Program-made: the position numbers and the translations under genes | Notes under the pieces: generated by a model | Seen by the model: only the letters and a program-made list of their open reading frames with translations | Database searches by the model: none | What the model was told of the DNA's origin: nothing | From: an uncultured Saprospiraceae bacterium | GTDB lineage: Bacteria > Bacteroidota > Bacteroidia > Chitinophagales > Saprospiraceae | Assembly (NCBI GenBank): GCA_937921555.1 | Contig: CAKZUV010000052.1 | Coordinates: forward strand, 1-34,622 | Direction: 5' to 3' | DNA: 34,622 nt | Shown here: piece after piece, positions 1 through 34,622 of the stretch | Layout of the letters: every line of letters starts with the position of its first letter | Position numbering within the stretch: the first letter of the stretch is position 1

Positions 1-1431
1 AAGGTATTCATCATTGATGAGGTACACATGCTCTCACAGGCAGCCTTCAATGCTTTTTTGAAAACACTGGAAGAACCTCCTTCTTACGCGATTTTCATTT
101 TAGCTACCACAGAAAAACACAAAATTATTCCAACCATTTTATCGCGTTGCCAGATTTTTGACTTTCGTCGAATTCAGGTGCCCGCAATTGTTAAACATTT
201 GCAGGAAATTTGTAAAACAGAAGAGATAAAAGGCAATAAAGATGCGCTGCACATCATCGCCCAAAAAGCGGATGGTGCCCTGCGGGATGCCCTCTCTATC
301 TTTGACCGGATGGTCAGTTTTTCCGGTAAGGAAATTACCTATCAGGGGGTAATTGAAAATCTGAACGTCCTGGACTACGATTATTTTTTCAAAATTGTCA
401 ACGCGATGCTGACCGAAAATATCACAGAAGTACTCAATACTTTTGACGAAATTTTACGGAAAGGTTTTGATCCCGATATTTTTATTAATGGTCTGGCAGA
501 ACATCTGCGGAACGTACTGGTTTGCAAAGATGAGGCGACCCTCGACCTGCTGGAAGTCAGTGACAGCCTGAAAAAGCAATACGGGGAACAAGCAAAAAAT
601 ACACCCGCTTCTTTTCTCTTATCCGGTCTGAGTCTGGCCAATGATTGTGACGTTCATTACAAAATGGCACGCAACAAAAGACTCCACGTCGAAATGACAC
701 TCATCAAAATGACGTATATCAACCGGGCAGTTGATTTGACTAAACAAGGCGTTCCGGCCCCCGTTCCCACGGCAGTCCCCACCAAAACGGCCAATTTTCA
801 GTCAGCACCTGTTCCCTCCGTTGTTAAGGAGCCTAAGGCAACAATACCCGTAGAATCAAATGCTTCCCGACCCGTCGCCGAACCGACAAAGGTCGAAAAA
901 GAAGGTTCGAAACCAGAAAAAAAGGCACGTAAGCTAAACGATTTCAACAAGTTGTCCGTTCCATCCTTGCATAATACGCCTAGTTTTTCTTTGGACAAAA
1001 TTGCGGCTGACATTGACAAGGCAGCACAAAACGAAGAGATAGAAGAATCGCGGCTTACTAACGAAAATTTGCGGGAAGCATGGATAACTTACGTAAAACA
1101 AGTACAATCACCTTCGGCCCGGAATACACTCAGAAGTGCAGAACTGAAAATCGAAGATAATCAGGTCGTCGCTACCGTAGGTACAAAAATGGCCAGACAG
1201 ATGATCCTCGACGAATCAGGTTTGATGCCTTACGTACGGGAACAATTGTGTGATAAAAGACTGGCATTATTAATCAGAATTGATCCATCAAAGGCAGCCC
1301 GTGCGGCTGATATTACCCCTAAAAAGAAGAAGCCAGCAACAAATAAAGAAATTTACCAGAATATGATCGCTCGTAATCCCTTGGTTGAGGATTTGCGGAA
1401 GCGTTTCGATTTACAGCCCGATAAAGAATAA
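1..1431 (+). CDS. dnaX: DNA polymerase III subunit gamma/tau, 5'-truncated by window edge
   Basis: The reading frame is open from base 1 and gives 476 visible codons; the N-terminus with the Walker A loop lies outside the window. The first codons carry the Walker B region (FIIDEVHML), followed by the sensor-1 segment with ATTEKHKIIPTILSRCQ and FDFRRI, typical of the DnaX AAA+ clamp-loader ATPase. This subunit loads the sliding clamp and, as tau, links the replicative polymerases to the helicase. After the ATPase and collar regions (about residues 1-250) there is a proline/alanine/lysine-rich linker (about 255-310) and a C-terminal domain (about 340-476), so a tau-like long form is encoded. 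The Crp-type gene starts 12 bp after the stop and may be co-transcribed. The identification rests on motif order and is secure; only the 5' end is missing. Confidence 0.96.
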   Translation, partial: KVFIIDEVHMLSQAAFNAFLKTLEEPPSYAIFILATTEKHKIIPTILSRCQIFDFRRIQVPAIVKHLQEICKTEEIKGNKDALHIIAQKADGALRDALSIFDRMVSFSGKEITYQGVIENLNVLDYDYFFKIVNAMLTENITEVLNTFDEILRKGFDPDIFINGLAEHLRNVLVCKDEATLDLLEVSDSLKKQYGEQAKNTPASFLLSGLSLANDCDVHYKMARNKRLHVEMTLIKMTYINRAVDLTKQGVPAPVPTAVPTKTANFQSAPVPSVVKEPKATIPVESNASRPVAEPTKVEKEGSKPEKKARKLNDFNKLSVPSLHNTPSFSLDKIAADIDKAAQNEEIEESRLTNENLREAWITYVKQVQSPSARNTLRSAELKIEDNQVVATVGTKMARQMILDESGLMPYVREQLCDKRLALLIRIDPSKAARAADITPKKKKPATNKEIYQNMIARNPLVEDLRKRFDLQPDKE

Positions 1432-1443
1432 AAAAAAATACAA

Positions 1444-2136
1444 ATGGACAATCAACATCTTTGGTATCTGGAAAACATTGACGTTACGGGAATTCTCTGC
1501 CCCCAAAAAATGGATAACGTCGAAGACACTCATGCTTCTAAAGCTTTTAAAAAGGGAACCTATATTTATCTACAGGAAGAAGATGCAGATAAAATATTTT
1601 TCATCAATAGTGGTCGGGTAAAGATTGGTACAAACAGTGAAGAGGGTAAAGAAATTACCAAAGCGATTCTCGGCCCGGGAGAAGTCTTCGGCGAATTGTC
1701 GCTGATTGGAGAAGATAAACGCCGTGATTTTGCCATCTGTATGGAGGAAACGAGCGTTTGTATGGTCACAACCGCTGAGATGAAAGGATTGATGCGCAAT
1801 CACTCCATGCTTTCTGGTTTTATGATGAAAATTATGGGCAGCCGGGTCCTCGAAATGGAATCGCGGCTGGAGTCTCTGGTTTTCAAAGATTCCCGTACCA
1901 GAATCATAGAGTTTTTAGTGAACCTGGCCAATAGTAAAGGTCAACGGGTCGGCTACGAAACACTCGTCAGAAAATTTATGACTCATCAGGAAATTGCCAA
2001 TCTCACCGCTACTTCCCGACAAACCGTCACCACGGTTCTCAACGATTTAAGAACGCGTAATATATTGACGTTTGACCGTCGCCGGCTTTTGATTCGTGAT
2101 TTGGAATTGCTAACAGCCGAGAAAGAAGTGGTATAG
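1444..2136 (+). CDS. Crp/Fnr-family transcriptional regulator
   Basis: This is a 230-residue protein with the standard Crp/Fnr layout. Residues about 30-115 form a cyclic-nucleotide-binding-like jelly roll (INSGRVKIG, then [20 protein letters not shown]). Residues about 118-147 form the long dimer helix, and about 155-225 a winged helix-turn-helix ([20 protein letters not shown]). The turn after GELSLIG reads KRRDF where E. coli CRP has the cAMP-contacting Arg-Ser, so cAMP binding cannot be assumed. There is no Fnr-type N-terminal cysteine cluster, only isolated Cys residues. The gene follows dnaX by 12 bp with no visible promoter between them. The ATG at 1444 is preceded by an A-rich stretch and no Shine-Dalgarno site. 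Target genes and ligand cannot be read from the sequence. Confidence 0.93.
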
Positions 2137-2149
2137 AAAATTTATACGA

Positions 2150-2187
2150 GTGTGTACGGGCGCAAATTCTAATCCGCCCGTACACGC
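2150..2187 (+). terminator. Stem-loop after the Crp-type gene (possible terminator)
   Basis: An 11-bp perfect inverted repeat (gtgtacgggcg at 2152-2162, its complement at 2175-2185) extends to 13 bp with one G-T wobble. It lies 13 bp after the stop of the regulator gene and just upstream of the pyrD promoter. No T-tract follows, so it may be a processing or protective hairpin, or an operator, instead of a classical intrinsic terminator. Confidence 0.5.
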
Positions 2188-2197
2188 CCATTATGGT

Positions 2198-2205
2198 TAT
2201 CTTTG
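2198..2205 (+). promoter_or_regulatory. Putative pyrD -7 promoter element
   Basis: TATCTTTG matches the Bacteroidota -7 consensus TAnnTTTG exactly. It lies 22 bp before the GTG chosen as the pyrD start and downstream of the earlier GTG at 2150, which supports the shorter pyrD. No clear -33 TTTG element was seen. Confidence 0.55.
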
Positions 2206-2227
2206 CGGTCCACAAAATATTCCAGCC

Positions 2228-3265
2228 GTGTACAAATTATTTTTTAAACCCCTTGCTTTTTTATTTTCTCCCGAACGGGCGCACCACCTCACCCTCACAG
2301 GACTGAAAACGATTTTGGCTATTCCCATTATTTCAAATCTTTTCCGGAATTATTTTACCGTAGAAGACGAACGTCTCCACCGAAATATTTTTGGATTAAC
2401 TTTTAAAAATCCCGTGGGACTCGCAGCGGGTTTTGATAAAGATGGACAACACTACCACGCAATGTCGGCTTTGGGTTTTGGTTTTATTGAATTAGGAACT
2501 GTTACGCCTGTTGGTCAGGCAGGTAATCCACAACCACGGCTGTTTCGTTTGCCCGCCGACGAAGCCCTCATCAACCGGATGGGTTTTAATAACGAAGGGA
2601 TGGAAGCCCTGGTACGTCGCTTAAAAAAAGACCGGCCCGGGCACTTAATCATTGGCGGTAATATTGGAAAAAATAAAATTACGCCCAACGAATCTGCTCA
2701 TCTCGATTACGAAAAATGCTTTCAGGCTTTATTTCCTTACGTTGACTATTTTGTAGTCAATGTCAGTTCTCCCAATACCCCCAATTTGCGGGACTTGCAG
2801 GAAAAAGAACCGCTGACCCGCCTGCTAAGTTTATTACAGGATTTAAATAATAGCAAAGCCAACCCGAAGCCCATCTTATTAAAAATTGCGCCGGACCTCA
2901 CCGACGGCCAACTGGATGATATTGTGGACATTGTCCGCGAGACTAAAATCAGCGGTGTAATTGCTACTAATACTACAATTTCCAGAGCAGATTTGAATAC
3001 GCCTCAAAGTGAAATTTCCGAAATTGGAATGGGTGGATTGAGTGGCCAGCCCGTAAAGGAGCGTTCTACAGAAGTAATCCGTTATCTCCACCAAAAATCA
3101 AATGGCCAGTTAAAAATCATCGGCGTGGGAGGTATCGGAAGTGCAGCCGATGCGCTCGAAAAACTAGCCGCAGGTGCTTCGCTCGTTCAGGTTTATAGTG
3201 GGTTGGTTTACGAAGGTCCCGGGCTGGTAAAACGAATTAACGAAGCTATTTTAAAGGCTCACTGA
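2228..3265 (+). CDS. pyrD: Dihydroorotate dehydrogenase (quinone), class 2
   Basis: PyrD oxidises dihydroorotate to orotate with FMN and passes electrons to the quinone pool, the fourth step of de novo pyrimidine synthesis, at the inner face of the cytoplasmic membrane. The class 2 hallmarks are present: a short amphipathic N-terminal segment (about residues 1-45), [30 protein letters not shown], the active-site loop [11 protein letters not shown] with the class 2 catalytic Ser near residue 180, [16 protein letters not shown], and the phosphate-binding [11 protein letters not shown] and VQVYSGL near the C-terminus. The frame is open from a GTG at 2150, but that start falls inside a hairpin and upstream of the -7 element. 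The GTG at 2228 gives [19 protein letters not shown], which fits the family N-terminus and a normal length of 345 residues. Confidence 0.95.
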
Positions 3266-3477
3266 TTAACAATTTTTTAGGTCGATCATATAAAAATATA
3301 GGATGCAGAATTAGGGATGTTCAGAAAAATAATTCAGGCACATTTTTTGCACTTTTAAAAGATCATTACCCCTCTTTTTCATTTCCCTTCCTTAAACTAT
3401 CGAACAATATTCGCCGTGTTTAGAGCATGTATGCGAACGGTTCACTATTTGATTATTCACCATACAATCTTCAATAA

Positions 3478-3582
3478 ATGTCACAACAGGAAATCAGTAT
3501 TTACAAAGACGTACGCTTTTGGTTAATTGCGGTGTCTTTAATTTTGTTAATCGTTATTACGGTTATGACTTTTCCCGGATAA
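3478..3582 (+). CDS. Small single-span membrane protein (34 aa), hypothetical
   Basis: An ATG-initiated frame encodes 34 residues: a short charged N-terminus (MSQQEISIYKDVRFW) followed by one hydrophobic segment of about 17-18 residues (LIAVSLILLIVITVMTF) ending in PG. That is the layout of a single-span micro-protein with a cytoplasmic N-terminus. It sits alone 212 bp after pyrD and is followed by a palindromic repeat and a strong terminator at 3679-3710 that could end its transcript. I do not recognise the family. A chance ORF of this size is possible, but the charged-then-hydrophobic pattern in an otherwise empty region argues for a gene. Confidence 0.45.
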   Translation: MSQQEISIYKDVRFWLIAVSLILLIVITVMTFPG

Positions 3583-3618
3583 TACCCGGAATCTGATTCC
3601 CTCCTATTTATTCATTTA

Positions 3619-3672
3619 GAGCTCGTCTAAATTTCCGTTAATTGGCTACAATTGGCAAATTTGGACAAGTGC
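3619..3672 (+). repeat. 54-bp palindromic repeat, copy 1
   Basis: This 54-bp sequence matches the reverse complement of 5313-5366 at about 48 of 54 positions, including an uninterrupted core that contains ATTGGCTACAATTGGCAAAT. The ends are imperfect inverted repeats (GAGCTCGTC against the complement of GGACAAGTGC), so each copy can fold on itself. The two copies face each other around the lipoprotein and ssb genes. No coding function is evident. Confidence 0.8.
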
Positions 3673-3678
3673 TTAATA

Positions 3679-3710
3679 AAAGGGGTATTTGCGTCGGCAA
3701 ATACCCCTTT
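3679..3710 (+). terminator. Strong intrinsic terminator
   Basis: A 14-bp perfect stem (aaaggggtatttgc with its complement) encloses a GTCG tetraloop and is followed by a CAATTTTT tract. It would end transcripts coming from the micro-ORF or pyrD before the lipoprotein promoter. Confidence 0.85.
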
Positions 3711-3769
3711 CAATTTTTGCCAAAAACATACTATCTTGCCAGAGAAAGAAGCATTCGTACTGATCGGAA

Positions 3770-3777
3770 TATTTTTG
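3770..3777 (+). promoter_or_regulatory. Putative -7 element for the lipoprotein gene
   Basis: TATTTTTG fits TAnnTTTG and lies 29 bp before the ATG at 3807, after the terminator at 3679-3710. It supports starting the lipoprotein at 3807 and not at the earlier in-frame codon at 3642, which precedes the terminator. Confidence 0.45.
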
Positions 3778-3806
3778 AAAATCTGCTTCTTTTTCAATTT
3801 TATACT

Positions 3807-4772
3807 ATGAAAAAGCATGTTATTTTGGTCGTTATTAGTGCGCTTTTATTTGGTTGTAAAACTGAGCCTTCCGCTCCGTCTGCCAATGCCATTGTACCGG
3901 AAATAGCAGATACTGTTCCTGTCAGAAAACCCCAAAAATCACCCGTAGTTCCAACCAGTCACAACTGCACCGTCAAAGGTAAGTTAATGGAAGACAATGA
4001 ACTCTGGATTCCCAAAGAACAACTCTGGGCGTGTATCGTCGCGGATAAAATTACGCACGATCAGGACTTTGGGGATAGTTACCGGATTTTTGATATTTAC
4101 GATACTCAAAATTGCAGACAGATCAGCCGTAAAGTTCTGCCCGTCAATAATAGTCCTGACTTTCCGTGGTATATTTTTCAAAATACTTACGAAGAAAAAA
4201 ATCAGGTGATTTGCACATCGGGATTTGAATTTACTTTTTGTTATGATGTCGAAAACCGAGTACTGCTTCCCCGGATGAAGCCCGGATTCTTGTTGCCCCG
4301 CACCGCACTGGACGCACAATCGGGAATGACACAAAGTATGTCCGTTTATGAGCGGTATCTTTTTGGATATGCCCAGGATTTAGGATTTTTTGCGTACGAT
4401 TTGACCAATAAGGAAAAGATAGAAAAATTTCTTCCCATTGCTGAATACCATCTAAAAAAAGACAACCAATTTTATGGACTTTTCCTGATCCCTGCGGATA
4501 ATCAAAAATATCAGGCAGTTATTCCTTCTATAAATATGAATGATGGAGCGATAACTATTTCCCCGTTGCTCGCCAGTCCACGGACGATTGATCCGGTAGT
4601 TGCGAAGAATGTTCGTAATAATCGCTTTCAGATATTTACCGATCTGGCATCCCCGGATAAAATGAAAATAGCTTTTGATTTACAAAAAGGAAAACTGGTT
4701 AAATTGCCCGCTGACATCGCTAGGCTTCCAGTTGGAAAAATACTGGATTATTTGAAGAAGCAAGGTCGTTAA
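3807..4772 (+). CDS. Hypothetical lipoprotein
   Basis: This 321-residue protein begins MKKHVILVVISALLFGC, a lipoprotein signal peptide with the lipobox ending at Cys17, followed by a Ser/Pro/Thr-rich tether to about residue 55. The rest is a mixed beta-rich globular region (for example YRIFDIYDTQNCRQISRKVL, then a segment around YLFGYAQDLGFFAYDLTNKE) that may be propeller-like, but I cannot place it in a family. The frame is open upstream to 3642, but that stretch is repeat and terminator DNA, so the ATG at 3807 is preferred. The gene converges with ssb and shares a terminator with it. It is presumably attached to the periplasmic face of a membrane or to the cell surface after processing by LspA. 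Confidence 0.7.
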   Translation: MKKHVILVVISALLFGCKTEPSAPSANAIVPEIADTVPVRKPQKSPVVPTSHNCTVKGKLMEDNELWIPKEQLWACIVADKITHDQDFGDSYRIFDIYDTQNCRQISRKVLPVNNSPDFPWYIFQNTYEEKNQVICTSGFEFTFCYDVENRVLLPRMKPGFLLPRTALDAQSGMTQSMSVYERYLFGYAQDLGFFAYDLTNKEKIEKFLPIAEYHLKKDNQFYGLFLIPADNQKYQAVIPSINMNDGAITISPLLASPRTIDPVVAKNVRNNRFQIFTDLASPDKMKIAFDLQKGKLVKLPADIARLPVGKILDYLKKQGR

Positions 4773-4801
4773 GAATGAAAATGAATTTGTTAAAAAAAGA
4801 A

Positions 4802-4826
4802 AACGCCACGGAAAATCCGCGGCGTT
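4802..4826. terminator. Terminator between convergent lipoprotein and ssb genes
   Basis: The arms aacgccacgg and ccgcggcgtt pair at 9 of 10 positions around AAAAT. On the minus strand the stem is followed by TTTTCTTTTTTT, a good T-tract for ending ssb; on the plus strand the tail is weaker (TTCTTTG). Confidence 0.75.
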
Positions 4827-4876
4827 CTTTGAATAAAACACTATTCAGTGCTCGTCAGCCTGAAACATCGAAATAA

Positions 4877-5221
4877 TTAGTTGACCTCTTTTTTATCCAG
4901 AAAAGTAAACTCACTGACTTGAATCTCTGTGATGTTCCGATCCCTTCCTTCTTTATCCTTATACGTCCGGTGACATAATTTTCCGGAAACTGCTACCTGT
5001 TTTCCCTTTTTAAAATACATGCCCATAATCTCCGCCGTTTTTCCCCATGCGGTTAAGTTATGCCATTGCGTTTCTTCTACTTTTTCCCCGTTCTTGTTTT
5101 TGTAAGATTCGGAAGTCGCAATTTGGGCGTTTACCGCTACTTTTCCGCTGTCAAATTTTTTCAATTCTGCGTCTTTGCCCAAATGTCCGATAAGTTGTAC
5201 TTGATTTCTAATACTGTTCAT
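4877..5221 (-). CDS. ssb: Single-stranded DNA-binding protein, short form
   Basis: The 114-residue protein is an SSB OB-fold from end to end: MNSIRNQVQLIGHLGKDAEL, then ATSESYKN, ETQWHNLTAWGKTAEI, KKGKQVAVSGKL and RNITEIQVSEFTFL. SSB coats single-stranded DNA during replication, recombination and repair. The protein stops about five residues after the OB fold (ending DKKEVN) and has no glycine/proline-rich linker and no acidic DDIPF-like tip, which in full-length SSBs recruits partner enzymes. It may therefore be an accessory SSB, with a full-length housekeeping copy elsewhere; that is inference. The neighbours are a lipoprotein gene (convergent) and a palindromic repeat upstream, with no other replication gene nearby. 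Confidence 0.92.
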   Translation of the reverse strand: MNSIRNQVQLIGHLGKDAELKKFDSGKVAVNAQIATSESYKNKNGEKVEETQWHNLTAWGKTAEIMGMYFKKGKQVAVSGKLCHRTYKDKEGRDRNITEIQVSEFTFLDKKEVN

Positions 5222-5312
5222 AATAAATTGGTGTTGTGTCTTCTCCGCTATCTGTCTGTAATCAGTGACACCAAAGAAGTCGTGAAAAAATAAATTTTAG
5301 TAAATCAGCTGA

Positions 5313-5366
5313 GAGCTTGCCCAAATTTGCCAATTGTAGCCAATTAATGGAAGTTTAGACAAGCTC
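5313..5366 (-). repeat. 54-bp palindromic repeat, copy 2 (inverted)
   Basis: This is the inverted partner of 3619-3672. Its own arms are better preserved than those of copy 1 (GAGCTTG at one end, CAAGCTC at the other), so it forms a long imperfect hairpin. It lies upstream of ssb, about 92 bp from the ssb start. Confidence 0.8.
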
Positions 5367-5496
5367 TAACAATCAACTGTGCTGCAAAGGTGAGGGTAAA
5401 CAGAGGAGTTAGTCGTATAATAGCTGGTTAATGCCGTTTGTAATCGTTTAAAAACTCTTAGTTACCAAAATAATACTCGTTTCACACATAAAAAAC
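5367..5496. other. Non-coding stretch upstream of ssb
   Basis: Between the palindromic repeat and the terminator of the oxidoreductase operon I see no ORF and no strong structure. A minus-strand CACCTTTG near 5383-5390 differs at one base from the TAnnTTTG element and could be the ssb promoter, about 160 bp from the start codon. Confidence 0.3.
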
Positions 5497-5524
5497 GGGC
5501 TTATGCCGCTTCGGACATAAACCC
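5497..5524 (-). terminator. Terminator of the GMC oxidoreductase operon
   Basis: On the minus strand an imperfect stem (GGGTTTATG paired with CATAAGCCC, with an inner CCG/CGG) is followed by GTTTTTTA. It lies 47 bp after the stop of the subunit-3-like gene. Confidence 0.7.
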
Positions 5525-5570
5525 ACTAATTTTATTTTTTTGAAAATTTTTAACCAGACAGATATATCTG

Positions 5571-6239
5571 CTACAAAGACCAGGATCGACCGTTTGGTAC
5601 TTCGGACATATCCAGACATGGAATATCCATACCCGGAACCGGATCATAATTCAACACGTCTTCCCCGACTTTCTCAGAAGTAAAATATCCGACGAGGGTC
5701 ATTTCCTTCAGCAGTTTAAAAAACGGTTCCTGGTTGGTTCGCTGATAAGTAACACCTGAGCTAAGTTCCTCTGAGGCCATTCTCTCAAACTCGTTCTCTT
5801 CCGTTTCATAAGCCTCCTGAATCTGAGTGTTTATTTTCTTCGCCGTTGCTTCGTGTTTCAGCAATAACTCGTCGCGCTGTTCGTCGGTACAGTCCGCAAA
5901 ATCTTTCCCGTAGGTAGTCTTGCAATCCGCGGCCAGATCCGCCAGTCCTTTTCTGAAACGCTCCTGCATCGCGGGTGTATAAACCTCCGCGACCATCTGA
6001 TCCATGAACCGGTGCACAAAAACATCGTTGGCGCCCGGCGTATCCGTAGCGGGCAGAATCTGTTCGGTGATCACTTTCAGTAATTCGGTTTCTTTCGCAT
6101 CAAAAAATGCGGGTTTCCACCCTCCTTCCGAAGTAACAGCATCTGCTTTACAACCATTCATCACGCCCATCACCGTCGAAGCCGACAGTGCGTACCCCAT
6201 TATCATGGCCGTTCTTTTTATTGCACTTCTTCTTTTCAT
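5571..6239 (-). CDS. Gluconate 2-dehydrogenase subunit 3-like protein
   Basis: The 222-residue protein begins MKRRSAIKRTAMIMGYALS, a basic twin-Arg-like leader, followed by a hydrophobic run and MNGC at Cys30. Export by Tat and/or lipid modification are both plausible. The body has the pattern of the gluconate 2-dehydrogenase subunit 3 family (FFDAKETELLKVITEQILP, then PGANDVFVHRFMDQMV and the C-terminal LVGYFTSEKVGEDVLNYDPV). Such small subunits accompany a flavin dehydrogenase subunit and help its export and stability. Here the start lies only 11 bp after the stop of the GMC oxidoreductase, so the two are almost certainly co-transcribed and form a complex. No cytochrome c subunit follows. 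Confidence 0.87.
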   Translation of the reverse strand: MKRRSAIKRTAMIMGYALSASTVMGVMNGCKADAVTSEGGWKPAFFDAKETELLKVITEQILPATDTPGANDVFVHRFMDQMVAEVYTPAMQERFRKGLADLAADCKTTYGKDFADCTDEQRDELLLKHEATAKKINTQIQEAYETEENEFERMASEELSSGVTYQRTNQEPFFKLLKEMTLVGYFTSEKVGEDVLNYDPVPGMDIPCLDMSEVPNGRSWSL

Positions 6240-6250
6240 AATTTTAAATT

Positions 6251-7957
6251 TTAAAGCTCATTTCTATTAAGCTGTTTTACGGCAAAATCGCACGCACGGG
6301 CCGTGAGTGCCATGTACGTAATAGAAGGATTCTGACAAGCCGCAGATGTCATACAAGCACCATCCGTAACAAATACATTGGGAACGGTGTGTATTTGATT
6401 ATTACCATTCAGGACTGACGTTTTGGAATCCCGTCCCATACGGGCAGTACCCATCTCATGGATACCCAGCCCCGGATAGGAACCTTCATCTTTGGTAGTG
6501 ATATTTTTAAAGCCGGCTGCTTCCAGCATCTCTGCTCCCGCAATCGCCATGTCTTTACGCATGATTTTTTCGTTCTCTTTATTTTCACAATCAAAAGTAA
6601 CGGTAGGTAATCCCCATTTATCTCTTTTATCTTCGTTCAGATACATTCGATTTTCGTGATAAGGCAACATCTCCGCAAAAGCCATCATTCCCATTCTCCA
6701 CGGACCCGGAGCCAGTAAATCGTCTTTGTATTTTTTACCAACTCCAGCTTCTGCAATGTGACTTGCCCAGTTGGTGCGACTCGCCGAACCCTGATAACCA
6801 AAGCCTCTCAGATAATCTTTTCGTTCTGTTCCTTTTCCAATATTTTGAAACCGGGGAATATAAAATCCTGCCGGACGACGTCCTTTGTAGTATTTATCAC
6901 CAAACCCGTCGTAGGTTCCGGAAGCTCTTACTTTAAAATGGTGATCCATGAGGTTGTGTCCCAGTTCCCCGCTTTGATTACCCATTCCATCCGGATGTGC
7001 ATCTGATTTTGAATTTAACAAAATAGAAGTAGAACCGATGGCGGAGGCGCAGCAGAAAATCACTTTCGCAAAGAATTCTGTTGTCTCCATTGTCAGCTCA
7101 TCAATAATTCGTACCCCGGTTGCCCGTTTGGTTTCTTTATCGTACATGATTTCGTGAACGATACTGTGGGGACGTAAAGTCATATTTCCCGTAGCAACCG
7201 CAGCCGGCAAAGTAGAAGACTGACTGCTGAAATAACCACCATAGGGACATCCGCGCATACAGCGATTACGCCGCTGACAGGCACCCCGGTTTAAATGTGT
7301 TACACTAAGATTAGCAACTCTTCCCGGTGTTATGAGTCGATTGGGAAATGCTTTCTGAATTTTTTCTCTGGCATCGCTTTCCAGGCAATTTAGCTGAAAA
7401 GGAGGCAAATATTTTCCATCCGGTGCGGCACGATGATTTTCCGCTTGTCCACTGATTCCAACAAAACTTTCTACGTAATCATACCAGGGTTCGATATCTT
7501 TATATCGAATGGGCCAGTCTACTCCGAATCCATCCCGGGCATTTTCGGTAAAATCCTGTTCACTCCAGCGGTAGCAATGTCTGCCCCACATCAGCGATCG
7601 TCCTCCCACGTGGTAGCCCCGCATCCAGTCAAACCGTTTTACTTCCGAATATGGATGGTCCAGATCATTGACAAAAAAGTGTTTTCTCGCGTAATTGACC
7701 GTATAACCTGTCCGCGCCTGTACTCCTTGCTGCCGTAAGTCTTCCTGAGTAGGTTTGCCGCCGTTAGGCATATCCCAGGGGTCGAGGTGCATCGTAGGAT
7801 AATCCGCTATATGCTTTACATCTCTGCCTCTTTCCAGTACGAGTGTCTTTAATCCCTTTTCGCTCAGTTCTTTGGCAGCCCAGCCACCGCTGATACCCGA
7901 CCCGATGACGATCGCATCGTAGGTAACTTCTTCTTTTCCTTGTGAATTGAAATACAT
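6251..7957 (-). CDS. GMC-family FAD-dependent oxidoreductase (dehydrogenase subunit)
   Basis: This 568-residue flavoprotein starts with a dinucleotide-binding fold (YDAIVIGSGISGGWAAKEL, ending VLERGRD) and ends with the GMC C-terminal signature GIHEMGTARMG and NPSITYMALTARA; His500 and Asn543 sit where GMC enzymes carry their catalytic pair. It would oxidise a sugar or sugar alcohol and pass electrons to a membrane acceptor; the substrate is not readable from sequence. A cysteine cluster, C227-x5-C233-x3-C237 (CQRRNRCMRGCPYGG), resembles the iron-sulfur segment of bacterial FAD glucose dehydrogenase alpha subunits. No signal peptide is visible, so export would be by hitch-hiking on the twin-Arg-like partner encoded 11 bp downstream. 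The start at 7957 follows a TAATTTTG element. Confidence 0.93.
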   Translation of the reverse strand: MYFNSQGKEEVTYDAIVIGSGISGGWAAKELSEKGLKTLVLERGRDVKHIADYPTMHLDPWDMPNGGKPTQEDLRQQGVQARTGYTVNYARKHFFVNDLDHPYSEVKRFDWMRGYHVGGRSLMWGRHCYRWSEQDFTENARDGFGVDWPIRYKDIEPWYDYVESFVGISGQAENHRAAPDGKYLPPFQLNCLESDAREKIQKAFPNRLITPGRVANLSVTHLNRGACQRRNRCMRGCPYGGYFSSQSSTLPAAVATGNMTLRPHSIVHEIMYDKETKRATGVRIIDELTMETTEFFAKVIFCCASAIGSTSILLNSKSDAHPDGMGNQSGELGHNLMDHHFKVRASGTYDGFGDKYYKGRRPAGFYIPRFQNIGKGTERKDYLRGFGYQGSASRTNWASHIAEAGVGKKYKDDLLAPGPWRMGMMAFAEMLPYHENRMYLNEDKRDKWGLPTVTFDCENKENEKIMRKDMAIAGAEMLEAAGFKNITTKDEGSYPGLGIHEMGTARMGRDSKTSVLNGNNQIHTVPNVFVTDGACMTSAACQNPSITYMALTARACDFAVKQLNRNEL

Positions 7958-7985
7958 AGTAATAATTTTGATTGACCGAAAAATA

Positions 7986-7993
7986 CAAAATTA
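7986..7993 (-). promoter_or_regulatory. Putative -7 element for the GMC operon
   Basis: Minus-strand TAATTTTG fits TAnnTTTG and ends 28 bp upstream of the GMC start codon. No -33 element is evident, and AT-rich DNA makes chance matches likely. Confidence 0.35.
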
Positions 7994-8146
7994 AATAGTC
8001 AATTACCTATCACTATAATTCTTTTTATTTTTTCTTACAAAAAGAAGACGAACGGTATTCCCATTAATAAATTTTTGTCATTTATCCGACATTTCACTTC
8101 TGCTAGTCAATCAGATAAGTTTTAATAAAAACATTCCTAAGAATTT

Positions 8147-10597
8147 TTAGTGGGAACACCCAATATGACTACCGATCGGAGAACCATCCGGTAATCCCGG
8201 ACCGGCCGGAATACTGAACGAAGATGGATCACGGCGAAACTGTGCAATCATCAAAAGGGCGTAATCCGCCGCTCCAGTCTGCAATGCTGCTTTATTCGTT
8301 TTCAGCCATTTTTCCAGTTCATTTATTTTATGAATCACAATACCACGGACCATGGGTGTAGCCGTTTCGTCGGCGGCTAACGCCAGTATTTCTTTTATTG
8401 TAATAGCAGCCGTCGTTGCCTGAATCATACCCAGATAGTCATTGCCAGGTTGTTTTTTCCAAGTTGCTTCCATCAGTAGATCAATAACCGTTTCGAGACC
8501 TGGCAGGTCCGGTTGCAAGCCGTGCTGCTGTACCAACCGAGCTGCCCGTTGCGGGTGCAACAATATTTTTATGCTCTTTGTGGCCGCTGCTTCGGCGGCG
8601 GCTAACGGATCAAACGTCAGTCCGGTGTGCGTTTTAAAGCTTTCTCTTCCACGGCTATAGCCTGGTGGCTTGGGCGGAATGACCGCTAATAATTTTTCGG
8701 GGAAAGCCAGTGTTTTGGGATCTATAGTTTGTAGAATTTCTGATAACGCGCGTAGCTGTACATCGCCTGCAACAATCTGTAACGGCTTCTGGCCATCTCC
8801 GCGGACGGCATACGTGTAATCTACTCCTCCAACCAATTTCGCTACTGCTTCCACCTGGTACCGATGCGACAAATAAACAGGTACCAGTATTTCTTCTACC
8901 GTCGACAAAGGCATTCCCATTCGGATACTTTTTTCTCCCAGGCGGTTCATCGCTACCGCTCTTACTTCAAGAAGTCGTTGTAATTCCAGGACCGGGTCCG
9001 GACCATTATCCCAAAGATGGCCGACCGAATTAGCACCACCAGCCGGACGGGCATCCCGGTCGGAGATATAACGAAATCCCTTGCTGATGCCTTCTTCGAT
9101 AATTTTATCCAACGCCTGTTTTTCATCAACCTCGTCCGCAAAATCTTCGTAGCCGTAACGAATCGTCAGTTTGTCCCATGCTCCGATTTTATCATCATAG
9201 GCCTGTGAAAAATCAGGTTGTCCGTTTTCATCCAGCTCCACGAAAGGATGCGGATAATCCATCACGGAATTCCGGTCGTTGGTGCTGGCCGCAAAATTGT
9301 GTACCAGTCCCAGCGTATGGCCTACTTCGTGCGCGGATAGCTGACGTAATCTTGCCAGCGCCATTTTGAGCATAGGATCGTTCTGATCAGTGATGCCGTC
9401 TACACTTTCCATTAATCCCTGTGCGATCAGGTAATCCTGCCGGACACGAAGTGAACCCAGCGATACGTGTCCTTTGATGATTTCGCCGGTACGCGGATCA
9501 ATGACTGAATTACCGTAGGACCAGCCACGGGTAGAACGGTGTACCCACTGGATGACGTTATAACGCACGTCCATCGGATCAGCATCTTCCGGTAAAATTT
9601 TCACCTGAAACGCATTCCGGTATCCGGCGGCTTCGAAGGCTTGATTCCACCAGCGGGCACCGTCCAGAAGTGCAGAGCGGACGGGTTCGGGCGCGCCGGG
9701 ATCGAGATAGTAAATAATAGGTTCTACGGCTTCGCTGATCGCAACTGCTTTATTCTTTCTTTCCAGCCGGTGCCGGACGATGTATCTTTTTACCAGCGGC
9801 GAAGCAATGGGCGTAGCGTAATCCTGATAGCTGATACCAAAATATCCGCTGCGTGGGTCCATCTCTCTTTTTTTGTAATTGTCGTCTGGCAGTTCAACCA
9901 GAGAATGGTGCTGTCGGACGGTGACCGCCGATGGTGTGGGAACGACTTGCCGCAGATACCGTCCGGTTGGTTTTCCGACGAAAGTTAAGGTGGATTCAAA
10001 TTCTGTATTTTTTGGAAAATTTTTTATTCGTGGAAAATAGAGGGCGGAACGATTGAGATCTAATTTATAATTTCCTTCTCCGCTGCGCGACAAAGTGTTG
10101 CGGACACCGTGGGCATCTTCCATTAAAAAAGGGGTAAAATCGACCAATAATTTATTTTCCGTTTCCACCAAAATTTCAAATCCAAAAAGAACCGATTCGG
10201 CGAAGGCCTCTCTGACCGAATTTTTTTCCGCCCTGTTTTCACTGACGGCGCGGTAATCGTAATTTGTTTGAATAAGTAAAATTTTATTTCCGGAACGGGT
10301 AAAACGGACGACCCGATTATCCCCCAACTGTCCGCGATCCAGTCCGATATCGTTGGAACCCACGCCAGCAGCTAGCGAGTTGACGTAAAGAAATTCCTGA
10401 TCCAGACTTTCAATTTCCAGTAAGATTTTACCTTTTTTATTATCCTGATAAAAATTAAAAAAACCGGATTGCTTTTTCAGGTTGGCGGTGTAGGAAGTGA
10501 TGGTCTTTGGGGAAGCAGGTGCATTGCGTAGCGGTTGTGCCGTTTTACACGCAGCAAAAAAAGAAAAGGTAAAGAAGATCAAAAGGAAGTTTTTCAT
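8147..10597 (-). CDS. Zinc-dependent metalloprotease lipoprotein (met-zincin, DUF5117/DUF4953-type)
   Basis: The 816-residue protein begins with a lipoprotein signal (MKNFLLIFFTFSFFAAC, Cys17). The N-terminal half (about residues 35-300) matches the DUF5118/DUF5117 arrangement usual for these Bacteroidota proteins. The catalytic region carries HEVGHTLGLVHNF (His423, His427, His433), the full HExxHxxGxxH zinc motif, followed by a Met-turn SVMDY near residue 443. A C-terminal helical region of about 300 residues follows. It is expected to be an active peptidase anchored outside the cytoplasm; substrates are unknown. The gene lies 25 bp after the O-antigen ligase gene on the same strand, so it may be the last gene of the polysaccharide operon, although a functional link is only suggested by position. 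Confidence 0.9.
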   Translation of the reverse strand: MKNFLLIFFTFSFFAACKTAQPLRNAPASPKTITSYTANLKKQSGFFNFYQDNKKGKILLEIESLDQEFLYVNSLAAGVGSNDIGLDRGQLGDNRVVRFTRSGNKILLIQTNYDYRAVSENRAEKNSVREAFAESVLFGFEILVETENKLLVDFTPFLMEDAHGVRNTLSRSGEGNYKLDLNRSALYFPRIKNFPKNTEFESTLTFVGKPTGRYLRQVVPTPSAVTVRQHHSLVELPDDNYKKREMDPRSGYFGISYQDYATPIASPLVKRYIVRHRLERKNKAVAISEAVEPIIYYLDPGAPEPVRSALLDGARWWNQAFEAAGYRNAFQVKILPEDADPMDVRYNVIQWVHRSTRGWSYGNSVIDPRTGEIIKGHVSLGSLRVRQDYLIAQGLMESVDGITDQNDPMLKMALARLRQLSAHEVGHTLGLVHNFAASTNDRNSVMDYPHPFVELDENGQPDFSQAYDDKIGAWDKLTIRYGYEDFADEVDEKQALDKIIEEGISKGFRYISDRDARPAGGANSVGHLWDNGPDPVLELQRLLEVRAVAMNRLGEKSIRMGMPLSTVEEILVPVYLSHRYQVEAVAKLVGGVDYTYAVRGDGQKPLQIVAGDVQLRALSEILQTIDPKTLAFPEKLLAVIPPKPPGYSRGRESFKTHTGLTFDPLAAAEAAATKSIKILLHPQRAARLVQQHGLQPDLPGLETVIDLLMEATWKKQPGNDYLGMIQATTAAITIKEILALAADETATPMVRGIVIHKINELEKWLKTNKAALQTGAADYALLMIAQFRRDPSSFSIPAGPGLPDGSPIGSHIGCSH

Positions 10598-10622
10598 AAA
10601 GTTTGAAATTTCAGATAATCAA

Positions 10623-12098
10623 TTATTCCAGCATGAGCGGTAGCGTCTTTTCCGCTTTTAATTTTTTCTGTTGTTGAATATCAATATTGATCAGAATGGC
10701 TAAACAAATAAAAAAGAAGGAACCTACTTTATCCGTTTCAATCAGATCGTTGATAATTAGTAGCAATACAATGACAATCACACACATGTAAGCTCCCATT
10801 AAAAATCCAGCAATGGTAGGATTCGTTTCGCGGTGGTAAACTATTTCCAAACGATAAAAAAAGTAAAAAAGAATGGCAACAAAAAATATAATTCCCGGAA
10901 CCCCCTGTTCTACTCCCAACATCAGATAATAACTGTGAATTCCCGATTTTTCGGGATTGTCGCTGACGTAAGTTTCAAAACTACGAACCGTATACGCTTT
11001 ATAAAATCCATGAAAATTCCCCGGACCGAATCCAAAAACAGCCCGTTCTTTTAACATGTATACGCCCGCAATCCAGCGGTAAAAGCGTTCCATGACAGAT
11101 ACGTCTTCTCCTTTTGCAGTGGCGGCAACTAAGTTATCAAATTCTTTGTGGGCAATGGTTTTTTCAAAATTTGGTGCGTATTCCAGGTATTTATTATCAT
11201 TCAACAAATTGGAAGCAAACATTATACTGCCAATTAATGCGGCCAATAAAACTAATTTAATTAATCTGAAATGAATGATCCAGTAGGCAAGAATTGCTGC
11301 AATCAAAGCCAGATAGGCAGCTCTTGTATAAGCAAAGGTAATTCCTAAAATGATAATTATCAGAATGCCCCAGAGAATATTCCAGCGAACGGAAAATCGT
11401 TGGTACGCTGATTTGAGATACCAGACAAAGGGCGTAAAGAGACTCAGCGTAGCAGCATAGTTTACGTGATTGCGATAAAATGGTCCAACGGAGGCGTTGA
11501 TTTTATCGAAAGCAAAACCATAGCCGGCATGACGAACCAGAACATACAGCGTGGTGATTGCGATCGGAACAGCAATACACCAAATCATGGTGCGCAGCGC
11601 ATTTTCACCCCGGAGTATCAGTCCTGACAGAAAAAAGTAAACAACGATGTACCAGAATTTTGCCAGAAAAAATTTGGTGGAAACAAAAGTATCCGCCGAA
11701 GTAAAAATGCATATAAATATCCAGAGAAAATGAATCCCTAAAAAAAAGGTAAGTGGATGCCGGAAAAAATTTCCTTTTATCGTAGGAATATTTTTTAAAA
11801 AATATAAAATGGATACGCCCATCAAGATCAGCACCAGTGGTTCGGTGGGCAAATCCGTCGCAAAACCTCCCGGCAATTCTACTTCCATCGAAAATGGCAG
11901 GCAGAATAATAGAAAGAAAAAAACTTTACGAAAATCTACGACACAGAGATAAGCGATGATGACTCCAAATGGCATGATCGCCAAAAAATTCATCTGGTAG
12001 CGAATGGCACCAAGAAGGCAAAACAAGGTGATTCCAGCAAAAACATACATAAAGATTTGCTGCGCAGAAATGTCCCACTTTGTCAGTAGATTATTCAT
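10623..12098 (-). CDS. O-antigen ligase/polymerase family membrane protein (Wzy_C type)
   Basis: The 491-residue protein has about a dozen hydrophobic segments spread over its length and a large hydrophilic loop (about residues 300-380) between two of the last ones. The motifs FAYTRAAYLALI, then FGFGPGNF and HSYYLMLGVEQGVPG around the loop are characteristic of the O-antigen ligase/polymerase superfamily, which joins or polymerises undecaprenyl-linked glycans on the periplasmic side of the inner membrane. Its start overlaps the end of the Wzz-like gene by 8 bp, showing translational coupling. Ligase and polymerase cannot be told apart without structure-based comparison. The neighbouring flippase and chain-length regulator fit a Wzx/Wzy-type pathway. 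Confidence 0.88.
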   Translation of the reverse strand: MNNLLTKWDISAQQIFMYVFAGITLFCLLGAIRYQMNFLAIMPFGVIIAYLCVVDFRKVFFFLLFCLPFSMEVELPGGFATDLPTEPLVLILMGVSILYFLKNIPTIKGNFFRHPLTFFLGIHFLWIFICIFTSADTFVSTKFFLAKFWYIVVYFFLSGLILRGENALRTMIWCIAVPIAITTLYVLVRHAGYGFAFDKINASVGPFYRNHVNYAATLSLFTPFVWYLKSAYQRFSVRWNILWGILIIIILGITFAYTRAAYLALIAAILAYWIIHFRLIKLVLLAALIGSIMFASNLLNDNKYLEYAPNFEKTIAHKEFDNLVAATAKGEDVSVMERFYRWIAGVYMLKERAVFGFGPGNFHGFYKAYTVRSFETYVSDNPEKSGIHSYYLMLGVEQGVPGIIFFVAILFYFFYRLEIVYHRETNPTIAGFLMGAYMCVIVIVLLLIINDLIETDKVGSFFFICLAILINIDIQQQKKLKAEKTLPLMLE

Positions 12099-13188
12099 GA
12101 AGTACCTCCTGCCAGTTGATACTTTTATAAGAATCAGTTAACAGAACGCCGATGCAAGTCAGAATAAAAGCCATCAAAACGGAAACGATTACAATGATGG
12201 ATCGTTTGGGGCGCGACTTATCGCGGGGATAGCCGGCTGCCTGCACCAGATTGATTGCGGTAAATTCGTTGTTGTAAACTGCTTCCAGTTGTGTCAGTCG
12301 TTGTTGCTCGTTCCCAAATTCATCTTTACTGATCTGATGGATCCGGTATAGTCTCTCGGATCCGGCAAACCCTTCTGTAAATTTACCGAGCTGGGCTTTC
12401 AGGTTGGCCACTTCACTTTCCAGCCCCCGGATTCTGGCGGTACTGTAAATAATGGTATCTTTAGGGATAGAAGAATATTTTTGCAACTCTGCCAGCCGGC
12501 CTTTTTCTTCGTCAAGTTTGGCCGACTTAATCAACAGTAGTTCGGGCAGGTCTCTGCTTTGCGTAGCCGGATTAAGAATCCCGTATTTTTTTCTTATAGT
12601 AAGTAAAGAATCTTCCAGGTCGCTCATTGTTTTGCCTCTTTCCAGCAAGTTGTTTTTCATCATCTTAATTTGCTGCCACTGACTGTTGCGAATCATTTCC
12701 TGGGCAAATTGATTGACCTTCTCCCTGGCTACGTTGGCTATGTTCATCGCCAGTTCCGGATCCGTATCTTCTACCAGAATTTCGATGGCGTCATATTTTG
12801 TTTTCAGAACTTTATACTGAGAAGAAAAAACTTCCATGACGCGAAAATGCCGTTTATCATCATTTTCGTCAATTCCGTAATGGTTGTATAAATCAAAACT
12901 ATCAATCAAAAAATTCGCCAGCCGTTCCGATTCGGCCAGGGTCAGAATCCGGTCCATATCTTCTCCGGCTCCATAATAAAATCTCGTATTATCCTGTGTA
13001 CCAATGGGGTTGGGTTTGGCCAGGTCATTATTGGTCGCGTAGAACAAGGTTGAGGACTGATAATAATTATCCATCATCAACGACAATATGACACTGCCGA
13101 CCAGTGTAATCAGACAAACTACCAAAATAAAAATTTTCCACTTATACAGGACGCGAATCACGTCCAGGAGATGTTCCTTCCGCTTCAT
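12091..13188 (-). CDS. Wzz/GumC-type polysaccharide chain-length or export protein
   Basis: The 365-residue protein has one transmembrane segment near the N-terminus (about residues 17-37, ILVVCLITLVGSVILSL), a long periplasmic coiled-coil-rich region (about 120-310, for example MIRNSQWQQIKMMKNNLLER), and a second membrane segment near the C-terminus (about 329-350, IIVIVSVLMAFILTCIGVLL) preceded by a proline/arginine stretch (PRDKSRPKRS). This is the Wzz architecture, without a C-terminal tyrosine-kinase domain. Such proteins set polysaccharide chain length or support export. It overlaps the ligase gene by 8 bp and follows the flippase by 40 bp, with an apparent promoter in that gap. Confidence 0.88.
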   Translation of the reverse strand: MKRKEHLLDVIRVLYKWKIFILVVCLITLVGSVILSLMMDNYYQSSTLFYATNNDLAKPNPIGTQDNTRFYYGAGEDMDRILTLAESERLANFLIDSFDLYNHYGIDENDDKRHFRVMEVFSSQYKVLKTKYDAIEILVEDTDPELAMNIANVAREKVNQFAQEMIRNSQWQQIKMMKNNLLERGKTMSDLEDSLLTIRKKYGILNPATQSRDLPELLLIKSAKLDEEKGRLAELQKYSSIPKDTIIYSTARIRGLESEVANLKAQLGKFTEGFAGSERLYRIHQISKDEFGNEQQRLTQLEAVYNNEFTAINLVQAAGYPRDKSRPKRSIIVIVSVLMAFILTCIGVLLTDSYKSINWQEVLHE

Positions 13189-13207
13189 AGTAAATTAACG
13201 ATTTTCA

Positions 13208-13237
13208 CAAAAGTAGATATTTTGGTGGTTATTTCAA
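13208..13237 (-). promoter_or_regulatory. Bacteroidota-type promoter for the Wzz-like gene
   Basis: On the minus strand TTG (13235-13237) is followed after 19 bp by TACTTTTG (13208-13215). Both the -33-like core and the -7 consensus TAnnTTTG are present at the expected spacing, 19 bp upstream of the ATG at 13188. It overlaps the last codons of the flippase gene. Confidence 0.55.
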
Positions 13238-14662
13238 GGATTTTAATTCCCGGGGCTGAATCATACCACAGATGATGGCCAGGATTAAGGCGATTCCGCC
13301 GCTAATCACAAATCGCCACTGCCAGATCATTCCCGAATAATTGTATAGCTGCCAGGCCACCAGCGTGACTAACAGAACGTATGCCGATACCTTCAGGACC
13401 ACTTTTTTGTTAACCTTAAAATCAAATAGCGTTCGGATCAACGTCATTTGCGAAAGCAATACAAAACTCTGCGTAATAATCGTAGCCACCGCCGCCCCCA
13501 ATGCACCATCCTGACTGATTAAAAAGAAATTTAAAAGGACATTTATAATGATACCAACTACAAAAATTCCATTCATCTGTTTTAACTGACCTTCTGCGGT
13601 GATCAACGTACTTGATATATAGATACCACTGACGGCAACGTACGTCAGCATGAGTGATCCCAGTACAGTTCCCCAGTACGGAGTCGATTCTACGTATAAA
13701 AAGGAAGAAATTTCATTGCGGAAAAACCACACATTGGCCGCTACGGCAATGGCAATGGACCAAATGAGTAAAAAACTTAATTTGAATAAGGGCTTGATGG
13801 ACTCTCCCAGTTTTAGCATACGGGAAAACATGGGTAATAATAAACTGGCAAATAAAAATCCGGTCATATTGACGGCATCCAGCAACCGGTAGCCCGAAGC
13901 GTAAATTCCGGCTTCGGCCCGTCCGTCGGGAAGCATTCGCTCAATCATCACTCCGTCGATTTTGGTATAAAAAGTCATCAGGAATACCACCAGTGCGTAA
14001 GGATAACTGTCCCGGAGAATGATGCGGAGATAAAGCGGATTGTATCGCCATTTTATTTTTGGTAAATGTTTACGCACGATCATGTAAGCGGTCAGGGTCG
14101 CCGTCAGCAACGCGCCCATCTGCGCATAAATAAACCATTCAATTCTGAAATTTTCTTTGAAGGCCGGAACGTAGAGTAAGGTTCCGCAAACCAGAATCAT
14201 CAGCAGTTTTTCCATGGCTGATAAGAGGCTGTCCGTACGATAGAAGCCCAAACCGGATACGTTGGATCGCATGTAAAAGAGAAGGCTAATCAAAATTTGA
14301 TTGATACCGACGGCCAGAATCATCGGAAAAACGGTCCATTCGTACTGAAGCAACCAGGCCGCCGGAAAAAGTACCAGCAGGTATAATCCGGCCAGAATGA
14401 CTTTGAGTATAATGATATTAGGAAAATATTTACCGAGGAGATTCCGGTGTTGGGCTATATTTTTGTTGTTATAACTCTGAATACCAAAATCGCTGATAAT
14501 CTGCAGAAGAAAGGTGAAATTAATGATGGCAAAATAGAGACCATACACTTCTTTTCCCACCGTATTCTGAACCTCCATATCAATTCCGAATAAATAGAAC
14601 GGCTTGATGAGCACGTTGATGCCAATCAGAAAAAGCACATTAATCAGGAAGGTACGGTTCAA
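13229..14662 (-). CDS. Polysaccharide flippase (Wzx-like, MOP superfamily)
   Basis: The 477-residue protein is a polytopic membrane protein with about 12-14 hydrophobic segments and short charged loops, typical of the polysaccharide transporter branch of the MATE/MOP superfamily. The N-terminus (FLINVLFLIGINVLIKPFYL, then FGIDMEVQNTVG) and the conserved stretch FYTKIDGVMIERM, with YASGYRLLD just after it, match Wzx-like flippases, which move undecaprenyl-linked glycan units across the inner membrane. The start codon is TTG at 14662; the only other in-frame options before an upstream stop are non-ATG codons. The protein opens the polysaccharide block, which continues with the Wzz-like and ligase genes. 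No glycosyltransferase is encoded in this window. Confidence 0.88.
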   Translation of the reverse strand: MNRTFLINVLFLIGINVLIKPFYLFGIDMEVQNTVGKEVYGLYFAIINFTFLLQIISDFGIQSYNNKNIAQHRNLLGKYFPNIIILKVILAGLYLLVLFPAAWLLQYEWTVFPMILAVGINQILISLLFYMRSNVSGLGFYRTDSLLSAMEKLLMILVCGTLLYVPAFKENFRIEWFIYAQMGALLTATLTAYMIVRKHLPKIKWRYNPLYLRIILRDSYPYALVVFLMTFYTKIDGVMIERMLPDGRAEAGIYASGYRLLDAVNMTGFLFASLLLPMFSRMLKLGESIKPLFKLSFLLIWSIAIAVAANVWFFRNEISSFLYVESTPYWGTVLGSLMLTYVAVSGIYISSTLITAEGQLKQMNGIFVVGIIINVLLNFFLISQDGALGAAVATIITQSFVLLSQMTLIRTLFDFKVNKKVVLKVSAYVLLVTLVAWQLYNYSGMIWQWRFVISGGIALILAIICGMIQPRELKSLK

Positions 14663-14724
14663 ACGAAATGAGAATTATAGTCACAAGGAAAGTCTTATCC
14701 AACATTCCTAATAAAAAAGATAAA

Positions 14725-14769
14725 GCAGTGAAGTATAAAACTAACCATTTTTTAGTTTTACTTCACTGC
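14725..14769 (-). terminator. Terminator of the glucosaminidase gene
   Basis: A stem of 17 paired bases with a short bulge (gcagtgaagta at the outer end) closes a roughly 9-base loop. On the minus strand it is followed by TTATCTTTTTTA. It ends transcripts from the glucosaminidase gene before the flippase start. Confidence 0.8.
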
Positions 14770-14796
14770 TATCTGACTGCGGTGACTTTTAACACT

Positions 14797-14823
14797 GACT
14801 ACAATTGGTTTTGGGACAGCCTC
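14797..14823 (-). repeat. Possible diverged half-copy of the 54-bp palindromic repeat
   Basis: The plus strand shares CTACAATTGG and then TTTGGGACAGCCTC with one half of the 54-bp repeats (CTACAATTGG, then a TTTGGGCAAGCTC-like end) after a short deletion. The other half is not recognisable. Chance similarity is not excluded. Confidence 0.3.
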
Positions 14824-14957
14824 TTACGGAATATTGAATCTTGGATATCCAATTATGAATTTTGAATACCCCCTGCTACCGCAAAACAGGTTTTTATACT
14901 TGATAATACTGCGATGTTGAATAGACTTTATTCCATCCAGCAATGCCGTCAAATCAA

Positions 14958-15743
14958 TTATCGGTTTTTATTTCGTTCCGGGCGTTGCGGAGCAACTGCG
15001 TGTCGTGCTTCGGTACTCAGCGCCGGCATGGGTTCCGGCCTTCCATATACCGCCGTTTTTTCAGTATTCACCCCGTAATAATTGGGAACGTAATCTTCCG
15101 GCAGTTCAAACGCATCGGGTACTTCTGTATGGTTCGTTGCGATGGTTGACGTAGCCGAACTATTATTGTGCATTGCTAATCCAGTCTCCACGTTAAAATT
15201 CTGACTAATCCGATCATACTGGTACAGTTGATAGGTTTCAATCTTTTCGATCAATTTTTCGGCGTACCGGTGATCGGTAGCATATCCAGCCGCTTTTAAT
15301 TCTCTTGCCCAGCCTTTATAATCGGTAATGGACAGGGTGAATAAATTCCCGTAACGGCTATTTTCCACCAAAAAATTAGAGTGATCTATGTAAGATTCCT
15401 CCACGGATGCGTATTTGCGAAAGCAGGAAGCAATCAGTTCTCCATTTTTATAATCATCATCTTCCTGATAGATGGTGGCACCACTCCAGTTGTTATTACA
15501 TTTAATACCAAAATAATTATTGCCTTCCACGGCAAGTGGTCCTTTACCCCAGGAAGATTCGACGATGGCCTGAGCCAGCGTAATACTCGCAGGAATACCC
15601 GTGCGCCACATCTCTCTGACCGCCATTTCGCTTTGCATTTCAATGAAAGCAAGCGTAGCATTTTCATTATTAAAATCGGAATGGGAAAAGCCGAAAAGGC
15701 TCAAAAAGCACAGGGATACTGCACTGACGATGCGTTTCAACAT
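14958..15743 (-). CDS. Secreted glucosaminidase-domain protein (GH73-like)
   Basis: The 261-residue protein has an N-terminal signal peptide (MLKRIVSAVSLCFLSLFGFS) and a glucosaminidase domain at about residues 30-175. The signature ITLAQAIVESSWGKGPLA with Glu62 as the probable general acid, NNYFGIKC and the ending GYATDHRYAEKL are typical of flagellar-FlgJ/GH73-like N-acetylglucosaminidases, which cut peptidoglycan glycan strands. The C-terminal 80 residues look unstructured and proline-rich, without LysM or SH3 repeats. The gene stands alone: it ends in its own terminator and is divergent from the DksA-like gene. Confidence 0.9.
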   Translation of the reverse strand: MLKRIVSAVSLCFLSLFGFSHSDFNNENATLAFIEMQSEMAVREMWRTGIPASITLAQAIVESSWGKGPLAVEGNNYFGIKCNNNWSGATIYQEDDDYKNGELIASCFRKYASVEESYIDHSNFLVENSRYGNLFTLSITDYKGWARELKAAGYATDHRYAEKLIEKIETYQLYQYDRISQNFNVETGLAMHNNSSATSTIATNHTEVPDAFELPEDYVPNYYGVNTEKTAVYGRPEPMPALSTEARHAVAPQRPERNKNR

Positions 15744-16072
15744 AGCAGGTGATTTAATGGGTTAGCGATTAGCCCAGGCACTTACTACGGAGTTTTCTCA
15801 CAGCTCGTCAAGTAAGCAGGCGACGTTTGTATTACAATTTTTAATATGTAAAAATCGCGCCAACTTTGCGGATAATGGCCAAATTTGGATAGATTTTTAT
15901 TATAGTGGCAACATATTTGGGTTAAATACCATATTGAATTCGTACAAATAAATCTTTGCCAAAGCGCAACAACTAGTTATTTGATATTTTTTATTTGCAT
16001 GGATTTGCCGTATTTTTGCACCTGAAAAGCAAAACGAAGCATCTTTTTACTAATACTAAACTTTTTTTTACT
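15744..16072. other. Divergent intergenic region, no gene seen
   Basis: These 329 bases separate the divergent glucosaminidase and DksA-like genes. Apart from the -7 element at 16011-16018 I see only AT-rich sequence and no convincing ORF. The frame upstream of the DksA-like gene is open back to 15995, but that part overlaps the promoter. Confidence 0.5.
16011..16018 (+). promoter_or_regulatory. Putative -7 element for the DksA-like gene
   Basis: TATTTTTG fits TAnnTTTG and is followed by C-A, as is common in this phylum. It lies 54 bp before the ATG at 16073 and argues against the longer frame starting at 15995. A TTTG occurs only 13 bp upstream, too close for the usual -33 spacing. Confidence 0.5.
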
Positions 16073-16444
16073 ATGAGTGAGAAAGCAGTAAAAACACGTT
16101 ACACAGATAGCGAATTAGAGGAATTTGGATTGCTGATTGATGAAAAGCTAATGGAAGCCAGAAAGCAACTGGACTTTTACACGCAGCAACTTTCGGATAG
16201 TTCTGATAATGCGGATTCGAAATCAAAAGGTCTGGATGACAGTATTGGCTCAGTGGAAAATGAACAAATCAGTACGCTGGCCAGCCGAATGCGTAAGCAT
16301 ATTCAACATCTGGAAAACGCCAAATTGCGGATTCAGAATAAAGTGTACGGAATTTGCCGGGAAACCGGAAAGTTGATTTCGAAGGAGCGTCTCAAGGCCG
16401 TGCCACACGCTACATTGAGCATTGATGCGAAGAATAAGCGATAG
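16073..16444 (+). CDS. DksA/TraR-like regulator with degenerate zinc finger
   Basis: The 123-residue protein has a helical coiled-coil N-terminal region (ELEEFGLLIDEKLMEARKQL) and a C-terminal segment YGICRETGKLISKERLKAVP followed by HATLSI, the diagnostic end of DksA/TraR proteins, which bind in the RNA polymerase secondary channel. Only the first of the four zinc cysteines remains, so zinc binding in the usual way is unlikely. Similar loss is common among Bacteroidota members of the family. The coiled-coil tip has no readily aligned DxxDxA. The start at 16073 is chosen because the upstream ATG at 15995 lies before the promoter. A terminator follows at 16494. Confidence 0.88.
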   Translation: MSEKAVKTRYTDSELEEFGLLIDEKLMEARKQLDFYTQQLSDSSDNADSKSKGLDDSIGSVENEQISTLASRMRKHIQHLENAKLRIQNKVYGICRETGKLISKERLKAVPHATLSIDAKNKR

Positions 16445-16493
16445 CCTTCTTTCGGGTACCGTTCATGGTCTGTAGCGATCATTGAACCGGATG

Positions 16494-16528
16494 GTGATTA
16501 TGGTACCAACTGTAATCACTATTTTTTT
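16494..16528 (+). terminator. Intrinsic terminator after the DksA-like gene
   Basis: A 7-bp stem (gtgatta/taatcac) with a 12-base loop is followed by TATTTTTTT, 50 bp after the stop codon. The stem is short, so strength is uncertain. Confidence 0.55.
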
Positions 16529-16668
16529 ACCGGAAAACTTCGTAGGAATGGATATTTCCGGAATCAAAAAATAACTAATTTCTGATTTCAGACGTTTAGT
16601 AGATGGCTGGACTGGTGCACGGTGCACTAACCTGCTAATTTGCGTATTCTTGCCAAAAATTTTAAATT

Positions 16669-17436
16669 TTGAGTAGATCAACTAAAGTTCTTTCGGTTAT
16701 TTTATTTGTTCTGATTGTTGATCAGGCACTGAAGATATGGGTTAAAACCAACATGGTGTACGGGGAAGAAATTCCCATGATCGGCAACTGGGCACTATTA
16801 CATTTTGTCGAAAATCCGGGAATGGCCTTTGGAATTGAGTTTGGTGGAGAATGGGGAAAACTGGGGCTCAGTGTTTTCAGGATTGTGGCCGTTATTTTTC
16901 TCTCTTCTTATTTACAGATGCTGGTCAAGTCGAAGGTTCCACTAGGATTTTTGATCAGTGCGGGGCTTATTCTGGCCGGAGCCATCGGCAATATCATTGA
17001 CAGTGCCTTTTATGGATTGTTATTTTCTGATTCTACCCGTTACGCGGTCGCGGAATTTTTACCTGCCGGTGGTGGTTACGAAAGTTTCCTGCATGGCAGG
17101 GTGGTCGATATGTTCCATTTTCCATTATACGAAGGATATTTCCCCGAGTCGCTTCCCTACTGGGGAGGACAACGATTTGAATTTTTCCGGCCCGTATTTA
17201 ACGTAGCAGATATGTCGATTACGATTGGCGTGGCGAGTATTATTTTGTTTTACCGCAAGGTATTTAACTCGGAAGAATTGAATCCGGTTGATCCCAAGAC
17301 CGCTGCCGCTGCCACCGTTGCCGCTGACGGGGAAAACACCGAAAACACAGATACAACTCTGGGCGAACCAGCGGAAAGTACTACCCCGCTTACCGATCAG
17401 GCGGAGGGTGAACATGGAAATGAGAAGACCGAGTAG
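16669..17436 (+). CDS. lspA: Lipoprotein signal peptidase (signal peptidase II)
   Basis: LspA removes signal peptides from prolipoproteins in the inner membrane. The 255-residue protein has the four-span layout and both catalytic aspartates: Asp111 in GNIIDSAFYG and Asp181 in FNVADMSITIG; HFVENPGMAFGI in the first periplasmic loop is also typical. An insertion of about 40 residues between the two catalytic motifs (for example FLPAGGGYESFLHGR) and an Ala/Thr/Glu-rich tail of about 50 residues make it longer than the E. coli enzyme; extended loops are usual in Bacteroidota. The start is TTG at 16669, because an in-frame stop lies two codons upstream. Several lipoproteins in this window would be its substrates. 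Confidence 0.95.
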   Translation: MSRSTKVLSVILFVLIVDQALKIWVKTNMVYGEEIPMIGNWALLHFVENPGMAFGIEFGGEWGKLGLSVFRIVAVIFLSSYLQMLVKSKVPLGFLISAGLILAGAIGNIIDSAFYGLLFSDSTRYAVAEFLPAGGGYESFLHGRVVDMFHFPLYEGYFPESLPYWGGQRFEFFRPVFNVADMSITIGVASIILFYRKVFNSEELNPVDPKTAAAATVAADGENTENTDTTLGEPAESTTPLTDQAEGEHGNEKTE

Positions 17437-17476
17437 TTGTTGAGATATTGTTGAGCGTGTTCATTCAGTAATAGCC

Positions 17477-17514
17477 AAAAAAAGGCAGTAACGAAAACCG
17501 TTACTGCCTTTTTT
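17477..17514. terminator. Bidirectional terminator between lspA and ArsR-type gene
   Basis: A perfect stem of GGCAGTAACG and its complement, extended by A-T pairs, encloses AAAAC and is flanked by A and T tracts on both sides. It serves both convergent genes. Confidence 0.92.
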
Positions 17515-17533
17515 ATGTCTGGTGGTTCAGATA

Positions 17534-17884
17534 TTATTCTTCGTCCAGAAAATTATTTACCGCCAGTAAAACCTTTGACACTTTAGTATAATCGATTTTG
17601 TAGTGGATGAATTTCCCTTCCCGTTCGGTGAGCACGAGGCCTGCGTTGCGAAGGATGCGCAAATGCTGGGAAGTGATGGATTGTTCCAATTTAAGGGTGT
17701 TGTAAATCTTGTTGACATTAATGGAGTCGTGGCGATCAATGAACTCAAGAATTTTCATTCTGAGGGGATGCGTTAACGCGCGTAAAATTTCGGAAGATTC
17801 GAGGAGTGTTTCAGTTTTAAGAACAACTTTCGCCTTTCTCATAGAGGAGTTTTTAGTTTTGTGAGCTTCCTGATTTTGTAACAT
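17534..17884 (-). CDS. ArsR-type winged-helix regulator, paralogue 1
   Basis: This protein of up to 116 residues is one ArsR-like winged helix: LRALTHPLRMKILEFIDRHD, then KLEQSITSQHLRILRNAGLV with the recognition helix and EREGKFIHYKID as the wing. It has no cysteine at all, so the classical metal-sensing site is absent. It is clearly paralogous to the next gene (shared LEQS-[VI]-[AT]-SQHL-x-ILR-x-AG and GKFI-x-Y). The paralogue starts MRKQK, and an in-frame MRKAK here (ATG at 17842) suggests a 102-residue product; the upstream ATG at 17884 is the longest option. It probably acts as a dimeric DNA-binding repressor with unknown signal. Confidence 0.85.
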   Translation of the reverse strand: MLQNQEAHKTKNSSMRKAKVVLKTETLLESSEILRALTHPLRMKILEFIDRHDSINVNKIYNTLKLEQSITSQHLRILRNAGLVLTEREGKFIHYKIDYTKVSKVLLAVNNFLDEE

Positions 17885-17975
17885 AATAGAAGTCCGTCAG
17901 GTTGCTGCTTACAGGTATAAATTAAATCACTAGCAAATATGCGTTTTTTATTTATTTAAATGAAAAAATTTCAAA

Positions 17976-18013
17976 AAAAAATGCTGTAAACCTATTGATT
18001 TACAGCATTTTTT
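17976..18013 (-). terminator. Terminator of ArsR-type paralogue 2
   Basis: A perfect 10-bp stem (atgctgtaaa and its complement) with an 8-base loop is followed on the minus strand by eight or more T. It lies about 105 bp after the stop of the 18119-18457 gene and separates the two ArsR-type genes. Confidence 0.85.
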
Positions 18014-18118
18014 GTGCGAAACACATAACAAATACTATTTTCTTAAAAAAGTACAATATAAATTATGTGTAAGAACGACGTTATTTAGCAACGTCTGTGC
18101 AGAGTGGTGTAACTTTAA

Positions 18119-18457
18119 TTACGCCGCTAATTCTTCTACTAATCGCGAGATTTGAGACAAACGGTCCTTATCCAGCGAGTAATAAATAAATTTCCCCTGT
18201 CGATCTGTCGCGACTACACCAGCTCTTCTAAGAATTGCCAGATGTTGTGATGCAACGGATTGCTCCAGTCTTAGTTTAATGTAAATATCAGTAACGGTCA
18301 TCTTGTCGTTTTCTTCCAGAAGGTCGATGATGCTCTGACGTAATTTGTGATTGACTGCTCTTAAAACTAGAACCGCTTTGCGAAGTTCGGCATAATCCAG
18401 CTGGATTTCCCTATTGCCTTTCTTCAAAACGATTGTCTCGTTTTTTTGCTTTCTCAT
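18119..18457 (-). CDS. ArsR-type winged-helix regulator, paralogue 2
   Basis: The 112-residue protein has the same fold and motif order as its neighbour: LRAVNHKLRQSIIDLLEEND, RLEQSVASQHLAILRRAGVV (recognition helix) and RQGKFIYYSLDKDRL (wing). It also lacks cysteine. The N-terminus starts MRKQKNETIVLKKGNREIQL and is lysine/arginine-rich. The pair probably arose by tandem duplication, but each copy has its own terminator. A palindrome lies 38 bp upstream of the start (18495-18540) and could be its operator; a related palindrome occurs near 31166. The inducing signal is unknown. Confidence 0.86.
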   Translation of the reverse strand: MRKQKNETIVLKKGNREIQLDYAELRKAVLVLRAVNHKLRQSIIDLLEENDKMTVTDIYIKLRLEQSVASQHLAILRRAGVVATDRQGKFIYYSLDKDRLSQISRLVEELAA

Positions 18458-18494
18458 ACTATGTTTTTTAAAAATTAAATAGAATAATAATATT

Positions 18495-18540
18495 AAGTAC
18501 GTGAATAAAATTGTATATAAGTTAATTTATCCATGTACTT
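18495..18540. promoter_or_regulatory. Imperfect palindrome, copy A of a two-copy intergenic motif
   Basis: The arms AAGTACGTGAATAAAATT (18495-18512) and AATTTATCCATGTACTT (18524-18540) pair with one wobble, one mismatch and one bulge. The same outline, TATTA(A)AGTAyGTG to CCAyGTACTTACA, is found at 31161-31210. It is upstream of the ArsR-type paralogue 2 start. Confidence 0.6.
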
Positions 18541-18645
18541 ACATCTCAATTAGCCAAAAACTATACCAACCGAAAAACATTAGATAATTGGGTAAGGTAT
18601 AAAGCACTTGACTATGAGCCAAAAATAGAAATTTTTATTATAAAA

Positions 18646-19359
18646 TCACATTTTTTTACCATTCATTATTTTATTTAATACGTTTGGTCGGGGCGTGGTA
18701 ATATTGGGATTTTTAAAATAAAAAGGAGCACTGTAAGCCACATCGGCAAAATCTTTTGCCTCCCATTTGCGCAAAGCGGGACCGATCAAATGAGTTGAAA
18801 TGCTTATAAGTGGCTGAAAATCAGCATTTGAGGCGGTGATCACCGTTTGGGCTTTTTCAACAGCGTTTCCGCAAAAAATTACTTTTTTATTATTTTTCAG
18901 TTGCTCGGCAAAAGCGTTTTCGTCCAGGATCAGCGCTTCGGTGCCTGTCAGTTTATTATTATTTGCGTCAAAAACAGCCGTATAAACTTCCATCCGGCGG
19001 GCATCAATCAGTGGGATGTATAATGCGGCTTCCTTTCGGAGATCGTGGGCAGCCGAAGCGAGTGCTTTCAGGGTACTCACTGCAATGAGTGGCTTGTCGA
19101 GGGCGTAACAAATTCCCTTGGCGGCGGAGAGTCCAATCCGAAGCCCCGTGTATGATCCAGGCCCCATACTGACGGAGACGGCGGAGAGTTCTGCCAGCGT
19201 CCGTCCGGCTTCGTTCGTGCAGGCTTCTACAAACACGGTAATCTGCGACGCGTGGGTAAACCGTTCTGTTCCTTCGCGGGAAGCCAGAATGGTCGTTCCT
19301 TCACTGAGACAAACAGAACAGAATTCCGCGGAGGTTTCGATGTGCAAGAGAAGGGGCAT
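18646..19359 (-). CDS. tsaB: tRNA threonylcarbamoyladenosine biosynthesis protein TsaB
   Basis: TsaB is the scaffold partner of TsaD in making t6A37 on ANN-decoding tRNAs. The 237-residue protein has the family N-terminus (LLLHIETSAEFCSVCLSEG), the SQI segment, and the highly conserved MGPGSYTGLRIGLSAAKG, then LIAVSTLKALA and IPLIDARRMEVYTAVFD. It is an ASKHA-fold protein of normal length that lacks the TsaD metal-binding histidines. A perfect minus-strand TAACTTTG lies 32 bp upstream of the ATG. The gene is monocistronic as far as can be seen. Confidence 0.95.
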   Translation of the reverse strand: MPLLLHIETSAEFCSVCLSEGTTILASREGTERFTHASQITVFVEACTNEAGRTLAELSAVSVSMGPGSYTGLRIGLSAAKGICYALDKPLIAVSTLKALASAAHDLRKEAALYIPLIDARRMEVYTAVFDANNNKLTGTEALILDENAFAEQLKNNKKVIFCGNAVEKAQTVITASNADFQPLISISTHLIGPALRKWEAKDFADVAYSAPFYFKNPNITTPRPNVLNKIMNGKKM

Positions 19360-19390
19360 GATGGATTGATTTTTTTATTTTAAACAACTG

Positions 19391-19398
19391 CAAAGTTA
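19391..19398 (-). promoter_or_regulatory. Putative tsaB -7 element
   Basis: Minus-strand TAACTTTG followed by C matches TAnnTTTG exactly, 31 bp upstream of the start codon. Confidence 0.5.
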
Positions 19399-19501
19399 TG
19401 GCTTCTTTGGATAAGGAAGGTGGAGTAAAGAATCTTAGGAATGGCAAATAAATAAGTGCAGATTCTAGGCGAACTATTTTTACATCAATCAAAGAAGCAA
19501 A

Positions 19502-19603
19502 ATGAAAATTATGCTGTGTATAATGACCATTTTGTTGATGCAGAGTGATGCAAAAAGAGGAAGTATAGAATCGTATTTTATTTATTTAACATTCCTTAAT
19601 TAA
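19502..19603 (+). pseudogene. Short ORF resembling a cut-off secretory gene start
   Basis: This 33-codon frame begins MKIMLCIMTILLMQSDAKRG, which looks like a signal peptide, then runs into the 37-bp direct repeat (coding SIESYFIYLTFL) and stops. It may be the remnant of a gene cut at the repeat, or chance. Nothing else is found in this 278-bp gap between tsaB and rlmN. Confidence 0.2.
19562..19598 (+). repeat. 37-bp perfect direct repeat, copy 1
   Basis: All 37 bases, starting AGTATAGAATCG and ending AACATTCCTTA, recur at 24693-24729 in the same orientation. The sequences on either side of the two copies are unrelated. The copies are about 5.1 kb apart and enclose rlmN, the histidine kinase and the TonB-dependent receptor. 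Confidence 0.9.
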
Positions 19604-19637
19604 TAGAGGATTGATTTGGAATAATTTTTTCAACAAA

Positions 19638-20687
19638 TCAGCCCTTATTCGCCAACTGCCCGCACGCCGCGTCAATGTCCTTTCCCCGGCTTCTTCGCAC
19701 CGTCACCATCACCCCTTCTTTTCGCAGATAGGCCGCAAAATCATCAATCTTATGCTCGGCAGATTTCAGAAATGGTGCTCCGTCAATCGGATTATACTCG
19801 ATGATGTTGACCCGGACAGGAAATCGCTTACAGAGTTTGACCAAACGTTTTGCATCGTCGATGCTATCATTAAAATTTTGAAAAGTAATGTATTCGTAAC
19901 TGATCCGGTTCTTTGTTTTTTGATAAAAATAAGCAATCGAATCCATCAGAATATCCAGACTGTTCTGCTCGTTGATCGGCATAATTTCGTTGCGCTTTTC
20001 ATCATCCGCAGCGTGGAGCGACAGGGCCAGATTAAATCGTACCTCGTCGTCTGCCAACTTACGGATCATTTTCGCAATTCCTGCCGTACTAACGGTGATG
20101 CGACGGGCCGACATATTCAGTCCTTCCGGCGCGGAAATTTTTTCGATACTCTCCAGTACATTTCTATACGCCAAAAGCGGTTCGCCCATTCCCATGTAAA
20201 CGATGTTCGTCAGTGGATAACCAAAAGTCTCTTCGCACTGACGATTCACCAAAACGACTTGATCAAATATCTCGGCCGCATCTAAATTACGCACCCGTTT
20301 CATCCTGCCCGTAGCACAAAAAGTGCAGGTCAGACTACAACCGACCTGAGAAGAAACACAAACCGTAAATCGCTTATCCGCCGGCACTGGAATCAGGACC
20401 GCCTCGATCAAATGTCCATCGTGGAGTCGGTAACGGGACTTAATCGTTCCGTCCAGACTACGCTGTACTTTATCTTCCTGAATTGCGTTAATAATAAAAT
20501 GCTCGTCCAGAATGGATCGGAGTTCTTTGGACAAATTGGTCATCTCCGCAAAAGTGTGGACCCCCTTTTGCCACAACCATTCGTAGACCTGCTTTGCCCG
20601 GAAACCCTGCTGTTTCATAGCTTTAAACCAGTGCGTTAATTCGGCGCGGCTCAGTTTACGAATATCTGTTTTAACAATTGTAGTCAT
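19638..20687 (-). CDS. rlmN: 23S rRNA/tRNA (adenine-C2)-methyltransferase RlmN
   Basis: RlmN is a radical-SAM enzyme that makes m2A2503 in 23S rRNA and m2A37 in some tRNAs. The 349-residue protein has the CxxxCxxC cluster C117-S-L-T-C121-T-F-C124, the catalytic cysteine candidates Cys110 (FTVCVSSQVG) and Cys342 (DAACGQLA), NIVYMGMGEPL, and RRITVSTAG. Length and motif order are normal for the family. There is a minus-strand TAACTTTG only 7 bp upstream of the ATG, so the transcript may be nearly leaderless. It is divergent from the histidine kinase gene with a 101-bp gap. Confidence 0.96.
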   Translation of the reverse strand: MTTIVKTDIRKLSRAELTHWFKAMKQQGFRAKQVYEWLWQKGVHTFAEMTNLSKELRSILDEHFIINAIQEDKVQRSLDGTIKSRYRLHDGHLIEAVLIPVPADKRFTVCVSSQVGCSLTCTFCATGRMKRVRNLDAAEIFDQVVLVNRQCEETFGYPLTNIVYMGMGEPLLAYRNVLESIEKISAPEGLNMSARRITVSTAGIAKMIRKLADDEVRFNLALSLHAADDEKRNEIMPINEQNSLDILMDSIAYFYQKTKNRISYEYITFQNFNDSIDDAKRLVKLCKRFPVRVNIIEYNPIDGAPFLKSAEHKIDDFAAYLRKEGVMVTVRRSRGKDIDAACGQLANKG

Positions 20688-20694
20688 TAGCTGA

Positions 20695-20702
20695 CAAAGT
20701 TA
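20695..20702 (-). promoter_or_regulatory. Putative rlmN -7 element, very close to the start codon
   Basis: Minus-strand TAACTTTG matches TAnnTTTG and ends 7 bp before the rlmN ATG. A start site 5-7 bp downstream would leave almost no leader. Confidence 0.4.
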
Positions 20703-20718
20703 CGCAATTTTGTTTTCG

Positions 20719-20726
20719 TATCTTTG
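20719..20726 (+). promoter_or_regulatory. Putative -7 element for the histidine kinase-receptor pair
   Basis: TATCTTTG matches TAnnTTTG exactly, 62 bp before the kinase ATG and 16 bp from the divergent rlmN element. A small hairpin lies in the presumed leader. Confidence 0.5.
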
Positions 20727-20734
20727 TCCTGCAG

Positions 20735-20752
20735 CCGGGTATTTCTACCCGG
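20735..20752 (+). other. Leader hairpin upstream of the histidine kinase
   Basis: CCGGGTA and TACCCGG form a 7-bp perfect stem with a TTTC loop, about 9 bp after the -7 element. It is not followed by a T-tract, so it is more likely a 5'-end stabilising structure than a terminator. Confidence 0.4.
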
Positions 20753-20788
20753 ATTATTCCAAACCATCAAATCAAATCAAGCCTTCGG

Positions 20789-21928
20789 ATGGAGCTGTAC
20801 GCTAAAAAGTCAAGATGGAAATTATCTCTTTTTTGGGTAGCCATGATTATCCTGGCCATTTCAACCCTCTATACCAACCATATTGCTACGGAACTGGCCG
20901 AGGGAGAACGCAACAAAGCGGATATTTGGGCAAGAACAATTGATTACATAAACGATGGAGAAAACCTGGACGAGGATTTAACGATTCCTTACGCTGCGAT
21001 TGAAGACATGAAAATTCCCGTCATCATGGTAACCGAAACGGGAAAAATTGGTGATAGTGCGAATTTTCCGGAAGGAGCCGACCTAGAGGCAGAGTTAAAA
21101 AGCTTGAAAAATAGTGGTATCCCACCCATCGAAGGAACCGGATATGCCCGGTTTATCTACTATAAACACACGCGTACCTTAACGCTGTTAACTTACTTTC
21201 CTCTTTTGCAATTGCTATTTTTCGCCGTCTTTGCGGGCATCGGATATCTACTATTCAGCTCAGCCCGTCGTTCCGAACAGAATCAAGTTTGGGTCGGAAT
21301 GGCCAAGGAAACGGCTCATCAGCTCGGTACGCCAATTTCAGGAATTATCGGCTGGATCGATCACCTGCGTGTGCTCAAACCAGATGAGGAAGAGGTCCAG
21401 GAAGTACTCGACGAACTGGGCAACGACGTAGAACGTCTCAATTTGATTGCGGACCGCTTCTCTAAGATTGGTTCTGAACCTAAGCTGACTCCGGTTAATA
21501 TTTATCAGGAATTAGACGAATGCCGCAACTATATGCAGCGTCGGGCCAGTCGGAAAACAGTATTCGACTTCCCTTCACCGGATCAGATCATGAACGTTAA
21601 TATCAATCCGCCACTCTTTGCCTGGGTTGTTGAAAATTTACTCCGGAACGCCCTGGATGCGATGGGTGGAAAAGGTAAAATATCCGCTCGGGTAACCGAA
21701 GAAGATAAATTTGTCAATATTGAGATCAGTGATACCGGAAAAGGAATACCTTCCAATAAATTCAAGACCGTTTTTGAGCCTGGTTTTACCACCAAAAAGA
21801 GAGGATGGGGACTTGGTCTTTCACTGGCCAAACGCATTATAGAATCCTATCATTCTGGCAGGATATTTGTAAAAAAATCAGGTATTGACGAGGGAACTAC
21901 TTTTGTCATTAAACTTCCCAAAGGATAA
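20789..21928 (+). CDS. Membrane-bound sensor histidine kinase
   Basis: The 379-residue protein has two membrane spans (about residues 12-30 and 133-157) around a periplasmic domain of about 100 residues, and no HAMP domain: the H-box (MAKETAHQLGTPISGIIGW, phospho-acceptor His177) follows the second span directly. The HATPase domain has an N-box (ENLLRNALDAMGG, Asn287), DTGKGIPS, FEPGFTTKKRGWGLGL and a glycine-rich end. The variant H-box with HQLGTPISG is common in Bacteroidota kinases. No response regulator is adjacent, so this is an orphan kinase here. The TonB-dependent receptor starts 25 bp downstream, suggesting co-transcription. Confidence 0.93.
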   Translation: MELYAKKSRWKLSLFWVAMIILAISTLYTNHIATELAEGERNKADIWARTIDYINDGENLDEDLTIPYAAIEDMKIPVIMVTETGKIGDSANFPEGADLEAELKSLKNSGIPPIEGTGYARFIYYKHTRTLTLLTYFPLLQLLFFAVFAGIGYLLFSSARRSEQNQVWVGMAKETAHQLGTPISGIIGWIDHLRVLKPDEEEVQEVLDELGNDVERLNLIADRFSKIGSEPKLTPVNIYQELDECRNYMQRRASRKTVFDFPSPDQIMNVNINPPLFAWVVENLLRNALDAMGGKGKISARVTEEDKFVNIEISDTGKGIPSNKFKTVFEPGFTTKKRGWGLGLSLAKRIIESYHSGRIFVKKSGIDEGTTFVIKLPKG

Positions 21929-21953
21929 CCTCCCGGAGGGCTAAGCACAGCAA

Positions 21954-24626
21954 ATGTCAGGGAATTTTTTCACATCTTTCAAAATGCCTTTTCAGAAACT
22001 ATGGACCATTCCGATGGTCATGGTATTGCTCTTCTTTTGCACTCATCTTTCAGCTAATTTTCGAATAGATTTTAATACGGTCGATTTGACCATTACCGTC
22101 AGAGATGGGGGTAGCGGCGAGGAACTTGTGGGCGTTTCTGTTTTTACGGATGATCAAAAATTCGTCGGATTTACCGATATACAGGGACAGGTTCAATTGC
22201 CCGTTTTGTCCCATCGGGAAATAGTTAACTTTTCATACGTCGGTTACGATGAACTAAGGATCCCTTATTTTGAATTGCGTAAGGATGGTGGAAATATTAA
22301 AATGTTTGCCTCAACTAATCTGGTGGACAGTATTGTGGTCGTAGGACGACGGGATGATCCGGTGGAGGAAATTCCATACATCGTGGAACGGGTTACACAA
22401 GAACAAATTGCGTTCACCAATTCGCAAACACCCGCCGATGCCCTGGCGGCCAACGCGGATGTCTTTGTTCAAAAATCACAGTTAGGTGGAGGAAGTCCGA
22501 TTATCCGTGGATTTGAAGCTAATAAATTATTGTTGGTAATTGATGGTGTGAGAATGAATAATGCGATCTACCGGTCAGGTCATTTACAAAATTCGATTAC
22601 GCTGGATAATGCCATTATCGATCAGGCCGAAGTCATTTACGGGCCCGGTTCGCTTATGTATGGCAGCGATGCGCTGGGTGGTGTTATTCATTTCAGGACC
22701 CGCGATCCAAAAATATTATATGATCTTTCCGCCGGAGAAAGTAAAATGGCCGTAGGGGCATATACGCGGTTTTCAAGCGCCAACCGGGAAAAAGCATTGC
22801 ATCTGGATCTTGATTATCGCAGCCGGGAATGGGGGACCATGACCAGCCTTACTTTCGCCAATTACGGTGATTTGAGAGTAGGATCCAACCGGCCCACCGA
22901 ATTTCCTAATCAGAGTATCCGACCATATTCGCAGCTAAGAATTGAGGGACAGGATCAGATTGCCGGGCCGTGGCAAAGTCAGGATATTTTGCGATCAACC
23001 GGTTACAGCCAGTTTGATTTATTACAAAAAGTAAAATACCAGCCCAGCGATAGCTTATATTTTATTCTGAATGTTCAATACTCCACTTCTACCAATGTTC
23101 CGCGCTTTGACAATCTGCAGGACACCCTTGGTTCTGCCCAGGAACTCAAATGGTCTGAATGGTATTACGGACCACAGAAAAGATTTTTATCTTCTTTGAA
23201 AGTAAGAATGCTGAAACCAAATTTCCTTTACGACAAAGGAACCATCATCGGAGCTTTCCAGAAAATAGACGAAGACCGGCTGAAAAGAAAATTTGCGGGC
23301 GCACAAAGAACCTTTAACAATGAAGAAGTCTTTGTTTACAGTCTAACTCTCGACTTTGACAAATCGCTAAATAAAAGAGGGACGCATACTTTGTCCTATG
23401 GTTTAGATGGCGCGTACAATCAGGTTTACTCAGACGCTGGAAAAATTCATATAACGACGGGATTGGTTTCAAGAGGTGGCGTTTTTACACGCTATCCCAG
23501 CGACCAGAGTTCTACTACGGCAATGGGAGGATATTTGAATTATAAAATCCGTTCAAGAGATTCTGTTTTTGTTTTTAATGCAGGAGCTCGCTACTCGACG
23601 GTCAGCCTTTTTGCCAAATATGATTCGGCGGATCTTGATTTGATCGAATGGCCCTCAGAATATGTTAACGAAGGAGTGACCGCCAAAAATGATGATTTGA
23701 CGTGGGGTGCTGGATTTACCATAAATACCAAAAATAAATGGCAGGTCAGAGCACTGACTTCTACCGCCTTCCGTTCACCCAATATTGATGATTTTGCAAA
23801 ACTCAGGGTGCAAAATCAATTTGCAGTACTGCCGAATACAGACTTGAGGCCGGAGCGGTCCATCAGTGGAGAACTAACGCTGGGTAAAGAATTTGGCCGG
23901 GCTACGCCGGATGGGGGAACTTCCTTTCGGATGAGCGGAACCGGATTTTATACGTACCTGAAAGACGCAATCGTTCGTCGTTTGAGCACACAACCTAATG
24001 GAGACAGCACCATTATCGTAGAAAACGAACCCAATCCACTATTTAACGTACAGCAAAATATCAATCAGAATTATGCGATCGTTTATGGATGGTCCGGAAA
24101 TATTGAATTTAAAATAAAAGATACCTGGCGTCTGAAAGCGGGGATGAGTTACACCAAAGGGCGTAGTCAGCTGATTATTGACTCTCCGGGAGGGACCGTG
24201 CCTCCTCTGGATACGCTGGTACCGCTGGCGCATATTCCTCCCCGGTACGGCCAGGTAGGATTGATGTATAAAAAAGGCCGCTTTAAAATAGAAGGGATCG
24301 CTCGCTTTGCAGCGGAAAAACCGTTTAGTGAATACGCGGTGACTTCCGCCAATTACGATACGAATAAAAATCTGATTCTGGAACGCGGAGGTAGTTCTGA
24401 TAATATTGAATTTACGCCTCACCAATTGAACGAAAATGGTGAAATTCAGTATCTGGGGGCACTAGGCTGGACGACTTACAACCTTTATTCTTCCCTAAAA
24501 CTCAGTCAGCAGATTACCGTTAATCTGGCGGTAGAAAATCTGATAGATCTTAATTATATACCGTTTTCATCTGGTATAGGTGCGCCGGGCAGAAACTTCA
24601 TCTTAACCATCCGGGGAAAATTCTAA
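21954..24626 (+). CDS. TonB-dependent outer-membrane receptor with carboxypeptidase-regulatory-like domain
   Basis: The 890-residue receptor has a signal segment (about residues 14-34, LWTIPMVMVLLFFCTHLSA), a carboxypeptidase-regulatory-like domain at about 43-120 (DLTITVRDGGSGEELVGVSV, then FTDIQGQVQLP and FSYVGYDE), a plug domain at about 125-245 (TPADALAANADVFVQKSQLG, IIRGFEANKLLLVIDGVRMN, EVIYGPGSLMYGSDALGGVI) and a 22-strand-type beta barrel ending NFILTIRGKF with terminal Phe. A start at the ATG at 21984 would also give a good signal peptide. The barrel motif SSTAFRSPNIDD-like (TSTAFRSPNIDDFAKLRVQN) recalls haem/siderophore receptors, but the ligand is not determinable. No SusD-like partner follows. 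It lies 25 bp behind the histidine kinase gene. Confidence 0.93.
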   Translation: MSGNFFTSFKMPFQKLWTIPMVMVLLFFCTHLSANFRIDFNTVDLTITVRDGGSGEELVGVSVFTDDQKFVGFTDIQGQVQLPVLSHREIVNFSYVGYDELRIPYFELRKDGGNIKMFASTNLVDSIVVVGRRDDPVEEIPYIVERVTQEQIAFTNSQTPADALAANADVFVQKSQLGGGSPIIRGFEANKLLLVIDGVRMNNAIYRSGHLQNSITLDNAIIDQAEVIYGPGSLMYGSDALGGVIHFRTRDPKILYDLSAGESKMAVGAYTRFSSANREKALHLDLDYRSREWGTMTSLTFANYGDLRVGSNRPTEFPNQSIRPYSQLRIEGQDQIAGPWQSQDILRSTGYSQFDLLQKVKYQPSDSLYFILNVQYSTSTNVPRFDNLQDTLGSAQELKWSEWYYGPQKRFLSSLKVRMLKPNFLYDKGTIIGAFQKIDEDRLKRKFAGAQRTFNNEEVFVYSLTLDFDKSLNKRGTHTLSYGLDGAYNQVYSDAGKIHITTGLVSRGGVFTRYPSDQSSTTAMGGYLNYKIRSRDSVFVFNAGARYSTVSLFAKYDSADLDLIEWPSEYVNEGVTAKNDDLTWGAGFTINTKNKWQVRALTSTAFRSPNIDDFAKLRVQNQFAVLPNTDLRPERSISGELTLGKEFGRATPDGGTSFRMSGTGFYTYLKDAIVRRLSTQPNGDSTIIVENEPNPLFNVQQNINQNYAIVYGWSGNIEFKIKDTWRLKAGMSYTKGRSQLIIDSPGGTVPPLDTLVPLAHIPPRYGQVGLMYKKGRFKIEGIARFAAEKPFSEYAVTSANYDTNKNLILERGGSSDNIEFTPHQLNENGEIQYLGALGWTTYNLYSSLKLSQQITVNLAVENLIDLNYIPFSSGIGAPGRNFILTIRGKF

Positions 24627-24692
24627 CCCAAATTCAGGTATAACCCAAATATTTGTGATTTTTTTTGTTTAATTGCTTATCTTGTGTTCGGC

Positions 24693-24729
24693 AGTATAGA
24701 ATCGTATTTTATTTATTTAACATTCCTTA
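24693..24729 (+). repeat. 37-bp perfect direct repeat, copy 2
   Basis: This copy is identical to 19562-19598 over 37 bases. It marks the left side of the AT-rich restriction-modification island; a TATCTTTG element begins 13 bp later. No third copy or matching right-hand border was found near 27000. Confidence 0.9.
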
Positions 24730-24741
24730 TAACGAAAAAAT

Positions 24742-24749
24742 TATCTTTG
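24742..24749 (+). promoter_or_regulatory. Putative -7 element for the restriction-modification pair
   Basis: TATCTTTG followed by C matches TAnnTTTG, 19 bp before the ATG at 24769. Confidence 0.5.
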
Positions 24750-24768
24750 CTATCAAAAAGTACAGAAA

Positions 24769-25254
24769 ATGGACGATTATAGAGTAATTGAGATAGAAAT
24801 AGCTAAAAAATATGGAAGTACCGCAGAAACAACAACAAAATCAATCGGAGATTTCTTATTAGAAGGTGACGTTCAAAAACCTGTAAATGTCAAGAGTAAC
24901 AATGTAGCTAAAAAGAACTATTCTCCAAACATAATATCTGCTAAAAGATTAGTTAAATGGCTTGAGAAAGAAGGAAATGAGCTTTATTTTGTCTTTGTAG
25001 ATTACGAAAAATTAAAAGAAAGTATCAAAATTCTCAGTGAATCCGAACTAATTCCTTTTTACCAAATAGATTGGAGCTGCTTAACTATTGAAGCTCAGGG
25101 TTGGGGAGTGATTCAGATGTCAAAAAAACTCCAAGTAAACAAAAATCAGGACAAAAAAGGATTTTTTAAAGGCATGAAAAAGGCTTACGAAAAATTCATT
25201 GATAAGGAAACAGCGAAAATGGCAAAAATTAGAGAAATGATAAAAAATTTTTAA
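24769..25254 (+). CDS. Putative small PD-(D/E)xK-like restriction endonuclease
   Basis: The 161-residue protein is not a family I recognise with certainty. Near the N-terminus it has glutamates (Glu8, Glu10), then GDFLL (Asp28) and VNVKS (Asn40, Lys42) with the spacing of a PD-(D/E)xK nuclease core in which the second acidic residue is Asn. A conserved-looking polar stretch follows (NNVAKKNYSPNIISAKRLV) and then an alternating beta/alpha region (LYFVFVDYE). The C-terminal 45 residues are lysine-rich and would suit DNA contact. The gene ends 2 bp before an N6-adenine methyltransferase gene and has the same low G+C content, so the best reading is the nuclease of a type II restriction-modification pair. 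The assignment is by context plus a weak motif. Confidence 0.55.
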   Translation: MDDYRVIEIEIAKKYGSTAETTTKSIGDFLLEGDVQKPVNVKSNNVAKKNYSPNIISAKRLVKWLEKEGNELYFVFVDYEKLKESIKILSESELIPFYQIDWSCLTIEAQGWGVIQMSKKLQVNKNQDKKGFFKGMKKAYEKFIDKETAKMAKIREMIKNF

Positions 25255-25256
25255 TT

Positions 25257-26996
25257 ATGACATACTATGGCTTTCACATACCAGTAAATATTTTAGAGCT
25301 TTTCGAAACTAACGCTAAAAAACTGAAAAACTTCACAGCCATAAATAAAATAATAAAGAAGGTCTGTGGTATTAACAAATTCTTTTCTAAACAAAGTGAT
25401 GTAGATGAGTTCTACTTAAAACTAAAAGAATATAACTCAATAGTCTCAGAACCTCATCGTAGACAATATGGTGATTATCAGACCAATAACGCACTTGCAT
25501 CAAGTGTTGTCAATTATGTATTCAAAAAGCATGAAAAAGTAGATTTTTTGTTAGAACCAACTTGTGGAAGAGGAAACTTTATTGTTGCCGCTATTAAAAA
25601 ATATAAAACACTGACAAAAATAGTTGGTATTGAAATCTATTTTCCGTACGTTATTGAGACAAAATTCAAAATATTAAACTACTATCTGGAGAACCCACAA
25701 AATGAATATCCGGACATTGACATAGTTCATGAAAATGTATTTGACTTTCCGTTTGTCGCTCTCTCTAAAAGTACAATTAATCTCAAAACATTGGTAGTCG
25801 GAAATCCACCTTGGGTGACAAATTCGGAGTTGGGTTCTATTGATTCTAACAATCTACCACAAAAATCAAATTTTAAAAAATTAGGTGGATTTGATGCTAT
25901 TACTGGTAAAGGAAACTTTGATATTGGAGAGAGTATATCCATAATTATGTTAAAACTATTCCACCAGCATGAAGGAGGTTTTGCCTTTTTAATTAAAAAC
26001 GCTGTAGTCAAAAACATAATACATGATCAAAAATGTAATGACTTTAGAATCGGAAAAATTGAGGAATTAAATATTGACTCAAAAAAGGAATTTAATGTAT
26101 CCGTCAACGCAAGTCTATTCTATTCTAAGTTAAACTCAACGCCAGAATACACGTGTAGAAAAGTAGACTTTTACAACGGTAAACTAATAACAGAGTTTGG
26201 ATGGCTTAGGAATAAATTTGTGAACTCAACAAGTGATTACAAATATTCGAATATAATTGATGGTAGGTCAGCATTTATATGGCGTTCAGGTGTTAAACAT
26301 GATTGCTCTAAAATTATGGAGCTTGAAAAATCGGAGGATTCTTTTGTGAATAAATTAGGAGAAGAATTTAAGATTGAAGAAAATCTTGTCTATGGACTAT
26401 TAAAAAGTTCTGATCTTAAATCATTAAAAACAAAGAAATACCGAAAACAAACCATTATAACACAAAGAAAAATAGGAGCTAAAACAGATTATATAAAAAA
26501 AGAGTATCCGCTTACTTATAAATATTTAAATTCCAAAAAATCCTTTTTTGACAGAAGAAAATCATCTATTTACAAGGATAAACCAGAATTCTCAATCTTT
26601 GGAATAGGTCAATACTCATTTGCAAAGTATAAAATCGCAATTTCAGGTCTTTATAAGACAACTCATTTTACTTTAGTTTCTCCTTCAAAGTCAAAACCAA
26701 TAATGCTTGATGACACTTGTTATTTTATTGGATTCGATAACTATAAAACAGCACAAATAGCTCATTTTTTGGCAAATTCTGAGATAGTTCAAAAATTCTT
26801 AAAGTCAATCATATTTTCTGACGCTAAGAGAGCTGTTAATAAAGATATTCTCATGCGAATTGATTTTGGAAAGGCATTCGCTTGTTTTTCGTACGAAGAA
26901 GCGTTAGAAAGCATAACAAATTTGAAAATAAATGACTGGGAAGAATTTGGAGAATCTGTAAATAAAAAACAGATTGTACAAACTTCACTATTCTAA
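25257..26996 (+). CDS. N6-adenine DNA methyltransferase (gamma-class, Eco57I/TaqI-like)
   Basis: The 579-residue protein has the gamma-class amino-methyltransferase order: motif X-like YGDYQTNNALA (about residues 71-81), motif I LLEPTCGRGNF (98-108) for AdoMet, an acidic motif II (GIEIYF, Glu126), HENVFDF (motif III) and the catalytic NPPW at 183-186, then FAFLIKN (motif VIII-like). About 250 residues beyond it (330-579) would hold the target recognition domain. It methylates adenine in a specific DNA site and would protect against the nuclease encoded 2 bp upstream. Base composition is strikingly AT-rich compared with genes on both sides, which points to horizontal acquisition. The target sequence cannot be read from the protein. 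Confidence 0.88.
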   Translation: MTYYGFHIPVNILELFETNAKKLKNFTAINKIIKKVCGINKFFSKQSDVDEFYLKLKEYNSIVSEPHRRQYGDYQTNNALASSVVNYVFKKHEKVDFLLEPTCGRGNFIVAAIKKYKTLTKIVGIEIYFPYVIETKFKILNYYLENPQNEYPDIDIVHENVFDFPFVALSKSTINLKTLVVGNPPWVTNSELGSIDSNNLPQKSNFKKLGGFDAITGKGNFDIGESISIIMLKLFHQHEGGFAFLIKNAVVKNIIHDQKCNDFRIGKIEELNIDSKKEFNVSVNASLFYSKLNSTPEYTCRKVDFYNGKLITEFGWLRNKFVNSTSDYKYSNIIDGRSAFIWRSGVKHDCSKIMELEKSEDSFVNKLGEEFKIEENLVYGLLKSSDLKSLKTKKYRKQTIITQRKIGAKTDYIKKEYPLTYKYLNSKKSFFDRRKSSIYKDKPEFSIFGIGQYSFAKYKIAISGLYKTTHFTLVSPSKSKPIMLDDTCYFIGFDNYKTAQIAHFLANSEIVQKFLKSIIFSDAKRAVNKDILMRIDFGKAFACFSYEEALESITNLKINDWEEFGESVNKKQIVQTSLF

Positions 26997-27069
26997 GCAA
27001 TGTTGACAAATTAATTTAAAAAAGTCAAAACGGACCGTTATTTATTCTGTGTCCCTCAACATACTGGAA

Positions 27070-29823
27070 ATGAATTTTTTAAAATATTACCTCTTTTTAC
27101 TGTCTTTATTATTTTGTCTGTCTTTATCAGGACAAGAAGTAATCTGGGCGGATCAATTGGTAGAATTTTCCAGTGAGCTAAATAATTCTGCCGTTCAGGT
27201 GCTGGGCGCTCCGGACGCATTGGAAAACCAGGATCAGGATCTTGCCTGGGCTCCTAAAAAAGAAGGACTGGGCAGAGGTGAATTTGTCCACGTCAGTTTT
27301 GCTTTTCCCATTCGTACCCGGCAAATTATTATTTGCGAAGCAAGCAATCCCGGAGCCGTCTATCGGCTGACTGCTTTTTTCACAGATGGTACGGAAGCAA
27401 TTATCTACGAAAATAAATATCCCCGGAATTTACTGGTTCCCAACCGGATTTTCTCCTATCAATTTCCGCTTACCCGCAAAAAGGTAGTTTCTCTAAAAGT
27501 AGAAATGGATACCAAATCCGTCAAAGGATTTAACCGTATCGACGCGATTGGTATTTCCGATGCTACGGAACGCTACACCACCGAGCCCTTGGAATTACAG
27601 GAGATAGAAGGCAATCTTGGGAGCGAAGTCAATAGTTCCGCCGCCGAGCTAGCTCCGCAAATTTCTTCGGATGGAAAAACACTTTACTTTGTTCGTCATA
27701 ATCACAGCGACAATATGGGAGAAGGAGATATCTGGGTCAGCAGTCGCCTGGGCGAAGATCGCTGGAGTACGGCCGTCAACCTGGGAGCACCTATCAATAA
27801 CCGTCAGGAAAATCAGGTGATTGGTGTGGGCAAAAACGGGATGCAACTGTTTTTGAAAATGGGTCGTGAAAAAACGGATAACAATCATCTATTCGTAACT
27901 AAAAAAAATGGCCGCAGTTGGGCACGTCCCAAACGACTGAATACTAATTTTCCTACCGATTTATCATTACGTCATATTTTTATTAATGAAAATGGAAAAA
28001 CGATTCTGGTAGCCATTGAAACGGCCAGTGATGGTTTTGATTTGCAGGTGACCACCCAGCGGATGGATGGAAGCTGGACGGAATTAACTTCGCTCGGAAC
28101 GACGATCAATACCCGCGATGACGAGACCAGTGCTTTTTTATCTGCCGATGGAAAAACACTTTATTTTTCGAGTAACGGACACGGCGGAATGGGTGGTCAG
28201 GATTTCTTCGTCAGCCGGCGCAAAGGCAATGGATGGGACGATTGGTCCGAACCTGTAAACCTGGGGACCGAGATCAATGATGCCACTGATAATGAAAAAC
28301 TGTCTTTAGCCGGGGACAATGTCTACGCCGTTTTTAGCAGAAAAAGTAAGACCGGAAATAATGATATTTATCAAATAAATTTACCTGAAAACCTTATCGC
28401 CATAAACGGTGAGATTGGCAGAAGTGGCGTCATAGATTTAGATGAAAAAAACAAAGAAGAAAATATCTCTACCAGATCGGTCAATGATTTGACGGCGCTG
28501 TCGGAAGGAACCATGATCACCACCAATAATAATGAAAACAGCCTGGAACTCCGGCTTCAACAAATTGATCAGCAACTCATTGCACTCGAAAAAAACAGGG
28601 AACAATTACAAAGACAAGAAGTACAAGGCAGAACAATACCCGGTAGTTTTTCGGAAGGAGAAGAAATGGAAAACCTCCGTAAGGATTTTATTGAAAATCA
28701 AAAAAACAGTAAGGTAATTAACCGGACAGCATTGGAGGAAGATGCGGAGCTGGCCAAGATGAAAAATAAATTTAATCAGGTAAACGGAAAGACTACTTCG
28801 ACTACCGTTAAAGGAAAAAAAGTGCCCAGAGATCAGGAGCTGGAAGAAATGAAAAAGCGATTCAACAAATATAACGGAAAGACGGAGGCAGCCGATGATG
28901 ACCAGGAATACATGGACATGGAAGTGAGCAACGGCCAGGTATATGACGAAGAATATGACCGGATGATGTACAGCGGCGGATTTACAGACTTACAGGAAAT
29001 GATGTGGTCGGCACTCGAAACGGAACTGGCAGCATCAGTGAAGCTGACCATCAAAAAACAAATTTACAATCAGGTAGAAAAAGAACTCCTGCAGTCTTTA
29101 TCAGGTGATCTTGACGAGAAACAGCAGTATCGCTTTAAACAACAGGGAATTCTTCTTTACCGGGAAATTAAAAAAGAACTGCGGAAAGTATCCAGCGAAA
29201 AAATTACGTTGACCAATATTCCTGAAAATAAAATTACCATGGCACTCCGCCGTAAAATGGAACCGCTCGTTCGTAAAAACCTCTATTCGGACCTCCGGGA
29301 ACTTGCCGCCAGTGAAATAAACAACGAATTACAATATCGCTTTGCCAGAGAAGAGCGGGCCGTTCTGGAAAAAGCGCTCAAAAATAAACCCGCCACCTGG
29401 TCCCCCGCCGTGGTGGATGCCCCGGCACCGGTTTCTGATCAACGCCAGGACCCCGAAATATTATCTACCCTGATGCTCAAAAACGGGCAACTGAAAATTC
29501 CTTTTCGCGAAGGACAAAAATTTTTGATTGAAGATATCTCGTTCAGAAAAAATAGTGGTGTCCTGAAGTCGCAGTCTTCCGGCGCAATCGGTCAGCTGGT
29601 TAATTTTTTAACTATACACGACCAACTTTCCGTAGAAATAGGCGTATTTGACGACGGAACCGGAGATAAAATGGCATTTATCCGCGCCAAAACGATCTAT
29701 GAGCGCCTGATCCGAGGAGGCATCGCTGCCAACCGGCTGTTGTATCGCGATTATGCTGCCGAAGGAGCAACAAAAACATCTTCGTCCGTAAAAACCCAAT
29801 TAAAAATTGTCAGTATCCGTTAA
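27070..29823 (+). CDS. PD40-repeat envelope protein with OmpA-like C-terminus
   Basis: The 917-residue protein has a signal peptide (MNFLKYYLFLLSLLFCLSLS, cleaved near SGQ). Residues about 22-165 form a beta-rich domain starting VIWADQLVEFSSELNNSAVQ and containing LGAPDAL. PD40 propeller-type repeats follow at about 190-425 (ISSDGKTLYFVRHN, LSADGKTLYFSSNGHGG with GQDFFVSRR). A coiled coil (about 490-520), three related charged repeats (near 533, 560 and 591, core ELxxMKxxFNxxNGKT) and a helical region lead to an OmpA-like end (about 815-917, DISFRKNSGVLKSQSSG, then DGTGDKMAFIRAKTIYERL). The usual peptidoglycan-binding aspartate motif reads GVFDDGTGD. The ATG at 27070 is preferred to the GTG at 27049 because it begins the signal peptide. 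It may anchor an envelope complex to the cell wall. Confidence 0.85.
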   Translation: MNFLKYYLFLLSLLFCLSLSGQEVIWADQLVEFSSELNNSAVQVLGAPDALENQDQDLAWAPKKEGLGRGEFVHVSFAFPIRTRQIIICEASNPGAVYRLTAFFTDGTEAIIYENKYPRNLLVPNRIFSYQFPLTRKKVVSLKVEMDTKSVKGFNRIDAIGISDATERYTTEPLELQEIEGNLGSEVNSSAAELAPQISSDGKTLYFVRHNHSDNMGEGDIWVSSRLGEDRWSTAVNLGAPINNRQENQVIGVGKNGMQLFLKMGREKTDNNHLFVTKKNGRSWARPKRLNTNFPTDLSLRHIFINENGKTILVAIETASDGFDLQVTTQRMDGSWTELTSLGTTINTRDDETSAFLSADGKTLYFSSNGHGGMGGQDFFVSRRKGNGWDDWSEPVNLGTEINDATDNEKLSLAGDNVYAVFSRKSKTGNNDIYQINLPENLIAINGEIGRSGVIDLDEKNKEENISTRSVNDLTALSEGTMITTNNNENSLELRLQQIDQQLIALEKNREQLQRQEVQGRTIPGSFSEGEEMENLRKDFIENQKNSKVINRTALEEDAELAKMKNKFNQVNGKTTSTTVKGKKVPRDQELEEMKKRFNKYNGKTEAADDDQEYMDMEVSNGQVYDEEYDRMMYSGGFTDLQEMMWSALETELAASVKLTIKKQIYNQVEKELLQSLSGDLDEKQQYRFKQQGILLYREIKKELRKVSSEKITLTNIPENKITMALRRKMEPLVRKNLYSDLRELAASEINNELQYRFAREERAVLEKALKNKPATWSPAVVDAPAPVSDQRQDPEILSTLMLKNGQLKIPFREGQKFLIEDISFRKNSGVLKSQSSGAIGQLVNFLTIHDQLSVEIGVFDDGTGDKMAFIRAKTIYERLIRGGIAANRLLYRDYAAEGATKTSSSVKTQLKIVSIR

Positions 29824-29856
29824 TCCGGATTGACTGGTTTATAACCAACCCTTTCT

Positions 29857-30339
29857 ATGAAATTTATCCCCGAATCTGTTATTGATCAAACTATTGAGCA
29901 GTTAAGTGTATCGGATTCACTCGATGCCGCCATCAAAGAATTGGCGGATGCCCAACCCTTTCTGGTCGCTTATCTTAGTTCCGAAACGACGGCTGCATTT
30001 TCTAACGAAGAAAAAGACTTTCTGTTTTTTGCCACCTCCGTAATCGTTGGTGCCATCGAAGCGGTCGAATCCAATCCAAAATTACTTAGCCTGGATGTAC
30101 TGACGGAGGCAGAAGAACAGAATTTTAAGATTCTCACAGAAACAAAAGGAAAGGAATTCAGGGACCGGATCACACCGTTTTTTGAGAACTATCCGCAAGA
30201 AGATTTGCTGGCTTTTGCAGAAGATGCCCTCGAAGAGGATGATGACAACATCATTACCGCCGAAGGAAGGGAGTATCTTTTTGTGATGCTAAAAACGATT
30301 ATTGATACTTTTCATCAACAGACGGACTCTGTCAAGTAA
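29857..30339 (+). CDS. Acidic hypothetical protein
   Basis: The 160-residue protein is predicted all-helical and strongly acidic (for example DALEEDDDN near residue 125), with no signal peptide, membrane span or cysteine. It starts 33 bp after the PD40/OmpA-like gene and is probably co-transcribed with it. I do not recognise a family. The 80-bp MITE-like element begins about 20 bp after its stop codon, and the hairpin of that element may now serve as its terminator. Confidence 0.7.
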   Translation: MKFIPESVIDQTIEQLSVSDSLDAAIKELADAQPFLVAYLSSETTAAFSNEEKDFLFFATSVIVGAIEAVESNPKLLSLDVLTEAEEQNFKILTETKGKEFRDRITPFFENYPQEDLLAFAEDALEEDDDNIITAEGREYLFVMLKTIIDTFHQQTDSVK

Positions 30340-30358
30340 TATCATTTAAGTTGACGCC

Positions 30359-30438
30359 CACACTACTGGACATTTCTCCCATTTTCTACCTCCCAGCCTA
30401 AAGGAGTAGCTCCAAATCCGCAAATGTCCAGTAGTGTG
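30359..30438. mobile_element. MITE-like element, 80 bp, with 17-bp terminal inverted repeats
   Basis: The ends are perfect 17-bp inverted repeats (CACACTACTGGACATTT at 30359-30375, its complement at 30422-30438). They are flanked directly by identical 9-bp sequences, GTTGACGCC at 30350-30358 and 30439-30447, as expected for a target-site duplication. The 46-bp interior has no meaningful ORF but contains a short palindrome (GGAGTAGCTCC at 30403-30413). The element sits between the convergent genes ending at 30339 and 30503 and could also act as a hairpin terminator. The parent insertion sequence is not in the window and the family is unknown. Confidence 0.8.
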
Positions 30439-30502
30439 GTTGACGCCTCTTTAATGCTGAAAAAGTGCTGATCCTCTGTGGTTTGCAAATGAGTTCAGTC
30501 AA

Positions 30503-31144
30503 TTACTGCAAAAATAAATTATGTTGTTTTTCGTAGCCAATCGATGTATCCGGGCCGTGTCCGGGATGAACGGCTACGTCATCTCCCAATGGAAACAATT
30601 GATCTTTGATGCTACCCAGCAAGGTCGCCATATCTCCGCCCGGCAAATCGGTACGGCCGATAGATTGAAAAAATAAAACATCTCCTGCAATGATAAATTT
30701 ATCCGCTTCGCAGTAAAAAGACAAACTCGCCGGTGAATGCCCTGGTGTAAACAAGGCCTTCAAAGACGTATTGCCAAAAAGAATCGTATCTCCGGTTTCA
30801 ATAAATCGTCCGGGGGATGGAGAAGGTTGGGGCAGCTGGATACCGTACACCTGACAGACCTGCGGAACGGCTTCGAGTACCGGCAATTCACCACGATGGA
30901 TTTCAAGTTCCAGACCATAAGTTTCAGCCACAAAAGCATTACCGAAAACATGATCCAGGTGACAATGGGTATTGATTAGCCGGACGGGTGTCCATTCGTT
31001 TTCACTGATGAAATTTTTTAATTCTTCGCGCTCCTTTTGAGTATAACACCCAGGATCGAAGATGATGCATTCACCGGTTTCATCCGAAACAATATAAGTG
31101 TTTTCCTGAAAAGGATTGAAGGTAAGCTTGGAAACAACCGCCAT
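30503..31144 (-). CDS. Metallo-beta-lactamase-fold hydrolase (glyoxalase II-like)
   Basis: The 213-residue protein has the complete MBL metal motifs: T-His60-C-His62-L-Asp64-His65 (THCHLDHVFGN), His136 in FTPGHSPAS, Asp155 in IAGDVLF, and His196 in HPGHGPDT. The N-terminal FNPFQENTYIVSDETGEC and the C-terminal SIGYEKQHNLFL match the YcbL/glyoxalase II-like branch, which hydrolyses thioesters such as S-lactoylglutathione or related thiols. It lacks the longer helical C-terminal domain of classical glyoxalase II. It is transcribed alone, divergent from the large envelope gene. Confidence 0.92.
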   Translation of the reverse strand: MAVVSKLTFNPFQENTYIVSDETGECIIFDPGCYTQKEREELKNFISENEWTPVRLINTHCHLDHVFGNAFVAETYGLELEIHRGELPVLEAVPQVCQVYGIQLPQPSPSPGRFIETGDTILFGNTSLKALFTPGHSPASLSFYCEADKFIIAGDVLFFQSIGRTDLPGGDMATLLGSIKDQLFPLGDDVAVHPGHGPDTSIGYEKQHNLFLQ

Positions 31145-31165
31145 TAGATTGCGTTTTAAGTATTA

Positions 31166-31208
31166 AAGTATGTGGTCAAAAAGGATAAATAATTTTGTCC
31201 ACGTACTT
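31166..31208. promoter_or_regulatory. Imperfect palindrome, copy B of the two-copy intergenic motif
   Basis: The arms AAGTATGTGGTCAAAA (31166-31181) and TTTTGTCCACGTACTT (31193-31208) pair at 15 of 16 positions counting one wobble. The same outline and order of bases is seen at 18495-18540. It lies 22 bp upstream of the MBL hydrolase start and overlaps a TAATTTTG element (31190-31197) on the plus strand. Confidence 0.6.
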
Positions 31209-31344
31209 ACAAATAATAATTGAATCGTTAAATTTAGAGATTCCGCCCAATCAGGACATTTGAATCTGTCAAATCTTTTGTATCTTGAAAGTATATATCA
31301 AACAACTTCAATTTCCGATCTGCCCACAATACTAAACCTTTTTT

Positions 31345-34300
31345 ATGCAAATTCTTAAAGTTTTTATTACAGGTTTTTGTTTTTTCTTCTTTTCCGGCTT
31401 TCTCTTTTCCCAGACTTCTCAGGTAGAATTTGGTAAAAACCGGGTGCAATTCCACGAAGATTTCAAAGAGTGGGCGACGTACGAAAGTGAAAATTTCGTG
31501 ACCTACTGGTACGGAGAGGGCCGGTTGATCGGACAGGCAGTCGTACAAATGGCGGAAAGAGATTTTATGGATATCCAACGGATTCTGGAGCACCGGATGA
31601 ATGATAAAATAGATATTATCGTCTACAAAGATCTGACGGACATCAAACAAAGTAATATTGGCAGCGAGGAAGTATTTTTCAATACGGGGGGGAAAACCAA
31701 AATTGTTGGGAATAAAATCTTCGTTTATTTTGATGGCAATCACAATAATTTGCGCCGGTCCGTCCGGGAAGGTGTCGCCTCTGCCTACCTGAATGCCATG
31801 ATGTTTGGTGCCAACCTTCAGGAAATTGTCCAGAACGCAGTAATGCTCAATTTGCCGCAATGGTTTAAAGAGGGACTGGTCAGTTACGCGGGCGAAAGCT
31901 GGAATGTTCATAATGATGACCGGATGCGCGAGATATTTTTATCGAAAAGATATAAGAAGTTTGAAAATTTTGCGGACGAGTATCCAAAACTGGCGGGCCA
32001 TTCCATGTGGTATTTTATCAGTCAAAATTATGGCCGGTCCGTGGTTTCAAATCTGCTCTACCTCACGCGGATCAATCGCAGTATCGAAAGCGGTTATGCC
32101 TTTGTCCTGGGTGATACTTACGAAAGATCGCTCACCAACTGGTACGAATTCTACGAAAAACGTTACAAAACAGAAATCAAAGGATTGGAAAAACCCAAAG
32201 GTAAAAAAGTAGAAATCAAAAATCGCCGGAAGCTGCCCGTCAGTAATTTAAAAATAAGTCCCGACGGAAAAAAGATTGCCTACGTGTTAAATGAAATTGG
32301 AAAAGTAAAAGTGTTTATTCAGGACATACGGACAGGAAAAAGAACCCAGATTTTAAAATACGGTTCCCGTAATCCCTTTCAGGAAACCGACTATAATTAT
32401 CCACTCCTTGCCTGGAGTCCCAACAATCAGGAATTGGGGGTGATTTACGAACACAGAGACATCATCAAATTAATTCAGCGGGATCTTAATACCGGAAAAA
32501 ATGTAGAAGATATAATTCCCAATCAGTATCACCGCATCAACAGTATGGATTATATCAATCCGTTTAAAATGGTTTTTTCGGCAACGGTCCGTGGAGGCTC
32601 TGATATCTTTACCTTCATTCCCAAAACCCGTCAGTCGACCAGAATCACCCGGGATTTTTGGGACGATCTGGACGCAAAATTTGTAAAAATAGATGGCCGG
32701 AAAGGAATTCTGTTCTCTTCCAACCGCCAGGATACGTTGCTGGTAACCGCAAAACTGGATTCTATTTTACCCCTCAATACATTTGATATTTTTTATTACG
32801 ATTTGGAAAATCCTTCCAAAGAACTTACCAGGGTGACGAGTACGCCTTACGCCAACGAACGAAATCCGGTCGGAGTGGATTCCACCTGGTTTAGTTATAC
32901 CAGTGATGCGAGTGGAATTTACAATCAAAACATGGGCTACCTGGAGACTTATTTAGCATGGAACAATCAGGCCATTTATCTGAGTGGTGGCTCTGAAATA
33001 ATTATCCGGGAAGATTCTATCTGGAACAACGTTGATTCCATCGGGATTGATTCGGTCGTGATTCAGCCTGTTTACAAAAAAAGAGGTGTTACCCACAACC
33101 GGACCAATTACAAGACCCATCTGATCCGTCATGATATTGCGGGCAAAGTGAATAAACAAATAATCCTGTACCGGGAAGGATATATTTACCATCTCCGTAT
33201 CCAGCCCGTAGATACCCTGACGAGTGTACCAGCCAGAACTACCATTTTTCGTAAACAATCGCTGGGAGAAGCAGGTCTGACGCTGGCGCAAAATGAAAAT
33301 ACCTCCGGCAACATCAAACCGCCAACGCAGACGATTCCTAAAAAGGAAGAAAAAGTGATCGAGGATTATTTATTTCAAAGTGAATTTGACGAAGCGGAAA
33401 AACCACCAATGATTACTATCGACGAAGAAGAAGGTAACATCATAATCGAAGAACCATTCTCTCCAGTCCCTTCCTCTCCGAGTTGGGAACAGTCGCAGGT
33501 CCACGAATTCCGGCAGGAGCGAATCGTTCCTTATCAGTTGCAGTTCCGGACGGATTTTATTACCACCACGGTGGACAATAGTCTGCTCTTCGGAGGACTC
33601 AACAACTACGCGGGAACGGGGCAGGAATATAATTTCCCACCACCGGGTATTCTGCTGAAAGCCAATTTTAAAGACCTTTTTGAGGACTACGTTCTGGAAG
33701 GTGGTATCCGGATTCCGACTACCTTTAACGGAGCGGAATATTATATTTTTCTGGATAATAAAAAGAAAAGGCTGGACAAAAGATTTGCGGCCTATCGTCG
33801 TTCGCTTCGTCGCAACGGTGTAGATATTGCGCCACCTCCCTTACCGCCGAACCGTTTCGTGGAACCCCGTAACCGGGAGACTACTTTCCTGACGCAAATG
33901 GAATTGAGATATCCGTTTGATATTTTCAGAAGTTTACGGGCCACCACTACTTTCCGGGTTGACAAACAAACTCAGCTAGCCACCGATCAGTCTGCGCTTA
34001 ATACTTCTACCGGTAAGCAACAGCGGTTGGGTTTACGGCTGGAGTATGTTTTTGATAATACGCTCGACGTGGATATTAATATTAAAAATGGTACCCGGTA
34101 CAAATTTTACGCGGAAGTATTAAAGCGTTTTGAAATTGATTTTGTGGATGGATTTAATTTTGATTTGTCCGAAGGATTTATGACCATACTGGGATTTGAT
34201 GCGCGACACTATCAGCGGCTGGACAAGCACTCTGTGCTGGCAATCCGTGCGGCTGGTTCCACTTCATTTGGTTCCGAACGAATTTTATTTTTATTGGGCG

Positions 34301-34622
34301 GAGTAGATAACTGGTTGTTTCCTTCTTTTAATCAGGACATTCCGATTCCCGCGCGGGAAGGATTAGCCTATCAGACATTCGCCAACAATGTTCGTGGATT
34401 TAAAACCAATATCAGAAACGGTACTTCGTACGCTTTGATTAATACGGAATTAAGAGTTCCGATTTTTAAATATTTTTCCCGGCGGATCAAGTCGTCTTTC
34501 TTCCGTAGTTTTCAGCTCGTAGGATTTTTTGATATCGGAACGGCCTGGGAAGGACTGTCTCCTTACAGCGACGATAATCCGCTGAATATTACCACGGTCA
34601 GTAACGGCGCGGTCACTTTATC
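31345..34622 (+). CDS. Large PD40 / outer-membrane beta-barrel protein with degenerate peptidase-MA-like domain, 3'-truncated by window edge
   Basis: The frame is open from ATG 31345 to the last base (1092 codons) with no stop. A signal peptide (MQILKVFITGFCFFFFSGFL) is followed by a domain at about residues 25-280 resembling peptidase MA gluzincins: ENFVTYWYGEG, then VREGVASAYL where HExxH is expected, and LPQWFKEGLVSYAG with Glu176. The zinc histidines are replaced (R141-E-G-V-A145), so the domain is probably inactive. PD40-like repeats follow (about 290-560, LKISPDGKKIAYVL, LAWSPNNQELGVIY), then an acidic proline-rich linker (about 653-720) and, from about 729 onward, alternating beta strands like a BamA/TamA-type outer-membrane barrel (VRGFKTNIRNG, TELRVPIFKYF, LVGFFDIGTAWEG). 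It is likely an envelope assembly or surface protein; the exact role is unknown. Confidence 0.85.
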   Translation, partial: MQILKVFITGFCFFFFSGFLFSQTSQVEFGKNRVQFHEDFKEWATYESENFVTYWYGEGRLIGQAVVQMAERDFMDIQRILEHRMNDKIDIIVYKDLTDIKQSNIGSEEVFFNTGGKTKIVGNKIFVYFDGNHNNLRRSVREGVASAYLNAMMFGANLQEIVQNAVMLNLPQWFKEGLVSYAGESWNVHNDDRMREIFLSKRYKKFENFADEYPKLAGHSMWYFISQNYGRSVVSNLLYLTRINRSIESGYAFVLGDTYERSLTNWYEFYEKRYKTEIKGLEKPKGKKVEIKNRRKLPVSNLKISPDGKKIAYVLNEIGKVKVFIQDIRTGKRTQILKYGSRNPFQETDYNYPLLAWSPNNQELGVIYEHRDIIKLIQRDLNTGKNVEDIIPNQYHRINSMDYINPFKMVFSATVRGGSDIFTFIPKTRQSTRITRDFWDDLDAKFVKIDGRKGILFSSNRQDTLLVTAKLDSILPLNTFDIFYYDLENPSKELTRVTSTPYANERNPVGVDSTWFSYTSDASGIYNQNMGYLETYLAWNNQAIYLSGGSEIIIREDSIWNNVDSIGIDSVVIQPVYKKRGVTHNRTNYKTHLIRHDIAGKVNKQIILYREGYIYHLRIQPVDTLTSVPARTTIFRKQSLGEAGLTLAQNENTSGNIKPPTQTIPKKEEKVIEDYLFQSEFDEAEKPPMITIDEEEGNIIIEEPFSPVPSSPSWEQSQVHEFRQERIVPYQLQFRTDFITTTVDNSLLFGGLNNYAGTGQEYNFPPPGILLKANFKDLFEDYVLEGGIRIPTTFNGAEYYIFLDNKKKRLDKRFAAYRRSLRRNGVDIAPPPLPPNRFVEPRNRETTFLTQMELRYPFDIFRSLRATTTFRVDKQTQLATDQSALNTSTGKQQRLGLRLEYVFDNTLDVDINIKNGTRYKFYAEVLKRFEIDFVDGFNFDLSEGFMTILGFDARHYQRLDKHSVLAIRAAGSTSFGSERILFLLGGVDNWLFPSFNQDIPIPAREGLAYQTFANNVRGFKTNIRNGTSYALINTELRVPIFKYFSRRIKSSFFRSFQLVGFFDIGTAWEGLSPYSDDNPLNITTVSNGAVTL

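What the first reader, a model, noticed from the sequence alone, without database searches (positions are those of the whole stretch)
30350..30447. Compact MITE-like insertion with intact target-site duplication
An 80-bp unit with perfect 17-bp terminal inverted repeats and identical 9-bp flanks (GTTGACGCC) has the full signature of a recent non-autonomous transposition. On the minus strand the last 20 or so codons before the right-hand repeat end are an open frame ending in TAG at the left terminal repeat, which may be a transposase C-terminus left after internal deletion.
Basis: seen in the sequence. Interest (0 to 1): 0.6.

Follow-up and report, generated by a model that had tools for sequence, protein, structure and literature searches.

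The report
Small hitch-hiking mobile DNA element
A short stretch of DNA with no genes of its own has copied itself around this bacterium's genome, most likely by borrowing the enzyme of a larger jumping element found in related bacteria; this is a known kind of element, here in a new family.

Summary
Window 30359-30438 is an 80-bp unit with perfect 17-bp terminal inverted repeats (TIRs), flanked by identical 9-bp GTTGACGCC. It is a true MITE: 27 matches (some fragments) in the window's genome, and the element is in 5 of 6 sister species. Many copies have 9-bp target-site duplications (TSDs). At one copy (L011), four sister species have an empty site with one target copy.

The same ends bound MITEs with many different interiors (16 sequence clusters, 49-436 bp) in Saprospiraceae and relatives. 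They also bound full-length ~1.19-kb insertion sequences. The best has a 375-codon DDE transposase frame with the IS4-family Y(2)R(3)E(6)K motif and a perfect 9-bp TSD. Size, ends, motif and TSD length fit the IS4Sa subgroup.

In these elements the transposase stop lies inside the TIR (N-V-Q-TAG).

Limits: no transposase with these ends was found in the window's genome or genus. At the window's own site, sisters lack the MITE but also ~90 bp around it, so no single GTTGACGCC was seen. The terminator alternative is not supported. New family of a known kind.

The parts
30350..30358 (.). left 9-bp target-site duplication GTTGACGCC
   Evidence: 9/9 identical to 30439-30447
30359..30375 (+). left terminal inverted repeat CACACTACTGGACATTT
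   Evidence: same ends on full-length IS4-type elements
30363..30374 (-). N-V-Q-TAG read on the minus strand inside the left TIR (stop codon 30363-30365); same last codons as transposases P0001-P0003
30376..30421 (.). 46-bp interior, conserved within the genus, no detectable relation to the insertion sequences
30422..30438 (-). right terminal inverted repeat
30439..30447 (.). right 9-bp target-site duplication GTTGACGCC
29857..30339 (+). flanking gene, 160 aa, no Pfam match; the left duplication begins 10 bp past its stop
30503..31144 (-). flanking convergent gene, 213 aa, metallo-beta-lactamase-fold protein (Pfam PF00753)

Best explanation
The unit is a MITE, a non-autonomous transposon. A DDE transposase of the IS4 family (IS4Sa-like), supplied in trans by a full-length insertion sequence with the same ends, binds the 17-bp TIRs, cuts the 80-bp unit out and pastes it into a 9-bp staggered target with a weak palindromic G(T)...(A)C preference. 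Host repair then makes the 9-bp TSD. Shown here: dispersed copies with different TSDs, empty sites at copy L011, full-length elements with the same ends and 9-bp TSDs, conserved catalytic residues. Inferred: that this transposase moved this MITE, the cut-and-paste route (stated for the IS4 family in PMC2266710), and that the source element is lost from, or not assembled in, the window's genome.
For: 27 matches in the own genome. Element present in 6 of 7 genus genomes including the own. 9/9 TSDs: 7 of 18 elements (own genome), 8 of 17 (relatives), 31 of 87 (other genomes); with 8/9 a further 2, 3 and 23. Flanks dealt at random reach 8/9 or better in 2.8%, 3.6% and 0.7%. Copy L011: one target copy in sisters G001, G003, G005 and G002. 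Full-length L232, 1190 bp, TSD ACGGACTCT 9/9, 375-codon transposase frame; L237, 1255 bp, TSD CCTTCTAAT 9/9. Two insertions at Neolewinella antarctica contig ends with matching 9-bp TSDs. PF01609 in 5 of 5 transposases. The residues I take as the DDE triad are invariant in 6 of 6 aligned. TSD preference: G first or C last in 49 of 92 half-sites against 21% background.
Against: No transposase with these ends in the 7 genus genomes. The only long relative there (L273, own genome, 33% identity) has different ends; G001 has one partial match (44% over 53 residues) whose ends I did not examine. These are drafts, where insertion sequences are often missing. 9 of 18, 6 of 17 and 33 of 87 elements have 7/9 or fewer TSD matches. 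At the window's own site the target is not preserved in sisters. At copy L008 the G001 homologue lacks the element but the target bases align poorly. At the L011 site G006 has an unrelated ~96-bp insert. Full-length L233, L235, L236 and L238 show no TSD, and L235 has an altered frame. NCBIfam's best model (IS4_2) falls below its cut-off in 5 of 5 proteins.
Confidence: 0.88

Rival explanations
1. A conserved hairpin terminator (or bidirectional terminator) between the two convergent genes.
For: Lies between convergent genes; strong hairpin, -36.1 kcal/mol, z -5.84.
Against: No terminator-like site found in 30250-30600. Orthologous loci of 6 of 6 sisters lack the unit. Copies elsewhere carry different 9-bp TSDs and copy L011 has empty sites. 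A perfect stem is what perfect TIRs give.
Confidence: 0.03
2. A MITE moved by some other, unseen transposase of the genus that happens to use the same ends.
For: No matching insertion sequence found in the genus.
Against: Full-length IS4-type elements elsewhere in the family have ends identical over 17 bp (L234 both ends, L233 left end), and elements of the group with TSDs (L232, L237) have the same 9-bp length.
Confidence: 0.08
3. A REP/REPIN-type palindrome spread by a RAYT (Y1) transposase.
For: Short dispersed palindromic repeat; the nine copies tested interrupt no long open frame.
Against: Y1/RAYT systems make no TSD (recalled); here 9-bp TSDs are frequent, and the partner found is a DDE enzyme.
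Confidence: 0.01

Closest known systems
IS4 family, subgroup IS4Sa (PMC2266710, passages read)
   Same: The full-length partners: 1190-1255 bp, ends CA......T with a variable third base, single transposase frame, Y(2)R(3)E(6)K, 9-bp TSD (published range 8-10)
   Different: NCBIfam IS4_2 score below its cut-off; not placed in a tree with named IS4Sa elements. The MITE itself carries no transposase.
MITEAba12 of Acinetobacter with ISAba12 (PMC6382973, passages read)
   Same: About 0.1-kb element, 9-bp TSDs, identity to candidate parents restricted to the TIRs, spread over related species
   Different: Unrelated ends (candidate parents begin GGCTTTGTTG); from recall, an IS5-family partner. There a candidate parent resides in the same genome and a new insertion was seen in the laboratory.
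BrickBuilt MITE of Porphyromonas gingivalis (PMC4596501, passages read)
   Same: MITE of another Bacteroidota member
   Different: IS5-like ends, a minisatellite inside, TSDs of differing length
Tn5 target preference a-GntYWRanC-t (PMC3487940, one passage read)
   Same: 9-bp palindromic target with G first and C last
   Different: The preference here is weaker (about GTYTNARAC); ends and transposase were not compared with Tn5

Membership tests
MITE (non-autonomous DNA transposon) | short, TIRs, no transposase gene | tested here: met
   80 bp, 17-bp perfect TIRs
MITE (non-autonomous DNA transposon) | multiple dispersed copies with TSDs of fixed length | tested here: met
   9/9 TSD in 7 of 18 own-genome elements, 8/9 in 2, 7/9 or less in 9
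MITE (non-autonomous DNA transposon) | empty sites in relatives | tested here: met
   copy L011: single target copy in G001, G003, G005, G002 of six sisters. For the window's own copy: absent from 6 of 6 sisters but target not preserved
MITE (non-autonomous DNA transposon) | parent element with the same ends in the same genome | tested here: not met
   not found in own genome or genus drafts; found elsewhere in the family. I recall that orphan MITEs are accepted, so I do not treat this as excluding membership
IS4 family, subgroup IS4Sa (for the partner insertion sequences) | DDE transposase with Y(2)R(3)E(6)K, single frame | tested here: met
   P0001-P0005, 5 of 5, by reading alignment A1; PF01609 5 of 5. 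L235 (altered frame), L238 and partial copies were not in this set
IS4 family, subgroup IS4Sa (for the partner insertion sequences) | 1150-1750 bp, ends CA......T, TSD 8-10 bp | tested here: met
   against Table 1 of PMC2266710. 9/9 TSD in L232 and L237; none in L233, L235, L236, L238 (L238 ends begin TA, not CA); L234 has no right flank held
IS4 family, subgroup IS4Sa (for the partner insertion sequences) | NCBIfam curated score cut-off | tested here: not met
   best model NF033591 IS4_2: 112-146 bits against cut-off 152, 5 of 5 below
IS4 family, subgroup IS4Sa (for the partner insertion sequences) | clusters with named IS4Sa transposases in a tree | not tested
   no named IS4Sa reference sequences were at hand

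The most novel reading that the evidence does not exclude
One IS4Sa-like end and TSD specificity serves a whole bacterial order (Saprospirales and relatives): MITE families with unrelated interiors arise again and again around it. The 17-bp end stays fixed because it both binds the transposase and encodes its last residues and stop (N-V-Q-TAG), so DNA site and protein are locked together while MITEs outlive their parent elements.
Probability: 0.3. Interest if true: 0.45.

Novelty: new member of a known kind. Interest (0 to 1): 0.27.

Why it matters
It adds a MITE system to a little-studied group of bacteria, together with the likely enzyme that moves it, and gives ready markers of insertion (filled and empty sites). 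The many different interiors behind one conserved 17-bp end make a natural test of how TIR-only MITEs arise and how they persist once the parent element is gone.

Tried and rejected
Rejected: terminator (no terminator-like site; absent in sisters). RAYT repeat (TSDs). Internal-deletion derivative (no interior match to six IS sequences beyond chance-length words, best E 0.37; N. antarctica's own IS interior is not held and was not compared). Clustering of open frames near TIRs in the fetched loci gave no transposase. Of the weak hits to the 28-residue C-terminus, the frames in L221, L222 and L225 I read as glycosyltransferase-like and dropped; L223 and L224 showed no transposase-like frame. An exact-match scan of viral contigs for the N. 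antarctica IS end found nothing. phmmer against the PDB gave only E>=0.049, unrelated. In one search the G001 row (L263) was aligned in the wrong orientation and is not used; G001's gap comes coordinates. In one search the G002 homologue (L286) found no plus-strand match; it was read in the right orientation. One search stopped part-way on a script error; its first part is used and the rest was rerun.

Literature: the searches listed no paper that I recognised as naming this repeat or a MITE of Saprospirales; only 15 of 109 papers were listed. The library is open-licence PubMed Central only.

Full report
What is there. Window 30350-30447 reads GTTGACGCC - 80-bp unit - GTTGACGCC. The unit begins and ends with perfect 17-bp inverted repeats, CACACTACTGGACATTT. 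It lies between two convergent genes: a 160-aa protein without a Pfam match (29857-30339, +) and a metallo-beta-lactamase-fold protein (30503-31144, -). As RNA it folds into the hairpin that the repeats dictate (z -5.84), but there is no terminator-like site in 30250-30600.

Copies in the own genome and genus. The window's genome (5.44 Mb, 403 contigs) holds 27 matches at E<=0.001 including this one; several are halves or fragments. The closest copy, L002, is 99% identical over 82 bp. Of 60 genomes searched (own included) 7 match: six of the seven in the genus (not G005), plus G029 with a 22-bp match over the end only. With the longer query, after subtracting the two flanking-gene matches, the sisters show about 41 (G004), 22 (G003), 18 (G006), 16 (G001), 8 (G002) and 0 (G005) element matches.

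Target-site duplications. I paired TIRs 30-600 bp apart, with at most 4 mismatches each and 5 together, and dropped elements within 30 bp of a locus end. Own genome: 18 elements; 7 with 9/9, 2 with 8/9, 9 with fewer. Relatives, in 25 loci fetched (24 of the genus and one of G029; not all matches): 17 elements; 8 with 9/9, 3 with 8/9, 6 with fewer. Genome-contig loci with an exact TIR: 87 elements in 83 of 114 loci; 31 with 9/9, 23 with 8/9, 33 with fewer. Flanks dealt at random reach 8/9 or better in 2.8%, 3.6% and 0.7%. The 46 perfect TSDs share a weak palindromic preference: G first or C last in 49 of 92 half-sites against 21% background (p about 1e-11; elements of one family are not fully independent). 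The published Tn5 consensus a-GntYWRanC-t also has G first and C last (PMC3487940, passage read).

Empty sites. Copy L011: the filled site has TAGCCTGAC on both sides of a 75-bp element. Sisters G001, G003 and G005 have one 9-bp copy (TAGTCCTAC, TAGTCTTAC, TAGGATCAC) in an otherwise continuous alignment, and so has G002 (TAATCTTAC). G006 has there an insert of about 96 bp with other inverted-repeat ends, not this element. G004 gave only a weak partial match. At copy L008, G001 lacks the element, but the target bases align poorly. At the window's own site all six sisters lack the element. In five the matches to the two genes lie 3-7 bp apart, and in G005 about 270 bp of other sequence lies between (alignment, where the G001 row was misoriented and is ignored). 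The window genome carries about 90 bp more besides the element and its duplication, so a single GTTGACGCC was not seen.

A widely shared end. Most pair into short elements, with recurrent sizes such as 91, 124 and 184 bp, often several in one genome. Of the 74 elements with a TSD of 8/9 or better, from 49 to 436 bp, 73 have interiors of 20 bp or more; these fall into 16 clusters with no match between clusters at blastn E<=1e-4 (sizes 20, 13, 7, 7, 6, 4, 4, 3, 2 and seven singles). The window's family is the cluster of 20, from the own genome and its relatives. Strongly diverged interiors could still be related.

The autonomous partner. In the named genome of Neolewinella antarctica DSM 105096, four contigs end inside an element with near-identical ends. 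The flanks pair up as two insertions with TSDs GTTTTTGGC and GGAGGCAAG, and the interior is not in the held assembly. Its right end encodes an open C-terminus ending in the TIR. Searching 396 genomes of the order with those 28 residues gave 8 genomes at E<=0.1, five of which I read as false. Searching 398 genomes of the family (own included) with a 137-residue C-terminus gave 40 at E<=1e-4, many of them distant IS4-type relatives. Reading their ends: L232, 1190 bp, left end exact in its C/T variant and right end one mismatch off, TSD ACGGACTCT 9/9, 375-codon frame. L233, 1195 bp, perfect ends (C/T variant on the right), no TSD. L234, 1194 bp, both ends exactly the window's TIR, right flank not held. 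L235, 1193 bp, perfect ends, altered frame, no TSD. L236, 1253 bp, variant end ...ACATGA, no TSD. L237, 1255 bp, variant end ...ACATG, TSD CCTTCTAAT 9/9. L238, 1251 bp, ends TACACT..., no TSD. Genomes G495, G654 and G214 carry further copies of the ends.

The enzyme. P0001-P0005 all hit PF01609 above its cut-off. NCBIfam's best model is IS4_2, but all five fall below its cut-off (112-146 against 152 bits). In alignment A1 the residues I take as the DDE triad are invariant and Y(2)R(3)E(6)K is present in 5 of 5. Table 1 of 'IS4 family goes genomic' gives for IS4Sa 1150-1750 bp, ends CA......T and repeats of 8-10 bp, and the text a relaxed third base (PMC2266710, passages read). L232 and L237 fit each of these; the others fit on size and, except L238, on ends.

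In P0001, P0002 and P0003 the gene stops inside the TIR: K/Q-N-V-Q-TAG. The G249 copies end N-V-E-TAG, N. antarctica's ends N-V-TAG, P0004 and P0005 end H-V-Q-TAG, while L238 stops a few codons before its TIR. The MITE's left TIR read on the minus strand gives N-V-Q-TAG (30363-30374). The frame upstream in the MITE does not resemble these C-termini (by eye). So the frame is a by-product of an end that is also coding in the parent.

Limits. In the seven genus genomes the best relative of the transposase is L273 in the own genome (33% identity, ends TAAGGTACTATACACTTT, an apparent 10-bp TSD TGAGCAACTT read by eye), which is not the partner; G001 has one partial match of 53 residues, not followed. 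The source element is therefore lost, unassembled, or another enzyme. That the IS4Sa-like transposase moved this MITE is inferred from shared ends and TSD length, not shown.

Verdict. Real, well explained, ordinary in kind: a new MITE family with a probable IS4Sa-like partner. The unusual points are the breadth of one shared end and its double role as site and stop codon.

Noticed in passing
L022 207-407 (own genome contig C69): A second MITE-like insert of 201 bp nested in a copy of this element, with ends ACTACGG..GGCACAAGTAGTATTA and 8-bp repeats CCTTCAGG.
   Followed up: partly
L273 1403-2671 (own genome contig C65): A full-length IS4-type element with different ends (TAAGGTACTATACACTTT) and an apparent 10-bp TSD TGAGCAACTT.
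   Followed up: partly
L287 about 1405-1500 (sister G006 contig C230): An unrelated insert of about 96 bp with inverted-repeat ends (GAAGC.ATTTAAGAAT-like) at the very site where copy L011 sits in the own genome.
   Followed up: partly
window about 30319-30349 and 30448-30498: About 90 bp around the element is missing from five sisters, where the two convergent genes nearly abut; its origin is unknown.
   Followed up: no
L071 (G004 contig C669, 5491-5573): In sister G004 another copy sits on the other side of the same metallo-beta-lactamase-fold gene, an independent insertion.
   Followed up: no
L091, L109: The exact 17-mer also occurs in contigs labelled Calditrichaeota and Thermoanaerobaculia; transfer or misbinned contigs.
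   Followed up: no
L012 1504-1626 (own genome contig C54): A full copy runs into a second half-copy, giving a 123-bp compound element without matching flanks.
   Followed up: no
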